From Alphaproteobacteria bacterium (GTDB lineage: Bacteria > Pseudomonadota > Alphaproteobacteria > Micropepsales > Micropepsaceae), in NCBI GenBank assembly GCA_021324545.1, contig JAJPIX010000011.1, positions 1 to 64,000 of the forward strand: 64,000 bases of DNA, written 5' to 3'. Of this stretch, positions 1 through 64,000 are shown piece after piece. The notes under the pieces are model-generated. The model was not told where the DNA came from and made no database searches. It worked only from the letters and a program-made list of their open reading frames with translations. The position numbers and the translations under genes are program-made. Within the stretch, counting starts at the first letter, position 1. Every line of letters starts with the position of its first letter.

Positions 1-53
1 CGCTCCCGCGCATAGTCGCGGGTGAAGATGTCGAAGACGTCAAGCGTGCTCAT
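1..53 (-). CDS. 5' end of an unidentified gene cut by the window edge
   Basis: An ATG on the minus strand at 53 opens a frame that runs off the left edge. Only 17 residues are visible, beginning MSTLDVFDIFTRDYARE. The short acidic/aromatic start is vaguely like the N-terminus of PrkA-type serine protein kinases, but 17 residues are far too few to assign a family. The start is inferred from the ATG and from the lack of any better coding signal between it and the next gene. It is transcribed divergently from the Lgt-like gene. Confidence 0.4.
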   Translation of the reverse strand, partial: MSTLDVFDIFTRDYARE

Positions 54-468
54 CGTTGCCGATCCCGTTATCGTCCTTCACGCCCTCCACGAATCATGTC
101 GTGGCCCTTCGGAGACATGACAAGACGGTTGATACCCACGCACGGAAAAGTGTCTCACTGTCTTCTAAAACAACCCTTAAGCGCCCCCTCTGTTCCGCCA
201 AAGCCCTTTGCGGCAATGCAAACCCCTGCATTCGCGCGACATTCGCGCGACTGCCCCCACCACCTGCACAACCGTCTTCGTCAAAATTGCCAGCCCCGTC
301 TCATCACGCGGATTCGCCCATCTGGCGCGGCTGATTTGCGCTAAGTGTAACCCCGTTCAGGAAAATCCCAAAGAATGAATTTCGGCTGCGGCATTCTTTC
401 TTTGCCGCGTGCCACGGATCGGCCATGATCGCACGGCCGCATCACCGATGCGGCGTTCGGGGCGCCTC
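54..468. other. Divergent intergenic region, no convincing gene
   Basis: About 415 bases separate the minus-strand start at 53 from the ATG at 469. Short open frames exist on the plus strand here (for example 56-334), but they are rich in Pro, Ser, His and Arg and look like random high-GC translation. The region should hold promoters for both flanking genes; I could not pick out a convincing -35/-10 pair or a terminator. Confidence 0.5.
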
Positions 469-1176
469 ATGTTCGTGCACACGGTATTCGACGTCATCGC
501 CTGGCTGGCCGGCGGCCTTGCCGCATGGTGGGTTTCGCGGCGCAAGTGGCTCTCGGACCGCGTCGAGACGAGAAGCGTTCGCACACATCCCGGCTATTTT
601 ATTGCGCTGGCCCTTGGCGCGATGGGCGGAGCCCTGCTGTTCGGCAGTCTGAACATGGGGCTGGCGGGGCGATGGGAGCTCGGTCATTCGATCGCAGGCG
701 CGATTGCCGGCGGAGCCGCCGCAGTGGAGCTGTTCAAGCTGGCGCGCGGCATAAGCGGGTCCACCGGCGGACAGTTTGTGGCGCCGCTTGCTGCCGGAAT
801 AGCAGTCGGGAGGTTCGGCTGCTTCTTCGCCGGGTTGCCCGATTACACCTACGGCACGCCGACCACCCTGCCCTGGGGCGTGGACTTTGGCGACGGAATC
901 CCCCGCCATCCCGTGCAGCTCTATGAGTCGGCCGCGATGGCCGGGTTTCTGGTGCTCTATCTGTGGGAAATTTCGCGCGGCTCGGAGCTTTTCCTGCGCC
1001 AGGGCTTCTACCTTTTTGTGGGTTGGTATGCGGTCCAGCGCTTCGCCTGGGAGTTCCTGAAGCCTTACCCGGACGTCCTTGGACCCTTCAACATCTTCCA
1101 CATCGTTTGCGCCTGCCTCTTTGTCTATTCGCTTTTCATGATGAGCAGACCCCATGAGCTTCGCGCGGCCATCTAA
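469..1176 (+). CDS. Lgt-like (prolipoprotein diacylglyceryl transferase family) membrane protein, probably non-canonical
   Basis: A 235-residue polytopic membrane protein with the Lgt family layout: a GRFGC-type signature mid-protein, then PRHPVQLYES and a C-terminal RFAWEFLKPYPD element, which correspond to the conserved blocks of phosphatidylglycerol:prolipoprotein diacylglyceryl transferase. Key positions differ. The usual GRxGNFxNGE reads GRFGCFFAGL, so Asn and Glu are lost, and the SFHGG histidine region reads SIAGA. It is also a little short for Lgt. I infer a paralog acting on a lipid or lipid-linked substrate rather than the housekeeping enzyme. The frame is open from a GTG at 409 with another ATG at 448; I chose the ATG at 469, preceded by GGGG at a normal distance. 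Its 3' end overlaps the radical SAM gene by 23 bases, suggesting coupled expression. Confidence 0.75.
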   Translation: MFVHTVFDVIAWLAGGLAAWWVSRRKWLSDRVETRSVRTHPGYFIALALGAMGGALLFGSLNMGLAGRWELGHSIAGAIAGGAAAVELFKLARGISGSTGGQFVAPLAAGIAVGRFGCFFAGLPDYTYGTPTTLPWGVDFGDGIPRHPVQLYESAAMAGFLVLYLWEISRGSELFLRQGFYLFVGWYAVQRFAWEFLKPYPDVLGPFNIFHIVCACLFVYSLFMMSRPHELRAAI

Positions 1177-2569
1177 ATCCTACGCCTTCTACGGACAGAC
1201 AACGTCGCTGTGCGAGCAGTGCCTGAAGCTGGTGCCGGCGAAAATCATCATCGAAGGCGATGACGTGTTCTTCCTGAAGCGCTGCGCCGAACACGGCGCG
1301 CAAAAGACACTGGTCGCCACCGACGCCGCGTATTTCCGAAGCTGCAAGGAGTTCATCAAGCCCGGCGACCTGCCGCTGAAACACGAGAGCCGGACGCACT
1401 ATGGCTGTCCCTACGATTGCGGGCTTTGCCCCGACCACGAGCAGCATTCCTGCCTGGCGCTGATCGAGGTGAACGATGAATGCAATCTCTCCTGCCCGGT
1501 GTGTTTTGCCGATTCTTCCCCGCAGCGGACCATGAACCGGTCGCTGGCCGAAATCGACCGGATGCTGGAAACGCTCGTGGCAAGCGAGGGCTTTCCCGAT
1601 CTGGTCCAGATATCCGGCGGGGAGCCCACCATTCACCCGCAGATTCTGGACATTCTCAAGCTGGCCAAGACCAAGCCCATCCGCCACATCATGCTCAACA
1701 CCAACGGCATCCGCATCGCCACCGACAGGGCCTTCGTGGAGGCGCTGGCGGCGCTGAAGCCAGGCTTCGAGGTCTATCTGCAATTCGATTCGCTCAAGCG
1801 TAGCGCGCTGGAAAGCCTGCGCGGCGCCGACCTGCGGAAGGTGCGCGATCAGGCGCTGGCCAACCTGGAAGCGGCGCAGATCTCCACCACGCTCGTTTGC
1901 GTGGTGAAAAAGGGTGTCAACGACGAAGAGATCGGCGACATCGTGCGCCACGCGCTGTCTTATGCCTGCGTGCGCGGCATCACTTTCCAGCCGGTGCAGG
2001 ATGCGGGCCGTAACATCAATTTCGACAAAAATCGCGACCGCATGCTGCTCACGGACATTCGCCGCGCCATCGCGGCGCAGGCAGGCGAGGTTTTCGGGTT
2101 GGACGACATCATTCCGCTGCCCTGCAACCCCGACGGCATCGGCATCGCCTACGGGTTGCGCAACGGCCAGCAGGTCACGCCGATCACCCGCATGATCCCC
2201 AGGGACGAGCTTCTGAAAGTTGCGCCAAACACCATCTCGTTCGAGAAATATCCGGCACTCAGGGACCGGCTGTTCGACCTCTTGTCGCTCGCCTCGTCGG
2301 GCGAACGGACGAAGACTGCTCTGGGCGACCTTCTATGCTGCCTGCCGCAAGTGGAGGTTCCGGACGATCTCGGTTACGACAGGGTGTTCCGCATCGTCAT
2401 CGTCCAGTTTCTGGACCGCTACAATTTCTGCGTCGGGGCGGTGAAGCGTTCCTGCATCCATTTCGTGACGCCGGATGCCAAAATCATCCCGTTCGACACG
2501 TACAATCTTTTCTACCGCAATAATCTTGTTGAACGATTCCAGAGGAAGCTGCGCCGTGTCCCAGCCTGA
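1154..2569 (+). CDS. Radical SAM protein of the MJ0619/Tes-like family
   Basis: A 471-residue cysteine-rich radical SAM enzyme. In order: an N-terminal CxxC...CxxH element (Cys20, Cys23, Cys44, His47), a CPYDCGLCPDHEQHSC block (Cys85, 89, 92, 100), the SAM-cluster motif CNLSCPVC (Cys110, 114, 117), a GGEP-type SAM contact (SGGEPT), and a C-terminal element with NFCVGAVKRSC. This layout matches the family of archaeal MJ0619 and tetraether lipid synthase Tes, which uses extra iron-sulfur clusters and a rubredoxin-like iron to couple or alkylate unactivated carbons; many members are annotated as a pterin dimethyltransferase. Family membership is read from the motifs. A lipid substrate is inferred from the overlapping Lgt-like gene upstream and the membrane protein downstream. 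Confidence 0.82.
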   Translation: MSFARPSKSYAFYGQTTSLCEQCLKLVPAKIIIEGDDVFFLKRCAEHGAQKTLVATDAAYFRSCKEFIKPGDLPLKHESRTHYGCPYDCGLCPDHEQHSCLALIEVNDECNLSCPVCFADSSPQRTMNRSLAEIDRMLETLVASEGFPDLVQISGGEPTIHPQILDILKLAKTKPIRHIMLNTNGIRIATDRAFVEALAALKPGFEVYLQFDSLKRSALESLRGADLRKVRDQALANLEAAQISTTLVCVVKKGVNDEEIGDIVRHALSYACVRGITFQPVQDAGRNINFDKNRDRMLLTDIRRAIAAQAGEVFGLDDIIPLPCNPDGIGIAYGLRNGQQVTPITRMIPRDELLKVAPNTISFEKYPALRDRLFDLLSLASSGERTKTALGDLLCCLPQVEVPDDLGYDRVFRIVIVQFLDRYNFCVGAVKRSCIHFVTPDAKIIPFDTYNLFYRNNLVERFQRKLRRVPA

Positions 2570-2840
2570 AGCATCCGGCCCATTGCCGACGAAGCCCAAA
2601 CCGCCGCATACCGTTTTCGGAATTGCCCTGATGGTGTTGGGCCTTCTGATTCTGGTTCCATCCGGCCTGTGCAGCGGCGTGTTCGGGGCCGGCGCGCTGG
2701 TAAGCGCGATTTTCAATCCGACGGAAGCGGGCGACGCCGCGGGAACCCTGATGATGGTCCTGATCGTTGGCGGAATCCCGATGGCTATCGGGGCCGGCCT
2801 GACATATCTCGGCAACGCGTTGCGCAAGAACCCGGATTAA
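2556..2840 (+). CDS. Small two-helix membrane protein, unknown function
   Basis: A 94-residue protein with a Pro-rich N-terminal tail (about 20 residues) and two hydrophobic segments, near residues 20-45 and 60-80, separated by a short loop containing NPTEAGD. I do not recognise the family. A GTG start at 2556 is chosen because AGAGGAAG lies 7 bases upstream and the GTG overlaps the radical SAM stop by 14 bases, a typical coupled start. The ATG further upstream at about 2475 lies deep inside the radical SAM gene. It probably works with the two upstream proteins at the inner membrane. Confidence 0.65.
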   Translation: MSQPEASGPLPTKPKPPHTVFGIALMVLGLLILVPSGLCSGVFGAGALVSAIFNPTEAGDAAGTLMMVLIVGGIPMAIGAGLTYLGNALRKNPD

Positions 2841-2907
2841 ACCGGTTTTACCGGGTACAACGAAATCGGCCCTTGCAGCGCAAACGATAGGGCGGCAAAG
2901 TTTCGTC

Positions 2908-3453
2908 ATGGACGAGCTTTCCGTAAAAGTCAGGCGCGCGCTGCCGGAAGACGCCGGAGAGATCGCGCGCGTCTACATCGAATCCTGGCACGACACCTAT
3001 CCGGGCGCCGTGCCGACCGCGCTGCTGACGGCAATGACGCTGAAAGGCCAGACGGCGCGCTGGCGCGCCGCGATCCGCTCGGCCGGCCGCGAAAGCGTGT
3101 ACGTGGCGGAAAGCGAACGGCACGGCATCGTCGGCATGGCAAGCTTTGGCCCGGCGCGAGATACCGCGTTGGGATTTGACGGCGAGATCTACACGCTCTA
3201 CGTCGATCCGGCGTTCTTTGGCCAAGGCGTCGGGCGCGCCCTGATGATGGCGGCCTTCCTGCGCATGCGGGCACGTGGTTTTTCATCCTGCGTGGTCTGG
3301 GCGCATGCGCGGAATCCGGCGCGGTTCTTCTATGAGCGCATGGGCGGGCGGCTGATCGCGGAGCGCACGGCGCGGATGATGGGCGATCCCATTCCCGAGG
3401 CGGCCTTCGGCTGGAAAACCCTGGCGCTGGCGGAGCGCAGCCCGGCACGCTAG
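2908..3453 (+). CDS. GNAT family N-acetyltransferase
   Basis: A 181-residue acetyltransferase of the GNAT fold. The N-terminus VKVRRALPEDAGEIARVY is the usual first strand and helix; the acetyl-CoA pyrophosphate-binding element is seen in LYVDPAFFGQGVGRALM (QGVGRA), followed by the VVWAHARNPARFFYERMGG strand-helix that closes the fold. The substrate cannot be told from sequence. It is the last gene of the plus-strand run here and ends tail-to-tail with sixA, the two stop codons overlapping at 3450-3453. Confidence 0.85.
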   Translation: MDELSVKVRRALPEDAGEIARVYIESWHDTYPGAVPTALLTAMTLKGQTARWRAAIRSAGRESVYVAESERHGIVGMASFGPARDTALGFDGEIYTLYVDPAFFGQGVGRALMMAAFLRMRARGFSSCVVWAHARNPARFFYERMGGRLIAERTARMMGDPIPEAAFGWKTLALAERSPAR

Positions 3454-3980
3454 TCGTCCAGGTCTGCGGGCCTGATGAAATTGACAAGGCGCCCCTCGTC
3501 GGGCGCGACATCTTTCCAGCGCGCGATATCGAAATCGAGCACGGCCAGCGCCGCCGTCGGAAATTTTTCGTCCATGATGTCCTGGGTTTCGCATTCAGCC
3601 GGCGTTTCCGGCTGGCCGGCCAGTTCGGCCGCGCATTCTTCGAGGCCGGGATTGTGCCCGATCACCAGAAGCGTTTTGGCTGCGTTGTCCGCGCCCCTGA
3701 TGATGCCGATCATCGCGCCTGCAGAGGCAAGATAGAGCGATGGAAGGAATTCCACACGCGCAACCGTCGCCAGTTCCGGCTGCACCAGTTCCCAGGTTTC
3801 CACTGTCCGCCGCGCGGTGGAGCAATAGACGAGATCGGGCAGATATTTCTTCCGGCGCATGTAGGCGCCCAGACGTGGGGCATCGTTGCGCCCGCGTTCG
3901 GAGAGCGGGCGGTCCCGATCATCGAGCCCGGGGTCATCGCGGCCCGACTTGGCATGGCGCAGGAGCAACAGCCGTTTCAC
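3450..3980 (-). CDS. sixA: SixA-type histidine phosphatase family protein
   Basis: A 176-residue member of the SixA branch of the histidine phosphatase superfamily, which removes phosphate from phosphohistidine or other substrates. The RHA catalytic motif lies at residues 8-10 (LLLLRHAKSGRDD) and the second catalytic His at about 109 in LLVIGHNPGLEE; STARRT near residue 55 supplies another expected Arg. The start is a GTG at 3980 that overlaps the stop of the upstream TerB-like gene by four bases (GTGA), so the pair is translationally coupled. The open frame continues far upstream, but that part is the shadow of the TerB-like gene. Confidence 0.85.
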   Translation of the reverse strand: MKRLLLLRHAKSGRDDPGLDDRDRPLSERGRNDAPRLGAYMRRKKYLPDLVYCSTARRTVETWELVQPELATVARVEFLPSLYLASAGAMIGIIRGADNAAKTLLVIGHNPGLEECAAELAGQPETPAECETQDIMDEKFPTAALAVLDFDIARWKDVAPDEGRLVNFIRPADLDD

Positions 3981-4387
3981 GCGACCTGGTAACGGGCGCG
4001 GGCGCCGCGCTCGATGGCGGCCGCGGTGAGCTTGTCGATACCGAGTGAACGGCGGAGCGCTTCGATCACCTTCACTTCCTCGAGCGCCACGCGCGAATCG
4101 GCCAGCGCAACTTCGAGGGCAAGCGCATAGGCGGTCTCGCACAGATGCGGCGGGAGCGAACCCTTGACGAGCCCGATCACGGCGGCAACGCCATCCGGCT
4201 CCTGCAGGATTGCGGCGCACTCCTGGGCCACCGGGAGCAGACGGTCCTGGTCGAAATCGCGGAACACGGGCAGATGCTTGACGAGGTCGCCGATCGCGCG
4301 CAGCTCCTTGCCGCTCATGCTGCCGTCTGAGGCCGACACGATCACCATGACGTAGATCAAAGCGGAGTGATGGCTGATGGTTTTCAT
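3977..4387 (-). CDS. TerB-like (tellurite resistance TerB family) protein
   Basis: A 136-residue, mostly helical protein. MVIVSASDGSMSGKELRAIGDL, with its acidic SASDGSMS helix start, and a second similar repeat around VALADSRVALEEVKVIEALRRSLG are typical of TerB/DUF533-type domains, in which two acidic motifs may bind metal. Function in this family is poorly defined; several members act in stress responses at the membrane. The ATG at 4387 is chosen because the sequence upstream in frame is not TerB-like. It is the first gene of a two-gene unit with sixA and is divergent from the OsmC gene 101 bases away. Confidence 0.72.
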   Translation of the reverse strand: MKTISHHSALIYVMVIVSASDGSMSGKELRAIGDLVKHLPVFRDFDQDRLLPVAQECAAILQEPDGVAAVIGLVKGSLPPHLCETAYALALEVALADSRVALEEVKVIEALRRSLGIDKLTAAAIERGARARYQVA

Positions 4388-4488
4388 TTGCGAGAGACCC
4401 GGGCGCAATGGGAACGATAGGCGGCTTGACCGCATCGGGCAAGGCGGGAATAGCTGAGGTTCCGAAGCCGGGCGTTGGAGGCTTGCGC

Positions 4489-4941
4489 ATGTCCGAGCAC
4501 CACGCAACGATTTGCTGGCGCAGAACCAGCAGCGATTTCACCTACGACCACTACAACCGCGCCCATGACATCCGATTCAAGAATGGCGGTATCGTCCTGC
4601 CGGCTTCTTCGGCGCCGGAGTTTCGGGGCGATGCCGACCGCGTGGATCCGGAAGAGGCGTTTGTCGCATCTCTGTCGAGTTGCCACATGCTCACCTTCCT
4701 GGCGATCTGCGCCCGCCGGCGGCTCGTTGTGGACGCCTATGAGGACGAACCGGTCGGGTATCTTGAGAAGGGTGAAGGCGGCAGGTTTTGGATGTCGCGT
4801 GTCGTTTTGCGGCCACAGGTGAAATTCGGCGTCGGAACAAACGTGGACGCCGATACGCTGGCCGGGATTCACCACAAATCCCATGAAGAATGTTTCATCG
4901 CAAACTCGGTCACAACCCGTGTCACGATCGAACCGCGTTAA
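4489..4941 (+). CDS. OsmC family protein
   Basis: A 150-residue OsmC/Ohr-fold protein. The two conserved reactive cysteines are present: Cys65 in SLSSCHMLTFL and Cys135 in HEECFIANSV, with a Glu at EEAF just before the first. Such proteins reduce organic hydroperoxides as dimers in the cytoplasm. The ATG at 4489 has GGAGG seven bases upstream, which decides it over the in-frame start at 4408. It faces the TerB-like/sixA pair head to head. Confidence 0.88.
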   Translation: MSEHHATICWRRTSSDFTYDHYNRAHDIRFKNGGIVLPASSAPEFRGDADRVDPEEAFVASLSSCHMLTFLAICARRRLVVDAYEDEPVGYLEKGEGGRFWMSRVVLRPQVKFGVGTNVDADTLAGIHHKSHEECFIANSVTTRVTIEPR

Positions 4942-4995
4942 CCTGCGGCCGTGTTCGCGCTTGCATCGCGCGGCGCACCGCGGATAATTCGCGGC

Positions 4996-5388
4996 ATGTA
5001 CGAGCGCGTAACCCGGGGCATTCGCGTCGCCGTCAAGCCGGCATTTCTGGACGATCAGTCCGATCCGGATGAAGGCCACTTCCTCTGGTCCTATACCGTT
5101 GTGATCGAGAACCGGGGCTCGGAATCCGTGCAACTCGTCTCGCGTTATTGGCACATCACCGACGGGCAGGGTCGCGTGCAGGAGGTCAAGGGCGTCGGCG
5201 TGGTGGGCGCACAGCCGATCCTGGGGCCGGGCGAGAAATTCGAATACACGAGCGGCTGCCCGCTGCCGACCGCATCGGGCTTCATGTGCGGACGCTACCA
5301 GATGCGCTCCAGCTCGGGCGAAGCGTTCGAGGCCGAAATTCCGCCCTTCGTGCTTGAAAGTCCGCACGAGCGCCGCCAAATCCACTAA
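4996..5388 (+). CDS. apaG: ApaG protein
   Basis: A 130-residue single-domain protein of the ApaG/DUF525 beta-sandwich family. It begins MYERVTRGIRVAVKPAFLDD and contains the family hallmarks WSYTVVIENRG, SRYWHITDGQG, VVGAQPILGPGEKFEYTSGCPL and GRYQM. ApaG has been linked to cobalt/magnesium resistance and, in E. coli, lies beside apaH and rsmA; here it is separate from rsmA. The frame is open from a GTG at 4951, but the conserved N-terminus begins at the ATG at 4996. Confidence 0.93.
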   Translation: MYERVTRGIRVAVKPAFLDDQSDPDEGHFLWSYTVVIENRGSESVQLVSRYWHITDGQGRVQEVKGVGVVGAQPILGPGEKFEYTSGCPLPTASGFMCGRYQMRSSSGEAFEAEIPPFVLESPHERRQIH

Positions 5389-5463
5389 AGCCCTTACGGC
5401 CCGCGGGTTGATGCCCGGGACCTGTTCCGGCGACAATGCGTTTTCCATCCCGTGAGATTTCCC

Positions 5464-6114
5464 ATGCCCGAAGCGTCCAAGCCGAAAGCCCAGAGCATCT
5501 GTGCGGTCCGCACAACGCCGAACGAACCAAGGCCCAGCCGCGAAGAGGCCGAACGCGCGATCCGTACGCTGCTCCTGTGGGCCGGAGACAATCCCGACCG
5601 TGAGGGCCTGCGCGACACGCCGGCGCGCGTTGTGAGCGCCTATGAGGACTGGTTCTCGGGCTACAACCAGGATCCGGAGGAATATCTCGCGCGCACCTTC
5701 GAAGAGGTGCAGGGCTATGACGACATGGTTGTGCTGAAGGATATCCGGTTCGAATCACACTGCGAACATCATATGGCGCCGATTATCGGGCGTGTGCATG
5801 TCGGCTATTTGCCCAACAACAAGATCGTCGGCATTTCCAAGCTTGCCCGCGTGGTCGAAGTCTTTGCACGGCGGCTTCAGGTTCAGGAAACGATGAACGC
5901 ACAGATCGCCCATTGCATCCAGAACGTGCTGGAGCCAAAAGGCGTGGCCGTCGTGATTGAAGCCACGCACCAGTGCATGACCACACGCGGCGTTCACAAG
6001 CCGGGCGTATCCATGGTGACGTCCACCATGCTTGGCGACTTCCGCACCAATCCGCTCACCCGCCGGGAGTTCCTGAGCGTGATCGGCAACCCGTCGTCTA
6101 CGATCGAAGGCTAG
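5464..6114 (+). CDS. folE: GTP cyclohydrolase I
   Basis: A 216-residue type I GTP cyclohydrolase, which converts GTP to 7,8-dihydroneopterin triphosphate as the first step of folate synthesis. Zinc ligands are visible as Cys100 and His103 in [10 protein letters not shown] and Cys171 in [13 protein letters not shown]; the substrate-binding stretch [20 protein letters not shown] and the C-terminal [13 protein letters not shown] are also typical. The ATG at 5464 is chosen; a GTG at 5452 is possible and would add four residues. It ends tail-to-tail with the thiolase gene, the stops overlapping. Confidence 0.96.
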
Positions 6115-7307
6115 GCCTGCCCGATAATCGCCACCGAGCACACGTTCATGGAGGGCGAGCCGCCGAGGTTGTGCGTGAGCCCGATCTTCGGATTTTTCAG
6201 CTGGCGGGCGCCGGCCCGGCCCTGCAGCTGAAGATACATCTCGTAGAGCATGCGAAGGCCTGATGCACCGATCGGATGGCCGAAACATTTGAGGCCTCCG
6301 TCGATCTGGCACGGCACCTGCCCGTCGGCATCGTAAAAACCGTCCATCACGTCCTTCCAGCCTTCGCCCTGCCTGGAAATATAGAGGTCTTCCATGGTCA
6401 CAAGCTCGGTGATGGAAAAGCAGTCGTGCACTTCCATCATCGAGATTTCCTCGCGCGGATTCCTGATGCCGGCTTCGTCATAGGCCCTGCGCGCGGCAAT
6501 GCGGGCGGTGTGGAAATAGCTACCGTCCCAGCTGTTGTGCTGGCTTTCGAGCCCGTTGGAGAGCGCAAGTTGCAACGCCTTTACCGCAACCAGGTTCTTC
6601 TTGCCCATGGCGCGGGCGATTTCCGGCGTGGTGACAATCGCACAGGCCGCGCCGTCCGAAACGCCACAGCAGTCGAAAAGGCCCAGGGGTTCGGCGATCA
6701 TCGGCGCATTCAGGCACATTTCTTCAGTGATAGGCTTCTGCAGATGCGCCTTCGGATTTTTTGCGCCGTTGGCGTGGCTTTTCACCGACACATGCGCGAT
6801 GGCGCGTTTGAGATCTTCCCTGGAGACTCCGTATTTCGCGCGATAGGCGGATGCGAGCTGTGCGAAATTGCCCGGCGCGGAGCCGTTCGCGGCCCACTGC
6901 GGCGTGAGCGTGCCAGGACTTCCGACCGGAAGGCCGCCATAGCCCGTGTCCTTGAGTTTTTCCACGCCCAGCGCCAAAGCGATGTCGCAGGCGCCGGCTG
7001 CAACGGCATAGACCGCACCCCGAAAGGCCTCCGATCCCGACGCACAGAAATTTTCCACGCGGGTCACCGGAATGTTGGGAAGCCGCAGCGCCACTGAAAG
7101 CGGCGTGCCGCCCTTGCCCACCGACTGCTCCTCAACATGTGTCGAAAGCCAGGCTGCCTGGATGTCGTTAATGCCGACGCCCGCGTCGCCCAGGGCTTCC
7201 TGTGCGGCTTCGACCATCAACTCTTCGGCGCCCATGTTCCAGCGCTCGCCGAATTTCGAGCAGCCCATGCCGAGAATGACGACCTTGTCTTTGATGCCTG
7301 TGGCCAC
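6111..7307 (-). CDS. Thiolase family protein (acetyl-CoA acetyltransferase / SCP-x type)
   Basis: A 398-residue thiolase-superfamily protein of the lipid-transfer/SCP-x type. The nucleophilic Cys lies in [13 protein letters not shown], the central His in [10 protein letters not shown], and GHPIGASG near the C-terminus completes the pocket. Such enzymes cleave or form beta-ketoacyl-CoA or aldol-type acyl-CoA bonds and often need a DUF35 OB-fold partner. No free DUF35 protein is adjacent, but a DUF35 domain is fused to the HMG-CoA-synthase-like protein at 13697-15154. The GTG at 7307 is chosen because GAAAGGGA lies just upstream; the frame extends to 7406 without conserved sequence. Confidence 0.88.
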
Positions 7308-7484
7308 GGGAATCCCTTTCAATACCGATCGGCTGTCATGTAACGCCTTTCTGTGCAGCTGTCGCGGGCTACCATATTTTGTGGCTCCAGAAGCTATGTG
7401 GCCCATCTTCCATGATCGTCGAAACCGGGTCCGCCCAAGCGCCTTTCCTCAAGAGGCGGCCGGGGCAGGAGAAGGAGAACAACA

Positions 7485-8060
7485 ATGACCAGAACATCTC
7501 GCCTGCTGGCGGGCGCAGCCCTGGCGGCCGGCGCAGTGGCGCTAATTGCCCCGGCCCAAGCGAGCGTGAAAGTGGGCGTCCTGAGCTGTCACGTTTCCGG
7601 AGGCGTGGGGTTCATTTTTGGCTCATCCAAGGACCTCAGGTGCAATTTCACGCCCAACCATGGCTTTCCGGAGCTCTATGCGGGAACGGTCCAGAAATAC
7701 GGCCTGGACATCGGCTACACCGCCGGCGGGCGGATCATATGGGACGTTTTCGCCCCCACGGCGGGCTTCCGGCGCGGCGCCCTGGACGGAAGCTATGCGG
7801 GGGCCACGGCGGGCGCGACGGTGGGCGTGGGAGCGGGCGCGAATGTCCTGGTGGGGGGCTCGGACCGTTCCTTCACGCTTCAGCCGGTGAGCATCGAGGG
7901 TAACACGGGCCTAAACATCGCAGCCGGAATCGGCGCGATTGACCTGCACTATCTCCATCCCGTTGCCGCCCCCGAGGAGGTAGGTCCGCCACCCGAGGAA
8001 GGCCCTGAGGGACCGCCTCCAAGCGACCAGGGGCCGCAGCCGGATGAACCCCCGGGCTGA
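7485..8060 (+). CDS. DUF992 family secreted protein with acidic Pro-rich tail
   Basis: A 191-residue protein with a clear Sec signal peptide (hydrophobic core LLAGAALAAGAVALIAP, cleavage likely after AQA near residue 26) followed by a DUF992 domain. Visible family features are VGVLSCHVSGG, SSKDLRC with the paired Cys, and a Gly/Ala-rich GATAGATVGVGAGANVLVGG stretch. Residues after about 160 form a Pro/Glu/Gly-rich tail absent from the second copy downstream. The function of DUF992 is unknown; it is common in alphaproteobacteria. GAAGGAG is placed well for the ATG at 7485. Confidence 0.85.
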   Translation: MTRTSRLLAGAALAAGAVALIAPAQASVKVGVLSCHVSGGVGFIFGSSKDLRCNFTPNHGFPELYAGTVQKYGLDIGYTAGGRIIWDVFAPTAGFRRGALDGSYAGATAGATVGVGAGANVLVGGSDRSFTLQPVSIEGNTGLNIAAGIGAIDLHYLHPVAAPEEVGPPPEEGPEGPPPSDQGPQPDEPPG

Positions 8061-8257
8061 CCGGCCGCATGGGGTTTAGTTAACAAAAGATAGGGGTTTG
8101 CCCTGCTTGCACGGGAACTTTGACGGGGGCACAACGTTGTCCCCGCGGTGCCCCGGGCCGGAGGGTCTGGCCAAGGCGCGCAGGGCTATTTGTGGCCTCC
8201 TTCGTTCCCACGCTGTCGGGCCGAAGGCTGGGGATCAGGAAAAAGGGAGTTTCATAG

Positions 8258-8737
8258 ATGAAAAAGCAGTTTCGTATTGCCGCGGGCGCGGCCTTGGCCG
8301 CAGCGGCATTGGCGCTGACGGCGCCTGCCAATGCCGCAAGCATCAAGGTTGGGACACTTACCTGCCATGTGGCCAGCGGCTGGGGTTTCGTGTTCGGGTC
8401 TTCCAAAGATCTGCGCTGCAACTTCCATCCCAATAACGGCGTGAGCGAGCACTACATCGGAACCGTGTCGAAGTTCGGCGTGGACATCGGTTACACCGAC
8501 AGCTCCGTGATCGTGTGGGCCGTGTTTGCCCCCACGAGCGGCGTGAAGCGCGGCGCGCTGGAAGGCGGCTATGCGGGCGCGACAGCCGGCGCGACTGTGG
8601 GCGTTGGCGCGGGCGCCAATGTGCTGGTCGGCGGATTCGACCGTTCGATCACGTTGCAGCCGATCAGCGTTGAAGGCTCCACGGGCCTGAATGTTGCCGC
8701 GGGTATCGGTGCGATCAACCTGAAATACGTGCCGTAA
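8258..8737 (+). CDS. DUF992 family secreted protein, tandem paralog
   Basis: A 159-residue paralog of the preceding gene, with a signal peptide (AAGAALAAAALALTAPANA) and nearly the same DUF992 domain: VGTLTCHVASGWGF, SSKDLRCNF, GATAGATVGVGAGANVLVGG. It lacks the Pro-rich tail. The start has AAAGGGAG upstream and is followed by a rho-independent terminator about 50 bases beyond the stop. The 197-base spacer between the two copies suggests they may also be transcribed separately. Confidence 0.87.
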   Translation: MKKQFRIAAGAALAAAALALTAPANAASIKVGTLTCHVASGWGFVFGSSKDLRCNFHPNNGVSEHYIGTVSKFGVDIGYTDSSVIVWAVFAPTSGVKRGALEGGYAGATAGATVGVGAGANVLVGGFDRSITLQPISVEGSTGLNVAAGIGAINLKYVP

Positions 8738-8787
8738 TCCTCCCGCACGCCGGCATGAACGTGCCGACCGGGCCCAAGTGACATGCG

Positions 8788-8818
8788 AAAGGCCGCCGGT
8801 TTTCACGGCGGCCTTTTT
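8788..8818 (+). terminator. Rho-independent terminator after the DUF992 pair
   Basis: Perfect 10-base stem, AAAGGCCGCC pairing with GGCGGCCTTT, around a nine-base loop, followed by a short T run. It lies 50 bases after the DUF992 stop and 19 bases before the end of the convergent metalloprotease gene. Because the stem begins with AAA it could act weakly on the opposite strand too. Confidence 0.8.
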
Positions 8819-8836
8819 GCATGTGTGGTCAATTCG

Positions 8837-10537
8837 TCAGATGAAGGTTGAGCTCTGAAGACCGGCAAGAGAGGCCGGATGAGTGAGCTGGATGACGAAA
8901 TCGGCATCGGCCTGGTAGCCGGGCTGTCCGTTTGCGTCCACCACGAGGAAGGTGTGACCGGCCAGGGTCCCGGCATCTGGTGTAAACATGACAGCATGGT
9001 GGCCCTGGAGCTGGCTCCCGCCGACAGCAGAGGCAAGATCGCTGTCAAAAGTTGCTCTGGAAAGCGAACCAGACGTGATCTGCGCGTCCACCTGCGTGAC
9101 GCTCTCGGGCAGATCGATCCTGTCGCCATGGCCGGGATCGAAACCGACGATTGTGTCAAATGCCTTTCCCGTGGAATCGGACACGTGGAAGAAAACGAAA
9201 CGGTCGGCGCCCGAACCGCCGTTCAGGATATCCGCGCCGGGACCGCCTTTCAGGAGATCATTGCCCCCATTGCCGGAAAGCCGGTCGGCACCGCCCTGCC
9301 CCGCCAGCACGTCGCGGCGGCTGCCGCCGGTCAGCAGGTCGTTGCCGGCACCGCCCCAGAGGCGGTCGCCATCGCCATTGGCGAGGATGCTGTCGTTGCC
9401 CGATCCGCCCAGAGCGGTGTCGATCTGCGTGCCAAAGGCGATGGCGATGTTGTGCGTCAGGCCGGCACAGCTGCTGTAGGCACCCGCATTGAGATTCACA
9501 TGGGAGGAGGTCGAGTAGCCCGAAAGATCCAGGCAGTTATTCGTGCCGCGGTCGTAGAGCGTGACCACCGGATACTGATTGATGTTGAAATCGAAGAACT
9601 CTTCCGTAGCGTCGGAAATATTGCAGTGGAAGCCGAATGTCTGACCGCCGGAAAGCGCGGTGTGATCGGGCGCGCCGTAAAGCCGTTGCGCGGCCAGGAT
9701 ATCGAGCGGCATGGGCGTTTCGGGAACGAAATTGCCCCAGCTCGCATGCACGGGATATTGCGAGGAATATTTCGCCGTCTGATCGGGATCGATATAGGAC
9801 ATGATCGACCAGATCCGGGAATCGTAAGCGCTGTACTGCTGCGTCAACGGCCTGACATTGCCGTTGTAGGGGCCGGCATGGCCGAGCCCCAGCGCATGGC
9901 CTTCCTCATGGACCAGTGTGCCCCAGGGGTAGCCACCATAGGAAACGAAAGAGGCGCCGATGGGCCCGAAGCCGGGAACGCTGGTATCGATTGAGATATG
10001 CGCCACGAGATTACGCGGGATGGACGACGATCCTGCCACCGCCGTGGACGATGTGGAGGCGTATTCGTAGGCGCTGCCATCATTGCCGCGATCGAAGATG
10101 AGTTGGGCCCGGGCGCGATCAGCGGTGAGCCGGAACTGGATATTCGCCTCGTCGGACCAGAGCTTGAGGCCCGCGGCCAACGCGGACTCTTCCGCTGCCG
10201 ACCAATGCGCTGCAGGATTGAAGAAATAGCGCACGGTCCCGCCCGCGTCGCCAGCCGCGCCGCCGCCCCATTTGCCGAGCGAAGGAGCTGCCGTGTACAT
10301 GGCCGGGTTCTGTCCATTCCATGTATCGAAGCTGATATTCGCCACCAATCCGTTTGCGGTCACCCCCGATATGAACGTGACTTCGTCGTCCATGGACGGC
10401 CCCGAGGAAACCTGCGAGCCAGGGCTCATGAGGCCAACAGACAACGGCGCCGCACCGTGGATCGGCATCTGCGCCGGGGAAAGATCCGTCAGATCCCGAT
10501 TGAGAGAACGGGCCCAGCCCGGCACATCGCTACGCAT
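8837..10537 (-). CDS. Serralysin-like M10 zinc metalloprotease with RTX repeats
   Basis: A 566-residue secreted metalloprotease. The catalytic zinc motif HEEGHALGLGH is at residues 210-220 (His210, Glu211, His214, His220) and the Met-turn SIMSY at 244-248, as in metzincins of the serralysin type. Residues about 376-446 carry Ca-binding RTX repeats (GGSGNDSIL, GGAGNDLLTGG, GNGGNDLLKGG). Residues 447-566 form a C-terminal module shared with two other proteins in this window. There is no Sec signal, which fits type I secretion; no ABC/MFP transporter is visible nearby. AAAGGTG precedes the ATG at 10537. Confidence 0.88.
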   Translation of the reverse strand: MRSDVPGWARSLNRDLTDLSPAQMPIHGAAPLSVGLMSPGSQVSSGPSMDDEVTFISGVTANGLVANISFDTWNGQNPAMYTAAPSLGKWGGGAAGDAGGTVRYFFNPAAHWSAAEESALAAGLKLWSDEANIQFRLTADRARAQLIFDRGNDGSAYEYASTSSTAVAGSSSIPRNLVAHISIDTSVPGFGPIGASFVSYGGYPWGTLVHEEGHALGLGHAGPYNGNVRPLTQQYSAYDSRIWSIMSYIDPDQTAKYSSQYPVHASWGNFVPETPMPLDILAAQRLYGAPDHTALSGGQTFGFHCNISDATEEFFDFNINQYPVVTLYDRGTNNCLDLSGYSTSSHVNLNAGAYSSCAGLTHNIAIAFGTQIDTALGGSGNDSILANGDGDRLWGGAGNDLLTGGSRRDVLAGQGGADRLSGNGGNDLLKGGPGADILNGGSGADRFVFFHVSDSTGKAFDTIVGFDPGHGDRIDLPESVTQVDAQITSGSLSRATFDSDLASAVGGSQLQGHHAVMFTPDAGTLAGHTFLVVDANGQPGYQADADFVIQLTHPASLAGLQSSTFI

Positions 10538-10626
10538 CGTGACGACACCTTTGCGTCTTGCACAACCGTGCCGGACCGGATGCGGTCACGCAACCCTTTT
10601 TGCGCGCCCGACGCAATGGCAGGCTT

Positions 10627-11826
10627 TTACGAAAACTGTCCGTACCCGGGCGGGCTGGGATGGGCTTGGCCAGCAAATCGCGCGAGCCGGAACGGCGCAA
10701 GATCGATCCCGCTGCCGCCTTCGAGAGCAAGGCCGGCCAGAACCTCGCCGATCGCTGCCGAATGCTTGAATCCGTGCCCGGAACAGGCCGAGGCGATCAC
10801 CACGCGCTCGGATTGCGGATGCCGGTCAATGACGAAACCAAAATCGGGCGTCACCGTATAAAGGCAGACGGTGGCCTTGAGGCAGCGCCGGCCCAGCCAC
10901 CGGATATTGGGGCCGACAAGGTTTTCATAGGTCGCGGCCGGCTCGTCTCTATCCGCTTCGCGCGCCACGGTGCCGGGCGTTGTTGCGGCTTCGAACTGTT
11001 CGCTTGCGACCTTGACCGACCGGCCATCGAGCGTGGGGAAGCCGTAGATGCCGTATTTCGAGTTCTGCAATTCCCAGATAAAGACGGGGCAGGTTTCGGG
11101 CAGAAACGGATCGGCGGAGCCTTCGAGCGCAAACCAGAACTGGACCTGGCGGTAGACCCTGAACAGGTTTGCGCAAGCGCCGCCGAGAAGCTCCGGAAGC
11201 CATGCGCCGGCCGAAATAATCAACTTGCCGGCGGCGTAGCGGCCCTTGTCGGTGATGAGCGCGACGCCGTGGGAGGCCGCCTCGAAATGCAGGACCCTTT
11301 CATTCGTATGAATTTCAGCGTCATCTGCGCGCGCAAGCTCAAGCTGGGTATGGATGCACTCTTCAGGGCGCACAAAACCCGCACTGGGTTCGAAATAACC
11401 GACTTCATCGTCGCGCACATTGAATTGAGGCCAGCGCCTGCGAATGTCGCCTGCGTCCAGAATCTCATGCGCAATGCCGAAACGTCTTGCGGCCGCGATG
11501 GTCTTGTCAAAGAACCCTTCGACATGGGTGACGGCCGTCTCACCGGGGCTGGAAATGACAAGGCCCCCGCTCTGATTCAGCAGCCGGACGCCGGTTTGCC
11601 GCTCGATCTCGCGCCAGATTTCGTGTGACCGGCGGACAAGCGGCACATATTGCTCGCCTTCGCCGATGGCCAGCCGCGTGACGCGCGTGTCGCCACAGGA
11701 AGAACCCATGGCGTGCGGCGGATCAAATTGATCGAAGCCGATGGTTTTCGCGCCACGCTTCGCGAGCTGATAGGCCGCTGCCGCGCCCATCGCGCCCAGA
11801 CCAAGAACAGCAACGTCGTACGTCAT
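10627..11826 (-). CDS. N-methyl-tryptophan oxidase / monomeric sarcosine oxidase family flavoenzyme
   Basis: A 399-residue FAD-dependent amine oxidase. The Rossmann motif is GLGAMGAAAAYQLAKRG at the N-terminus. CLYTVTPDFGFVIDRHP near residue 325 matches the region in monomeric sarcosine oxidase where Cys binds FAD covalently, and GHGFKHSAAIGEVLA is the usual C-terminal FAD contact. These enzymes oxidatively demethylate N-methyl amino acids, giving formaldehyde and hydrogen peroxide. The sequence resembles SolA and MSOX equally, so the exact substrate is open. It stands alone between two minus-strand genes. Confidence 0.9.
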   Translation of the reverse strand: MTYDVAVLGLGAMGAAAAYQLAKRGAKTIGFDQFDPPHAMGSSCGDTRVTRLAIGEGEQYVPLVRRSHEIWREIERQTGVRLLNQSGGLVISSPGETAVTHVEGFFDKTIAAARRFGIAHEILDAGDIRRRWPQFNVRDDEVGYFEPSAGFVRPEECIHTQLELARADDAEIHTNERVLHFEAASHGVALITDKGRYAAGKLIISAGAWLPELLGGACANLFRVYRQVQFWFALEGSADPFLPETCPVFIWELQNSKYGIYGFPTLDGRSVKVASEQFEAATTPGTVAREADRDEPAATYENLVGPNIRWLGRRCLKATVCLYTVTPDFGFVIDRHPQSERVVIASACSGHGFKHSAAIGEVLAGLALEGGSGIDLAPFRLARFAGQAHPSPPGYGQFS

Positions 11827-11906
11827 GGATCAACGCCATCAGACCAGGCCGTCGCGCAGGCGGCCGGCAACGAACAATGCATGTTCCGCAACTCGGCAAA
11901 GGGCGC

Positions 11907-12308
11907 TCAATCGAAACCGCCTCTTGCCATCAGCTCCAACACCGCAAACACAAGCAGCGCCGAGATTACCAGCCCGATGGCACCTTGAACAAAATTCCCG
12001 GTCGCGAGCTGATAGACGTAACCCAGCCCGTTATCGACGAAAATGCCGATGGCGAACCACAATCCCCATCGCCGCCGCCTGACGCAGCCGACGGCCGTCA
12101 CGCCTGTGATCAGCGAAAGCACAAGGAAGACCGGGCCGAGGGCCCAGCGGAACGGCATGAACTGCACCCGGCGATATTCGTAGAGATGCCAGACGGCGTC
12201 TAACGGCGAGCCGGGCACGATCAGCGCGGCGCCCGTAGCGAAGAGAACGCCCGTCGCAATGAAGAAAAACGCGGCCAATGTATATGCCGCCAGCCTGCTG
12301 ATCAGCAT
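11907..12308 (-). CDS. Small four-helix membrane protein, unknown
   Basis: A 133-residue integral membrane protein. Four hydrophobic segments are visible, at about residues 7-30, 52-73, 80-97 and 105-127, the loop before the third carrying VRRRRWGLW. I do not recognise the family. The ATG at 12308 has a strong GGGGGGAGAA immediately upstream, which decides the start although the frame is open much further into the neighbouring gene. It is on the same strand as, and 80 bases upstream of, the sarcosine oxidase-like gene. Confidence 0.7.
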   Translation of the reverse strand: MLISRLAAYTLAAFFFIATGVLFATGAALIVPGSPLDAVWHLYEYRRVQFMPFRWALGPVFLVLSLITGVTAVGCVRRRRWGLWFAIGIFVDNGLGYVYQLATGNFVQGAIGLVISALLVFAVLELMARGGFD

Positions 12309-12451
12309 TTCTCCCCCCGCTAGCCGGTGCGGCGTTTGCTGCACGACCCTGTTGCCCGAACAGCCCCGAAAATAGAAAAAATACCGGGCTAGGGAAAGCA
12401 TGGCGGGGAAGCCCTCCGCGAGCCTTGCGGGGGGACGCACAGCTGATGGGC

Positions 12452-13589
12452 TCAGGTAAAGGTCCCTGCGCCAAGGTCGCCCAGATTGTGGGCGTGGCGA
12501 AGCTCGATGACGTAATCGGAATTTGCCTGATAGCCGGCCGTGCCATTGGCATCCACAATGAGGAACGTGTGACCCTTGAGCGTTCCGGCGCCTGCGGTGA
12601 AGAGAACGGCATCGTGCGCCTTCAACGCCGCAGTGCCGATCGCCGCCGCCAGATCGGCATTGAAATGTGATCCGGGCCGGAGCATTCCGGACGATACGGC
12701 GGCGTTGACGGCCTTGACCGCAACGTTGAGATCGAACTGATCGGAATCGGCGTCGAAGCCGGTGATTGTGTCGTATTTTGTACCGGTGGATTCGCCCACA
12801 GCGCCGTAAACGAACATGTCTCCTCCGGCCCCCGACCACAACAGATCGGCGGCTGCGCCGCCTTTCAGCGTCTCGCCGCTGTCACCGGCTTTCAGCGTAT
12901 CGGCACCTCCGCCGCCATTCACGAGGCCAAGAATGTCGCCCCGCACGCCGTTGTAGATGTCGGCGCCCGTACCAAACTGAATGCCGCCGATGACGAGACC
13001 GGAATTCAGAACCGTCGCTGGAGCGTTGCCCGTCGAAATCGCGGTGCTGCCCGAACCGGACGTCGCCGAAATGGTCCCGCTGTTCACTATCTCGCTGTCG
13101 GGATCGGCGCCGCCGGTGGAAAGATTGATGGGCAGCGCCGCGGTAATTTCGCCGGCATTCTGGATGTGGTTTCCGCCGCCGACGATGTCGATGCCAAAGC
13201 CACCAGGACTGGACAGGACACCGTTGTTTGCAATCTGGGTTCCATTGCCGAGGACAAAGATGGACTCATTGTTTCCCGATATGTCGCCGTTGTTGATGAA
13301 ATTGTTTGCACCGCCGCCGGCGCTGATGCCGGCCTCCATATAACCGGACACGCTGGCGCCGGCCGCAACATAGACTTCGTTGGAGCTCGCATCGAGCTTG
13401 ATGCCGTTGAAGCCGAACACCGAACCATAATTGGCGACTTCAACGCCACCGCCCGTCGCTTCGATCGCCGCCGATGAGCCATCGGCCCACCTGGACGCCA
13501 GCCGCGACGGTAAGGTCGTCGTTCGCCGACATGGTTACCGCGACGCCGGATCCGGCGACCGTATCGTTATCGATCAATGAATTGGACAT
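12452..13589 (-). CDS. RTX/haemolysin-type surface protein, frame broken by one base near its 5' end
   Basis: Read as one gene with a single-base shift it encodes about 378 residues. The authentic start is the ATG at 13589 (MSNSLIDNDTVAGSGV, GGAG six bases upstream), giving 34 residues ending VAAGVQV. At the GGG run 13486-13488 the frame changes and continues as ADGSSAAIEATGGGVEV without a break to 12452. Without a shift the first frame stops after 53 residues, and the downstream frame could only start at a weak GTG at 13420. The body is made of Asn/Gly-rich beta-solenoid-like repeats (NNGDISGNN, IQNAGEITA, NSGTISATSG), then a degenerate RTX stretch and a C-terminal module shared with the M10 protease and the protein at 56223-56945. 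It is either a recent pseudogene or a base-calling error. Confidence 0.75.
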
Positions 13590-13696
13590 TCATGGCTCCG
13601 CACCGTTTGCGAAACGACTATAGGAGCGCCACCGTTGCCGGTCTTGGCGGGGAACGACAGGCATTGTCCAAAAACGACAGCAGGAGAAGAGCCGGG

Positions 13697-15154
13697 TCAG
13701 ACCGGCACGGCCTTCCAGAAATAGCGGCGAAATCCGCGGCGCTCGTCGAAGTCCTTGATGCGGAATGCCATGCGCACCTTGCTGCCGGAATCGATCTGGC
13801 CCTGCTCCACGTCGGTAATGTCGGCCATGAAGCGGCCGCCGTCAGCGAAGGTGATGATGCCGTAATGATTGGGCGGATCCATCGAATAGGTCAGAAAGTC
13901 TGCCGACCATGACAGCACCGTGCCTTCGCGCTCGGCGAAGCTGTACGGGTCCTGGCTGTCTTGCGCCTTGCAGTTCGGATTGACACAGATGCGCGTGCGC
14001 GGAAATTGCGCGGTGCCGCAGACGCGGCATTTGCCGCCGACCAAAGCCATCAGCATGTCGTTCTTGCGGTAAAGAACGGTGAGCGCCGTCTTGTTGTCCT
14101 TTTCCGCGCGCATGCCGCGTTCAAGTTCGATGAGGCCGTTGAAGGCGAGATACTTCAGATAGTTCGTTTCTTCCTTGCGCCGCGACAGCCAGCCCGACAC
14201 ACCCATGCGCCGGGACCGTTCCGTGATTTGCGACGTAACTTCCAGCAGAACGGCATCGCAGCCCTGCCCGAACTGCACGGCCAGAATCTTTTCACCCGGT
14301 CTGGCGTTTTCCAGCGCGTGCACGAGCACCAGAAGCGCATGCGCCGTGCCCGCCTCGCCCACGGCCGCCGCAAGATTGTCGCGCACATGCGCCGGGTCAA
14401 TGCCGCATTGCTTTGCGATTTGCTGATCCAGCTTGGCGAAGGGGCACGGCAGGATAAAATGGGCAATGTCGGCCGCAGCAACGCCGGTCTTTTCCAGAAG
14501 CGCCTTGACGGTCGCGGGCACGAGCTTCGAAAATCCTTCGTCCCTGATCCACCGTTCTTCCCAGCCGTAATCGAATTCCGAACCCTCGCCCCGGAAATGA
14601 TCCACGAAATCCGTTGTTAGCGAGTGGCTGCCCAGCATTTTCGCGATGACCCCTTCGTCGCCGAGCGCAACGGCCGCGCCCGCATCGCCGAACTGCATCT
14701 CCTGAGGAGAAGCCGCGCGCGCCTTGCGCCTTTCGGCGGAAACGACGAGCGACGCCTTGCTGCGGCCGCTGCACACCGCATCGTGCGCGGCGATAAGGGC
14801 CGACAATCCTGCACGCTGCGAGCTGCCGACGTCGGCTGCGTAAACATTTTCCGGCAAATCGAGTGCGGCGGAAATGATGCCGGCGTTCTGCCGGTCGGCG
14901 AATGGCATGGTGGTGGAGGCGAAGTAAATCGCGTCGATGAAGGCACGGTCGCGCGCCGCATCCTGCGCTGGCAGGCAGTCCCGGGCCGCTTCGACGGCCA
15001 TTGTGATGGAATCTTCGTCCCAATTGGCCATGGCGCGTTCGCCTTTGGCGGCCCCGCGAAGGCCGGGCGCGAACCAGGCATTGGCTTCGGCGATTGCTTT
15101 GCGTTGGAGGCGGCGGCGCGGAATGTAGGCGCCGTAGGCGGTTATTCCAGGCAT
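13697..15154 (-). CDS. HMG-CoA synthase-like / DUF35 OB-fold fusion protein
   Basis: A 485-residue two-domain protein. Residues 1-360 have the thiolase-fold layout of 3-hydroxy-3-methylglutaryl-CoA synthase (AYGAYIPRRRL start, FASTTMPFADRQ, LPCPFAKLDQQ, VGEAGTAHALL). Residues 370-480 form a DUF35 unit with a zinc ribbon (Cys376, 379, 390, 395) and an OB fold ending FRRYFWKAVPV. At the place where the family has its nucleophilic Cys the sequence reads SSQRAG (residues 111-116), so Gln or Ser replaces it; this argues against ordinary condensation chemistry. It is the last gene of a minus-strand run with the TPR-SPOR and epimerase genes. It could be a scaffold or partner for the thiolase at 6111-7307. 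Confidence 0.8.
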   Translation of the reverse strand: MPGITAYGAYIPRRRLQRKAIAEANAWFAPGLRGAAKGERAMANWDEDSITMAVEAARDCLPAQDAARDRAFIDAIYFASTTMPFADRQNAGIISAALDLPENVYAADVGSSQRAGLSALIAAHDAVCSGRSKASLVVSAERRKARAASPQEMQFGDAGAAVALGDEGVIAKMLGSHSLTTDFVDHFRGEGSEFDYGWEERWIRDEGFSKLVPATVKALLEKTGVAAADIAHFILPCPFAKLDQQIAKQCGIDPAHVRDNLAAAVGEAGTAHALLVLVHALENARPGEKILAVQFGQGCDAVLLEVTSQITERSRRMGVSGWLSRRKEETNYLKYLAFNGLIELERGMRAEKDNKTALTVLYRKNDMLMALVGGKCRVCGTAQFPRTRICVNPNCKAQDSQDPYSFAEREGTVLSWSADFLTYSMDPPNHYGIITFADGGRFMADITDVEQGQIDSGSKVRMAFRIKDFDERRGFRRYFWKAVPV

Positions 15155-15238
15155 GGGGAGGTCGGATTTTTTGTATCGGGCGTCAGAAAGCAGAGACAGC
15201 GCGCCGCCGTCAATCCGATCCCGCCCGGACGGCGTCCA

Positions 15239-16333
15239 TCATCCGTTGACGGGCAAGCAGGAAAATCCCCGGGATTTGAGGGCGCCGCAGATCTCCTGGG
15301 CGGCTGTCCGGTCCAGCGGACCGGCCCGCAGGCGAAAATAGCGCCCCTTCCCCGGCAGATCCGCTGCCACTATGTGCGGCGTGAGGTTATGCAGCAGGTC
15401 CCCGACCGCGCCTGCAATCCGGTTCCAACCTTCGGCAGCCTCAGCCTCGTCCCGCCACGCGCCCAGCTGGATTTGGTGGCCTGGCGCCCCGGCACGGGGC
15501 GCCACCGCGGCGGCGCGGGCGGGGCGCGCTGGCTGGGCCGGGGCCCGCGCGGCGGCATCGGTATCCACGATGGTCGCACGCAGGTCCGGATGGGCGGGCG
15601 GCGGGGCAGGCACTTCGTAACTCGCTGCGGCCAGATGCTCGGCCGGGCGCGGACGCGGCATGACTGCAGCGGCCGCGGCCACCGCTACGGGTGCACGCGA
15701 ATCCAGGGCCGCCAGGCTTTCGGTCGCCAGAGCAAAATGCGGATTGGCTGCAAGTGCGCGCGCATAGTAACGCTGCGCAAGCGCGTAGCGCTTCTGCGCC
15801 TCTGCAATCTGCCCGAGGCCGTAATAGGCATATTCCTTCGCCGGGTCGCCGGCCCGGAGCGCGCGGCGGTAATCGAGACGGGCAAGCACATAGTGGCCTT
15901 CGCGCCGTTCGATGTTGGCGCGATTGTTGTAGGCGGCGGCAAATCCCGGAAGGAGCTTCAGGGCCGCGTCGTAATCGCCCAGGGCATCATGCGGCCGGCC
16001 AAGTTCATCGAGGACGACGCCGCGATCATAGAGCACGCGCGCGGCCTGGTCGGCCGGCAGCACCTTGAGCCACAGCGCTTCGGTGAAATCCACCAGGGCA
16101 TCTTCGCGGTTGCCAAGCGAATCGCGCGCCAAGCCGCGAATGAAATAGGCCTCTGCGCGCGCGCCTGGTGTTGCATTCTGATCGTCGATCATTGCCCCCG
16201 CCAGCTGTTCGGCCCTTTCCGCATCGCCCGCTTTGAGGGCCGCAGTTGCCGGATCGTCCGAAGGCGCCGCAGCCACAAGTCCCAACGCCAGAAGAAGCGC
16301 GCCAGATGCGCAGACGAATGCCCGATTCGCCAT
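15239..16333 (-). CDS. TPR and SPOR domain periplasmic protein
   Basis: A 364-residue exported protein. An N-terminal signal peptide (AFVCASGALLLALGLVAAA) is followed by about five TPR-like helical pairs to residue 225 (EAYFIRGLARDSLGNREDALVDF, LYDRGVVLDELGRPHDAL), an Ala/Pro-rich linker (about 230-285), and a C-terminal SPOR-type domain (IQLGAWRDEAEAAEGWNRI ... YFRLRAGPLDR). SPOR domains bind denuded glycan strands of peptidoglycan, so a periplasmic or divisome-linked role is likely. The ATG at 16333 has GGGAGGG directly upstream. It follows the epimerase gene by 28 bases and probably shares its transcript. Confidence 0.82.
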   Translation of the reverse strand: MANRAFVCASGALLLALGLVAAAPSDDPATAALKAGDAERAEQLAGAMIDDQNATPGARAEAYFIRGLARDSLGNREDALVDFTEALWLKVLPADQAARVLYDRGVVLDELGRPHDALGDYDAALKLLPGFAAAYNNRANIERREGHYVLARLDYRRALRAGDPAKEYAYYGLGQIAEAQKRYALAQRYYARALAANPHFALATESLAALDSRAPVAVAAAAAVMPRPRPAEHLAAASYEVPAPPPAHPDLRATIVDTDAAARAPAQPARPARAAAVAPRAGAPGHQIQLGAWRDEAEAAEGWNRIAGAVGDLLHNLTPHIVAADLPGKGRYFRLRAGPLDRTAAQEICGALKSRGFSCLPVNG

Positions 16334-16361
16334 GTCCCTCCCCGCGCCTTGAAGAGTCGCT

Positions 16362-17336
16362 TCAGGACTTATGATAGCGCCGGAACCATTCGACGAAGCG
16401 CGGAATGCCGTCGTTAAGGGAAATTTGTGGGGAAAATCCAAAATCCCGCCGGGCCCGTGAAATATCGGCATAAGTTTCGCGCACGTCGCCCTTTGGGCCT
16501 TCGGTATCCACAATGCGCGCCTTTTTACCCACAGCTTCTTCGATGATGCCGATAAGGCCCATCACCTCTTCAGGGTGGCTGTTGCCGAGATTGTAAATCC
16601 GGTGCGGGGCACCCGATTCGCCTTCAAACGGCTTTTCGACAATGGCGACGACCGCCGACACGATATCGTCTATGTGCGTGAAGTCGCGACGCAGGCGGCC
16701 GCCACCGAACACGGGGACGGGCGCACCTTTCAGAATCGCGTCGGTGAACGTCCAATAGGCCATGTCCGGCCTGCCCCACGGCCCATAGACTGTGAAGAAG
16801 CGCAGGCCCGTCTGCTTCAGGCCGAAGAGCTCCGCATAGGAATACGACAGAAGCTCCCCGGCCCGCTTGGTGGCGCCGTAATAGGACACCGGATGGTCGG
16901 CGCGCGCATCCTCGCGGAACGGCGCCGGCGTATCGTTGCCGTATACCGAGCTCGACGAGGCATAGACGAGATGGCGCAACGCTTGGTGATGGCGCGCAAA
17001 CTCCAGCACATTCTGGTGACCGACGAGATTGGACCGCGTGTAGGCGGCCGGGTCCTTCAGCGCATAGCGCACGCCCGCCTGCGCCGCCAGGTGCAGGATC
17101 ACATCGAAGCGCTCGCCGTCTGCCGCCTTGTCCAGCGCGCCGGAGGCAGAAATGTCGGCTTCCACAAAGCGGAACGCGTTTCTGCCCCGCAGCTCATTCA
17201 GCCGCGCGCGCTTGAGCGCCGGATCGTAATAAGGATTGAGATCATCCACCGAAACGATGCTGTGCCCGCGCGCCAGCAGCGCCAGACTCGCATGAAAGCC
17301 GATGAAACCCGCGCCGCCCGTCAGCAAAATCTTCAT
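16362..17336 (-). CDS. NAD-dependent epimerase, UDP-glucuronate 4-epimerase-like
   Basis: A 324-residue short-chain sugar-nucleotide epimerase. The NAD motif GGAGFIGFH is at the N-terminus; the catalytic SSSVYG and YYGATK motifs and the late LRFFTVYGPWGRPDMA block are characteristic of UDP-glucuronate 4-epimerases, which make UDP-galacturonate, rather than GalE. The ATG at 17336 begins MKILLTGGAG; the longer open frame upstream is not conserved. It is divergent from galU (91 bases apart), suggesting shared control of UDP-sugar supply for the exopolysaccharide locus. Confidence 0.87.
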   Translation of the reverse strand: MKILLTGGAGFIGFHASLALLARGHSIVSVDDLNPYYDPALKRARLNELRGRNAFRFVEADISASGALDKAADGERFDVILHLAAQAGVRYALKDPAAYTRSNLVGHQNVLEFARHHQALRHLVYASSSSVYGNDTPAPFREDARADHPVSYYGATKRAGELLSYSYAELFGLKQTGLRFFTVYGPWGRPDMAYWTFTDAILKGAPVPVFGGGRLRRDFTHIDDIVSAVVAIVEKPFEGESGAPHRIYNLGNSHPEEVMGLIGIIEEAVGKKARIVDTEGPKGDVRETYADISRARRDFGFSPQISLNDGIPRFVEWFRRYHKS

Positions 17337-17427
17337 GATCCAATACCTTGCGGCCCCGCTGAGCGTAGACGGTTTGCGGCGGAATGTGCCATGAAGACAC
17401 CCCGTTTCCATTCGACCGGTCACTGCC

Positions 17428-18306
17428 ATGCCACAAGCCAAGCCCGTCCGCAAAGCCGTTCTGCCCGTCGCCGGCCTTGGGACCCGGTTCCTTCCGGCCA
17501 CCAAGGCGGTGCCGAAGGAAATGCTGACCGTGGTGGACAAGCCGGTGGTGCAGTATGCGGTCGAAGAAGCGCAGGAAGCGGGAATCGAAGAATTCATCTT
17601 CGTCACCGGCCGCGGCAAGGAGACGATCGAAAATCATTTCGACCATGCCTACGAACTTGAAGACACGTTGGCCGACCGGAACAAAACGGCCGAGCTCAGG
17701 GCGCTGCTCGCCGAACTCCCGAACGCCGGCAACACCTGTTTCACGCGGCAACAGAAACCGCTGGGGCTGGGCCACGCGGTCTGGTGCGCGCGCAAGTTCG
17801 TGGGCGACGAGCCCTTTGCGGTGCTCCTGCCGGACGACCTGATGATCGGCACGCCCGGTGCGATGAAGCAGATGATCGCGGCCTATCACGACGTGGGCGG
17901 CGGCGTGATCATTGCGGCCGAAGACCGGCCGCGCGAGGAAACCAAACGCTATGGCGTGATCGCGCCCGGCGCCGTGAAGGGCAATGCCGTGGAGGTGAAG
18001 GGCGTGGTGGAGAAGCCGGACCCCGCCAAGGCCCCATCCACGCTATGCATCATCGGGCGCTATATCCTGCAACCGGAGGTTTTCGCCGAGCTTGGGCGCG
18101 GCGAGCGCGGCGCGGGGGGCGAAATCCAGCTGACGGATTCCATGGCCAAGCTGATCGGGCGCATGCCGTTCCACGCCGTGCGCACGAAATGCGACCGCTA
18201 CGATTGCGGCGACAAGCTGGGATTCCTCCAGGCGAACATCGGGGTCGGCCTCTCGCGGCCCGACATTGCGCCGGCGCTGAGAAAGATCATCGAAAGGCTC
18301 CTGTGA
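17428..18306 (+). CDS. galU: UTP-glucose-1-phosphate uridylyltransferase
   Basis: A 292-residue GalU, making UDP-glucose from UTP and glucose 1-phosphate. The nucleotidyltransferase signature GLGTRFLPATKAVPKEML is at the N-terminus; FAVLLPDDLM (metal-binding Asp), GVVEKPDP and GGEIQLTDSM follow in the expected order. UDP-glucose feeds GalE, UDP-glucuronate and the pentose branch encoded in this locus. It ends six bases from the convergent stop of the large export protein. Confidence 0.96.
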   Translation: MPQAKPVRKAVLPVAGLGTRFLPATKAVPKEMLTVVDKPVVQYAVEEAQEAGIEEFIFVTGRGKETIENHFDHAYELEDTLADRNKTAELRALLAELPNAGNTCFTRQQKPLGLGHAVWCARKFVGDEPFAVLLPDDLMIGTPGAMKQMIAAYHDVGGGVIIAAEDRPREETKRYGVIAPGAVKGNAVEVKGVVEKPDPAKAPSTLCIIGRYILQPEVFAELGRGERGAGGEIQLTDSMAKLIGRMPFHAVRTKCDRYDCGDKLGFLQANIGVGLSRPDIAPALRKIIERLL

Positions 18307-18312
18307 ATCGGT

Positions 18313-21300
18313 TCAGTGCGGGGGAGCTACCTTGATGTTGTTCCGGTCAAGCGCGATCAGATAAGCTGCCGAAACGGCCATATCGGAGAATATTTTTGCG
18401 ACATCGACGCCCAGTTGCTGCCAATTGATCGGCAGGATATCGCGCGGGACCCAGATCACGCTGCCGGGTGGAATCTCCTTCTTGTCGAAGCTGAACCACG
18501 AGGTATCGAGCCGCTGCGCCGTGCCATCCGGATAGACGACATAAGTCCAGTCTTCGTCCGAGTAGGTGGCGTAGCCGCCAGCGAGATCGATGTAATCCTG
18601 GGGGCGCATGCCGGGCTTGAACACAAACGACCCCGGCTGATTGACGCTACCCAAAACAGTCACCGTGTTGGGCCGGCTCGGGACCATGATGTAATCGCCC
18701 GGCTGCAGGATCGGATCTTCGTCGGGATGCGCGGCCAGCACACTGGGATCGGCCTGTATGGAGACACGGCCCAGGGGCTTCTGTTGACGTAGCATGTTGG
18801 CGAATTGCGCAAGCGCGGTGAGATTGGCATTGTTGGCGTTGTTGGCGCCGGAACTTGCCGCGAACGACGTTCCAACCAGAAATTGCTTTTGCACCTCGTC
18901 TGCCGCTTTCTGGAAGCCCATTTCTTCCAGCGCTGCGACCGATTTGCGCAGAAAAACCGTACCATAGGGATAGGCGATGTCGGTCAGCCCGCCCGCGCGT
19001 ACCATCAGTTGCGAAAGGTGCTCGCCCTTCATGATTGTGTACGTCCCTGGAGAGCGCACCTCGCCTGTAATCGTGACCGTTCCCGCGTTTGCCGGTGAAT
19101 AGATCTTGTTGAACCGGATCTCGTCGTGCGGCTGCACCATGTAGTTCTGAAGCGACGCTTCCTGGAGTGACAACGTCTGACGCTCGGTCGATGCGCGCCC
19201 GCTGGCCGGATCAAGCCTGGTCGAAAGCAGTTCAATGCCGCTTTGATCGGCCCAGTCGCTGGTTCCGCCAGCCGCAGCAACCAGATCCTTGAGATTGACG
19301 TGCGGGCCGACCAGATAGACGCCCGGGCCATTGACGGCGCCTTCGATCGTGACCTGATGATCGACGAGGAAATTTATCAGCACCAATGGTGCGATGCCGA
19401 GCTGGGTCGTCAATTGCGTGAAATTCTGCACGGCCGTGTTGGTCGCAACCGGCGGCGGATTGGGCACGATTTCCTGATCTAGATTGATTCCGCCGACGAT
19501 CGTGGGTGGTGGCGGCTGTGTCACCAACGGCAGAACTGTCTGACCTGCAGTGGCCGGTAGCGCCGCTGCCTGCACAGAATTTGCGGCTGCGGTCTGCGAT
19601 GTGGCGGCCAGGTATTGTTGAAGCAGCTGATACTGCTGGCTTTGCGCGACCGATTGGGGCGTGCTTTGATTTTGGCCGGTCGTACTTGAAACGCCGAGCT
19701 GTGCGGCGAGAGCCGGATTGAGAGCGGGGTTGGAGCTGTTTACGGCCTGGGCAAGCTGTGAGACCTGGCCCGGTGACGGGGTCACCGGAGCAGCCGCCGA
19801 TAATGTTGAATTTGTCGTGGCCGCAAGGCCGGGCTGGCCGCCCGCTGTGCCGCCGTTGTTCGAACTGTTCGGCTGCATCAGGGTGGGAGCTGTTTGCTCT
19901 GCAAGTTGCGGATTGTTGCTGTATTCGGCAATAGCCTGTTGCTCGTCCTGATAGTCCTTGACGGTTTTCAGCAACATTGCCGCTTCGCGGGTCGAGAAAA
20001 CGCGGACAATGTCGTTGCTCCGCAGATCCATGTCATCGACGCCTTCCAGTACCGAAGACGGCGCGAAAGCCACGAGCGTTTTGATCGATGATTGTGGGTC
20101 GCTGCGGACCACAATTCCAAACAAGGCATAGGGTGAATCGCCCATTGCACCCGGTTCCTTCAGGATCGCGGAAAGCTTCTGCGCGTGACTTACGGAAAAT
20201 TGCCCCGCCATGGGTTGCCCCCCGGCCAGGGCGGCGCCACCCGTGACCTCTTCAGCGGCGGGCTCCGCATATAGAATTTCGCTGTCGCGGATGAGCGAAC
20301 CCTCATTCTGGAGGGGCGAAATTTCCTGCCGTCCATCTTTGGCTACCCTCATCACGACCAGACGGTAGCGGCCGCGAACTTCCAGCCCTCCGGCAAGAGC
20401 TATGAGGCTCTTGGCCGAGAGGCCAGCAGCACCAGTCGGTAACTCGTAAATGCCGGGTACCCTGACCCAGCCCGTGACCGCAACCGTTGCGCCAAGCGGG
20501 GGCACAATGATGCGGTCCCCATCGGCGAGTGTCACCTGGCGAGGATGCCCATGTTGAGTAATCACGTCGTACAGATCGTAAGGAATGACTCGGTCGCCGC
20601 GGACGATCTTCACGTTGCGCAAGCTGCCGGTCTTCTGCACGCCGCCGGAAACAAGAATTGCATCAAGCGGCGTCGAAAGCGCCGTGAGCGTACGAACGCC
20701 GGGGTTGTTTACCGCTCCGCTGACAAGGACACCGACCTGCCGCACCTGGGCTACCGACACATAGGCGTCGGTTGCCACAAAAGCCTTGCGGATTGCAGCG
20801 ACGAGATCGGCGCGAAAATCGCCGAAGCGACGGCCACCTGCGGCAACCGGCGCAACGCCGGGAATGATGACGCGACCATCGCGGTCGACATAGACGCGAT
20901 ACTCGCTCGTGTTCTGGCCACGGAGCGCAATGTCGATCAGATCACCCGGTCCCAGTACGTAATCGTCCTGCACCTGGCCGACTTGCGTAGAAACTACTGC
21001 CTGTCCTGTGCCGAGAAGATTGTAACCGAACTGCGTCAGGGGACGTCCTGCGCGAGCGGACATGATCTGCTCGAGCCGGCTTTGCGGTTGCGCGTAGAGC
21101 AGGCTTTGCGACGCCTGCACGTTAGGAGCGATAACCGTCTGCTGGCTCGTTACCGAAGGTGGAATTGTCTGCGACTGATTTTGCACGGGCGAAATCGGCG
21201 TGCCGTTCACGAGATTCTGCAGCGCCTGCGTGAGAACGTTCCGGGTCGAAGACGATTGCGCGAACCCCTGCTGAGGGCATGCCAGAAGGGCGGCGACAGC

Positions 21301-21354
21301 CGCTGCAACAGCTAACGCGGATACCACGCGCAAGATGGATTTTTTACGCCCCAT
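18313..21354 (-). CDS. Large polysaccharide export protein (OPX) with five SLBB repeats
   Basis: A 1013-residue outer-membrane polysaccharide export protein, nearly three times the length of Wza. An N-terminal signal (VVSALAVAAAVAALLAC) could be a lipobox with Cys26 or be cut after GFA. A Poly_export domain at about 132-200 (YVLGPGDLIDIAL, DGRVIIPGV) is followed by SLBB-type repeats at about 206-260, 290-345, 666-710, 758-800 and 896-945, each with a GxVxxPG core. Residues about 470-625 are a Gln/Asn/Ser/Ala-rich low-complexity linker. A short hydrophobic segment near 990-1002 could be the C-terminal amphipathic helix. It is divergent from yjbH and convergent with galU. RBS AAGGGG precedes the ATG. 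Confidence 0.85.
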   Translation of the reverse strand: MGRKKSILRVVSALAVAAAVAALLACPQQGFAQSSSTRNVLTQALQNLVNGTPISPVQNQSQTIPPSVTSQQTVIAPNVQASQSLLYAQPQSRLEQIMSARAGRPLTQFGYNLLGTGQAVVSTQVGQVQDDYVLGPGDLIDIALRGQNTSEYRVYVDRDGRVIIPGVAPVAAGGRRFGDFRADLVAAIRKAFVATDAYVSVAQVRQVGVLVSGAVNNPGVRTLTALSTPLDAILVSGGVQKTGSLRNVKIVRGDRVIPYDLYDVITQHGHPRQVTLADGDRIIVPPLGATVAVTGWVRVPGIYELPTGAAGLSAKSLIALAGGLEVRGRYRLVVMRVAKDGRQEISPLQNEGSLIRDSEILYAEPAAEEVTGGAALAGGQPMAGQFSVSHAQKLSAILKEPGAMGDSPYALFGIVVRSDPQSSIKTLVAFAPSSVLEGVDDMDLRSNDIVRVFSTREAAMLLKTVKDYQDEQQAIAEYSNNPQLAEQTAPTLMQPNSSNNGGTAGGQPGLAATTNSTLSAAAPVTPSPGQVSQLAQAVNSSNPALNPALAAQLGVSSTTGQNQSTPQSVAQSQQYQLLQQYLAATSQTAAANSVQAAALPATAGQTVLPLVTQPPPPTIVGGINLDQEIVPNPPPVATNTAVQNFTQLTTQLGIAPLVLINFLVDHQVTIEGAVNGPGVYLVGPHVNLKDLVAAAGGTSDWADQSGIELLSTRLDPASGRASTERQTLSLQEASLQNYMVQPHDEIRFNKIYSPANAGTVTITGEVRSPGTYTIMKGEHLSQLMVRAGGLTDIAYPYGTVFLRKSVAALEEMGFQKAADEVQKQFLVGTSFAASSGANNANNANLTALAQFANMLRQQKPLGRVSIQADPSVLAAHPDEDPILQPGDYIMVPSRPNTVTVLGSVNQPGSFVFKPGMRPQDYIDLAGGYATYSDEDWTYVVYPDGTAQRLDTSWFSFDKKEIPPGSVIWVPRDILPINWQQLGVDVAKIFSDMAVSAAYLIALDRNNIKVAPPH

Positions 21355-21496
21355 TCAGACGCCCCTTTTTGGCTTGGCTTTGCAGTGCCGGTACGCCCTC
21401 TATCATACTGACTCGTAATGGTGAAGCGCCGAAACGGGCTTGCTTATCACTATTGCCCGCGGCATAGAGCTTTGAGGGCAAGGGTGGTTCACCACA

Positions 21497-24136
21497 GTGC
21501 GGAAAAATGTGCCGAAAACGGCCCGCGGCATCGCTTGGGTTCGGCGTCCCACCCGCCACTTGAGGGCGCATCTGCACGTAACCGCGGTTTTCGGCTTCAT
21601 CATTACCGGCGCCGTAATGGTCGAACAGGTTAATGTTGCGGCGGCCGCAGATTACAATCCCGACACGGGGTATCTCCCCAACCGCACGACGTACGGCGAC
21701 CTGGGAATCATCGAGATGCCGAGCGCACGAATGGCACAGGACGGCCAACTCTCGATCACTGGCGCGGAATTCAAGAGCACACAGCGGTATGCGCTGGGAT
21801 TTCAGATCCTGCCATGGCTTGAAGCCTCTTTTCGCTACAGCCGCGTCGAGGACAGACGCCCTTTCCTCGGCCCCGACTACGACCGAAGCTTCGGTCTCAA
21901 GATGCGCCTGTTCCAGGAGGGCGAATGGACGCCCGAAGTCTCACTTGGCATCCGGGACCTTGTGGGAACCGGACTTCTGAGCGAAGAGTATCTCGTTGCG
22001 ACAAAATCCGTTTGGTCATTCGATTTTTCTGGCGGATTGGGATGGGGCCGGCTTGCTTCGGATAATGCGATCCGAAATCCGTTCGGCCTTGTGTTCAGAT
22101 CATTCAATAACCGTCCGCAGGGACACAAGACCGGCCAGGTCAATTTCGGCAACTGGTTTCATGGACGCTATGCCGGCATTTTCGGCGGCGTGATCTGGCA
22201 CACGCCGATCGAAAATCTCGATCTTCTGGCTGAATACAGCAGCGACCGGTACACGCGCGAATCCAACGGCCTCGGCCCTTTCCGTTACAAATCGCCATTC
22301 AATTTCGGGATTGCATATCACCCGCTCGATTGGCTCTCGCTCTCCACATCATGGCTTTATGGCGATGCAATCGGATTTACGATTGGCGTGGCGGCTGACC
22401 CCACGCAGCCGAATTTCCCCGCGCGCCTCGGGCCTCAACCAATGCCAGTCACAATTCGCACCGGAGACGAGCGCGAGGCCGCTGTGGCCGGTTACGTGAC
22501 CGACAGGGCGCAAATTCGTGCAGTCACTCAGACGGGCGCATGGGTCGACGTGACCGACCATCGGGATATGGCAAAAGCCCGATTGACTTCTGAGCTGACA
22601 GACCTGGATGGCAGGGTCGCTGACTTCGAAATCGACGGCCAGACGCTGGCGGTCAATTTGCGCGGCGCGCGGGACCAGGAACAGCGCTGCAGGATTTACG
22701 CAAGACTGGCCGCGAATTCCGGCCTGAGTCTTCGCTCGGTAGCGGTGACCGACCTTCAATCCGCAAATGGCAAGGTGGCAGTCTGCGAAGTGCCCCAGAT
22801 TCAGGCCGCCAACGAACAGCCGCCCGCCAGGAACGATGACGGCGACCTGATCGCGGCGAATGCAACAACCAACACGCGACTGGAACCGGATACTCCGCCC
22901 CAGCCGGCCCAGACGCCAAACGTCAGCGAAATCGAACAGAAAATCCGAGCAGACGCGGATGCGCAGTCGATCGGAATCGACGCCATCAGGGTTGGCGAAC
23001 ACGATGTGCTCATTTATCTCGACAATGAGAACTACTATTTTGAATCCGAAGCTATCGGCAGGATGGCGCGCATTCTGATGGCGGATGCGCCGCCAAACGT
23101 GGAAGTTTTCCGCATTGTTTCCGATCTGGAGGGCGTTCCGGTGCGCGAAACGCGCATTGAGCGCGCTCCCATGGAACGGATGTTCATGGCCTACGGACAG
23201 CCGCGGGAAATTGCTCAAGCCATCTCGATCGTTCCTGCTGCATCAGACAATCGGGCGCTCGATGCGACGGTGGGGCAGCGTTATCCGGCGTTTTCCTGGA
23301 TGGTCTCGCCGCAGCTTCGCGAGGCCCTGTTCGATCCGAATTCCCCGATCCAGCTCGAGCTCACAGGCTTGGGGCAGGCAAGTATCGCCCTGCTGCCGGG
23401 CCTGTCGCTGAATGCTGGCGTCGATGGCAGCATCTGGAACGACTACGTCCTGCGCCGCCGGTCGAACAGCAAGCTGCCTCACGTTCGCAGCGACGTCTAT
23501 CAGTATCTCAAGCACGGGATAAACGGCATCAACACACTGAGCGTCGACTATATGACAACGGTAGCACCCGACGTTTATGTGATGGGCCGCGCCGGAATTC
23601 TTGAAGACATGTTTGCGGGTGCAGGAGCGCAGATTCTCTGGCGGCCAGAGGGTGAGCGTTGGGCCGTCGGGGCCGATGTCTATCAGGTCTGGCAGCGCGG
23701 ATTCGACCGCCTGTTCGATCTCAGGAACTATCATACCGTCACCGGGCATGTTTCCGTCTATTACGAGTCGCCATGGTATGGGCTGGATTTTGCCGTGCAC
23801 GCCGGGCGTTATCTTGCCGGGGACTATGGTGCCACACTCGAAATAAAGCGGCGGTTCGACACCGGGGTGGAGATCGGCGCATGGGCGACATTCACCAATG
23901 TCCCCTTCCAGAAATTCGGCGAAGGCAGTTTCGACAAGGGCATTTACATCAACATTCCGCTTGAATGGCTGCTGCCCTTCTTCACACAGTCCAGCTACAG
24001 TCTGGCCTTGCGCCCCCTGACGCGCGACGGCGGACAGAGAGTGGCCGGCGACGACTCCCTCTATGGTCTCACCGAAAGCACGAGCGAGAATACCATTGCA
24101 TCGCATATCAGTGACATCGCCTATCCACCGCGCTAG
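21497..24136 (+). CDS. YjbH-type outer-membrane exopolysaccharide protein
   Basis: An 879-residue protein of the YjbH/GfcD family, outer-membrane beta-strand-rich proteins encoded with YjbF/GfcB-type genes for exopolysaccharide export. Family features include the mature start DYNPDTGYLPNRTTYGDLGIIEMPSARMA, ALGFQILPWLEASFRYSR, and a C-terminal IYINIPLEWLLPFFTQSSYSL. A hydrophobic signal (TAVFGFIITGAVM) ends at about residue 50 after VAAAA. The start is uncertain: a GTG at 21497 gives a long positively charged lead; the GTG at 21509 is also possible. The stop is seven bases from the yjbF-like start, so the two form an operon. Confidence 0.85.
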   Translation: MRKNVPKTARGIAWVRRPTRHLRAHLHVTAVFGFIITGAVMVEQVNVAAAADYNPDTGYLPNRTTYGDLGIIEMPSARMAQDGQLSITGAEFKSTQRYALGFQILPWLEASFRYSRVEDRRPFLGPDYDRSFGLKMRLFQEGEWTPEVSLGIRDLVGTGLLSEEYLVATKSVWSFDFSGGLGWGRLASDNAIRNPFGLVFRSFNNRPQGHKTGQVNFGNWFHGRYAGIFGGVIWHTPIENLDLLAEYSSDRYTRESNGLGPFRYKSPFNFGIAYHPLDWLSLSTSWLYGDAIGFTIGVAADPTQPNFPARLGPQPMPVTIRTGDEREAAVAGYVTDRAQIRAVTQTGAWVDVTDHRDMAKARLTSELTDLDGRVADFEIDGQTLAVNLRGARDQEQRCRIYARLAANSGLSLRSVAVTDLQSANGKVAVCEVPQIQAANEQPPARNDDGDLIAANATTNTRLEPDTPPQPAQTPNVSEIEQKIRADADAQSIGIDAIRVGEHDVLIYLDNENYYFESEAIGRMARILMADAPPNVEVFRIVSDLEGVPVRETRIERAPMERMFMAYGQPREIAQAISIVPAASDNRALDATVGQRYPAFSWMVSPQLREALFDPNSPIQLELTGLGQASIALLPGLSLNAGVDGSIWNDYVLRRRSNSKLPHVRSDVYQYLKHGINGINTLSVDYMTTVAPDVYVMGRAGILEDMFAGAGAQILWRPEGERWAVGADVYQVWQRGFDRLFDLRNYHTVTGHVSVYYESPWYGLDFAVHAGRYLAGDYGATLEIKRRFDTGVEIGAWATFTNVPFQKFGEGSFDKGIYINIPLEWLLPFFTQSSYSLALRPLTRDGGQRVAGDDSLYGLTESTSENTIASHISDIAYPPR

Positions 24137-24143
24137 TGCCGGA

Positions 24144-24803
24144 ATGAGGCGCACGCGAGCAGCGGTCGCGAGTTTGGCCGCATTGGTCCTTTGCGCCTGC
24201 AGTTCGTCCAACGCGACGGACTGGGAACAAGCCTACAATGCACTCCGGACGGCCTTTGATTCAAACGCGTCGGCAATCACACTCGAGCAGGCAACAGCCG
24301 TACCTTATGCATCCATGGGCCTGCGGGTGGATGGCGGTCCCGAGCAGCTTGTCGTGCTGGCGGGCGGCCAGAATGGCCCGCTTCTATGGACGTCGTCAGC
24401 CAGAATTGCCTTGGAAACCGAAAATGGTCGCATCGTGCGCACCAGCGGCTTCCCGTTCAACCTTGGCTCAACGGTCCTGCCTTCGTCCGATCCGCTGACC
24501 ACCGTTGCGACAACAAGGACCGCAGAAAGTTACAGGCTCCTGATCGATCTGCCCGATCAGAACGCGTATTCGATCACGCTTAATTGTACGATGCAGGCCA
24601 CAGGTCCGGAAACGATCAGGATCCTGGGACACGATATCCCGACCATACGGGTCAACGAGACGTGCCATAGCGCAAGACTCGATTGGCAATTCACAAACTC
24701 TTTCTGGCTTGGGCAATCGAGCGGATTTGTCTGGCGCTCCCACCAATTCGTTCATCCGAAGCTCGGACCGATCGATACCGAAATTCTCCGGCCGCCGGGA
24801 TAG
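24144..24803 (+). CDS. YjbF/GfcB-type lipoprotein
   Basis: A 219-residue lipoprotein. The lipobox LCAC with Cys19 follows a short positive N-terminus and a hydrophobic stretch, and the mature protein begins CSSSNATDWEQAYNALRTAF. The beta-rich body (SSARIALETENGRIVRTSGF, SGFVWRSHQFVHPKLGPIDTEIL) is characteristic of the YjbF/GfcB (YmcC) family of group 4 capsule and yjb exopolysaccharide operons. The ATG at 24144 is chosen from the signal sequence. It immediately follows yjbH. Confidence 0.85.
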   Translation: MRRTRAAVASLAALVLCACSSSNATDWEQAYNALRTAFDSNASAITLEQATAVPYASMGLRVDGGPEQLVVLAGGQNGPLLWTSSARIALETENGRIVRTSGFPFNLGSTVLPSSDPLTTVATTRTAESYRLLIDLPDQNAYSITLNCTMQATGPETIRILGHDIPTIRVNETCHSARLDWQFTNSFWLGQSSGFVWRSHQFVHPKLGPIDTEILRPPG

Positions 24804-24820
24804 ACCGGAATACATGCAGC

Positions 24821-24853
24821 TAAAAAAGAAGAGGCGCCCAAAGGCGCCTCTTC
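24821..24853 (-). terminator. Rho-independent terminator for the small minus-strand gene
   Basis: Perfect 11-base stem, GAAGAGGCGCC and GGCGCCTCTTC, with a four-base loop. On the minus strand the stem is followed by TTTTTT, so it terminates the gene at 24878-25156. On the plus strand there is no T run, so it stops the yjbF transcript less well. Confidence 0.85.
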
Positions 24854-24877
24854 AAACTCGTTTCCCAGAACGTACGA

Positions 24878-25156
24878 TTACGGGGTCGTCGTTGCAGGTG
24901 TCGTCGTGTTTGTCGTCGGCGTCTGATCATGCGTATGATTGCCGCCATGGCAGACAAGGAAGCACAGCGCGACAATTACAACACCGCCCCCAACGATCCA
25001 CATCGTGTCGGTGTTCATCATTTGCGCCTGCTGTACGTTCGCCGCTTTGCCCGGGGCGAGCGCACCTTGCTCGACGTTCGTTCCCCCAAACGCGGCACCG
25101 GCAGTCGAAACAAAAAGCGCTGCCGCAGCAACCGCTGATCCCCATTTCCGCAACAT
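24878..25156 (-). CDS. Small secreted/membrane protein with Thr-rich tail
   Basis: A 92-residue protein. An N-terminal signal (LRKWGSAVAAAALFVSTAGAAFG) is followed by a short linker, one strong hydrophobic segment at about 52-68 (MWIVGGGVVIVALCFLVC) and a hydrophilic tail HGGNHTHDQTPTTNTTTPATTTP rich in Thr, Asn and His. I do not recognise the family. AGGAGG eight bases upstream fixes the ATG at 25156, and a strong terminator follows, so this is a real monocistronic gene. Its position between the Yjb genes and the sulfate-activation genes may be incidental. Confidence 0.72.
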   Translation of the reverse strand: MLRKWGSAVAAAALFVSTAGAAFGGTNVEQGALAPGKAANVQQAQMMNTDTMWIVGGGVVIVALCFLVCHGGNHTHDQTPTTNTTTPATTTP

Positions 25157-25437
25157 CGAGAAGTCCTCCTGACTCGCCTTAACTTTCGTTTCTGTAAGGG
25201 AATGGCCGATTTCTGTCAACCGCAACGCCTTATGTCTGCCCCGGTGTGGCTTGAGTGCAACACCTTGGAATTCAAGAATATTTCCTCGGTCATCCCCTCG
25301 GTCCAAGCATGCTGGGCAATTTCGTAGCCCGATGCAAGCAGAAAACAAGCTAAACACAAAACAGTTGCCAATTTTCCAACGAGGGCGTGGGTGCAAGGCA
25401 ACGCTTCTCCAATCGAATCAACCGGCTATCGATAGGA

Positions 25438-27330
25438 CTACGGCACGATTGTGCGGGCCCTGAGCCATTCGACTATTTGCTGGGCCAGCTGATCTGGCGT
25501 GGCTTCCGTTGTGTGGAGCGTGATTTCGGCATTTTCCGGCGGTTCGTAGGGGCTGTCGATGCCTGTGAAATTCCTGATCTCGCCGGTGCGGGCCTTTTGG
25601 TAAAGCCCCTTGGGGTCCCGCTGCATGCAGACCTCAAGCGGCGTATCTACGAATACCTCGATGAATTCCCCCGGCGGAAGCAGGTCTCGCGCCATGCGCC
25701 GCTCGGATCGGAACGGCGAGATGAACGAGACCAGCACGATCAGCCCGGCATCGGCAAAGAGCCTTGCCGTTTCGGCCACACGGCGAATGTTTTCCACGCG
25801 GTCGGCATCGGTGAATCCCAGGTCCTTGTTCAGGCCGTGGCGCACATTATCGCCATCGAGCAGATAGGTGTGCCGGCCCTGCGCAAACAGGGTCTTTTCG
25901 ACCAGGTTGGCGATGGTGGATTTGCCGGACCCGGAAAGCCCCGTGAACCACAGGACCGCCGGCTTCTGTCCCTTCAATTCGGAGCGGGCATTCTTGTTGA
26001 TGTCGAGCGCCTGCCAATGGACATTGGTCGCGCGCCTGAGGCCGAAATCGATCATGCCGGCGGCAACCGTGCCGTTCGTGAACCGATCGATCAGGATGAA
26101 GCCGCCGGTGTCACGATTTTCACCGTACGAATCGAACGCGATGGGCTGTGCCGCATAGATGTTGCTGTAGCCCACCTCGTTCAGATGCAACGTCTTTCCG
26201 GCCAGATGTTCCAGTGTGTTGACGTCCACCTTATGCTTGAGCTCGCTGATCGATACGGGCACCGTGCGCGCCCCGATTTTCATCAGATACTGGCGGCCGG
26301 GCAGCATTTCTTCCTCTGCCATCCAGAGGATATGGGCGGCAAACTGGTCGGAAACCTCGGGCCGGGCCGTGGGTGATGCCAGAAGATCACCGCGCGAAAT
26401 ATCAATCTCATCCGCAAGCGTCAGCGTCACGGCCTCGCCCGCCACGGCCTCGTCCAGGTCGCCGTCCATAGTGACGATCCGGCTCACTTTCGACGCGCGG
26501 CCCGACTTTGCAACCACGATACTGTCGCCTGCCCGGATTCGGCCCCCCACGATGGTTCCGGAATAGCCGCGGAAATCCAGGTTGGGACGGTTTACCCACT
26601 GCACCGGCATGCGGAACGGCTTGTCGGCCAGCGCTGTTTCCACGTCCACGGTTTCCAGATGGTCGAGCAGCGCGGGCCCGCGATACCAGGGAGTGCGCGC
26701 GCTGAGGGCGATGACGTTGTCGCCGAAGCGCGCCGAGATCGGGATGGAAACAAGGCTTTGAAAGCCCAGCCTGGCCGCAAAATCACGGAATTCGGCCACA
26801 ATGGCCTCGAACGTCGTCTGCGAAAACGCCACCAGGTCGATCTTGTTCACCGCCAGCACGACATGACGAATGCCCAGCAGCGAGGCGATATAGGCGTGCC
26901 GGCGCGTTTGCGTGAGCACGCCCTTGCGCGCATCGATCAGAATGACCGCAAGTTCGGAATTGGAAGCACCGGTGGCCATATTGCGTGTGTACTGCTCGTG
27001 CCCGGGCGTATCGGCCACGATGAATTTGCGCCTGTCGGTGGCGAAGAAACGATAGGCGACATCAATGGTGATGCCCTGTTCGCGCTCGGCCTCCAGCCCA
27101 TCCACCAGAAGCGCAAAATCGATATCGCCGCCGGTGGTTCCGTGCTTGCGGGAATCTTTCTTGAGCGCAGCCAGATGGTCATCGAACAGGAGCTTTGAAT
27201 CGTAGAGCAACCGGCCGATGAGGGTGGACTTGCCGTCGTCCACACTGCCGCAGGTGAGAAAGCGCAACAGCGATTTCTTCTCCTGCTGCGCAAGATAGGC
27301 AGAAAGATCGATGGCGGCGGGAACGGTCAT
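25438..27330 (-). CDS. cysNC: Bifunctional sulfate adenylyltransferase subunit 1 / adenylylsulfate kinase (CysN-CysC)
   Basis: A 630-residue fusion. Residues 1-440 are the CysN GTPase: GSVDDGKST (28-36), [12 protein letters not shown] and NKIDL are the G1, G3 and G4 motifs. From about residue 450 a CysC APS kinase follows with [21 protein letters not shown] and FISPFRSER. With CysD it turns sulfate and ATP into APS at the cost of GTP and then into PAPS. The ATG overlaps the cysD stop by one base (TGATG), so the two are coupled. No cysH or cysI is in the window, whereas four sulfotransferase-like genes follow, so PAPS here probably serves sulfation, as with NodPQ in rhizobia. Confidence 0.95.
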
Positions 27331-28310
27331 CAGAAATAGCCTTCGCGCTTCTTTTTTTCCATCGAGGCGGCCTCGTCGCTGTCGATCAGCCGGCCCTGGC
27401 GTTCGGATGTGCGCGCAGTGAACATTTCGGCAACAATTTCCTCGATCGTGGCGGCGGACGATTCAATGGCGCCTGTGAGCGGATAGCAGCCCAGCGTGCG
27501 GAAGCGTACGAGCCGCATGTGCGCGGATTCGCCATCGCGCAGCTTCATGCGGTCATCATCGACCATGATGAGCGTGCCGTCACGTTCCACGACTGGCCGC
27601 CTGGCGGCGTAATAGAGCGGCACAATCGGGATGTTTTCCATCATGATGTATTGCCAGATGTCGAGCTCCGTCCAGTTCGACAGCGGGAAGACCCGGATCG
27701 ATTCTCCCGGCCGCACGCGGGTGTTGTAAATGCGCCAGAGCTCGGGCCGCTGGTTCTTGGGGTCCCAGTGGTGCGTGGATGTGCGGAACGAGAAGATTCG
27801 TTCCTTGGCGCGGGATTTTTCCTCGTCGCGCCGGGCGCCGCCGAAAGCCGCGTCGAAGCCGAATTTGTCGAGCGCCTGTTTCAGGGCTTCGGTCTTCATG
27901 ACTTGGGTATGGAGTTGCGATCCCGAGTCGAACGGATTGATGCCGCGTTTCAAACCGTCTTCGTTGATGTGAACGATAAGCTTCCAGCCAAGGCGCGCGG
28001 CAGTTTCATCGCGAAACCGGATCATTTCGCGGAATTTCCAGGTCGTATCCACATGCATCAGCGGGAACGGCGGCTTGGATGGATAAAACGCCTTCATCGC
28101 CAGATGAAGCATCACCGAGGAATCCTTGCCGATCGAATAGAGCATCACCGGGTTGCGGAACTCGGCCGCAACCTCGCGGATGATATGAATGCTTTCGGCC
28201 TCCAGCCGCTTCAGATGCGACAGGCGGTGAACGGCCGGTACGCCGGCTAACTGCACGGTTGAGCCCCTAATCGCGCCCGGCGGATTTCCAGCACCGGAGC
28301 TTGTTCCCAT
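27330..28310 (-). CDS. cysD: Sulfate adenylyltransferase subunit 2
   Basis: A 326-residue ATP sulfurylase small subunit. The PP-loop [10 protein letters not shown] (residues 59-68) binds [34 protein letters not shown] and the C-terminal [21 protein letters not shown] are diagnostic. It forms a complex with CysN. The ATG at 28310 lacks a Shine-Dalgarno; a GTG at 28256, preceded by AGGGG and just before the conserved [12 protein letters not shown] start, is a good alternative that would remove 18 residues. It is transcribed divergently from the Tat-exported beta-helix protein. Confidence 0.94.
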
Positions 28311-28483
28311 TTATTGTGCGGCATCGCCCCGGTCAATAGGAGTCCCGTAAACCAAACCGAGCAATCGTCGCCGGGCGCGTTCCGGTTTTAAGAGATCAGC
28401 CTCTGTTCACGGGCGAAATCCCGGTGCCCTTCACAGGTCCGCAGATTTCTGAATGGCGCTTCATCTCGTATTGCCAGTCTTTT

Positions 28484-28501
28484 GGTTGCCGGATAGCAAC
28501 C
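28484..28501. promoter_or_regulatory. Short inverted repeat in the cysD/beta-helix divergent region
   Basis: GGTTGC-CGGATA-GCAACC is a perfect six-base inverted repeat about 50 bases before the ATG at 28552, within the 241-base divergent region. It could be an operator or a small hairpin in the leader. A match this short can occur by chance and no regulator can be named. Confidence 0.25.
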
Positions 28502-28551
28502 TTTGCCCGATATTCCACTCTGTCCCCCAAGGGACGATCCGGGAGGAAACA

Positions 28552-29535
28552 ATGGGCACGAAGCGTGTTGACAGAAGGCGGTTGCTGCTTGGCGGTGCCG
28601 TGGTGGGTTCATCCGTCGCGATGGCGACGGAAGCGCTTGCGGGTGCCGCTCTCAAGCCTGGCAATTGGGCAGGCGCTACAGGCGTGATGCCAGGCTCGGG
28701 TTTTTTCGACGCAATCAAAGCGGGCGCGCGCGCTGACGGAAAGGCCGACGACCAGCCCCTTCTTCAACACCTGCTCGACGGGCTCACCGAAGGTTCGGTC
28801 GTTCATTTTCCGCCCGGACGGTATCACCTCGGCAAGCCGCTTACGATCAAGACGGGGCACGCCTCGCTTATCGGTTGGGGAGCCTTTTTCGATAATACGA
28901 TAATTCTCGATGCGCGTGAGCTGCGCGCGGTAGGTCTATCCGTCGTGGGCTCTCCGGGCGACGGCTTTCACATGATGGGCGGACAAGGCGCACACTATGA
29001 ATCCCTCAGTTCCCAGCATAACGGTGGTGTTGGCTTTCTCGTGGGCGGTGCCGATGGCAGGCATGTGGCTTGGGCCGTCTTTCAGGCATGCAATGCGCTT
29101 CGAAACAAGGGCGATGGCTGGTTATTGGACGGATCGCATGACAACAACTGGGTCAATGCAACGCTCTTTTCCGGCTGCTGGTCGCGCGCAAACGGTGGTT
29201 GCGGATGGAAATCCCTAGCCCGGACGAACTACAATTGTTGGATTGGAACCCAAGTGGAAGAAAACTGCATCCATCAACCCGATGTTCCGCCAATTGTGCT
29301 GGCTGGAATCGATCATTGCATTTATGGAAGCCATGTTGTCGATACCAATAATTGCGGCACGTCTATTCGTTTTCTGAAGCCTCGCGGCAACATGATTTTT
29401 GGCGGCCGTTATATTGGCGGGGTCGAAGGCGCGGAATATACGCAGGCAGTCATACTGAATGCCGCCGAAGAGCAGATAATGCGCACGAGAAGGGCGTTGA
29501 GGAGGGGCGACGCCGGGGACGACGCCGGCAACTGA
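28552..29535 (+). CDS. Tat-exported right-handed beta-helix protein (pectate lyase-like)
   Basis: A 327-residue exported protein. The N-terminus MGTKRVDRRRLLLGG then a hydrophobic stretch ending TEALAG is a twin-arginine signal. Residues 45-80 (GARADGKADDQPLLQHLL, VVHFPPGRYHLGKPL) match the pectate-lyase-3/glycosyl hydrolase 28-related beta-helix start; the rest is short, Gly/Asn-rich repeats as in a solenoid. Catalytic residues cannot be assigned. It may cut or bind the exopolysaccharide made by this locus. GGGAGGA fixes the ATG at 28552 over the longer frame. It leads a plus-strand run with the first sulfotransferase-like gene. Confidence 0.78.
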   Translation: MGTKRVDRRRLLLGGAVVGSSVAMATEALAGAALKPGNWAGATGVMPGSGFFDAIKAGARADGKADDQPLLQHLLDGLTEGSVVHFPPGRYHLGKPLTIKTGHASLIGWGAFFDNTIILDARELRAVGLSVVGSPGDGFHMMGGQGAHYESLSSQHNGGVGFLVGGADGRHVAWAVFQACNALRNKGDGWLLDGSHDNNWVNATLFSGCWSRANGGCGWKSLARTNYNCWIGTQVEENCIHQPDVPPIVLAGIDHCIYGSHVVDTNNCGTSIRFLKPRGNMIFGGRYIGGVEGAEYTQAVILNAAEEQIMRTRRALRRGDAGDDAGN

Positions 29536-29615
29536 TCGGATTTACTTCACGAATGGCCTAGCTTATACGCCCAAGTCTTGTCTGGTTCCGGAGAAATTCC
29601 GGAGGAGCGGAGCCG

Positions 29616-30422
29616 GTGGCGTTGACCCATGTAAAAATCTATGGCGAGCGAAACTCCGGCACCAATTTTGCCAGCGAACTGATCGAAGCCAATCTTGATG
29701 TGGGTCTGCGCCCGGGGACCGTTCCGGCCCGTCGCAAATATTTCTATTGGCCATTGCGGCGACTACTCGGCCGGAAACTGGGGACAAAGTTCGTTGAACG
29801 TTCAATCGACCGTTACCATCGTCGGCATTTCGCCGAAAATTTGGGCTGGAAGCATGCGCAAATTCCTACCTTCGACGGCCCGGACAATCCATTTCCTTCG
29901 ACAACGCTCTACGTCACGGTGACCAAAAATCCCTATGCGTGGCTGCTTTCACTCTACCGGCGCCCATATGGATTGCAGGATCTCCCGATTGATCCGGGAA
30001 CGCTGACCTTTAGAGAATTTCTGCAGGTTCCATGGCGGACTTTCGGCCGCGAGCTGGGGCCGGCCTTCTACCCAAATGCAATCGCGATGTGGAATGAGAA
30101 AACAAAATCCTACCGAAAACTTTCTGGTTACGGACCGGTCGTCCATGGGCGATACGAAGCCATTCTCGCGGATCCCGCAGCTTTCGTCGAAGCGGTGGCG
30201 CGCCGGTGCGGCCGCAAGCTGCCTGCAAAAATCCGCCTGATTGAGCATTCGACCAAGAAAGATGGCTGGAATCTCAATGACTATCGCGAGTATTATTTGC
30301 AGGAATTGTGGCGAAACAAGCTCACGCCCGATGAACTCGCGCTTATCAACCGGACGCTCGATCCGGAGGTCGTTGTGGCGGCTGGGTACAAAATGATCAG
30401 GCCCGAGGATTTGAATTTTTGA
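29616..30422 (+). CDS. Putative sulfotransferase (GERNSGTN-type)
   Basis: A 268-residue P-loop protein. KIYGERNSGTNF at residues 7-18 corresponds to the 5'-phosphosulfate-binding loop of sulfotransferases, and TKNPYAWLLSLYRRP near 105-118 corresponds to the 3'-phosphate site with its Arg/Lys-Asn-Pro and Ser. The rest diverges from the classical group. The neighbourhood (cysNC-cysD and three further sulfotransferases) supports PAPS use; the acceptor is unknown but is probably the exopolysaccharide. The start is a GTG with GGAGGAG nine bases upstream. Confidence 0.72.
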   Translation: MALTHVKIYGERNSGTNFASELIEANLDVGLRPGTVPARRKYFYWPLRRLLGRKLGTKFVERSIDRYHRRHFAENLGWKHAQIPTFDGPDNPFPSTTLYVTVTKNPYAWLLSLYRRPYGLQDLPIDPGTLTFREFLQVPWRTFGRELGPAFYPNAIAMWNEKTKSYRKLSGYGPVVHGRYEAILADPAAFVEAVARRCGRKLPAKIRLIEHSTKKDGWNLNDYREYYLQELWRNKLTPDELALINRTLDPEVVVAAGYKMIRPEDLNF

Positions 30423-30467
30423 ACCAGACTGCCGCCACATGAGAAGCCGCTCACACAGGACTGTTTG

Positions 30468-31646
30468 ATGAAGGTTGTACACATCGCGACATCGCTCAAC
30501 GGGGGCGGTGCGCAGTACATGCTCTACCGGCTTCTGAAGTTCCTGAATCCCGGCATCGAGTCCGAGGTAATTTCCCTTCACAATGTGGGCATGATCGGAG
30601 AACTGCTGCGCGAGATCGGCGTGCCGGTGACCGCTCTTGGAATGGCTCGCGGCAAAGTCGACATCGGTCGGATCATCCGGCTCAAATCCCTGTTGAAGCA
30701 GAAACGGCCCGATCTCGTACACACCTGGATGTACCACTCCGACCTGATCGGTGGAATCGCCGCGCGTTGGGCGGGTGTGCCGAGGATCCTGTGGTCCTTG
30801 CATGTCGGCGATCCCAACTCGGGAAAGCGAATGACCATTCTTGTGGCCCGCGCGTCTGCAACCCTGTCCCGCTTCATTCCCGATCATATCGTGTCGGTGT
30901 CCCGGAAGACCGAAGAGGCACATTTGACGTTCGGTTATCGGTGCAAACACCTCAGTGTGATACCGGGCGGCTACGATTTTTCTGCATTCCGTCCCGATCC
31001 GGATGCGCGCCGACAAATGCGCGCGGAGCTCGGCATTGGTGATGAGACGTTGGCGGTCGGACTGGTGACCCGCTACGACCCGGTGAAGGGGCATCGCGAC
31101 TTTCTGCGCGCCGCAAAGGTGGTGTTGCCGAGCCATCCAAAGGCGATCTTCGTCATGGCTGGACGCGGCGTCGACGCTTCGAACGCGGAGCTGACCGGAT
31201 GGATCGCAGAGTTGGGCCTCGGCAATTCCGTGAGGCTACTGGGGCCCAGTAATGATGTTCCCCGAATGGTGAACGGATTGGACTTGCTGGTCAGCGCTTC
31301 GACCGTGGAGGCAGGTCCCCTTATCATTGGCGAGGCGCTGTCATGCGGAGTGCCCTGTGTCGGCACGGACCTTGGACTCACGGCCGATCTGATCGGAGAC
31401 ACCGGGCTTGTCACCCCACCGGGCAATGCCGACGCTCTTGCTGCGGCCATCTGTAGGATGCTCGACATTTCTGACGATGAAAGGCGAGCCCTGGGCATGC
31501 GCGGCCGCCAGCGCATAATCGAGAATTTCGGAATTCAGACCATGGCGCGCGCTTACGAAAAATTGTACGAACAGCTCGTCACTGCAGGTTTCGCGCGCCA
31601 AGCGGAAAGATCACGCCCGGTCAACCGTTCGAGCAGCGAAATTTGA
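30468..31646 (+). CDS. GT4-family glycosyltransferase
   Basis: A 392-residue GT-B fold glycosyltransferase. The N-terminal KVVHIATSLNGGGAQYMLYRL holds the Gly-rich acceptor loop; the C-terminal half has LVTRYDPVKGHRDFLRAA and the retaining-enzyme EAGPLIIGEALSCGVP pair of Glu residues that bind the donor. It should transfer a sugar onto a lipid-linked intermediate at the cytoplasmic face. AGGA precedes the ATG at 30468. The last 94 bases overlap, on the opposite strand, the 3' end of the next sulfotransferase gene. Confidence 0.9.
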   Translation: MKVVHIATSLNGGGAQYMLYRLLKFLNPGIESEVISLHNVGMIGELLREIGVPVTALGMARGKVDIGRIIRLKSLLKQKRPDLVHTWMYHSDLIGGIAARWAGVPRILWSLHVGDPNSGKRMTILVARASATLSRFIPDHIVSVSRKTEEAHLTFGYRCKHLSVIPGGYDFSAFRPDPDARRQMRAELGIGDETLAVGLVTRYDPVKGHRDFLRAAKVVLPSHPKAIFVMAGRGVDASNAELTGWIAELGLGNSVRLLGPSNDVPRMVNGLDLLVSASTVEAGPLIIGEALSCGVPCVGTDLGLTADLIGDTGLVTPPGNADALAAAICRMLDISDDERRALGMRGRQRIIENFGIQTMARAYEKLYEQLVTAGFARQAERSRPVNRSSSEI

Positions 31647-32488
31647 TCAGAGAAATGGGCGCCAAGTTCATTGCGGAACTCGGGGCGAAGCACCGCTTGC
31701 GGTCGCGACTTCGATAACAGGCCAAGTTCGTAAATATTTCCCGGCCTCGGATTCACCGACAGGATCGCGCGGATCAAGACGCTCTTGACCCGATCAAACG
31801 GAGGTGGCGGGCGCATCAGAAATCGCGACAGTGCCGGAAAGCGGTGCGCCTTGCGACGGTTGTGAACGACAAAATCGGTTCTTCCGTCGCTCTCGAGTCC
31901 GAGAAATTTCAAGGTAGCTTCGTAGACGCTCCGCGGGTCCTTTTCGATGTCATCAAACAGCACAAAATGGGTTCTTTCGCGGCCGACGCGGCTCAAAAGC
32001 CTTTCGGCCTGCCGCCCAAGGCTGCAAACGTCGCGATAATTCGGCAACAATGATGTGACTTTGTCTCCCTCACGGAGAGGCTGCAGGCTTGCCTGTCTGG
32101 CCCAGGCTTCTTCCGGATCAGGCTTCTCGTCGGCCTCCTGGTTGAACAGTTCCTGTCCATGAAGCGAAACGAACATGTCCACAGGATTGCGCAGGCAGGC
32201 AATAAACCGGGCGCGCGGATTGTCCTTCAGGATCGCAGGCACTGCCTGATATGAAAACAGGTACCAGGGACTCGCCTCGCCGCAGATGGCTCCTTTCGGT
32301 GCGTGCGAAAACAGCGTGCGATATTCGTCCACATTCCTGATGCGGCGCCGCACCGGAATATCGAGCGCGTAGTAGTTCGGCTCCTTGGGGTACGACATGA
32401 ATATTCCCGGGTGCGATCCGAGATATTCATAAAGAGACGTCGTCCCGCACTTCGGGGCACCAACAATGAAAAAGTCCGGAAATCGCAT
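31553..32488 (-). CDS. Sulfotransferase
   Basis: A 311-residue sulfotransferase. The 5'-phosphosulfate loop is APKCGTTSL (residues 11-19), followed by EYLGSHPGIFMSYPKEPNYYA. The 3'-phosphate motif is CLRNPVDMFVSLHG, and a C-terminal LLERLTGRDLSAW is typical of bacterial carbohydrate sulfotransferases. It transfers sulfate from PAPS to a sugar hydroxyl. It lies on the opposite strand to its neighbours, within the run of sulfotransferases. The ATG at 32488 is chosen; the frame extends to a TTG at 32509. Confidence 0.88.
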   Translation of the reverse strand: MRFPDFFIVGAPKCGTTSLYEYLGSHPGIFMSYPKEPNYYALDIPVRRRIRNVDEYRTLFSHAPKGAICGEASPWYLFSYQAVPAILKDNPRARFIACLRNPVDMFVSLHGQELFNQEADEKPDPEEAWARQASLQPLREGDKVTSLLPNYRDVCSLGRQAERLLSRVGRERTHFVLFDDIEKDPRSVYEATLKFLGLESDGRTDFVVHNRRKAHRFPALSRFLMRPPPPFDRVKSVLIRAILSVNPRPGNIYELGLLSKSRPQAVLRPEFRNELGAHFSDQISLLERLTGRDLSAWRAKPAVTSCSYNFS

Positions 32489-32610
32489 TGCCGCACTGCC
32501 GCCCGCCAAGGGGGCGGACAGTTACCACATGGACCTTCCCTGCGAAAGCTGCAGTACTGCTTGCCAACGGCAGAGGGGTGACATACTCACACCCGACTGG
32601 AGACGTCGTG

Positions 32611-33435
32611 ATGTTGCCCAACTTTATCGTCATCGGGCCGGGGAAAACAGGTACAACCTGGCTCTACAAATGCCTTGAAGCGCATCCCCAAGTCGAGCTG
32701 GCGCGAGGCACCAAAGAGACGTTCTTTTTTAACCAATACTACGACCGTGGCTTGGCGTGGTATGAGAATTTCTTTGCCGGCTGCAACGGTGCTGCCATCG
32801 GCGAAGTGAGCAACAACTATTTCTTTTCGGAAGCAGCGGCAGCGCGCATCGCCCAGCACATTCCGCAAGTGAAGCTCATTGTCATGCTGCGCAACCCGCT
32901 GGATCGTGCCATATCTGCGTATTTGTTCCGGCGCAGGCATGGCCTCTCGGAAGGCAACTTTCAAGACACGATCAAGGCTCGTCCAAAAATAATTACAAAC
33001 AATTTCTTCGACGTATTCCTTGATATCTACTTGAAATATTTCCGGCGCGAGCAGATTCTCGTCGCGTTCCATGACGACATAAAGACCGACCCGCAGGCCT
33101 TGCTGCGGCAAGTCTATGATTTCATCGGCGTGGACTCCGGCTTTCGTCCGGCCATGGCCGGCGAGAAAGTTTTTGCCGCACGGGAGCCACGCAACGCTGC
33201 AATTTCGCGCGTCATGCGTTCCCTTGCGCTATGGTTGCGCGAGCGCAACCTCCACAAGGTTTTAACCTGGGCAAAGCTGAATCCAATCGTACTCGCCATC
33301 GTAAACAGACGGGTAAATGACGGCGATCGGCCCGACATCCCTCCCGACCTGCGCGAGCAGCTGCGGGAACTGTTCCGCCCCCACATCGTTCGCGTCGAAG
33401 AACTGACAGGGCGCGACCTGAGCCACTGGAAGTAA
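32611..33435 (+). CDS. Sulfotransferase
   Basis: A 274-residue sulfotransferase with the PAPS-binding loop GPGKTGTTWLY (residues 9-19), the KETFFFNQYYDRGLAWYENFF block seen in heparan-type and bacterial polysaccharide sulfotransferases, the 3'-phosphate motif MLRNPLDRAISAYLF, and the closing ELTGRDLSHWK. GGAG is eight bases upstream of the ATG at 32611. It is divergent from the preceding sulfotransferase and followed seven bases later by the next one, so the two are likely co-transcribed. Confidence 0.9.
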   Translation: MLPNFIVIGPGKTGTTWLYKCLEAHPQVELARGTKETFFFNQYYDRGLAWYENFFAGCNGAAIGEVSNNYFFSEAAAARIAQHIPQVKLIVMLRNPLDRAISAYLFRRRHGLSEGNFQDTIKARPKIITNNFFDVFLDIYLKYFRREQILVAFHDDIKTDPQALLRQVYDFIGVDSGFRPAMAGEKVFAAREPRNAAISRVMRSLALWLRERNLHKVLTWAKLNPIVLAIVNRRVNDGDRPDIPPDLREQLRELFRPHIVRVEELTGRDLSHWK

Positions 33436-33442
33436 GAAATCC

Positions 33443-34330
33443 GTGAGCGTAGCAAAATCCCAAGCAGTGGCGACAAGGCCCGCGAACACAAGACGCTTGC
33501 CCGATTTCGTCATTGCGGGGTCGCGGAAATGTTCGACCACGTGGTTGCACCGCTGCATCAGCGAGCATCCGCAAATATTTGTGCCCTCTGAGGCCAAGGA
33601 ACTGTTTTTCTTCGACCGGCACTGGAATCGCGGTCCGGAATGGTATTCTCGCTTCTTCCAGGGCTGCCCGCCCGGCAAGATTTGCGGGGAGGCTACGCCC
33701 GGCTACTTCAACCACCCGGACGCGCCGGCGCGCATTAACGCCCTTATCCCCGATGTCAAGCTGATTTTCATTTTCCGCAATCCTATCGAACGAACTGTCT
33801 CGCTCTACTTCCACATGCGCGCACTCGGGAAAACTCGTCTGCCATTTGAAGAAGCACTCCAGCGTTTTCCAAATCTGATCGACGAAGGGCTTTACCACCA
33901 TCATCTGATGCGGTTCGAGCGTCTGTTCGGGAGGAAGGCGCTTCTTCCGCTGATTGCGGAAAACGTCCGGGCGACCGGGCCGGACGGACTTGCCCCCCTG
34001 TTCCGATTCCTTAACGTGGATGACAGGTTCCGGCCGCCGTCTTTTCATGAAAGAACTTACGAGCGCCGGGAACCACGCGGACATCTGCTGGCCAAGGCGG
34101 CGTTCAGGGTCGCCACTGCGTTGCGCGATATGGGTTTGCACAAACTCACGGACGCGATTAAATCGGGCGGTGCGGAACGATTGGTTTTCAAGGGGCGGCC
34201 GATAAAAAAATTCACGATGGACACCGCAACGGCAGAAAGGCTTCGCGCGGTCTATCGGGAAGATGCCAGGCGGCTCGGCGATTATCTGCAGCAAGATCTG
34301 ACCACCCTTTGGAACCTTGAACCGGATTGA
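33443..34330 (+). CDS. Sulfotransferase with variant P-loop
   Basis: A 295-residue sulfotransferase sharing the layout of its upstream neighbour: AGSRKCSTTWLHRC loop (Lys29, Thr32, Thr33), KELFFFDRHWNRGPEWYSRFF, and IFRNPIERTVSLYF. The usual Gly of the K-x-G-T-T loop is Ser31 here, a change that some active members may tolerate. Its start is a GTG seven bases after the upstream stop, so the pair forms an operon. It is probably a paralog with a different acceptor position. Confidence 0.86.
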   Translation: MSVAKSQAVATRPANTRRLPDFVIAGSRKCSTTWLHRCISEHPQIFVPSEAKELFFFDRHWNRGPEWYSRFFQGCPPGKICGEATPGYFNHPDAPARINALIPDVKLIFIFRNPIERTVSLYFHMRALGKTRLPFEEALQRFPNLIDEGLYHHHLMRFERLFGRKALLPLIAENVRATGPDGLAPLFRFLNVDDRFRPPSFHERTYERREPRGHLLAKAAFRVATALRDMGLHKLTDAIKSGGAERLVFKGRPIKKFTMDTATAERLRAVYREDARRLGDYLQQDLTTLWNLEPD

Positions 34331-34343
34331 CGGAACCGCAAAC

Positions 34344-35825
34344 GTGACACCACCGGAACTATTTTACAGTTTCATCCTGGCCGTTTTGGGCGGGATCATT
34401 TGCATCCTGGTCTGCAACAAACGGGAGAGCGTGCTGCCGCTCCTGATTTTTTTCGAGCTCAGCTACTGGATGCGCTGGGCCTTTGCCTATCTCAACAATG
34501 TTTTGCAATTCTGGGCCCAAAAGGATCTGAGTGATTTCTCGCTCAGCATGATCGACCAGCCGGGTGGCATCTGGGATATCTTCGTTTCCAGGCTTCAGGG
34601 ATTCGCGGCAGGACAGAACGCGACAGGAAACCAGGCAAAATTCTTTCTGGAGGCGCTCGTCAATTTGCCCGCTCTCCGACTACTGGAAGAATCAATCACG
34701 ACGTTGATCCTTACGAACTGCTTCATCGGCGCGATTTCCGGTGTCGTGGTTTTTGCGTACCTCACCCGCATCTTCGACAAGCGCATTGCCACGGTGGGAT
34801 TTCTGCTGACCTCGCTGTACCCCTGCGCAGTCAACTTTTCCATTTTTGCGTTGCGCGACCTGTTCCTGTATTTTTTCGTTCTTCTCAATATGGTAAGCTT
34901 GACTTGGCTATTGCTCCGCAAAGACAGAAGAATTCTGCAGGGAACAATCTACATCTTCAGCTTCATCTGCATTCTAGTGCTAAGGACGGCGTTGTTCCCG
35001 TTCGCGCTGGCAATTCCTGGATGGCTGTTTCTGCTGTGGGTGCGCAAGACCTTCGCACGATTCAGGATCATAGAAGAAAAGCGATTCATTATTGCCGTGG
35101 CGGCCATCGTCATCCCGGCGTTGACCGCAACTACCTTATATGTCGGCTACTATGTCGTTCTCCGACAGATTGGCTATTCCGAGCTCGTCTCTCCAGACGA
35201 AATACTCGCAAACTACACGATGAACCGCTACAACCGGAATACGGGGCAGAGTGATCTGCTGGTCGCGGGCAGCGGCGGAGGCAGCGACGTGCTGCCACCG
35301 AGTATATACAGGTCGGCTCCTCTGCCGGTGCGACTCGGCGCGCAGGTCGTCGGTATGTGGATGATCCCGATGCCTTGGCTCCTCACCAGCATTACGCGCA
35401 TGCTGGCGCTTTCCGACACGATTTTTTGCTTTGCCATCACATTTTGGGCTTTCGGCACCCAACGACTGATCAAATATAAGTTCACAGGTTGCCAACCGCA
35501 CCAGTGTGCATCCGTCCTGCAATATCCGAAGGATGTGCTTAGGGTTCTCAATTTCGGGCAGATATTCACTTTCATGTCGCTGATGTTCTGTTTCGGCCTT
35601 CTTGTTTCGAATTCCGGAAACGCGTTCCGCATGCGGCTATGCGCCATGCCATTTATCATTCCGAGCGCGAGCATTTACTTCAGCGCGACCTATTCCTGGA
35701 TCGCGGGACGGTTTGTGAGGACAGCAATGAGCCGGAAAAGGCAGCAAGTCCGCCGGGGATCCGTTCCCACAGCCGTTACGGCGTCCGCGATGCGAACACC
35801 GCCATCATCCTTGCCAGCAACTTGA
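34344..35825 (+). CDS. Polytopic membrane protein, candidate polysaccharide polymerase (Wzy-like)
   Basis: A membrane protein of about 493 residues with roughly ten hydrophobic segments and a larger extracytoplasmic loop near residues 280-340. FSIFALRDLFLYFFVLLN recalls the R-D element of Wzy/EpsG-type polymerases, but the match is weak. Its place between sulfotransferase and flippase genes makes a polymerase or ligase the best guess. The start is uncertain: the GTG at 34344 is used here; a TTG at 34317 overlapping the upstream gene is also possible. The 3' end overlaps the convergent flippase gene by 50 bases, and the last 35 residues are hydrophilic and low-complexity. Local GC is clearly lower than in flanking genes. 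Confidence 0.65.
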   Translation: MTPPELFYSFILAVLGGIICILVCNKRESVLPLLIFFELSYWMRWAFAYLNNVLQFWAQKDLSDFSLSMIDQPGGIWDIFVSRLQGFAAGQNATGNQAKFFLEALVNLPALRLLEESITTLILTNCFIGAISGVVVFAYLTRIFDKRIATVGFLLTSLYPCAVNFSIFALRDLFLYFFVLLNMVSLTWLLLRKDRRILQGTIYIFSFICILVLRTALFPFALAIPGWLFLLWVRKTFARFRIIEEKRFIIAVAAIVIPALTATTLYVGYYVVLRQIGYSELVSPDEILANYTMNRYNRNTGQSDLLVAGSGGGSDVLPPSIYRSAPLPVRLGAQVVGMWMIPMPWLLTSITRMLALSDTIFCFAITFWAFGTQRLIKYKFTGCQPHQCASVLQYPKDVLRVLNFGQIFTFMSLMFCFGLLVSNSGNAFRMRLCAMPFIIPSASIYFSATYSWIAGRFVRTAMSRKRQQVRRGSVPTAVTASAMRTPPSSLPAT

Positions 35826-37245
35826 CGAGCTGTGCAGGCATCGCCCCTAACATGTAGCTGAATGCTGGATAGGCCAGAAGAAATACGGCCAAAGACAGCC
35901 AAAAGTTGATGAGCAAAAGCGCGAGACCAAGGCCAGCTGCGGCGGCATTTGCAGCCAGAAAACGCCACAAGCTGATGCCGTGAAGGCGCGAAAAGCCGCC
36001 GACGAGACGGCCCACTGCGCGCAAATTCACCGGCACCATAACGGCGCCAGCCACAAGTCGTGCCCAACCGGCACCCAGTGCGCCATATCGGGGGATCAAA
36101 ATCAAATTGAGCACGGTCATCACGGCGATACCCAAGGCCAATGTGCGAACAACGTGGCGGGCTTGGTGGAAATTGTTCAGAAGGTCTGCGCAAAATTGCT
36201 GGATGAAGAACAGGCCCATCGAGACGTCGATCACGTACCATAACCAGCCGAGATGGGCATACTTCCGGCCGAAGGCGACAGCGACGAGCTGGGCGCCAAA
36301 AACAAGACCACCCACCGTAATAAAGGAAGAAACGTACAGATTCACATCCACGCTTTGTTGCAGGAGCTTGTGGAAGCGTTCTGAATCATTCTGCTCGTCA
36401 TGCCAAGCCATGCGCGGGCTTGTCGCCCAGATGATTGGTTTGGGGATGTAGAGTGCTGCTGTCATGATCACGAAAACGACTCGAAAATCCGCGAGCTGCT
36501 CCGATGTACCGAAATGTTCTATGAAAACGGCAGTCAACCGGTAGTAGAAGACAAACAGCGCGCCATTGAGGGCGAATGGCCATAAATTCCGGAATTCCGT
36601 GAGGCTCAGAGGAGCAAATACGCTTGTCCGGAACTGCCGCCATGTCAGACCCGTAACGTTGAAAACGGTGGTCGTTGCCCAGGCTGCTGCAAGCGCAAGC
36701 GCTACGACCGCGATTGCGTATTGCTGCAACGGCGTCGTGAGGTGGAAGATCGCCAGCGTCGTCACGGTCATGGCGAAATAGGATATTTCGTAAACGCTCC
36801 TGCGAATTGCCCAGGCATAACCGCGCTCACCGGCACGAAACGCGACGTCGGTGCTCAACATCACCGATTGGGAGATGGCATAAAGCAAGACAAGCCACAT
36901 CTCCCATTCGATCCGGCCCTCGGAAAAATAAAAGTAGACCGCAAGGATCGCTGCGGTCAGTGGAATGCTGTAGACCCTCAAGCCGATCGCACGCGCCCAG
37001 TGCGGACCAATCATTTGCCGCTCGCGCGAGGAGAGCCGCGTGTAAAAACCCGTCGCACCCATGTCGAGGATCGGCAGAAATAGCGTGGCTAGCGCCACGA
37101 GATATGAAAAGCGGCCGAAGTCGCTTTTCGACATGTAACGGGCAAGGACGGCACTGATTACGACGCCGAACAGCGCCATGGATGCCTGGCCAGCGGTATA
37201 GCTGAGGACGTTTTTCCAGATTTTCCCGCGGGGTTTTGCCATCAT
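35776..37245 (-). CDS. Oligosaccharide flippase (Wzx/MATE-like)
   Basis: A 489-residue protein with about 12-14 transmembrane segments of the polysaccharide transporter (PST/Wzx) family. NVLSYTAGQASMALFGVVISAVLARYMSKSDFGRFSYLVAL is the standard first two helices; a later LIPRYGALGAGWARLVAG block matches the second bundle. It should move the undecaprenyl-linked repeat unit across the inner membrane. ATG codons at 37245 and 37242 follow GGAAACG at a fair distance; an ATG at 37269 lacks an RBS. It is divergent from the Wzz-like gene. Confidence 0.85.
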   Translation of the reverse strand: MMAKPRGKIWKNVLSYTAGQASMALFGVVISAVLARYMSKSDFGRFSYLVALATLFLPILDMGATGFYTRLSSRERQMIGPHWARAIGLRVYSIPLTAAILAVYFYFSEGRIEWEMWLVLLYAISQSVMLSTDVAFRAGERGYAWAIRRSVYEISYFAMTVTTLAIFHLTTPLQQYAIAVVALALAAAWATTTVFNVTGLTWRQFRTSVFAPLSLTEFRNLWPFALNGALFVFYYRLTAVFIEHFGTSEQLADFRVVFVIMTAALYIPKPIIWATSPRMAWHDEQNDSERFHKLLQQSVDVNLYVSSFITVGGLVFGAQLVAVAFGRKYAHLGWLWYVIDVSMGLFFIQQFCADLLNNFHQARHVVRTLALGIAVMTVLNLILIPRYGALGAGWARLVAGAVMVPVNLRAVGRLVGGFSRLHGISLWRFLAANAAAAGLGLALLLINFWLSLAVFLLAYPAFSYMLGAMPAQLVKLLARMMAVFASRTP

Positions 37246-37566
37246 CCGTTTCCAAAAAGCGGGTGCCATTCGATGCGCGGTGCACTTTGCGGAAATTCAG
37301 GTCTGCTAGTTAACGGGCACCGGTTCACGCCGCTCGGCCCGTAACGCGCGCGAACATCAAGCGATGCAATGAATAGCGCGGCCATGACAAAACCGTAAGC
37401 TTGAGCAGTTCCACAGGCCGGCGGCGCAATCGCCAAATTGGGCTGGCATAGACAGGAAGCCGAAGTTATATAGGCGCAGCCGCCAAGAAACAACAAAGGC
37501 CGGGCCTTTCGGACGCAGCGCGAACGTGCTGAGCGGAACCGACAGGTCATCGCGAGGATGGTTGAT
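37246..37566. other. Divergent intergenic region between flippase and Wzz-like genes
   Basis: About 320 bases. Short frames on the minus strand are Cys/Ser/Arg-rich and unlikely to be genes. It must contain promoters for both flanking genes; I see no strong hairpin and no JUMPstart-like element. Confidence 0.4.
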
Positions 37567-38655
37567 ATGGGACAAAACAATCCGCAGACCGGAATTGCCT
37601 ACGGAGGAACGGGCTATGAGGACGACCGGCGGGACAGCTTGTCTTTGCGCGATTTCGCACGCGCGATAAGCCAGCGCTCCCGGATCGTGTGGGGTCTGAT
37701 CATCTTCGCGATCACGATTGGCGCCGCTTACATGTATATCGCCAAACCGCAGTACACAGTGACGATGATTGTCGGGCCATCGCCGGCCAGCGCGAATGCA
37801 AACGGCAAAGCCGCCTCTGCCCTGAGCTCGCTTTCGGGCGCGACAAGCGCCCTTTCGGGTCTGCTCGGCACGTCCACTACGCCAACGCAGCTGGCGCCCA
37901 TGGACGAGTTCATGCAGCTGATCATTTCACCGCGCGTGGCCCAGGATATGATCAACAAGGATCCTTCAATCCTTCCGACCATCTTTTACAAGGAATGGGA
38001 TGCGGCGAAGAAAGAGTGGCATCCACCGCCTGGTCCGATCTCCATGATCGGCCAAATAGTCTACAAGATTTTTGGCTTGCCGAGCTATGCGCCGCCGACC
38101 GCACAAAGGCTGGCGACATATCTTTCGACGGCCCTGACGATAACCGAAGTCGGTTCGACCGCGATGCAGCAGATCAGCTTCACTTTCGTGGACCCGAAGT
38201 TCACCGTAAAATTCATGTCGGATTTGCGGGCCTCAGCCGACGCTATCGTCCGCAAAGAAGCCCAAGACCTGGCCGACAAGCAGATTGATTATCTTCAGCA
38301 GAAGTTGGCGACAACGCAGCAGCTCGACCAGCGCCAGATGCTTTTGGGCCTCCTGCAGAACCAGGTGATGACTCGAATGTCGATCAATTCTTCGCTACCC
38401 TATGCCGCGATCATGGTACAGGCGCCGGTTGCGACTGATTTGCCGACGGCCCCAAATCCGTTCACGGTGATTACGATCGCTCTCGTCGTCGGCTTTCTCA
38501 CCGGCGTGTTTCTGGCATTGCTTGCAGCCCTTATCTGGCCACAGGGTCTGCCGCGGAAAACAACTTACACGAGCGGCCGTTTCGCGCCGACTTTTCGCAG
38601 GGCACTAGAGTACTTCCTGACGCTGCCGGATAACATGCAGTCGAAAGAGGTCTGA
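37567..38655 (+). CDS. Wzz-type chain-length determinant / polysaccharide co-polymerase
   Basis: A 362-residue inner-membrane protein with the Wzz layout: cytoplasmic N-terminus, first transmembrane helix (IVWGLIIFAITIGAAYMYIA), a periplasmic domain with IVGPSPA and a coiled-coil-like middle, and a second helix near residues 300-325 (FTVITIALVVGFLTGVFLALLAALIW). The conserved Pro-rich entry PTAPNPF precedes that helix. There is no fused tyrosine kinase. It should set polymer length with the Wzy-like protein. GAGG nine bases upstream favours the ATG at 37567 over the one at 37558. Confidence 0.83.
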   Translation: MGQNNPQTGIAYGGTGYEDDRRDSLSLRDFARAISQRSRIVWGLIIFAITIGAAYMYIAKPQYTVTMIVGPSPASANANGKAASALSSLSGATSALSGLLGTSTTPTQLAPMDEFMQLIISPRVAQDMINKDPSILPTIFYKEWDAAKKEWHPPPGPISMIGQIVYKIFGLPSYAPPTAQRLATYLSTALTITEVGSTAMQQISFTFVDPKFTVKFMSDLRASADAIVRKEAQDLADKQIDYLQQKLATTQQLDQRQMLLGLLQNQVMTRMSINSSLPYAAIMVQAPVATDLPTAPNPFTVITIALVVGFLTGVFLALLAALIWPQGLPRKTTYTSGRFAPTFRRALEYFLTLPDNMQSKEV

Positions 38656-38675
38656 CAAATCGACATAATAAAGAA

Positions 38676-39836
38676 CTAGCTGTTGATTGCGGCTTGCAGC
38701 CCAGCCTTTCCGGCCAGCGTTTCGGCAGAAGCGAAACCCGAAAAGGCTGAAATCCGATTCCGGAGGACTCTCCGATAGGCGGCCGACCACGCCCGTATGA
38801 CGGCGGCCTGACTGAAATGCTTTTCGATAGTTTCTGCGGCGCCTGAGCCCAATCGGGCGCGTAGCACTTGGTCGTGCTCCAGGGTTGATAGAGCGGACAG
38901 GTAGTCCACCTCATTTCGGCACACGAACCCGGACTCCAAGGTGCGCACGAGATCGCGGTTGCCAACGGCGCCAGAGACGACGCAAGGTCGTCCAAGCGCC
39001 ATGGCCTCCAACAGAGCAATCGACATGCCCTCCCAACCTGACGCCTGAAGGTAAACATCTGCGCTACGAATGGTGGCCAATGACTTCTGGCGTGGCAACC
39101 AACCCGTGATGGTTATTCGGCCGCATTCCTCCAGAACGGGGCGCAGTGCGCCCTCACCGACCCAGACCCATTCCCAGTCGGACGGCGACTGAGCGGCGAT
39201 TTTTGCAACCAAGGATGGACTTTTCTGCGGATCGATCCGTCCGCATACGACAATCCGAAATCGTCTGCTGCGGGGGACCGCAGGCTCACCTGATGCAGCT
39301 GCTTCCAGCTCGGGCACATTCATGCCGTTGTTGACCAAACTCTTGCGACACGGGAGCCACCGCAATGCAGACATCTCGCTCTTGGAGGAGGCGGTGATCA
39401 TCTCGCAAAACAGCGCGAGCCCCCATTCCATGGCAAAAAAAACAGCCCGCTTGGTCGCGGCAACGTTATCCTGCAGGTAAGCAAGACCGTGTGGCGAATA
39501 GATGACCGGCAAACCATGCCGCTTCGCGGCAATGCGACCGAGCGCGCCCGCCTTGGAATTGTGCGCGTGCAGGATATCAGGGCGCAACTCCCGCAAAACG
39601 GCAGACAAATGAAAATAGGCCTTGGTGTCTTGCGCGATATCGATCTCGCGCAGCGCATGCCAAGGGAAAAGCCTGACGTTAGGCGGAAACCACGCGCGCG
39701 CCTCGGCCTCATCGTCACGCGCGTTGGAAAAGACCAGCGAGACCTGATGGCCGCTGCGCAGCTGCGCATCTACCAGCTGTCCGATAATGAAAATCGGACC
39801 GCCCTTCAGGCTGGAAGTGACATGACAGATGTGCAT
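38676..39836 (-). CDS. GT4-family glycosyltransferase
   Basis: A 386-residue GT-B glycosyltransferase. The N-terminal ICHVTSSLKGGPIFIIGQLV and DILHAHNSKAGALGRIAA form the acceptor half; VVCGRIDPQKSPSLVAKIAA and SGWEGMSIALLEAMALGRP (with the donor-binding Glu pair) form the nucleotide-sugar half. It adds one residue of the repeat unit. It converges with the Wzz-like gene with only 20 bases between stops, and its promoter must lie in the region from 39837. Confidence 0.9.
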   Translation of the reverse strand: MHICHVTSSLKGGPIFIIGQLVDAQLRSGHQVSLVFSNARDDEAEARAWFPPNVRLFPWHALREIDIAQDTKAYFHLSAVLRELRPDILHAHNSKAGALGRIAAKRHGLPVIYSPHGLAYLQDNVAATKRAVFFAMEWGLALFCEMITASSKSEMSALRWLPCRKSLVNNGMNVPELEAAASGEPAVPRSRRFRIVVCGRIDPQKSPSLVAKIAAQSPSDWEWVWVGEGALRPVLEECGRITITGWLPRQKSLATIRSADVYLQASGWEGMSIALLEAMALGRPCVVSGAVGNRDLVRTLESGFVCRNEVDYLSALSTLEHDQVLRARLGSGAAETIEKHFSQAAVIRAWSAAYRRVLRNRISAFSGFASAETLAGKAGLQAAINS

Positions 39837-40222
39837 CGTGCTTTTTTTGTGTTGGTTTATTGTTCATCTGCGCGCCGCTGTGATGCGATAACCGTCCTGT
39901 TTTGCGCGCGCAATGCCCAACGAGAACATACGGGAGGAGGAGAGAATCGGTCAATTGGACACGATGGGCCACCGCTGAGGAATCCATTCTGCTGCCCGTT
40001 TTTGGCGCGGAGATTCATAACGGCCGACCGATTAACGCTGATAAGCCACTTGATTTCGGGACCCTACGGAATTTTAATGCCGCCCGAGTAGAGCGAGCGG
40101 GGACCGGCTAGATAGGCACGCAAATTCCTGGAGCGTTTTCCTTGCTCTGCGCAGGGGACCAAATTAGCGCTGCGTGCATCTGGCCGACTCACTCACCAGT
40201 CTTACGATTTGGCGAGCGGTTT
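39837..40222. other. Intergenic region, no convincing gene
   Basis: About 385 bases between a minus-strand glycosyltransferase and the plus-strand initiating transferase. A GGAGGAGGAGAG run near 39932 looks like a ribosome binding site but is followed only by a frame of a few codons. AT-richer patches (39845-39865, 40060-40075) may hold divergent promoters; none is clear enough to mark. Confidence 0.4.
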
Positions 40223-41032
40223 ATGGGGATGACAGGGCAGCCAAGCAATCTCGCCTATTTGCCGACCGGCTCTGACGGCAGCCCGCTGGCTGAACAGGCT
40301 ATCTCGGCAACTGATGACGGGAGCTCTTCTTCGCCGGATGTCGATTGCGGCTTGGGGAGCGTACCCGATGCGGTGATCCGGCTTGGTGAACCCCAGGCAG
40401 CACCCGGGTGGGCCGCCCGCGGGTCGCGCCTGTTCAAACGGGCTTTCGACATTTTCGCGTCGTTTGCGCTTCTGGTCATGCTTCTTCCGCTCTTTGCGTT
40501 CATTGCGCTGCGGATTTTGCTGCATGACGGTCGCCCGGTCTTTTTTGGTTCGGCCCGAATCGGCCGTGACGGTCGCATGTTCAAGGCATGGAAATTCCGG
40601 TCCATGGTCAAGGACGCGGAGACGGTCCTCAACAAAGCTCTCGAAAACGACGAAGCGCTGCGCAAGGAATGGTATTCCTGCTTCAAGCTTGTGAATGACC
40701 CGCGCATCACGCCTTTTGGCGCGATGCTCAGGCGGACAAGCCTTGATGAGCTTCCGCAGCTTTGGAATGTTTTGCGCGGCGACATGAGCCTTGTCGGCCC
40801 CCGGCCTTTGCTGCTGGACGAGCCTGAATGTTACGGCCCGAGCTTTGAGACATACAAGACCGTTCGGCCGGGCATTACCGGAGTTTGGCAGATAACCGGC
40901 AGGAGCGACCTGCCTTATGCAAAGAGGGCGGTTTATAACGATTGGTACATCGGGAATCGTTCAACGTCCCTGGATCTTGCCATACTTTGGCGTACCGCCT
41001 TGGTCGTTCTGCGCAAGGTCGGCGCACGTTGA
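40223..41032 (+). CDS. Initiating undecaprenyl-phosphate sugar-1-phosphate transferase (ExoY-like)
   Basis: A 269-residue monotopic phosphoglycosyltransferase. After about 70 hydrophilic residues comes a single hydrophobic re-entrant helix (IFASFALLVMLLPLFAFIAL), then FGSARIGRDGRMFKAWKFRSM, LRRTSLDELPQLWNV and GDMSLVGPRP, the catalytic D-E dyad and C-terminal motif of the bacterial sugar transferase family. It starts repeat-unit synthesis by loading the first sugar phosphate on undecaprenyl phosphate. It lacks the multi-helix N-terminal domain of WbaP, so it is of the short ExoY type. ATGs at 40223 and 40229 are both possible. Confidence 0.9.
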   Translation: MGMTGQPSNLAYLPTGSDGSPLAEQAISATDDGSSSSPDVDCGLGSVPDAVIRLGEPQAAPGWAARGSRLFKRAFDIFASFALLVMLLPLFAFIALRILLHDGRPVFFGSARIGRDGRMFKAWKFRSMVKDAETVLNKALENDEALRKEWYSCFKLVNDPRITPFGAMLRRTSLDELPQLWNVLRGDMSLVGPRPLLLDEPECYGPSFETYKTVRPGITGVWQITGRSDLPYAKRAVYNDWYIGNRSTSLDLAILWRTALVVLRKVGAR

Positions 41033-41069
41033 GCGGTTGCCGTTATAAGAACGCAAGAACATCCTTGCC

Positions 41070-42074
41070 ATGAGAAATTCCGTTCTGGTCACCGGGGGGG
41101 CCGGCTATATTGGCTGCCACACCTGCAAGGCGTTGTCACGGCGCGGCTACCTGCCCGTCACATATGACAATCTTTCCCGTGGCCACAAAACAGCGGTGAA
41201 ATGGGGCCCGCTGGAACTGGGGGACGTTGCCGACCGCGCGCGCCTGAGCGAGGTTCTGGAAAAATACAAACCAATCGCCGTCATTCATTTCGCCGCCTTT
41301 GCATATGTGGGTGAATCCGTCGGCGAACCCCTGCTCTATTTCGAAAACAACGTAGCGCAGTCAATCGCAATGCTGGATGTTCTAAGACGTCACGGCGTCA
41401 ACCGGTTCGTTTTTTCCAGCACATGCGCGGTCTACGGGGTCCCGCCAAGACTTCCGATTACCGAAGATACCGAACTTGCACCAATTAACCCGTATGGTGC
41501 CAGCAAGCTTATGGTCGAGCGCATCCTGCGGGATTGCTCTGCCGCCTTTGGCCTGGAGTCGGTCAGCCTGAGGTACTTCAATGCTGCCGGCGCAGACGGC
41601 GAAGGCGAAATCGGTGAAGAGCATGCGCCGGAGACGCATTTGATACCCCTTGCCATGCAGGCGGCGGTTAACCCCAACGCTCCATTGCAGGTTTTCGGCA
41701 CCGACTATGATACCCGGGACGGCTCTGCCGTCCGGGATTACGTTCATGTCGAGGATCTGGCGGCTGCCCATATTGGCGCTCTTGACTATCTGCTCAACGG
41801 CGGCAAGACCACAGCGTTGAATGTGGGTACCGGAAAGGGGGCCTCGGTTCTCGAGGTCATCAGAGCGGTTGAGAAGGCCAGCGGACGAAAGGTCCGATGG
41901 AATGCGGCACCGCCGCGGCCGGGCGATCCGGCCGAGCTCGTCGCCAATCCGTCACGGCTCAAGGCGGTCTTGGGTCTGGACCCGGGCAAATTCGCCCCAT
42001 TGGATCAAATTATCGCTGATGCGTGGCGATGGCATCTCAGCCATCACAATCGCGGTGGCGCCCACGGGCACTAA
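41070..42074 (+). CDS. galE: UDP-glucose 4-epimerase
   Basis: A 334-residue GalE, converting UDP-glucose and UDP-galactose. GGAGYIGCH binds [11 protein letters not shown] and YGASK are catalytic; [10 protein letters not shown] and the late [13 protein letters not shown] block are GalE-specific. It follows the initiating transferase by 37 bases and precedes the UDP-glucuronate decarboxylase by 23, so the three are probably one operon. Confidence 0.94.
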
Positions 42075-42097
42075 CAGGAAGAAGGAAGGAAATTCAT

Positions 42098-43054
42098 ATG
42101 GGCCTGGAAAGTTCAAAACGCGTGCTGGTCACGGGCGGTGCGGGGTTCCTTGGCTCGTTCCTGTGCGAACGCCTTCTTGCGGAAGGCTGCGAAGTGCTCT
42201 GCGTCGACAATTTCTTCACGGGTACGCGGCATAACATCGCGCACATGCTCGACAATCACCGTTTTGAGCTGTTGCGCCACGATGTGTGCTTTCCGCTCTA
42301 CGTAGAGGTCGACGAGATTTACAATCTCGCTTGCCCCGCGTCGCCTGTACATTACCAGTTCGACCCCGTTCAGACGACGAAAACGAGCGTGATTGGCGCC
42401 ATAAATATGCTAGGTCTCGCGAAGCGCCTGAAGGTCCGCATCTTGCAAGCGTCGACGAGCGAGGTCTATGGCGACCCATCGGTACACCCGCAGACCGAGG
42501 AATATTGGGGCAACGTCAATCCGGTTGGCGTCCGCTCCTGTTACGATGAAGGCAAACGCTGCGCCGAAACACTGTTTTTCGACTATCGGCGCCAGCACAA
42601 CATGCCGATCAAGGTCGCCCGCATATTCAACACTTACGGACCGCGCATGCATCCCAACGATGGCCGCGTGGTCTCAAATTTTGTCACTCAGGCGCTAAAG
42701 GGCGAAGATATCACAATCTATGGCGACGGCCAACAAACCCGTTCCTTTTGCTATGTGACCGACCTGATCGACGGTCTCTACCGGCTCATGCAGTCATCGT
42801 CCGATTTCACCGGACCTTGCAATCTCGGCAACCCGAATGAGTTCACCATCGAAGAACTCGCCAGGACCGTCATTGAACTGACAGGATCGAAGTCGAAGCT
42901 CGTTCGCAAGCCGCTGCCGTCCGATGATCCTCGGCAGCGTCAACCGGAAATCTCAAAGGCCAAGGAAAAGCTGGGCTGGATGCCAAAGATCCCGCTGCGA
43001 GAAGGATTGAAAGAGACCGTCAAATACTTTGAGGACCGCCTGCGGACGGCTTGA
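42098..43054 (+). CDS. UDP-glucuronate decarboxylase (UDP-xylose synthase)
   Basis: A 318-residue extended SDR enzyme. [12 protein letters not shown] binds [14 protein letters not shown] and the altered SCYDEGKR catalytic block (Y-x-x-x-K) with the preceding GVRSCY are diagnostic of UDP-glucuronate decarboxylases, and [22 protein letters not shown] follow. It makes UDP-xylose from UDP-glucuronate. A strong AGGAAGAAGGAAGGA leader precedes the ATG at 42098. The UDP-glucose dehydrogenase needed to supply UDP-glucuronate is not in the window. Confidence 0.93.
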
Positions 43055-43134
43055 ATTCCATCGACAATGAAATGCTCCTGCCTCCCGCGGCAAAATTTGG
43101 TAGATAAGCTGTCGGGCTGCGGCGTGGCGATACC

Positions 43135-44877
43135 GTGCAACAAGGATTTCAATACCTGGCAGCTGTTGTCGTTGGCAGCCTTGCCTACTGTGCCGGGCTC
43201 CAAGCATTGGCCCAAACGGATCCCGCGCGCCAGGCGGCGCAACAGCAGCCCTTCAACGACAACACGATACTGATCTCCTGGCTCAGGGGTCTCCGTTTCG
43301 TCGACAAACCCTCCAAGATCGACAAGAACGGGTTTGACCGCGCGGGCGTGATCGTTGATGGGCCGGATATCCTCTACAGCCCGGGTGTCTATCAGCAGTT
43401 GCAGGGGTTTCTCGGCAAGCCGCTCAAACAGGGTGATCTTCAGCGGATCGTCAAGACGGTAAGTGACTGGTATGCTGCGCGCAACCACCCCTACATCGAC
43501 GTTAGCTTCCCCGAGCAGGATGCCGGCAACGGAATCGTGCAGGTGCTGGTCACCGAGTTCCGCGCGGGCCAGATCAAGGTTGAAGGGAATGACTGGTTCG
43601 CCGCAAGCGAGATCAGGTCGGCCATCCGCCTGAAGCCTGGCGAACGCATCAACGCCGAAAGCCTGAACAGCGATCTGACCTACCTCAACGAAAGCGACTT
43701 CCGTGACGTGCGGATCGTGCTGCAAAAGAGCACGACCCCGGGCGAAACCGATCTCGTCGTGCAGACGGGCGACCGCCTGCCTTTGCGCGCGACCGTGGCT
43801 TACGCCAACAATGGAACGCCGGCCAGCGGCCGCGACCGCTGGACTACCGGCATCACCTGGGGAAATGCATTCTGGCTCGACCAGACGCTCACCTATCAGT
43901 TCACGTCCAGCGGCAATTACTGGTTCTATCCCAAGGATATTTTTGTCTCGCCAAACGATGCCAATTTCGTCGGCCAGTCGGCCAGCTACACGATTCCCCT
44001 GCCTTGGCGCGACCGCCTGATCTTCTTTGGCTCATACGACGAAGTGCGCCCGGCTCTGGGCCCTTTTCTCGGCGATCTTGGCGTGAGTTGGCAGCTCAGC
44101 ATGCGCTACGCCATGCCGATCGCAGTCAGAAACTGGCCCTTGCAGGAATTGCAGTTCGGATATGATTTCAAGCGCTCCAACAACAACCTGCAATTCGGCG
44201 GGACCGTCATTTCGAACAGCCTGACCGATATCGACCAGTTCGTGCTGACCTACGGCACCGTGATCAATGACAGCCTTGGCCAGACGAAATTTTCCAATCG
44301 CCTGGTGTTCAGTCCCGGCCAGTTCAGCCCATACAACAACGACGCGGCGTTCCAGCCCTCGGCCACACATAACGGCGTCGCCTTCGCCAAGGCGTTTTAT
44401 GTGTACAACGACATCAGCGCGGTCCGTCTGACAAAACTCCCGCTTGACATGGGATGGGTGTCGCGCCAGGAAGCGCAGTTCTCCACCGCCAATCTGCTCG
44501 CAAGCGAACGCATGGGCGCAGGCGGTGTCGAAACCGTGCGCGGCTATGACGAATATGCGGCCAGCGGTTCGGAAGGTTATCTGATCAGCCAGGAGCTTCG
44601 TTCGCCGGATTTCGCGCCCCTCGGCCTGATCTTTGGAAAGGATACTGCAAAGGATCAGATGCAATTCAGCCTGTTCTGGGATTTCGCCTATGTGCGCGAC
44701 CGCAAATTCGTTCCCGGAACTGGCGGCTCCTATCTCGAAAGTGCCGGCGCGGGCGTTCAATATGCGCTCGACCGCTACATTTCGATCGGCTTCGACTACG
44801 GTTATCAGCTTCGGCTGGCGCCGGGCGCCAAGAAACACGAGGGCCAGTTCGACCTGTCCGTCAGCGTGAGCAATTGA
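43135..44877 (+). CDS. FhaC/ShlB-family outer-membrane transporter (two-partner secretion-like)
   Basis: A 580-residue Omp85-superfamily protein. A signal peptide ends after LQALAQ (about residue 27). POTRA-type domains occupy roughly 60-215 (VLVTEFRAGQIKVEGNDWF, DLTYLNESDFRDVRIVLQ). The rest is a beta-barrel with the ShlB-type strand LRATVAYANNGTPASG, and the conserved lid-loop motif VRGY at 468-471. Such proteins export a partner across the outer membrane; no TpsA-type partner gene is adjacent. The start is a GTG at 43135 with a poor RBS. It ends 30 bases from the convergent manC stop. Confidence 0.83.
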   Translation: MQQGFQYLAAVVVGSLAYCAGLQALAQTDPARQAAQQQPFNDNTILISWLRGLRFVDKPSKIDKNGFDRAGVIVDGPDILYSPGVYQQLQGFLGKPLKQGDLQRIVKTVSDWYAARNHPYIDVSFPEQDAGNGIVQVLVTEFRAGQIKVEGNDWFAASEIRSAIRLKPGERINAESLNSDLTYLNESDFRDVRIVLQKSTTPGETDLVVQTGDRLPLRATVAYANNGTPASGRDRWTTGITWGNAFWLDQTLTYQFTSSGNYWFYPKDIFVSPNDANFVGQSASYTIPLPWRDRLIFFGSYDEVRPALGPFLGDLGVSWQLSMRYAMPIAVRNWPLQELQFGYDFKRSNNNLQFGGTVISNSLTDIDQFVLTYGTVINDSLGQTKFSNRLVFSPGQFSPYNNDAAFQPSATHNGVAFAKAFYVYNDISAVRLTKLPLDMGWVSRQEAQFSTANLLASERMGAGGVETVRGYDEYAASGSEGYLISQELRSPDFAPLGLIFGKDTAKDQMQFSLFWDFAYVRDRKFVPGTGGSYLESAGAGVQYALDRYISIGFDYGYQLRLAPGAKKHEGQFDLSVSVSN

Positions 44878-44907
44878 AGCCGGTTGGGCGGCTGGGTCAG
44901 AATTTTA

Positions 44908-46320
44908 TCATATCCGGTTATAGCGGTCTTCGAAACGGACGATATCATCTTCGCCCAGATAATCGCCGAGCTGTACTTCGATAATATGGAGTTCGCCGGT
45001 GCCTGGATTTTCCGCGCGGTGGCGCGCACCTACCGGAATGACTGTCGATTGGCCGGGCCGCAGCGTGAATACCTCGTTGTTGCGTGTCACCCGGGCTTCG
45101 CCGGACAAGACCACCCAGTGCTCCGAACGATGCCGATGCAGCTGCAGAGAAATCGCTTCACCCGGCGCTATCATCAACTCCTTGACCTGGTAGCCCGGAG
45201 CCTGAAAAAGGGAATCATACCAGCCCCACGGGCGGTGGACCTTGGTATGCGAAGCGATTTCCGGGCGTCCTTTGTCTTTGAGGGCCGCAACGGCGGCAGA
45301 AAGATCCTGCGCGCGGTTCAGAGGGGCAACCAGCGTTGCATCCCGGGTCTGCACGATGGCCAACTGCTCAAGCCCGAGCGCAACAAGAAGCCGTCCATCG
45401 CTTTCCATGAGGCAGTCGTGACAGTTGCTGGCATAGACGTCGCCCCTGATGCTGTTGCCATCGCCGTCTTTGTCGGAAATGTCGCGAAGGGCAGACCAGC
45501 TTCCGATATCCGTCCAGCCGATGTCCGCCGGCACCACGGCGGCAAGTGAGGTTTTTTCCATCACCGCATAGTCGAAGGAGATGGACGGGCTTTTTGCGAA
45601 GCTCGCCTGGTCGAGCTTTATAAGGTTGCCGGTCTTCGCGGCGGCGAGCGCAGCTTCCGCGGCGGACGCGACGTCCGGGCACAATTTCCGCATTTCAGAC
45701 AGAATTGTTCCGGCGCGCGCGATAAACATGCCGGCGTTCCACAGAAAGCGCCCTTCGCCCAGAAAGCGTTCCGCGGTTGCCAGGTCCGGTTTCTCGACAA
45801 AACGCTTCACCTTGCGGGCGTGGTCCGTGATGGGTTCACCCGCTTCGATATAACCATAGCCAGTCGCGGCTTCGGCGGGCTTGATCCCGATCATGACAAT
45901 GAAACCGCGCGCGGCAGCGGCGGCGCCTTCAACAATCGCGCGCCTCAGCGCGGGCGCATCGCCAACGATGTGATCGGCGGGAACGATGCAGAGGATTGCA
46001 TCTTCGCCGGAGGCGTCGCACAGATACCGCGCGGCAGCAGAGATTGCGGGAGCCGTGTTTCGCTTTTCAGGTTCCACAAGGATTGCCTTGGGCTGAATCC
46101 CCGCAGCGGCAAGTTCGCGCGCGACCAGGAAGCCATGTTCGGCGGCGCTGCTCACGACGGGCGCTGAAAAGCGCGCATCACCGGACATGCGAAGAACGGT
46201 ATCCACCAGCAGCGAGTTCGCCGACGTGAAATTCAGGAATTGCTTCGGCATCGCCTGTCGGGACCGGGGCCAAAGTCGTGTTCCGGAGCCCCCGGCCAGG
46301 ATGATCGGAATGATGTCCAT
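44908..46320 (-). CDS. manC: Mannose-1-phosphate guanylyltransferase / mannose-6-phosphate isomerase type II
   Basis: A 470-residue ManC. The nucleotidyltransferase signature ILAGGSGTRLWPRSRQAMPKQFL is N-terminal; RFVEKPD and FLWNAGMFIA follow. From about residue 355 a cupin domain with HRPWGWYDSLF, LQLHRHRSEHWVVLSG and VPVGARHRAENPG is the type II mannose-6-phosphate isomerase part. It produces GDP-mannose for the polysaccharide. The ATG at 46320 begins MDIIPIILAGG; the longer frame is not conserved. Confidence 0.93.
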   Translation of the reverse strand: MDIIPIILAGGSGTRLWPRSRQAMPKQFLNFTSANSLLVDTVLRMSGDARFSAPVVSSAAEHGFLVARELAAAGIQPKAILVEPEKRNTAPAISAAARYLCDASGEDAILCIVPADHIVGDAPALRRAIVEGAAAAARGFIVMIGIKPAEAATGYGYIEAGEPITDHARKVKRFVEKPDLATAERFLGEGRFLWNAGMFIARAGTILSEMRKLCPDVASAAEAALAAAKTGNLIKLDQASFAKSPSISFDYAVMEKTSLAAVVPADIGWTDIGSWSALRDISDKDGDGNSIRGDVYASNCHDCLMESDGRLLVALGLEQLAIVQTRDATLVAPLNRAQDLSAAVAALKDKGRPEIASHTKVHRPWGWYDSLFQAPGYQVKELMIAPGEAISLQLHRHRSEHWVVLSGEARVTRNNEVFTLRPGQSTVIPVGARHRAENPGTGELHIIEVQLGDYLGEDDIVRFEDRYNRI

Positions 46321-46467
46321 AAGGGCTCTTCGTGCGTTCCGGGCGTATCGGACCGTACTTGAAGCCGCGCGAGCAGCAAAAGTCCAGCACATCGGGATCC
46401 CGCTGGCGCTGGGGGAGCCGCCTCCGGCGCAAAAGGCGAATATGCGCCCTGCCGGAAAACAGCCTTT

Positions 46468-48003
46468 TCAGGCGCCAAGGTGCTTGCGCGCACGTGCCAG
46501 AACCTCGGCGGATGTGCCGGTTGCGTCGAGCATCTGCCAGTCTCCGGCGGCGGCGATTGTCGCGATCTGCCGGCGAAGCACCCCGACATCCGCATCGGAC
46601 GCATCTTTTGTCCGCTTGCCGACTCTGCTCTCGAGTATTTCAGCCGGCGCGCGGAGCCACACGCCATCGAAAGGCACGCCATGCGCACGCGCAACAGCGG
46701 CAATCGCATCCCGTTCGGCTCTCGCTCCGTGGACTGCGTCGGCAATGACCGCACATCCGGCGTCAAGCAAATGTCCCGCGATCCGGGTCATTTCCCCATA
46801 TACTTTGGCGTTGACGTCACTGGTGTAGGCAGAAGGCGAAAGGCGGACATGTTCTTCCGCACCCATGATCTTCTTGCGCAGGATGTCGCTCCTCAACACA
46901 ACAGCGCCAGGTGCGCCGCCAAATAGTGGCGCGAGCGCGTAAGCAAGCGTGGATTTTCCCGTGCCCGACAGACCGCCGACTGCAACAAGGCGCGGCGGCG
47001 GCGGTGAAAGATATTCGATCGCGCGGTCGAGGAGGACCGCTGCCTCCGACTCCTGTCCGCCTGTGCCCAGCTCCCTCGCCGACATGGCGACATGCGCCCG
47101 GATGGCCGCGCGGCAGGAGAGAAACAGTGGGAGGGCGGTCAAGCCCCCGCTATCGAACGTCTTTTCCAGATAACGGTTGAAAAGCGCGTTGGCAGGCCCG
47201 CGCAGGCCATGCCGATCGAGATCCATCAACAGAAACGCCAGATCGAACCACACATCGATGCACGCGATATCGTCGTTGAATTCGATGGCATCGATGGGCG
47301 TGGGCACGCCCTCCAGAAGGCAGATGTTGTTCAAGTGCAGATCGCCATGACAGCGCCGCACGAAACCGTCCCTGCGGCGCTGCTCGAGCAGAGGCCCGAC
47401 GCGCCCAAGCCACGCCTTCGATTTTGCGCAAAGGGCATCCACCTTGTTCCGGGCGAACGGCTGCCGGCCCAGAATTTGCGCGTTCTCTTCGATCACGCGC
47501 GCCATGCCGCTTTCGCCGCCGAATGTGAATATCCGTTCGGCCCGGTCGTGGAAAGCGGCGATCGTTTCGGCGAGCGGCAACACAAGGTCACGCGTCAGCC
47601 GTCCGGCGCGGCGCAGATTTTCCAGAACGTCGCCCTGGGCAAACCGGCGCATGACAAGAACCCAGTCAACCGCCTGTGCATGCTCGTCTCGCGAGCCGAA
47701 TCGCAGCCCGCGTGCATCCTGAACGATCGGCCGGACTTCCAGATAGAGCTTCGGCGCCGTGCGCCGGTTGATCGCAAGTTCCGCCTCGCACATGGCGCGG
47801 CGCTTGTCTGGCGTCGAGTAGTCGAGATAGGGATATTTCACCGCGCGCTTGAGCTTGTAGGCGCGCTCGCCCGCAAGAAAAACGATCGAGGCGTGCGTTT
47901 CATGGCGTTCGATCTTCTCACCCTTGAGGCCGTAGCTTTCCGCACGGCCCAGGAACGCCACGACTTCCTCCTGATCCTGCAATGCGTTCGCCACGGTTGC
48001 CAT
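46468..48003 (-). CDS. APH-like kinase / P-loop ATPase fusion
   Basis: A 511-residue two-domain protein. Residues 1-310 are an aminoglycoside-phosphotransferase/choline-kinase-like fold with CHGDLHLNNIC (His219, Asp221, Asn226) and IDAIEFNDDIACIDVWFDLAFL as the metal-binding element. Residues 335-511 are a P-loop kinase of the zeta-toxin/AAA type with GGLSGTGKST (about 343-352). Fusions of this kind are widespread in proteobacteria but have no assigned substrate; antibiotic resistance should not be assumed. The ATG at 48003 is chosen over earlier GTG/ATG codons because alignable sequence starts there. It is divergent from fabD. Confidence 0.82.
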   Translation of the reverse strand: MATVANALQDQEEVVAFLGRAESYGLKGEKIERHETHASIVFLAGERAYKLKRAVKYPYLDYSTPDKRRAMCEAELAINRRTAPKLYLEVRPIVQDARGLRFGSRDEHAQAVDWVLVMRRFAQGDVLENLRRAGRLTRDLVLPLAETIAAFHDRAERIFTFGGESGMARVIEENAQILGRQPFARNKVDALCAKSKAWLGRVGPLLEQRRRDGFVRRCHGDLHLNNICLLEGVPTPIDAIEFNDDIACIDVWFDLAFLLMDLDRHGLRGPANALFNRYLEKTFDSGGLTALPLFLSCRAAIRAHVAMSARELGTGGQESEAAVLLDRAIEYLSPPPPRLVAVGGLSGTGKSTLAYALAPLFGGAPGAVVLRSDILRKKIMGAEEHVRLSPSAYTSDVNAKVYGEMTRIAGHLLDAGCAVIADAVHGARAERDAIAAVARAHGVPFDGVWLRAPAEILESRVGKRTKDASDADVGVLRRQIATIAAAGDWQMLDATGTSAEVLARARKHLGA

Positions 48004-48125
48004 GGACGGGACCACCACCCTGCCAGCAGGGCAAAATAGCATGGCCGTGCCGGGACATGACGCCCGCATTGGCTTGACTTGACGGCCGTCCCGGCTTTGT
48101 GTGCGCCGGATTTTTTGGGGGTGCC

Positions 48126-49088
48126 ATGACGCGCGCATTCATTTTTCCGGGACAGGGCAGCCAGCAGGTAGGCATGGGCAAGGCGCTGGCCGAGGCGTTT
48201 GCGCCAGCGCGCCAGACGTTCGAGGAAGTGGATGATGCCCTGTCGCAGAAGCTCTCCAGGCTCATGTGGGAGGGACCTGAGGCCGATCTCACTCTCACCG
48301 AGAATGCGCAGCCTGCAATCATGGCAGCCAGCATGGCGATCGTGCGCACGCTCCAACGCGACGGGGGGCTGGACGTGGGACGGCATGCACGGCTCGTGGC
48401 CGGCCATTCCCTTGGCGAATATACGGCGCTGTGCGCGGCGGGCGCCTTCACCCTTTCGGACGCCGCGCGCCTTCTGAAGACACGCGGCCGGGCCATGCAG
48501 GCGGCCGTGCCTGTTGGCGAAGGAGCCATGAGCGCGCTGCTTGGCGCCGAAATCGATCTCGCCGAAGCGGCCGCGAAAGAGGCCGTGGCGTGCGCGCCGC
48601 CGACAGAGGAAAATCCGGTCTGCGTAGTGGCCAACGACAATGCGCCAGGTCAGGTGGTGATTTCCGGCACAACGGCCGCGGTGGAGCGTGCCGGCGAAAT
48701 TGCCAGGGCAAAGGGCGCCAAGCGCGCCATGATGCTGAACGTAAGCGCGCCATTCCATTCCCCACTGATGCAGCCCGCGGCAGACAGGATGCGGGAAGCG
48801 CTCGCAGCGGTCGCCATCCGCCCGCCGGCCGCGCCGGTGGTTGCAAACGTCACCGCCGGTGAAATCCACGAACCGGAAACCATCCGCAAATTGCTGGTCG
48901 AACAGATCACCGGGCGCGTGCGTTGGCGCGAGAGCGTTCTGTCCTTTCGCCATTTGGGCGCCGGCACCACGGTCGAGTTCGGCGGCAACAAGGTATTGAC
49001 GGGGATGGTCAAGCGCACCGATCGTGAGCTTGAAACGATCACGCTCGACACGCCTTCGGATATAGAAGCCTTCGCAAAGAAGCTGTGA
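48126..49088 (+). CDS. fabD: Malonyl-CoA:ACP transacylase
   Basis: A 320-residue FabD, loading malonyl groups on acyl carrier protein. FIFPGQGSQQVGMGK is the N-terminus; the nucleophile lies in AGHSLGEYTAL, followed by VSAPFHSPLMQPA with the catalytic His and VEFGGNKVLTGMVKR at the end. GGGGGTG precedes the ATG at 48126. It heads the plus-strand run fabD-fabG-acpP-fabF-mltG-yicC-gmk. Confidence 0.96.
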   Translation: MTRAFIFPGQGSQQVGMGKALAEAFAPARQTFEEVDDALSQKLSRLMWEGPEADLTLTENAQPAIMAASMAIVRTLQRDGGLDVGRHARLVAGHSLGEYTALCAAGAFTLSDAARLLKTRGRAMQAAVPVGEGAMSALLGAEIDLAEAAAKEAVACAPPTEENPVCVVANDNAPGQVVISGTTAAVERAGEIARAKGAKRAMMLNVSAPFHSPLMQPAADRMREALAAVAIRPPAAPVVANVTAGEIHEPETIRKLLVEQITGRVRWRESVLSFRHLGAGTTVEFGGNKVLTGMVKRTDRELETITLDTPSDIEAFAKKL

Positions 49089-49096
49089 GGCCAGCC

Positions 49097-49840
49097 ATGT
49101 TTGACCTTTCGGGAAAAACCGCGCTTGTGACCGGAGCTTCCGGCGGCATCGGCGGGGCGATTGCGCGCGCGCTGCACGCCCGGGGCGCAACCGTGATCCT
49201 TTCGGGCACGCGCGGCGAGGCGCTGGAATTTCTCAAGACCGAACTTGGCGCTCGCGCCCATGTTGCGGTCTGCAACCTCGCCGATCTGTCCGCAGTCGAG
49301 GCATTGCCGAAAGAAGCGGAGGCGGCGGCGGGCGGCGCGATCGACATTCTCGTGAACAACGCCGGCATCACGCGTGACAATCTTTTCATGCGCATGAAGG
49401 ATGAAGAGTGGGATCAGGTAATCGCGGTGGATCTGACCGCCGCGTTCCGGCTTTCCCGCGGTGTCTTGCGCGGAATGATGAAAAAGCGCTGGGGGAGGAT
49501 CATTTCGATCACCTCGGTGGTCGGCGCAACGGGCAATCCCGGCCAAGGCAACTATGCCGCCGCAAAGGCTGGCCTTGTGGGCATGTCCAAATCGCTCGCC
49601 GCCGAGGTGGCCAGCCGCAACATTACAGTCAACTGTGTTGCGCCCGGCTTCATCGCCACGCCCATGACCGATGTCCTGACAGAAGACCAGAAGGCTGCCC
49701 TGCTCAGCCGAATCCCGGCTGGGCGCATGGGAACCCCTCAGGACGTGGCCGGCGCGGTCGTCTTTCTGGCAAGCGAGGAAGCATCCTATATCACCGGCCA
49801 GACGCTCCATCCCAATGGCGGAATGGCAATGATTTCATAA
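49097..49840 (+). CDS. fabG: 3-oxoacyl-ACP reductase
   Basis: A 247-residue SDR reductase of fatty-acid elongation, using NADPH. TGASGGIGGAIA binds the cofactor, NNAGITRDN is the family motif, and the catalytic Ser, Tyr and Lys are in SITSVVGATGNPGQGNYAAAKAG. The C-terminus YITGQTLHPNGGMAM is typical. GAGG seven bases upstream fixes the ATG at 49097, eight bases after fabD. Confidence 0.96.
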   Translation: MFDLSGKTALVTGASGGIGGAIARALHARGATVILSGTRGEALEFLKTELGARAHVAVCNLADLSAVEALPKEAEAAAGGAIDILVNNAGITRDNLFMRMKDEEWDQVIAVDLTAAFRLSRGVLRGMMKKRWGRIISITSVVGATGNPGQGNYAAAKAGLVGMSKSLAAEVASRNITVNCVAPGFIATPMTDVLTEDQKAALLSRIPAGRMGTPQDVAGAVVFLASEEASYITGQTLHPNGGMAMIS

Positions 49841-49992
49841 AGAAATCAAAAGCTTGATCGGAATGTAGCGGGACCAAAGGCTTTGTGTTACCAACCGGGC
49901 AACCTTCGGCTCCCGGGTGGGGCTTCCGAGGGCTTCGCCGCTGCCCCTGAACCGCGGCGTCGAAAAAACAGCAAAGAGGTCAAGAAGCAGCA

Positions 49993-50229
49993 ATGAGCGA
50001 TATTGCCGAACGCGTGAAGAAGATCGTGGTCGAGCATTTGAATGTGGACGCCGACAAGGTGACGGACAGTGCCTCCTTCATCGAGGATCTCGGCGCCGAC
50101 AGCCTCGATACCGTCGAGCTGGTCATGGCGTTCGAGGAGGAGTTCGGCATCGAGATCCCCGATGACGCGGCCGAATCCATCGTCACCGTGGGAGACGCGG
50201 TGAAGTATATCGAAAAGTCGCAGGCGTAA
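49993..50229 (+). CDS. acpP: Acyl carrier protein
   Basis: A 78-residue acidic acyl carrier protein. The phosphopantetheine attachment Ser is in [38 protein letters not shown] is the expected N-terminal helix. AGAGGTCAAGAAG precedes the ATG. The 152-base gap from fabG may hold its own promoter, as is usual for this abundant protein. Confidence 0.97.
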
Positions 50230-50253
50230 GGCTGGCCGCGAACGGTTCATTCC

Positions 50254-51516
50254 ATGCGTAGAGTTGTCATCACCGGGCTGGGATTGGTCACGCCCCTGGC
50301 CTGCGGGGTGGATGCGACGTGGTCGCGCCTTCTTGCAGGACGCTCCGGCGCCAGACCCATCACCAGCTTCAGGGTGGACGATATGCCAGCGCGCATCGCC
50401 TGCACGTTGCCGCGCGGTGATGGCACGGACGCCACATTCAATCCCGATCAGTGGGTGGACCCGAAAGAACAGCGGCGGGTGGACCAGTTCATCGTCTATG
50501 GACTGGCTGCCGCCCAGCAGGCGGTGACGGATTCCGGCTACGAACCGAAAACCGAAGAACAACGCTGGCGCACGGGCGTGCTCATCGGATCGGGAATTGG
50601 CGGGCTGGAGGGAATCGATGAGGGCGCAATTCTCGTCCACGAAAAGGGCCCACGAAGGCTTACGCCCTTCTTCATTCCCGGCAGCCTCATCAACCTTGTT
50701 TCCGGCTACGCCTCAATCCGCTTTGGCTACAAGGGCCCAAACCATGCCGTCGTCACGGCCTGCGCGACGGGCGCCCACGCCATCGGCGACGCGGCCCGTC
50801 TGATCGCGCTGGACGACGCTGACGTTATGCTGGCCGGAGGCACCGAAGCGGCAATCTGCCGCTTGGGGATGGCGGGCTTCGCGGCCTGCCGCGCGCTTTC
50901 CACGGGCTTCAATGACACCCCTGAAAAGGCTTCACGCCCCTGGGACCGCGACCGCGACGGCTTTGTGATGGGCGAAGGCGCCGGCATGGTGATTCTCGAG
51001 GAATATGAGCACGCCAAGGCGCGCGGCGCGAAGATTTATGCGGAAGTGGCTGGCTATGGGCTTTCCGGCGACGCCTACCACATCACCGCGCCGGCGGAAG
51101 ACGGCAATGGCGGTTTCCGCGCCATGCAGATGGCCCTGAAACGCGCCAATCTTACGCCATCAGATATCGACTATATCAATGCCCATGGTACCTCGACACC
51201 CCTGGGTGACGAGATCGAGCTGCACGCCGTTGAGCGGATGCTGGGCAACGCCACGGGCAAGGTGTCGATGTCGTCCACCAAGTCCTCAATCGGACACCTC
51301 TTGGGCGCTGCGGGCGCAGTTGAGGCTATTTTCTGCGCCCTCGCGATCCGCGATCAGGTTGTGCCGCCGACGCTCAATCTCGACAACCCGTCGGCAGAAA
51401 CAGAAATTGATCTGGTGCCCCACAAGGCGCGAAAGCGAGAAGTGAGAACCGCAATGTCGAACTCCTTTGGCTTTGGCGGCACCAATGCGTCCCTCATATT
51501 GACGGCCGTGCAGTAG
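50254..51516 (+). CDS. fabF: 3-oxoacyl-ACP synthase II
   Basis: A 420-residue condensing enzyme of fatty-acid elongation. The nucleophilic Cys is in VVTACATGAHAIGDA, and the two catalytic His are in NAHGTSTPLGD and SSIGHLLGAAGA. GFGGTNASLIL closes the protein. It starts 24 bases after acpP and runs into mltG with eight bases between. Confidence 0.97.
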   Translation: MRRVVITGLGLVTPLACGVDATWSRLLAGRSGARPITSFRVDDMPARIACTLPRGDGTDATFNPDQWVDPKEQRRVDQFIVYGLAAAQQAVTDSGYEPKTEEQRWRTGVLIGSGIGGLEGIDEGAILVHEKGPRRLTPFFIPGSLINLVSGYASIRFGYKGPNHAVVTACATGAHAIGDAARLIALDDADVMLAGGTEAAICRLGMAGFAACRALSTGFNDTPEKASRPWDRDRDGFVMGEGAGMVILEEYEHAKARGAKIYAEVAGYGLSGDAYHITAPAEDGNGGFRAMQMALKRANLTPSDIDYINAHGTSTPLGDEIELHAVERMLGNATGKVSMSSTKSSIGHLLGAAGAVEAIFCALAIRDQVVPPTLNLDNPSAETEIDLVPHKARKREVRTAMSNSFGFGGTNASLILTAVQ

Positions 51517-51524
51517 CCCCCGTT

Positions 51525-52529
51525 ATGCGCCGCGTTCTCCTGTTCGTGATCGTGCTGGCACTTCTGATCGGGGGCGCGATCTGGTGGGAGCGCAACAACT
51601 TCTTCGCGGCCGGCCCTTCGGCAGAGGGCGCCGTCGTGCTGATTGAGCCTGGCGATCATGCCAGCATCATCGCGGAGAAGCTTGAAAGGGCGGGCATCAT
51701 TCAGAACGCCGCCCTGTTCAATCTGGGCCTGCGCATCCGCAACCAGCAATCGGCCCTCAAGGCCGGAGAATACTGGTTTCCCCCGCATGTCAGCATGGCG
51801 AGCGCTGCCGGGATCATGATCAGCGGCAAATCCATCCTGCACAAACTGACTGCGGCCGAAGGGCTGACCAGCGCCATGATTTACGATCTGGTGCGAACAA
51901 ATGCCGTGCTGACCGGAGATCCCGGCGCCGTGCCGCCGGAGGGATCACTTCTGCCGGAAACCTATCTCTTCACCCGCGGCATGACGCGCGCCCATCTTCT
52001 TTCGCTCATGCACCAGGCGCAGGCGAAGTTTCTCAAGGCACATTGGGGGGAGCGCGCCGCGAATCTGCCCTACACAACGCCAGAGCAGGCGCTGATTCTG
52101 GCCTCCATCGTCGAAAAGGAGACGGCCCTTCCGTCAGAGCGCCGCCACATAGCTTCAGTGTTCGTGAACAGGCTGAGGCTTGGGATGAAGCTGGAATCCG
52201 ACCCCACCATCATCTACGGCATCACCCAGGGCTATCCATTGGGCCGCCGCATTTACCAGAGCGAGATCACCGCCCCCACGCCTTACAACACCTATGTGAT
52301 TGCCGGTCTTCCGCCCACACCCATTTGCAACCCCGGCAAGGATTCGATCCTGGCAGTACTCAATCCTTCAAATTCGAACGATCTGTATTTCGTGGCCGAT
52401 GGAACCGGCGGGCATGCATTTGCTGCCACGCTTGCGGACCAGAACCGCAATGTCGCCCGCTGGCGCGCGATCCACAATCCGCGGCCGCCGGCAAAGCCCA
52501 AGCCGGAACGGCCGCGGCACAAGCGCTGA
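51525..52529 (+). CDS. mltG: Endolytic murein transglycosylase
   Basis: A 334-residue MltG (YceG). One N-terminal transmembrane helix (VLLFVIVLALLIGGAIWW) anchors a periplasmic domain with a LysM-like part (VVLIEPGDHASIIAEKLERAGI) and the catalytic region with Glu in ILASIVEKETALPSERR, followed by LESDPTIIYGIT and SPYNTY-like TPYNTYVIAGLPPTPICNPG. It cuts nascent glycan strands. It is placed after fabF as in many proteobacteria. Confidence 0.95.
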   Translation: MRRVLLFVIVLALLIGGAIWWERNNFFAAGPSAEGAVVLIEPGDHASIIAEKLERAGIIQNAALFNLGLRIRNQQSALKAGEYWFPPHVSMASAAGIMISGKSILHKLTAAEGLTSAMIYDLVRTNAVLTGDPGAVPPEGSLLPETYLFTRGMTRAHLLSLMHQAQAKFLKAHWGERAANLPYTTPEQALILASIVEKETALPSERRHIASVFVNRLRLGMKLESDPTIIYGITQGYPLGRRIYQSEITAPTPYNTYVIAGLPPTPICNPGKDSILAVLNPSNSNDLYFVADGTGGHAFAATLADQNRNVARWRAIHNPRPPAKPKPERPRHKR

Positions 52530-52594
52530 GCTGAGCTATCAGCTTTCGCCCCGCAGATGCGCGCGCTACATTCCTGCGGCACCGGAGAATCCCG

Positions 52595-53482
52595 ATGAGT
52601 CTTGTCAGTATGACCGGCTTCGCCGAGGCCCACGGCGCCTTCGAAGCCTTGCGCTGGCGTTGGGAAGTTAAGAGCGTCAACGGCCGTGGGCTCGACATGC
52701 GGTTGCGCACACCGCCCGGCTTCGAAAGTATCGAGCCGGCCGCGCGCCTGCTTGCCGGCGAGCGGTTCCGGCGCGGCAACATCCAGGCAACGCTGACGCT
52801 GGAGCCGCAGGAGGGGGGAAAGGCCCTTCGCGTCGATCCGGCGGCCTTGGCCGCGGCCGTGCGCCTAGCCAAGGAAATTGAAAACGATTCGGGCCTCGCC
52901 CCGGCCCGGGCAGACGGCATTCTGGGGCTCAAAGGCGTCATCGTGCCGGACGATATGGCCGAGCTCGATCAGGCGGAGCGCGCCGCGCGCGACGCCGCAA
53001 TTCTGGAAAGCCTCGCTGCCGCGTTTGACAATCTTGCCCGCGCCCGGCGCACCGAAGGCGCAAAGCTGGCCGTGGTTCTGCAAAACCATATGGGCGAAAT
53101 TGAGCGCCTCACTCGGGAAGCCGCGAAATCGGCCGGCGCGCAGCTTTCCAATCTCAGGGACAGGATCGCCGCCCAGCTTGGCGAGCTGATGGCTGCCGGA
53201 AGCGTGTCCGAAGAGCGGCTGGCGCAGGAAGCGGCTCTGCTGGCCATCAGGGCCGATGTGCGCGAGGAACTCGACCGGCTGACGGCCCATGTCCACGAGG
53301 CGAAGGCCCTGATGGCCTCCGGCGATGCCGTGGGCCGCAAGCTCGATTTCCTGGCGCAGGAATTCAACCGCGAAGCCAACACGCTGTGCTCCAAGTCCTC
53401 CGATATCGCACTGACGCGGCTTGGCCTTGCGTTGAAACACGCCATCGACCAGTTTCGCGAGCAGGCGCTGAACATCGAATGA
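52595..53482 (+). CDS. yicC: YicC family protein (endoribonuclease-type)
   Basis: A 295-residue YicC/YloC protein. The N-terminal SMTGFAEA and WEVKSVNGRGLDMRLR lead the YicC domain; the C-terminal DUF1732 part has EELDRLTAHVHEAKAL, GRKLDFLAQEFNREANTLCSKS and the terminal AIDQFREQALNIE. Members have been described as endoribonucleases. Its stop overlaps the gmk ATG by four bases (ATGA). Confidence 0.94.
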   Translation: MSLVSMTGFAEAHGAFEALRWRWEVKSVNGRGLDMRLRTPPGFESIEPAARLLAGERFRRGNIQATLTLEPQEGGKALRVDPAALAAAVRLAKEIENDSGLAPARADGILGLKGVIVPDDMAELDQAERAARDAAILESLAAAFDNLARARRTEGAKLAVVLQNHMGEIERLTREAAKSAGAQLSNLRDRIAAQLGELMAAGSVSEERLAQEAALLAIRADVREELDRLTAHVHEAKALMASGDAVGRKLDFLAQEFNREANTLCSKSSDIALTRLGLALKHAIDQFREQALNIE

Positions 53483-54123
53483 GCGATATCAGACGCAGAG
53501 GGCTGATGCTGGTTCTGTCATCGCCGTCGGGCGCGGGCAAAACCACGTTGTCGCGGCGCCTGCTGGAAGGCGACGGTGCGATTACGCTTTCTGTTTCGGC
53601 CACCACACGCGCAAAGCGGCCCAACGAAGTGGAAGGACGTGACTACTACTTCGTGACACCCGAAAAATTCGGCGACATGGTGAAGGCAGGCGATTTTCTT
53701 GAGCATGCCACCGTGTTCGAGCATCAATACGGCACGCCAAAGCAGCCGGTACTGACTGCGCTCGGCCGGGGCCGCGATGTTCTTTTCGATATTGACTGGC
53801 AGGGCACGCAGCAGCTGAAGGAGCGCGCGCGGGAAGATCTCGTGAGCGTGTTTGTGCTGCCGCCGACGCATGAGGAGCTGGAACGCAGGCTGAAAGCGCG
53901 CGCGCAGGATTCCGACGAGGTGGTGAAGAAGCGCATGGCCAAGGCGGCCAGCGAAATCAGCCACTGGCCGGAATATGACTATGTTGTCGTCAACGACGAT
54001 CTTGACCGCGCGCTTTTCAAAGTGCGCGCAATCCTGGAGGCCGAACGGGCGCGCCGCGCGCGCCTTGTCGGCGTGAGCGAATTTGTGGCGACGCTGGTGA
54101 AAACCAGAATCACGCCTTCATGA
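53479..54123 (+). CDS. gmk: Guanylate kinase
   Basis: A 214-residue guanylate kinase, phosphorylating GMP. The P-loop is SSPSGAGKTTLSRRLL, followed by SVSATTRAKRPNEVEGRDYYFV (GMP-binding) and DIDWQGTQQL. The ATG at 53479 overlaps the yicC stop, which decides it over the longer frame. Confidence 0.96.
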   Translation: MSDIRRRGLMLVLSSPSGAGKTTLSRRLLEGDGAITLSVSATTRAKRPNEVEGRDYYFVTPEKFGDMVKAGDFLEHATVFEHQYGTPKQPVLTALGRGRDVLFDIDWQGTQQLKERAREDLVSVFVLPPTHEELERRLKARAQDSDEVVKKRMAKAASEISHWPEYDYVVVNDDLDRALFKVRAILEAERARRARLVGVSEFVATLVKTRITPS

Positions 54124-54144
54124 GACCGATCCCGTGGAACACAT

Positions 54145-56019
54145 ATGAACCGGAAGGAAAGGCGAAGGGCCGCCAGGCGTGGGCAGACGGTCGCCGTTCC
54201 TCCGGCTATGGCGCGTCCGGCAGGGGCGGAAACAGGCGCGGACGGTGAAGCCGCGAGGCTGTGCCGCGTTGCATTCGAGCATCTCGAGCAGAAACATTTC
54301 GCAGAAGCGGCGGACGGGTTTCGCAAGGCGATTCTCGCCGCGCCAGGCCTTGCGCGGGCCCACAACGGACTGGGTCTTGCGCTCAGGGCGCAAGGCAAGC
54401 CTGCGGAGGCGGCCCAGTGCTACGAGCATGCCGTCGCCCTCGACCCCACTTATGCCGCGGCCTATAATAATCTCGGCAATGCGCTTCGCGATCAAAACAG
54501 GATGGCCGACGCGGCGGCGCAATATCGCCGCGCGCTCGAAATAAAACCGGATTACGCCAAGGCGCACAGCAACCTCGGCTTTGCGCTTCACCGCCTGCGG
54601 CGGTTCGGAGATGCCGCCACGCATTTCCGCCGCGCCGCAGAGCTCGAACCCGACAACGCCGATGCACACAACAATCTGGGCAATGCCTTGCATGCGCAAG
54701 GCAAGCTCGAAGGGGCCGCAGCCGCGTACCGGCGCGCGGTGGCCGCCAGGCCGACTTTCGCCGTAGCACACAAAAACCTGGGCAACTGTTTGCGGGAGCT
54801 TGGCCGGCTGGATGACGCGCGACACCATCTTGAGGAGGCGTTGCGCCTGAAACCGGCCTATGCGGAAGCATATAGCGGTCTTGGCAACGTGCTGAAAACA
54901 GGCGGCAAGCTTGACGAAGCGCGCCGCGCCCATGAAACGGCCGTCAGTCTCGCGCCCGGCAACGGCATGCTGCATCAGCAATTGGCGGAATCGAAACGCT
55001 TTTCCGCCGGCGATCCGCAAATCGCGCAGATGGAGGCGCTGGTTTGCGGCGGACCCCCAACAGAGTCCGATCGCCTCGCGCTTCATTTTGCATTGGGAAA
55101 GGCCTATGCCGACACGGGCGACGCCGATCGTTCCTTTCGGCACTACCTGCAGGGCAATGCACTCAAGCGCCGCCAGATTCCCTATGACGAGGGCCCAATG
55201 TTGGCCGCGTTCGCTGCCATCGAGCGGGTGTTCACGAAGGAGATGATGCTTGACCGCGCAGGCTACGGTTTTCCCGATCCTCTGCCGGTCTTCATTGTGG
55301 GCATGCCGCGTTCGGGAACCAGTCTTGTCGAGCAGATACTGGCGGGCCACCCCGGCGCGCACGGCGCGGGCGAGCTGAAGTTCTTTTCGGAAGCCGTAGC
55401 CCGATGCCGGCAACCGGACGGGCGGCCGGTCCGTTTCCCCGATGATGCCGGAGCGTTATCCGCAGAACAAATCGCAGAAATCGGAAAAAATTATGTTCGC
55501 GAAATCCGGAAATTGGCGCCGTCGGCCGAACGCGTGACTGACAAGATGCCGTGGAACTTCCGTTATGCCGGGCTCATACATCTGGCACTGCCGCGGGCGA
55601 AAATCATTCACGTGCGCCGCAATCCACTGGATACTTGCATATCCTGTTTCACCAAATTGTTCACGCGCGGCCAGCCCTATAGTTACGACCTTGCAGAGCT
55701 TGGCCGCTATTATAAGGCCTATGAAAGACTGATGGCGCATTGGCGCGCGGCAATACCGCCCGGAGTGATGCTCGAACTGAACTATGAAGACCTTGCGATT
55801 GATCTTGACGGCGTTGCGAGACGACTTGTTGCCCATTGCGGTCTCGCATGGGATGACGCCTGCCTTTCCTTTCATGAACTCGATCGCCCGGTGCGAACAG
55901 CGAGCGCGGCCCAGGTCCGGCAGCCAATCTACCGGAGTTCCGTTGCTCGGTGGCGCCAGTACCGGGACCACATTGGGCCCCTGATCGATGCGTTGGGTGC
56001 CGACATTGGAAATTTGTAA
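54145..56019 (+). CDS. TPR-sulfotransferase fusion protein
   Basis: A 624-residue protein. After a basic N-terminus, about eight to ten tetratricopeptide repeats span roughly 40-330 (LARAHNGLGLALRAQGKPAEAAQCYEHA, AYNNLGNALRDQNRMADAAAQY). From about residue 370 a sulfotransferase domain follows: PVFIVGMPRSGTSLVEQIL with the PAPS loop, and HVRRNPLDTCISCFTKLF as the 3'-phosphate site. TPR-sulfotransferase fusions are common in alphaproteobacteria; some modify proteins or glycans, but the acceptor here is not known. It begins 21 bases after gmk and is probably a separate add-on to the housekeeping run. Confidence 0.9.
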   Translation: MNRKERRRAARRGQTVAVPPAMARPAGAETGADGEAARLCRVAFEHLEQKHFAEAADGFRKAILAAPGLARAHNGLGLALRAQGKPAEAAQCYEHAVALDPTYAAAYNNLGNALRDQNRMADAAAQYRRALEIKPDYAKAHSNLGFALHRLRRFGDAATHFRRAAELEPDNADAHNNLGNALHAQGKLEGAAAAYRRAVAARPTFAVAHKNLGNCLRELGRLDDARHHLEEALRLKPAYAEAYSGLGNVLKTGGKLDEARRAHETAVSLAPGNGMLHQQLAESKRFSAGDPQIAQMEALVCGGPPTESDRLALHFALGKAYADTGDADRSFRHYLQGNALKRRQIPYDEGPMLAAFAAIERVFTKEMMLDRAGYGFPDPLPVFIVGMPRSGTSLVEQILAGHPGAHGAGELKFFSEAVARCRQPDGRPVRFPDDAGALSAEQIAEIGKNYVREIRKLAPSAERVTDKMPWNFRYAGLIHLALPRAKIIHVRRNPLDTCISCFTKLFTRGQPYSYDLAELGRYYKAYERLMAHWRAAIPPGVMLELNYEDLAIDLDGVARRLVAHCGLAWDDACLSFHELDRPVRTASAAQVRQPIYRSSVARWRQYRDHIGPLIDALGADIGNL

Positions 56020-56222
56020 CCTCACCGCCTTCCCGGCGGCGCGGTAAAAAATTTCCGAGAAAGCATGGCTGGCGCGACGGAAACCGCACAAGACAAATAA
56101 AATTTCGGACGCAGAACTTGGTTCCCGTTAAGCAGTACGCGCCACGGCATCTCGTGCGGCGGAGACAATTCCGCCAACCGGCGCTAATGTGATTGCACCC
56201 AACCAACCAGGGAGACTGCAGG

Positions 56223-56945
56223 ATGTTGATGGAGCATGCAGCCTTGCACGCGCTTGACGATCAGGGGACCGACGATCAGGGAACTGACAATCAAGGCAGC
56301 GACGATCAGGGAACAGACAATCAGGGAACTGATGATCAAGGCACGGATAACCAGGGAACGGACGATCAGGGGACTGACAACCAGGGGACCGATGACCAGG
56401 GAACGGACAACCAGGGAACGGATGACCAGGGTACTGACGGCAACGATGATGAACAGGGCACCAATGGCGACGACGATCTCAACGGCGGCCAGGGCAACGA
56501 TTCGCTTGTCGCGGGAGCTGGCAACGACACGTTGAAGGGCGGCGCGGGCGCCGATCACCTGAATGGCGGCAAGGGAGCCGACACATTCGTTTTTTCCCAC
56601 GCGTCCGACTCCACCGGCAGGCATTTCGACACGTTGGTGGGCTTTGACCCGACGACTGGCGACCACTTCCACCTGACCACGGCCGTGAAGGGGATCGACA
56701 AGGCCGTGAGCGGCCACCTCTCCGGAAACGGTTTCAACGCCGACATAAGCCACGCAATGAATGCGCATCACCTGCAGGCCGATCACGCAGCGCTTTTCAC
56801 TGCGACGAGCGGAAAGTATGCAGGTCACTCGTTTCTCGTCGTGGACATGAACGGAGTGGCGGGCTACCAGGCGGGTCATGATCTTCTGGTCGAACTCGAC
56901 CATGGCCACCACCTGTCCCATCTCAGCGCACACAATTTCGGGTGA
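56223..56945 (+). CDS. RTX-like Ca-binding protein with DQGTD repeats and shared C-terminal module
   Basis: A 240-residue acidic protein. After MLMEHAALHALD come twelve five-residue repeats, alternating DQGTD and NQGTD (residues 13-72, one with Ser for Thr), then RTX-type nonapeptides (GDDDLNGGQGNDSL, GAGNDTLKGGAGADHLNGG), then a module from about residue 115 to the end (TFVFSHASDSTG, FDTLVGFDP, HSFLVVDMNGVAGYQAG) shared with the M10 protease and the frameshifted gene at 12452-13589. No Sec signal is present, which fits type I export. GGGAG precedes the ATG at 56223; a TTG at 56193 is less likely. Confidence 0.83.
   Translation: MLMEHAALHALDDQGTDDQGTDNQGSDDQGTDNQGTDDQGTDNQGTDDQGTDNQGTDDQGTDNQGTDDQGTDGNDDEQGTNGDDDLNGGQGNDSLVAGAGNDTLKGGAGADHLNGGKGADTFVFSHASDSTGRHFDTLVGFDPTTGDHFHLTTAVKGIDKAVSGHLSGNGFNADISHAMNAHHLQADHAALFTATSGKYAGHSFLVVDMNGVAGYQAGHDLLVELDHGHHLSHLSAHNFG
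56259..56438 (+). repeat. Twelve tandem 15-base repeats encoding (D/N)QGTD
   Basis: Twelve in-frame 15-base units, consensus GAxxAxGGxACxGAC-like, encode DQGTD and NQGTD in near-perfect alternation after the second unit, so the true higher-order unit is about 30 bases. Third-base variation between copies shows they are not a very recent single expansion, but copy number could still vary between strains. They are coding and are not CRISPR repeats: there are no spacers. Confidence 0.88.
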
Positions 56946-56970
56946 CCGGGATCGGCAATCATCTGTTCGG

Positions 56971-57005
56971 AGCGGCCGCGCGGATGGGCGGCCGCTCTTT
57001 TTTTT
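56971..57005 (+). terminator. Rho-independent terminator after the DQGTD-repeat gene
   Basis: Perfect nine-base stem, AGCGGCCGC and GCGGCCGCT, with an eight-base loop, followed after one C by eight T residues. It lies 25 bases after the stop at 56945 and before the convergent alcohol dehydrogenase gene. Confidence 0.9.
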
Positions 57006-57040
57006 GACGTTGAGCCGGACGACCTGCTGGCCCGGCAATA

Positions 57041-58093
57041 TCAGGGCCTCAACACCACCCGGCCGGTGATGCGGCCGTTCCTGAGATCATCGAGCGTTCT
57101 GTTTGCGTCGGACAGGGGCCGCGTCTGCACGGGAATGGCACCGACTTTTCCGCTGCGCACCAAGCCCATCATTTCCTCAGCTTCCGGCAGCGAGCCCACG
57201 AACGAGCCGATGATGGAAAACGGCTTGAGGGGAAACATGGGGATCGGCATGGTCATCGCCCCGCCGAACAATCCCACCACAACGATGCGCCCACCCTTGC
57301 GGATAGCGGCGTTGGCAAAGGCAAAGCTCGATTCCGAGCCCACGAAATCCACGACCGCAAAGGCGCCGCCCTTGGTGTCGGCAATCAGCCTCTTGGCGAT
57401 ATCAGGTGTCCTGATGTTGTAGCCGGCAACTGCACCCGCCTTTTTCGCTGCATCCAGCTTCGCGTCGTCGATATCGGCGGCGATCGGCCCCTTGGCGGTC
57501 AGCGCTTGGGCGAATTCCACGCCCATCATGCCCACACCGCCACACCCCAATATGACGATCTGATCGTCCGGCCCGAGCCTGCCGACCTTCTTGATCGCAC
57601 CGAACGCCGTGAGGCCCGAACACATATAGGCGGCGGCCAGCTCAGGCTTCGTGCCGCCATAGGCAAGCAGATATCGCGGATGAGGAACCAGGACGTGCGT
57701 GGCATAGCCGCCGGGCACCCCTGCCGAGCAGCCCAGATTGCGCGGACGGCCGCACAGATTTTCTTCGCCGCGCAGGCAGGCCGCGCATTGGCCGCACCCG
57801 ATCCAGGGAAAGACGGCATAGCGTTCGCCGATCTTTATCCCCTCTGCCTGCGGGCCGGTGGCAACCACCTCGCCCTCAATCTCATGCCCCAACGTATGCG
57901 GCATTTTGAGATTTGCGAGCGGCAGCCTGTTGCCTTTGCCCAGATCGAAATAGCCGTCATGAATGTGCACGTCGGAATGACAAACGCCAGCATTGTGCAC
58001 CTTGAGCAGCACCTCGGTGCCTTGCGGCACCGGGGTGGGCGATTCGATCCGTTTCAGGGGCGCACCGAATTCGACGATGGCTTCCGACAGCAT
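57041..58093 (-). CDS. Zinc-dependent alcohol dehydrogenase
   Basis: A 350-residue medium-chain dehydrogenase. Catalytic zinc ligands lie in GVCHSDVH and LGHEIEGEV; the structural zinc site is CGQCAACLRGEENLC. The NAD motif is ILGCGGVGMMGVEFA. It oxidises an alcohol or reduces an aldehyde; the substrate is unknown. GGGAG precedes the ATG at 58093, chosen over the longer frame to 58153. It stands 56 bases downstream of rsmA on the same strand and might be the tail of the lpt operon. Confidence 0.92.
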   Translation of the reverse strand: MLSEAIVEFGAPLKRIESPTPVPQGTEVLLKVHNAGVCHSDVHIHDGYFDLGKGNRLPLANLKMPHTLGHEIEGEVVATGPQAEGIKIGERYAVFPWIGCGQCAACLRGEENLCGRPRNLGCSAGVPGGYATHVLVPHPRYLLAYGGTKPELAAAYMCSGLTAFGAIKKVGRLGPDDQIVILGCGGVGMMGVEFAQALTAKGPIAADIDDAKLDAAKKAGAVAGYNIRTPDIAKRLIADTKGGAFAVVDFVGSESSFAFANAAIRKGGRIVVVGLFGGAMTMPIPMFPLKPFSIIGSFVGSLPEAEEMMGLVRSGKVGAIPVQTRPLSDANRTLDDLRNGRITGRVVLRP

Positions 58094-58149
58094 CGCGGTT
58101 TCTCCCGATATCTGATCACTTATCAGTCTGGCACGCGCGAGCAGCCGGC

Positions 58150-59013
58150 TCAACGCGCAGCGGCGAAGACGCGCGCGAGCGCGGCGAATTGGCTCACGCT
58201 CAGCGTTTCCGGCCGCGCCGTGGGATCGAGCCCCGCCTGCCGGATTCGGTCTTCGGCATCGGGCGAGAGCGGCTTCAAACTCTGGCGCAGCATCTTGCGG
58301 CGCTGGCCGAAGGCGGCCTGCGTGACCCGTTCCAGATCGGACAGGATTGCCGGCGCCACCGAGGTTTCCAGGGGTTCGATGCGGACGACGGCCGAGCTGA
58401 CCTTTGGCGCGGGCGTAAATGCGCGCGCGCCGACCTCAAACAGGATTTTCGCACGCGTGCGCCACTGCGCCAGAATCGAGAGCCGTCCATAATGTGGGCT
58501 GCCCGGCCTGGCAACGATCCTTTCCGCCACTTCGCGCTGGAACATCAGCGTGAGCGATCGCCAGAAAGGCGGCCACGTTTTGGCCGTTAGCCATTTCACG
58601 AGAAGGGCCGTGCCGACATTGTAGGGTAGATTGGCCGCCACGCGCACCGGGCTGCTTACGCCCCTGCCCTGAAGCAATTGCGGTTCATCCAGTTTCATCG
58701 CATCGGCGGCAATGAGATGCAGCCGGCCGGGCCAGGCCGCGGCAATCTCGCCGAGCGCCGCAAGGCATCGCTCGTCTCGCTCCACCGCTATGATCTGCGC
58801 AGCACCTTCGGTCAGAAGCGCACGCGTCAGTCCGCCGGGCCCGGGGCCGACTTCATAGACCGTGGTGTTTTCCAGGGGGCCCGCGGCGCGCGCGATACGT
58901 CGGGTAAGATTGAGGTCGAGCAGAAAATTCTGGCCGAGCGATTTTTTCGCCCGCAATCCGTGGGCGGCGATTACCGCCCCGAGCGGTGGCAACGGATCAG
59001 CGATGTCGGGCAT
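58150..59013 (-). CDS. rsmA: 16S rRNA (adenine(1518)-N6/adenine(1519)-N6)-dimethyltransferase
   Basis: A 287-residue KsgA/RsmA methyltransferase acting on two adjacent adenosines near the 3' end of 16S r[14 protein letters not shown] is the signature; the SAM motif [14 protein letters not shown] and the catalytic [14 protein letters not shown] are intact. The ATG at 59013 lies inside the 3' end of pdxA (17-base overlap), as often in this operon. Confidence 0.95.
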
Positions 59014-59959
59014 CGGCCATTTGCGCTGCAAGCCTGATGGCCGCGATCATGCTGCGGGGATCAGCTCCGCCCTTTCCCGTAAGCTCGAGCGCGGTGCCGT
59101 GATCAGGCGAGGTGCGAACGATCGGAAGACCAAGCGTTACGTTCACGCCCTCCCAGAAAGCAAGTGTCTTCAGCGGTATCAGCGCCTGGTCATGGTACAT
59201 GCAGAGCGCCGCATCGTATCGCGCGCGCGCCTCCGGAAAAAACATCGTGTCGGCCGGCAATGGGCCTGCAACAGCCACTCCGCCCGCACGAAGAGCTTCG
59301 ACCGCCGGCCGGATAAGCGCGCGCTCCTCGGATCCGATTTCGCCATCCTCGCCGGCATGCGGATTGAGCCCCGCAACGGCAAGCCTGGGAGCTGCAATTC
59401 CGAAATCACGCTTCAGCGCTTCCAGAACGATCTCGCCGGTCTCCACAATCAGTGGCGCCGCGATCTTAGCCGCGACGTCCTTGAGCGGAATGTGGATCGT
59501 GACCGGTACCAGCCGCAAGCCGCCCCCGACCAGCATCATCACAGCGTGGTCGGATCCGGTGATCTGGGCCAGATATTCCGTATGGCCTGCAAAGGAAAAT
59601 CCACCCCGCATCAGGGAGGCCTTGTAGATGGGCGCGGTCACAACGGCCGCCGCGGCACCCTGCATTGCAAGATCGACGGCCGTGTCGATGGCATCGATGA
59701 CCGCGCGCGTGTTGGCCGGATCCGGCTTGCCAGCCACCACAGGGGCGGCCAACGGATGTGACGCAATCATTGCATCGCTTCCCGCGGAAACGGCCATTCG
59801 GAACACCTGCGGATCGCCGACAAACTTCAGCGGATGAGACCCAATGCGTCCGCCAAGCGCGGCGAAAGCCGCCGCGGCAACTTCGGGGCCAATGCCCGAG
59901 GGTTCGCCCATGGTGACGAGAATGGGGGCGCTCGGATCCGCCTTAACGGGTTTCGACAT
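58997..59959 (-). CDS. pdxA: 4-hydroxythreonine-4-phosphate dehydrogenase
   Basis: A 320-residue PdxA of vitamin B6 synthesis. [11 protein letters not shown] is the N-terminal signature; metal and substrate residues are in [18 protein letters not shown] and [25 protein letters not shown] closes the site. Overlaps of 17 bases with surA upstream and rsmA downstream show tight coupling in the lptG-lptD-surA-pdxA-rsmA operon. Confidence 0.96.
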
Positions 59960-61346
59960 CGGCTTCGCGCCGCAAATCGCTCAGATACTGCCGGGCGAGC
60001 GTGGAGATCTGTTCTTCGAACAGCTGCTGTTCCACTTCGTCACGCGTGGGCATCTTGAACGCAGTGACCTGCGGCACGGGCGGATCACAGCGCACGATGA
60101 TTTCCACGCCTGCCGAAGAAATGAACGGTGCCGCCGCTTCACCAGGCTGCGTGTTGGCAAGCGCGTTCTGGATTTCCTGGCTGAGGTCGGCGAGCTTCAT
60201 GTCGCCAAGCTTCATGAATACCGCGCCGGGCAGCTGCTTGACGAGAGCCGGAAGCGTATCACAGGTGCTGATGTGCGAGCGGATCACCTCGCCTGCATGC
60301 AAGGCCTTTTGCTGGAATTCCTGGGTTGGCTTCGGCCCGAGCGGCAAGAGGATGCGCGCCAGCGGCAGCACGCTGGGATGAGCGTTTATGCTGGCTGCAT
60401 CGGGCACCTTGGTTCCCATTGGTTCCTGCCGGCCGATCAGCTCCAGAATGTAAAAGCCCCCGGCGGAGCGGATCGGTGCGCTGAACTGGCCCGGTTTCAG
60501 CTTTTCCAGCGCATCGTTCAGCTCCGGCGCGAGCTGGCCATCTTCCACGACGCCGATGTTGCCGCCTTGCGCCGCCGAAGGGCTCTGGCTGAACTGCCGG
60601 GCGACCTCGCCGAAAGGTGCGCCGGCCTGAAGCTGTGCTTCGATGTCCTGAACGGTTTTTTGCACTTCGTTTTCCTGATCCGGCCGGTCAACCGCCAGGA
60701 AGATTTCGGCAACGAGGAAATGGGGTTTGTTTGCGCCCTGTGCGAGGCGCTTCAACTCCGCATCGACATCTTCGGGCGTGACATGCACCCGGTCTCCCAG
60801 CTGGTCATCGACGGTTTTTTCCCAGGCAAGCTGCGTGGCGATTTGCGCGCGCAGGGTGGCAACGTCCACGTTGTAGCGCGCGAGCACGGCCTTGAGCTGA
60901 TCCATCGTCAGATGATTCGACTGGATGATATTGTTCATAGCGTTGTCGACGTCGGCCGAAGAAATTGTCGTGTTGTTCTTCTGGGCCTCCGCAAGCTCGA
61001 GTCGCTCGGTTTCGAGCTGCGTCAGAACCTGCGCCCGGATACGCTTCAACTGGTCCGGTGTCGGATTGATGCCCGAGGTGGCGAGAAACAGGGCGATCCG
61101 CTGGCGCAGGTCATATTCGGAGATGATGGTGTCGTTAACGACCGCCGCCACGCCGTCGCTGTTTGCGTCCCCCATGCCGGTATCGATTGCGGTGCTGGCC
61201 GCCGGCCCGGTGGATGCCAGTGCCGTTTGGGCCGACCCGCTGCTCTGAGCTTGCGGCGCAGGCGTGGCCCCCACGTTCGCAAGGCCCGCACCAAGCAGAG
61301 CAAGCAACAGGGCCGTCGAACGAAATTTGTCGGTTTTCGGCTGCAT
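59943..61346 (-). CDS. surA: Periplasmic chaperone / peptidyl-prolyl isomerase SurA
   Basis: A 467-residue SurA-type outer-membrane protein chaperone. A signal peptide (TALLLALLGAGLANVGA) precedes a SurA_N region beginning GVAAVVNDTIISEYDLRQRI. A parvulin-type PPIase domain follows at about 205-315 (FLVAEIFLAVDRPDQ, SPSAAQGGNIGVV, FSAPIRSAGGFYILEL) and a second, degenerate one near 330-425. It is in the usual place after lptD, which depends on SurA for folding. Confidence 0.9.
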   Translation of the reverse strand: MQPKTDKFRSTALLLALLGAGLANVGATPAPQAQSSGSAQTALASTGPAASTAIDTGMGDANSDGVAAVVNDTIISEYDLRQRIALFLATSGINPTPDQLKRIRAQVLTQLETERLELAEAQKNNTTISSADVDNAMNNIIQSNHLTMDQLKAVLARYNVDVATLRAQIATQLAWEKTVDDQLGDRVHVTPEDVDAELKRLAQGANKPHFLVAEIFLAVDRPDQENEVQKTVQDIEAQLQAGAPFGEVARQFSQSPSAAQGGNIGVVEDGQLAPELNDALEKLKPGQFSAPIRSAGGFYILELIGRQEPMGTKVPDAASINAHPSVLPLARILLPLGPKPTQEFQQKALHAGEVIRSHISTCDTLPALVKQLPGAVFMKLGDMKLADLSQEIQNALANTQPGEAAAPFISSAGVEIIVRCDPPVPQVTAFKMPTRDEVEQQLFEEQISTLARQYLSDLRREADVETR

Positions 61347-61433
61347 TGTTCTCTTTGTTGCAGAATGCGATCCGCGCCCCGGCCAGTCTGGCGGGCCCGA
61401 CCGGCGGCGAGAATAAGCAATTTCCCAATCCGA

Positions 61434-63686
61434 TCAAGGCTGCGTGAAGATCTGGTGCGGGAAAAGGTCCTGGAGGTCCTCCGGCTCGTTCCCGAATTTC
61501 GGAATAAGGTGAACGATGACCGATGAAGACGCCGGAATATCGCGGTCGGCGCTATAGACGCGGCGGAAAGATACCGAAAAGCCGAGACATTCGTCGTCGT
61601 AGCCGATGCCAAAGTCGCTTTCGAGCAGCTGGCTGGCCTGCAAGTCGCGCTGGCCCGCGGCATAAAGGCTCCAGTGGTCGAGCACGCCAACGATGGCCTG
61701 CGCCGTCACTTCCTCACGTGGCGTGTCGAGCCCGGTCAGGCTGGAAGGCAGGCCCTGATCGGTTTGCGGCGGCAGGTGCACATAAGACACTTCGACGGAG
61801 GATCGGCCATAGCTCGCCTGCAGATAGACCTCGTTGCGGCGCACGCTGCCCGTGGCGTTGTCGATGTCGAGACGATTCGCCATCTCGATATACGGCGGGA
61901 ATTTTATGGTGACGAGACTGACGATATCCGAAACGTCGCCCTTGAGCCCGGTCGTTTCCTGGAAAATCGGGTCCGGCTTCAGGCGGTACACCTCACCGAG
62001 CAGCGCATCGATCGAGCCGGAGGAAAAATAGGCGACGCCGTGCAGGCCGACATTGGCGCGCGGCCCGCTTTCCCACAGGTCGAAGCCGGGGAACCGGTCG
62101 AAAGCGAGCAAATTGGTCTCATCGAACTCGAAATCCGCGCTGTCTTCGTCTGGAATGCCCGGTGGGTTTCCGCCATAGGGCGCCGCAATTACCTGCGCGA
62201 TCGGTTCCAGAATGATCGAGTCCGACGAGCGTCTGCCCGAAATCAGGGGCCAGCGCCAATCCAGCGCCGCATAGGGCAGGCCGCGTTCGATGTAGCTTGT
62301 CTTTTCCGGAATTGCAGCGAAATCGATGAGATCGTTGTTCTGGACGCGGTAAACATCGCCTCTGGCGTCGAGCTGGAAGGTGATCAGCTGGCCGTCCGCG
62401 GTCACAAATGGCAGCCGCCAGCGCGCTTCCGCTGTTACGCGCTGGCTGTTGGGCCCAAGGTTGCGGGTAATGGAGCTGCCATTGAAATCGAAGCGGAACT
62501 GACCGCCCATCCAGTCGTGCAGCGGGATATAGGTGAACTGCACGATCGGGAGCGCGAGCGGAATCAGCTTGTTGCTGTCGGTCGCGCGCAGACCCTGGAA
62601 GAAATACCCAGTGACGGCAAGCCGGCTGCGTCCCCACTCATCCTGAAAGAACAGATCACTCGTGAGCCGGTCAAGCGAGGAGATGTCATAACGCTTCAGG
62701 AACGTATCGTCCGATGTCAGTTGCGCGTCGTATCCGATTTCGAAATGGTCCGTCAGAAAGATGCGTCCGGAACCGAACAGATCGCTGTACCACTCTTCCT
62801 GATGGCCGCTGAATCCGCCGTTCGGATTGTGCGCAACGCTGGCTTGCAGCCACATGCCACCCTGCTGCCAGCGCTGGCGATATTCGCCGGAAAGCATCTG
62901 GCCGGCTTCGGTCGAGAACAGAGCTGCGAGCGTGGCATCCTGCGAATCCGAAAGGGCGATGTAGAAAGGCAGCTGTATGAGGCTTCCAAGGATGCTGGAT
63001 GAGCCGATATCGGGCGCCAGTATGCCTGTCTGATGCTTGATGGTCGGATCCGGCGTGGAGAAGAACGGGGTATAGAAGACCGGAACACCAAAGGCCTCGA
63101 TCGTCGCGTCGTGAAAATAGATGCGGTGCTTCTGCTCCCGATAGATCACGCGATATGACCTGACCTGCCAGAGCGGCGTGCGATCGCCTTTTTGCCGGCA
63201 GATTTTGCACGGCGTATACACCGCGCGATTTGCGATCGTCGTGTCCTGATTCACGCGTCGGGCGGACGCCGCGCCCAGCCGGCCCGACTGTCCGACCAGC
63301 GCATAGAAGCCCGAGAGAACGCCGTCGCGCATCTGATCGGTCAGCACGACATGATCAGCGAAGGCAACATCGCCGTTGGGCGCCATGACCGTCACGCGCC
63401 CGCTGGCCGTGACGACGTCCTTGTTCTGGTCGTAAGTGACCTGTTCGGCCATCAGAATGCGCCCGTTGTAATCGATTTCGACATGGCCATGGGCGATGAC
63501 GAGCGCGTTGTTGATGTCGTAATCGACTTCGTCGGCGCGAAGCAGGGCGTTGCTGCCCTGCTTGCCGAGGGCATTGCCGAGAAGCGCATTCGCGCCGCTG
63601 GCCGGAATAGGCGCGGCGCACAAAAAAAAGGTTGCGGCCAAGTACCAGCTGGCCCGGCGCCCCCGTTTGCTCCCCCCAGACTTCAT
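61434..63686 (-). CDS. lptD: LPS assembly outer-membrane protein LptD
   Basis: A 750-residue LptD. After a signal peptide (YLAATFFLCAAPIPASGA) comes the OstA/LptA-like N-domain (LRADEVDYDINNALVIAHGHVEIDY ... ASGRVTVMAPNGDVAFADHV), then the beta-barrel with YTPCKICRQKGDRTPLWQVR, typical of alphaproteobacterial LptD, and a single late Cys in ECLGFSVSF for the disulfide. It inserts LPS into the outer leaflet with LptE. Its ATG overlaps the lptG stop by four bases (ATGA), with AGGAGG upstream. Confidence 0.95.
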   Translation of the reverse strand: MKSGGSKRGRRASWYLAATFFLCAAPIPASGANALLGNALGKQGSNALLRADEVDYDINNALVIAHGHVEIDYNGRILMAEQVTYDQNKDVVTASGRVTVMAPNGDVAFADHVVLTDQMRDGVLSGFYALVGQSGRLGAASARRVNQDTTIANRAVYTPCKICRQKGDRTPLWQVRSYRVIYREQKHRIYFHDATIEAFGVPVFYTPFFSTPDPTIKHQTGILAPDIGSSSILGSLIQLPFYIALSDSQDATLAALFSTEAGQMLSGEYRQRWQQGGMWLQASVAHNPNGGFSGHQEEWYSDLFGSGRIFLTDHFEIGYDAQLTSDDTFLKRYDISSLDRLTSDLFFQDEWGRSRLAVTGYFFQGLRATDSNKLIPLALPIVQFTYIPLHDWMGGQFRFDFNGSSITRNLGPNSQRVTAEARWRLPFVTADGQLITFQLDARGDVYRVQNNDLIDFAAIPEKTSYIERGLPYAALDWRWPLISGRRSSDSIILEPIAQVIAAPYGGNPPGIPDEDSADFEFDETNLLAFDRFPGFDLWESGPRANVGLHGVAYFSSGSIDALLGEVYRLKPDPIFQETTGLKGDVSDIVSLVTIKFPPYIEMANRLDIDNATGSVRRNEVYLQASYGRSSVEVSYVHLPPQTDQGLPSSLTGLDTPREEVTAQAIVGVLDHWSLYAAGQRDLQASQLLESDFGIGYDDECLGFSVSFRRVYSADRDIPASSSVIVHLIPKFGNEPEDLQDLFPHQIFTQP

Positions 63687-64000
63687 CCATCCTCCTGATG
63701 GAACAGGAGAGTCATGCCGATGAGAATCGCGGCCGATGCGGGCGCTGCGGCCGCCAAAGGCACCGGCAGTATGCCGGATTCACCCAATGCCTGGGTGAGG
63801 TTGCTGAAAAAATAGACGCCGAAACCTGCGAGCGCCCCATAAAGGATGACGCGCGTCAGGCCGCCCATGCGCGCCAGCCGCAGCGAAAAACTGGCGGCCA
63901 TGAACACCATCGCGGCGAAAAGCGCGGGCAATGCCAGCAGCGTGTAGAAATACAGCTCATAGCGCAAGGCTGAGAATCCCGCTTCCTTGGCGGCGCTGAT
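63683..64000 (-). CDS. lptG: LPS export permease LptG, 3' part (cut by window edge)
   Basis: The C-terminal 105 residues of an LptF/LptG permease. Three hydrophobic segments are visible (ELYFYTLLALPALFAAMVFMA, VILYGALAGFGVYFFSNL, AAAAPASAAILIGMTLLF) with SFSLRLARMGG between the first two, and the final FHQEDG as in LptG. Position directly upstream of lptD identifies it as lptG rather than lptF. The start lies beyond the window. Confidence 0.9.
   Translation of the reverse strand: MSAAKEAGFSALRYELYFYTLLALPALFAAMVFMAASFSLRLARMGGLTRVILYGALAGFGVYFFSNLTQALGESGILPVPLAAAAPASAAILIGMTLLFHQEDG

Follow-up and report, generated by a model that had tools for sequence, protein, structure and literature searches.

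Gene content of the locus

The stretch of DNA analysed here (the window) is the first 64,000 nucleotides of contig JAJPIX010000011.1, from an alphaproteobacterium of the Micropepsaceae. Three overlapping reading frames lie on its plus strand at 469-2840, just as an earlier reading of the sequence alone had claimed. The first (469..1176, with its ATG at 469) encodes an Lgt-like integral membrane protein of 235 residues, which scores 82.4 bits against PF01790 (cut-off 24.9; E 4e-23). The second (1154..2569) overlaps it by 23 bases and encodes a 471-residue radical SAM protein resembling Tes/GDGT-MAS, with 76.2 bits to PF04055 and 64.5 bits to the N-terminal ribbon model PF23545. The third (2556..2840), an open reading frame that begins with GTG and overlaps the radical SAM stop by 14 bases, encodes a small two-helix membrane protein (94 residues, two hydrophobic segments). 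Because the housekeeping lgt of the same genome sits at a separate site (C39, 252 bits), the Lgt-like gene is a paralogue. Both the relation of the radical SAM protein to Tes (phmmer E 3e-65 to 7TOL) and the pairing of the two genes, which are adjacent across phyla, are far beyond chance.

Farther along the window, two clearly related, secreted-looking proteins are encoded in tandem (7485-8060 and 8258-8737), each with a signal peptide and an alanine- and glycine-rich middle. A large protein on the minus strand (8837-10537) combines a metalloprotease-like HEEGHALGLGH motif with calcium-binding glycine-rich repeats.

The radical SAM protein

The closest solved relative of the radical SAM protein is GDGT-MAS of M. 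jannaschii (MJ0619, 7TOL), at about 32% identity, and a profile of the cassette family covers residues 21-504 of 7TOL (E 1e-92). An AF2 model (pLDDT 75.9, pTM 0.79, with residues 356-405 at low confidence) superposes on 7TOL with Z 43.0 over 394 aligned residues at 2.4 A; the next unrelated entry, SuiB, reaches only Z 19. As modelled, the protein has the GDGT-MAS fold across all domains. The sequence-only reading had placed it in the Tes/MJ0619 family, and membership of that superfamily stands: its closest solved structure is a lipid enzyme, and not a member of some unrelated radical SAM clade with a non-lipid substrate. Identity as Tes itself does not stand. The NCBIfam equivalog for Tes (NF045702) gives 278.2 bits, below its cut-off of 450, and the best-scoring NCBIfam model, TrsS (NF045646, aligned over 15-453), gives 309.4 bits, below 490, so that both names were rejected. 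(TrsS, for which we found no assigned function, differs in that the cassette enzyme is without selenocysteine.) The Tes cut-off was passed in none of 249 Pseudomonadota genomes, while the controls M. jannaschii, S. acidocaldarius and M. acetivorans pass it.

Residues were mapped through an alignment of 103 sequences in which the MJ0619 numbering agrees with PMC9433317. On the plus strand, the rubredoxin-like iron motif C20xxC23...C44xxH47 (1211..1294; C9, C12, C33 and H36 of MJ0619) is conserved in all clades. The N-terminal auxiliary [4Fe-4S] motif C85x3C89x2C92 with H95 (1406..1438; C73, C77 and C80 of MJ0619) is invariant in the main clade, and the radical SAM motif C110x3C114x2C117 (1481..1504) is invariant. 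The SAM-loop residues Q268 and R275 (MJ0619 numbering) are also kept. What differs from GDGT-MAS is the C-terminal auxiliary region (2123..2497), which in the window has C324, C395-C396, S433-C434 and D448. Throughout the main clade Cys470 of MJ0619 is replaced by Asp or Glu (Asp448 in the window) and Cys455 by Ser or Thr, and the window protein further has Phe for Tyr459 and Val for Met439, two residues that can be replaced in MJ0619 with activity retained (PMC9433317). Of the cysteine layout described from sequence alone, then, the N-terminal, middle and radical SAM motifs and C434 are present, but the "C-terminal Cys pair" is not diagnostic, C395-C396 being an extra pair that MJ0619 lacks. 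The C-terminal cysteines may be cluster ligands, in which case the metal site would be an altered one. In GDGT-MAS the radical intermediate is held on the C-terminal cluster through a carbon-sulfur bond (PMC9433317), and this region is therefore the place where the chemistry could differ.

The main clade, with members from Pseudomonadota, Bacillota, Bacteroidota and Melainabacteria, groups together in a tree (SH-aLRT 96) in which MJ0619 is the sole Tes and no TrsS sequence is included. The positions of L005, MJ0619 and the M. vanbaalenii sequence in it are unsafe owing to long branches. Homologues from actinobacteria and Halobacteria (L102, L104, L105, L100, L101) are without the N-terminal auxiliary cysteines and keep C455, C456 and C470.

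The Lgt-like protein

The AF2 model of the Lgt-like protein (pLDDT 87.7) matches the Lgt structure 5AZB with Z 12.2 over 208 residues (next best 5.6), and a profile search of the PDB with the family returns 5AZB only (E 1e-11). By PF01790 and by its modelled fold the protein is a member of the Lgt superfamily. Identity as the housekeeping enzyme was rejected, as the true lgt is separate in the genome and the scores fall far short of the equivalog cut-offs: 25 bits against 118.9 for TIGR00544, 37.6 against 334 for NF000778 and 31.8 against 428 for NF000775.

Several residues of E. coli Lgt are kept (R143, R239, Y235, G142, G145, G104 and E243). In Lgt, R143 and R239 position the phosphate of phosphatidylglycerol; both are invariant in the main clade and in actinobacteria, and in L005 R143 is Lys. 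By comparison with Lgt, the cassette paralogue has Lys for R246 in the main clade, has lost H103 (to Ala, Val, Glu, Leu or Met), and has Cys for N146 in all 96 sequences. His103 and Asn146 are both needed in E. coli Lgt (PMC13251419). The same substitution at 146 is on record in MSMEG_5408 and the Lgt of L. interrogans, some function is reported to persist in Lgt proteins with Cys146, and other Lgt proteins lack His103 (PMC13251419); transferase activity of the Lgt-like protein is on these grounds possible.

Linkage and distribution

The radical SAM gene is rare in random samples drawn from the class and from the phylum, which gave 3 further genomes out of 289 and 11 out of 398. For all 14 of these matches, the Lgt-like gene lies beside the radical SAM gene or in the same short gene run. 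A reciprocal search found the radical SAM gene in 8 of 249 genomes of the phylum and the Lgt-like gene in the identical 8. A scan of about 85,000 species, each represented by a single genome, turned up at least 563 radical SAM relatives, and the Lgt-like gene is close by on the same strand in 77 of the best 80 loci among these, mostly from Pseudomonadota, Bacillota and Bacteroidota. Of the three misses, L094 is real, having the small protein but no Lgt-like gene within 5 kb; the other two fall at contig ends. These loci should not be read as independent, since about 25 of those used come from Bradyrhizobium or near relatives. Homologues as distant as 30% identity (L005) still have both genes together, as do Mycobacterium plasmids and Nonomuraea. 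The two proteins have diverged in step (r 0.84 over 66 loci), a pattern that shared ancestry alone could also bring about.

The pairing proposed from the single locus thus holds generally, and homologues usually found without an Lgt-like gene were not what the searches returned. The notion of a cassette confined to an odd alphaproteobacterium gives way to one widespread in several phyla, many aerobes included. Its distribution is patchy, since the radical SAM gene is missing in three genomes of the window's own genus (G004, G140, G239). Copies in two metagenome bins labelled Planctomycetota (L063, L076) are nested within alphaproteobacterial sequences, as from recent transfer or wrong binning.

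A sister type of the radical SAM gene has a SAM methyltransferase gene as partner and no Lgt-like gene, namely in L099 (a M. vanbaalenii plasmid), L100 (Salinirubellus) and L101 (Haloarcula); at the two halobacterial loci, DUF547 and peroxiredoxin genes adjoin. Clustering of the neighbours in 75 loci found no other recurrent gene except a generic ABC ATPase, and no ether-lipid or fatty-acid pathway is therefore attached to the cassette.

Small membrane proteins with a positioned cysteine

Directly downstream of the radical SAM gene, 88 of 95 loci encode small multi-helix proteins, between one and three per locus, and every one of these proteins contains cysteine. The usual spacing is a four-base stop-start overlap, and the genes are often tandem copies. 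In L005, L046, L079 and mycobacteria the small proteins sit between the two enzymes; a recognised small protein is missing in four loci. None of the methyltransferase-partnered relatives in Halobacteria and M. vanbaalenii has such a protein adjoining. Pfam assigns no reliable family, and DUF5316, holin and similar identities were rejected as below cut-off.

The small proteins are unrelated between phyla, and what they have in common is the position of the cysteine. Those of Pseudomonadota have two helices and the motif [P/S/G]GxC, those of Bacillota three helices and NAACFG, those of Bacteroidota FSTCV and those of mycobacteria GxCTGLNP. In the window the lipobox-like residue is Cys39 (...LILVPSGL-C; codon at 2670..2672, plus strand), which is predicted to lie where helix 1 reaches the outer face. 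In most small proteins of the Bradyrhizobium loci L006-L010 and L022-L055, a second conserved cysteine (RSGCLTALM) is found at the inner end of that helix. In 125 of 129 small proteins, an uncharged hydrophobic stretch of 14-28 residues, mostly 19-20, leads up to a cysteine; in 110 of the 125, the charged residue ahead of the stretch is K or R. By the positive-inside rule, this basic flank predicts the cysteine at the outer face. A cysteine so placed was found in 118 of 124 cassette proteins, as against 14 of 190 control segments (ninety-residue pieces of other membrane proteins encoded at these loci) and 4 of 15 small open reading frames used as further controls.

Lgt finds lipobox cysteines at the outer membrane face. 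The small proteins share with lipoprotein precursors the basic flank, the hydrophobic stretch and then a cysteine predicted at the outer face. They do not share the canonical lipobox [LV][ASTVI][GAS]C or a soluble domain behind it: Leu is the commonest residue at -1, the window has VPSGLC, and the chain stays hydrophobic. The nearest approach to a canonical precursor is in L016, where a Sel1-repeat protein (L016:683-1501) replaces the small proteins between the Lgt-like and radical SAM genes, with a lipoprotein-signal-like N-terminal helix ending GGTGC. A two-helix membrane protein in the cassette was correctly recognised from the sequence alone; treated there as an accessory, it has a near-invariant, lipobox-like cysteine and is a possible substrate.

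A proposed lipidation cassette

Our preferred interpretation, to which we assign a probability of about 0.4, is that these genes would form a self-contained cassette for lipidation of a small membrane protein, combined with radical chemistry on the lipid chain. The small protein would enter the membrane as a hairpin of helices, or as three helices in Bacillota, and present its conserved cysteine on the outer side. The Lgt-like enzyme would move a diacylglyceryl group from phosphatidylglycerol to this cysteine, as a thioether. The usual signal-peptide cleavage is absent from the scheme, because the chain continues as a membrane helix. With SAM, the radical SAM enzyme would take a hydrogen off a saturated acyl chain. 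A new bond would be made on that chain, by tail-to-tail coupling or some other alkylation, with help from the putatively remodelled metal site of the C-terminal region; this step could come before or after the transfer to protein. A membrane protein would thereby gain an unusual lipid anchor, one that might span the bilayer. The most specific form of the proposal, in which the Tes-like enzyme joins a tail of the lipidated hairpin protein to another tail and so staples the protein by a spanning lipid in at least five bacterial phyla, is unlikely to hold in every part.

The co-occurrence of the enzymes in the same 8 of 249 genomes and their adjacency in 77 of the best 80 loci, kept in 30%-identity homologues and on mycobacterial plasmids, argue for lipidation, as do the positioned cysteine and its K/R flank, the placement of the small proteins after or between the enzymes, and their absence beside methyltransferase-paired relatives. 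The Sel1 protein of L016, with its signal-like helix, fills the same slot. The retained Lgt residues (R143, R239, Y235, G142, G145), the full-length structural match to a lipid-binding enzyme and the lack of any other cassette-specific gene recurring nearby are in keeping with it as well. Against it stand the loss of His103 and the change of Asn146 to Cys in all the Lgt-like sequences, the non-canonical box with its hydrophobic continuation, L094 without an Lgt-like gene and the four loci without a recognised small protein. Topology is the main difficulty, because the radical SAM protein should be cytosolic and the cysteine should face outward. Chemistry at the tail ends is nevertheless conceivable, as chain ends meet in mid-bilayer; alternatively, the lipid could be altered before transfer.

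Three other interpretations draw on much of the same evidence. The idea of the sequence-only reading, in which a Tes-like enzyme couples the acyl chains of free phospholipids or alkylates them to give a membrane-spanning or branched lipid, is a serious possibility that we nonetheless doubt. The Lgt-like protein would there make or present a phosphatidylglycerol-derived lipid, and the small proteins would be scaffolds or lipid chaperones. In its favour, GDGT-MAS, the closest characterised homologue, couples lipid tails and binds phospholipids of E. coli (PMC9433317), branched tetraethers have been suggested as products of bacterial Tes homologues (PMC8941075), and the arginines that bind phosphatidylglycerol are kept. 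Against it, the idea gives no reason for a cysteine placed alike in small proteins that are otherwise unrelated, and Cys470 of Tes is Asp or Glu in the main clade. The literature searched for Bradyrhizobium reports no such lipids, a weak absence.

It is improbable that the small protein is instead a RiPP-like peptide substrate of the radical SAM enzyme, with a bond made at the cysteine or at a helix residue and the Lgt-like protein serving as membrane chaperone or second tailoring enzyme. Small genes directly after the enzyme, often in tandem, do resemble precursor genes, and they encode a conserved cysteine; yet the fold is that of GDGT-MAS and not of a peptide maturase (Z 43 vs 19 for SuiB), and the predicted place of the cysteine is across the membrane from the enzyme. 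That no member in any phylum has His103 or Asn146 would suit an Lgt-like protein that is no transferase, one that takes up phosphatidylglycerol and hands a lipid tail on to the radical SAM enzyme, the cysteine of the small protein being structural or metal-binding in a complex. The retention of R143, R239, Y235 and the glycines of the active site across phyla, together with the reported Lgt with Cys146 and some remaining function (PMC13251419), makes such a carrier very improbable.

Relation to known systems and significance

Bacterial members of the sequence network around GDGT-MAS had been noted earlier (PMC9433317), and bacterial Tes homologues have been proposed as makers of branched tetraethers (PMC8941075, PMC11868695). 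The cassette itself was not described in the openly searchable literature on Tes with Lgt and on Lgt paralogues. Neither the Lgt-like partner nor the small cysteine proteins turned up there, and these appear to be what is new; they also set the cassette apart from GDGT-MAS. Mss, a bacterial membrane-spanning lipid synthase that couples two fatty acids (PMC11868695), can be likened to the cassette by description only.

Branched tetraethers are the basis of climate proxies, and bacterial relatives of Tes are counted as their possible makers (PMC8941075, PMC11868695). At about 32% identity to MJ0619 and E 3e-65, the cassette family is likely to clear the sequence thresholds used in tetraether surveys. 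It should be told apart in them, because it forms a separate clade, its gene context differs, and its C-terminal metal site is putatively altered. The cassette is present in culturable bacteria, e.g. Sphingomonas, Caulobacter and Paenibacillus. Its gene set suggests an undescribed route of putting lipid on a membrane protein and perhaps of remodelling that lipid. Should the small proteins prove to be substrates, the Lgt fold would have a second use, and radical SAM lipid chemistry would be linked to protein lipidation for the first time.
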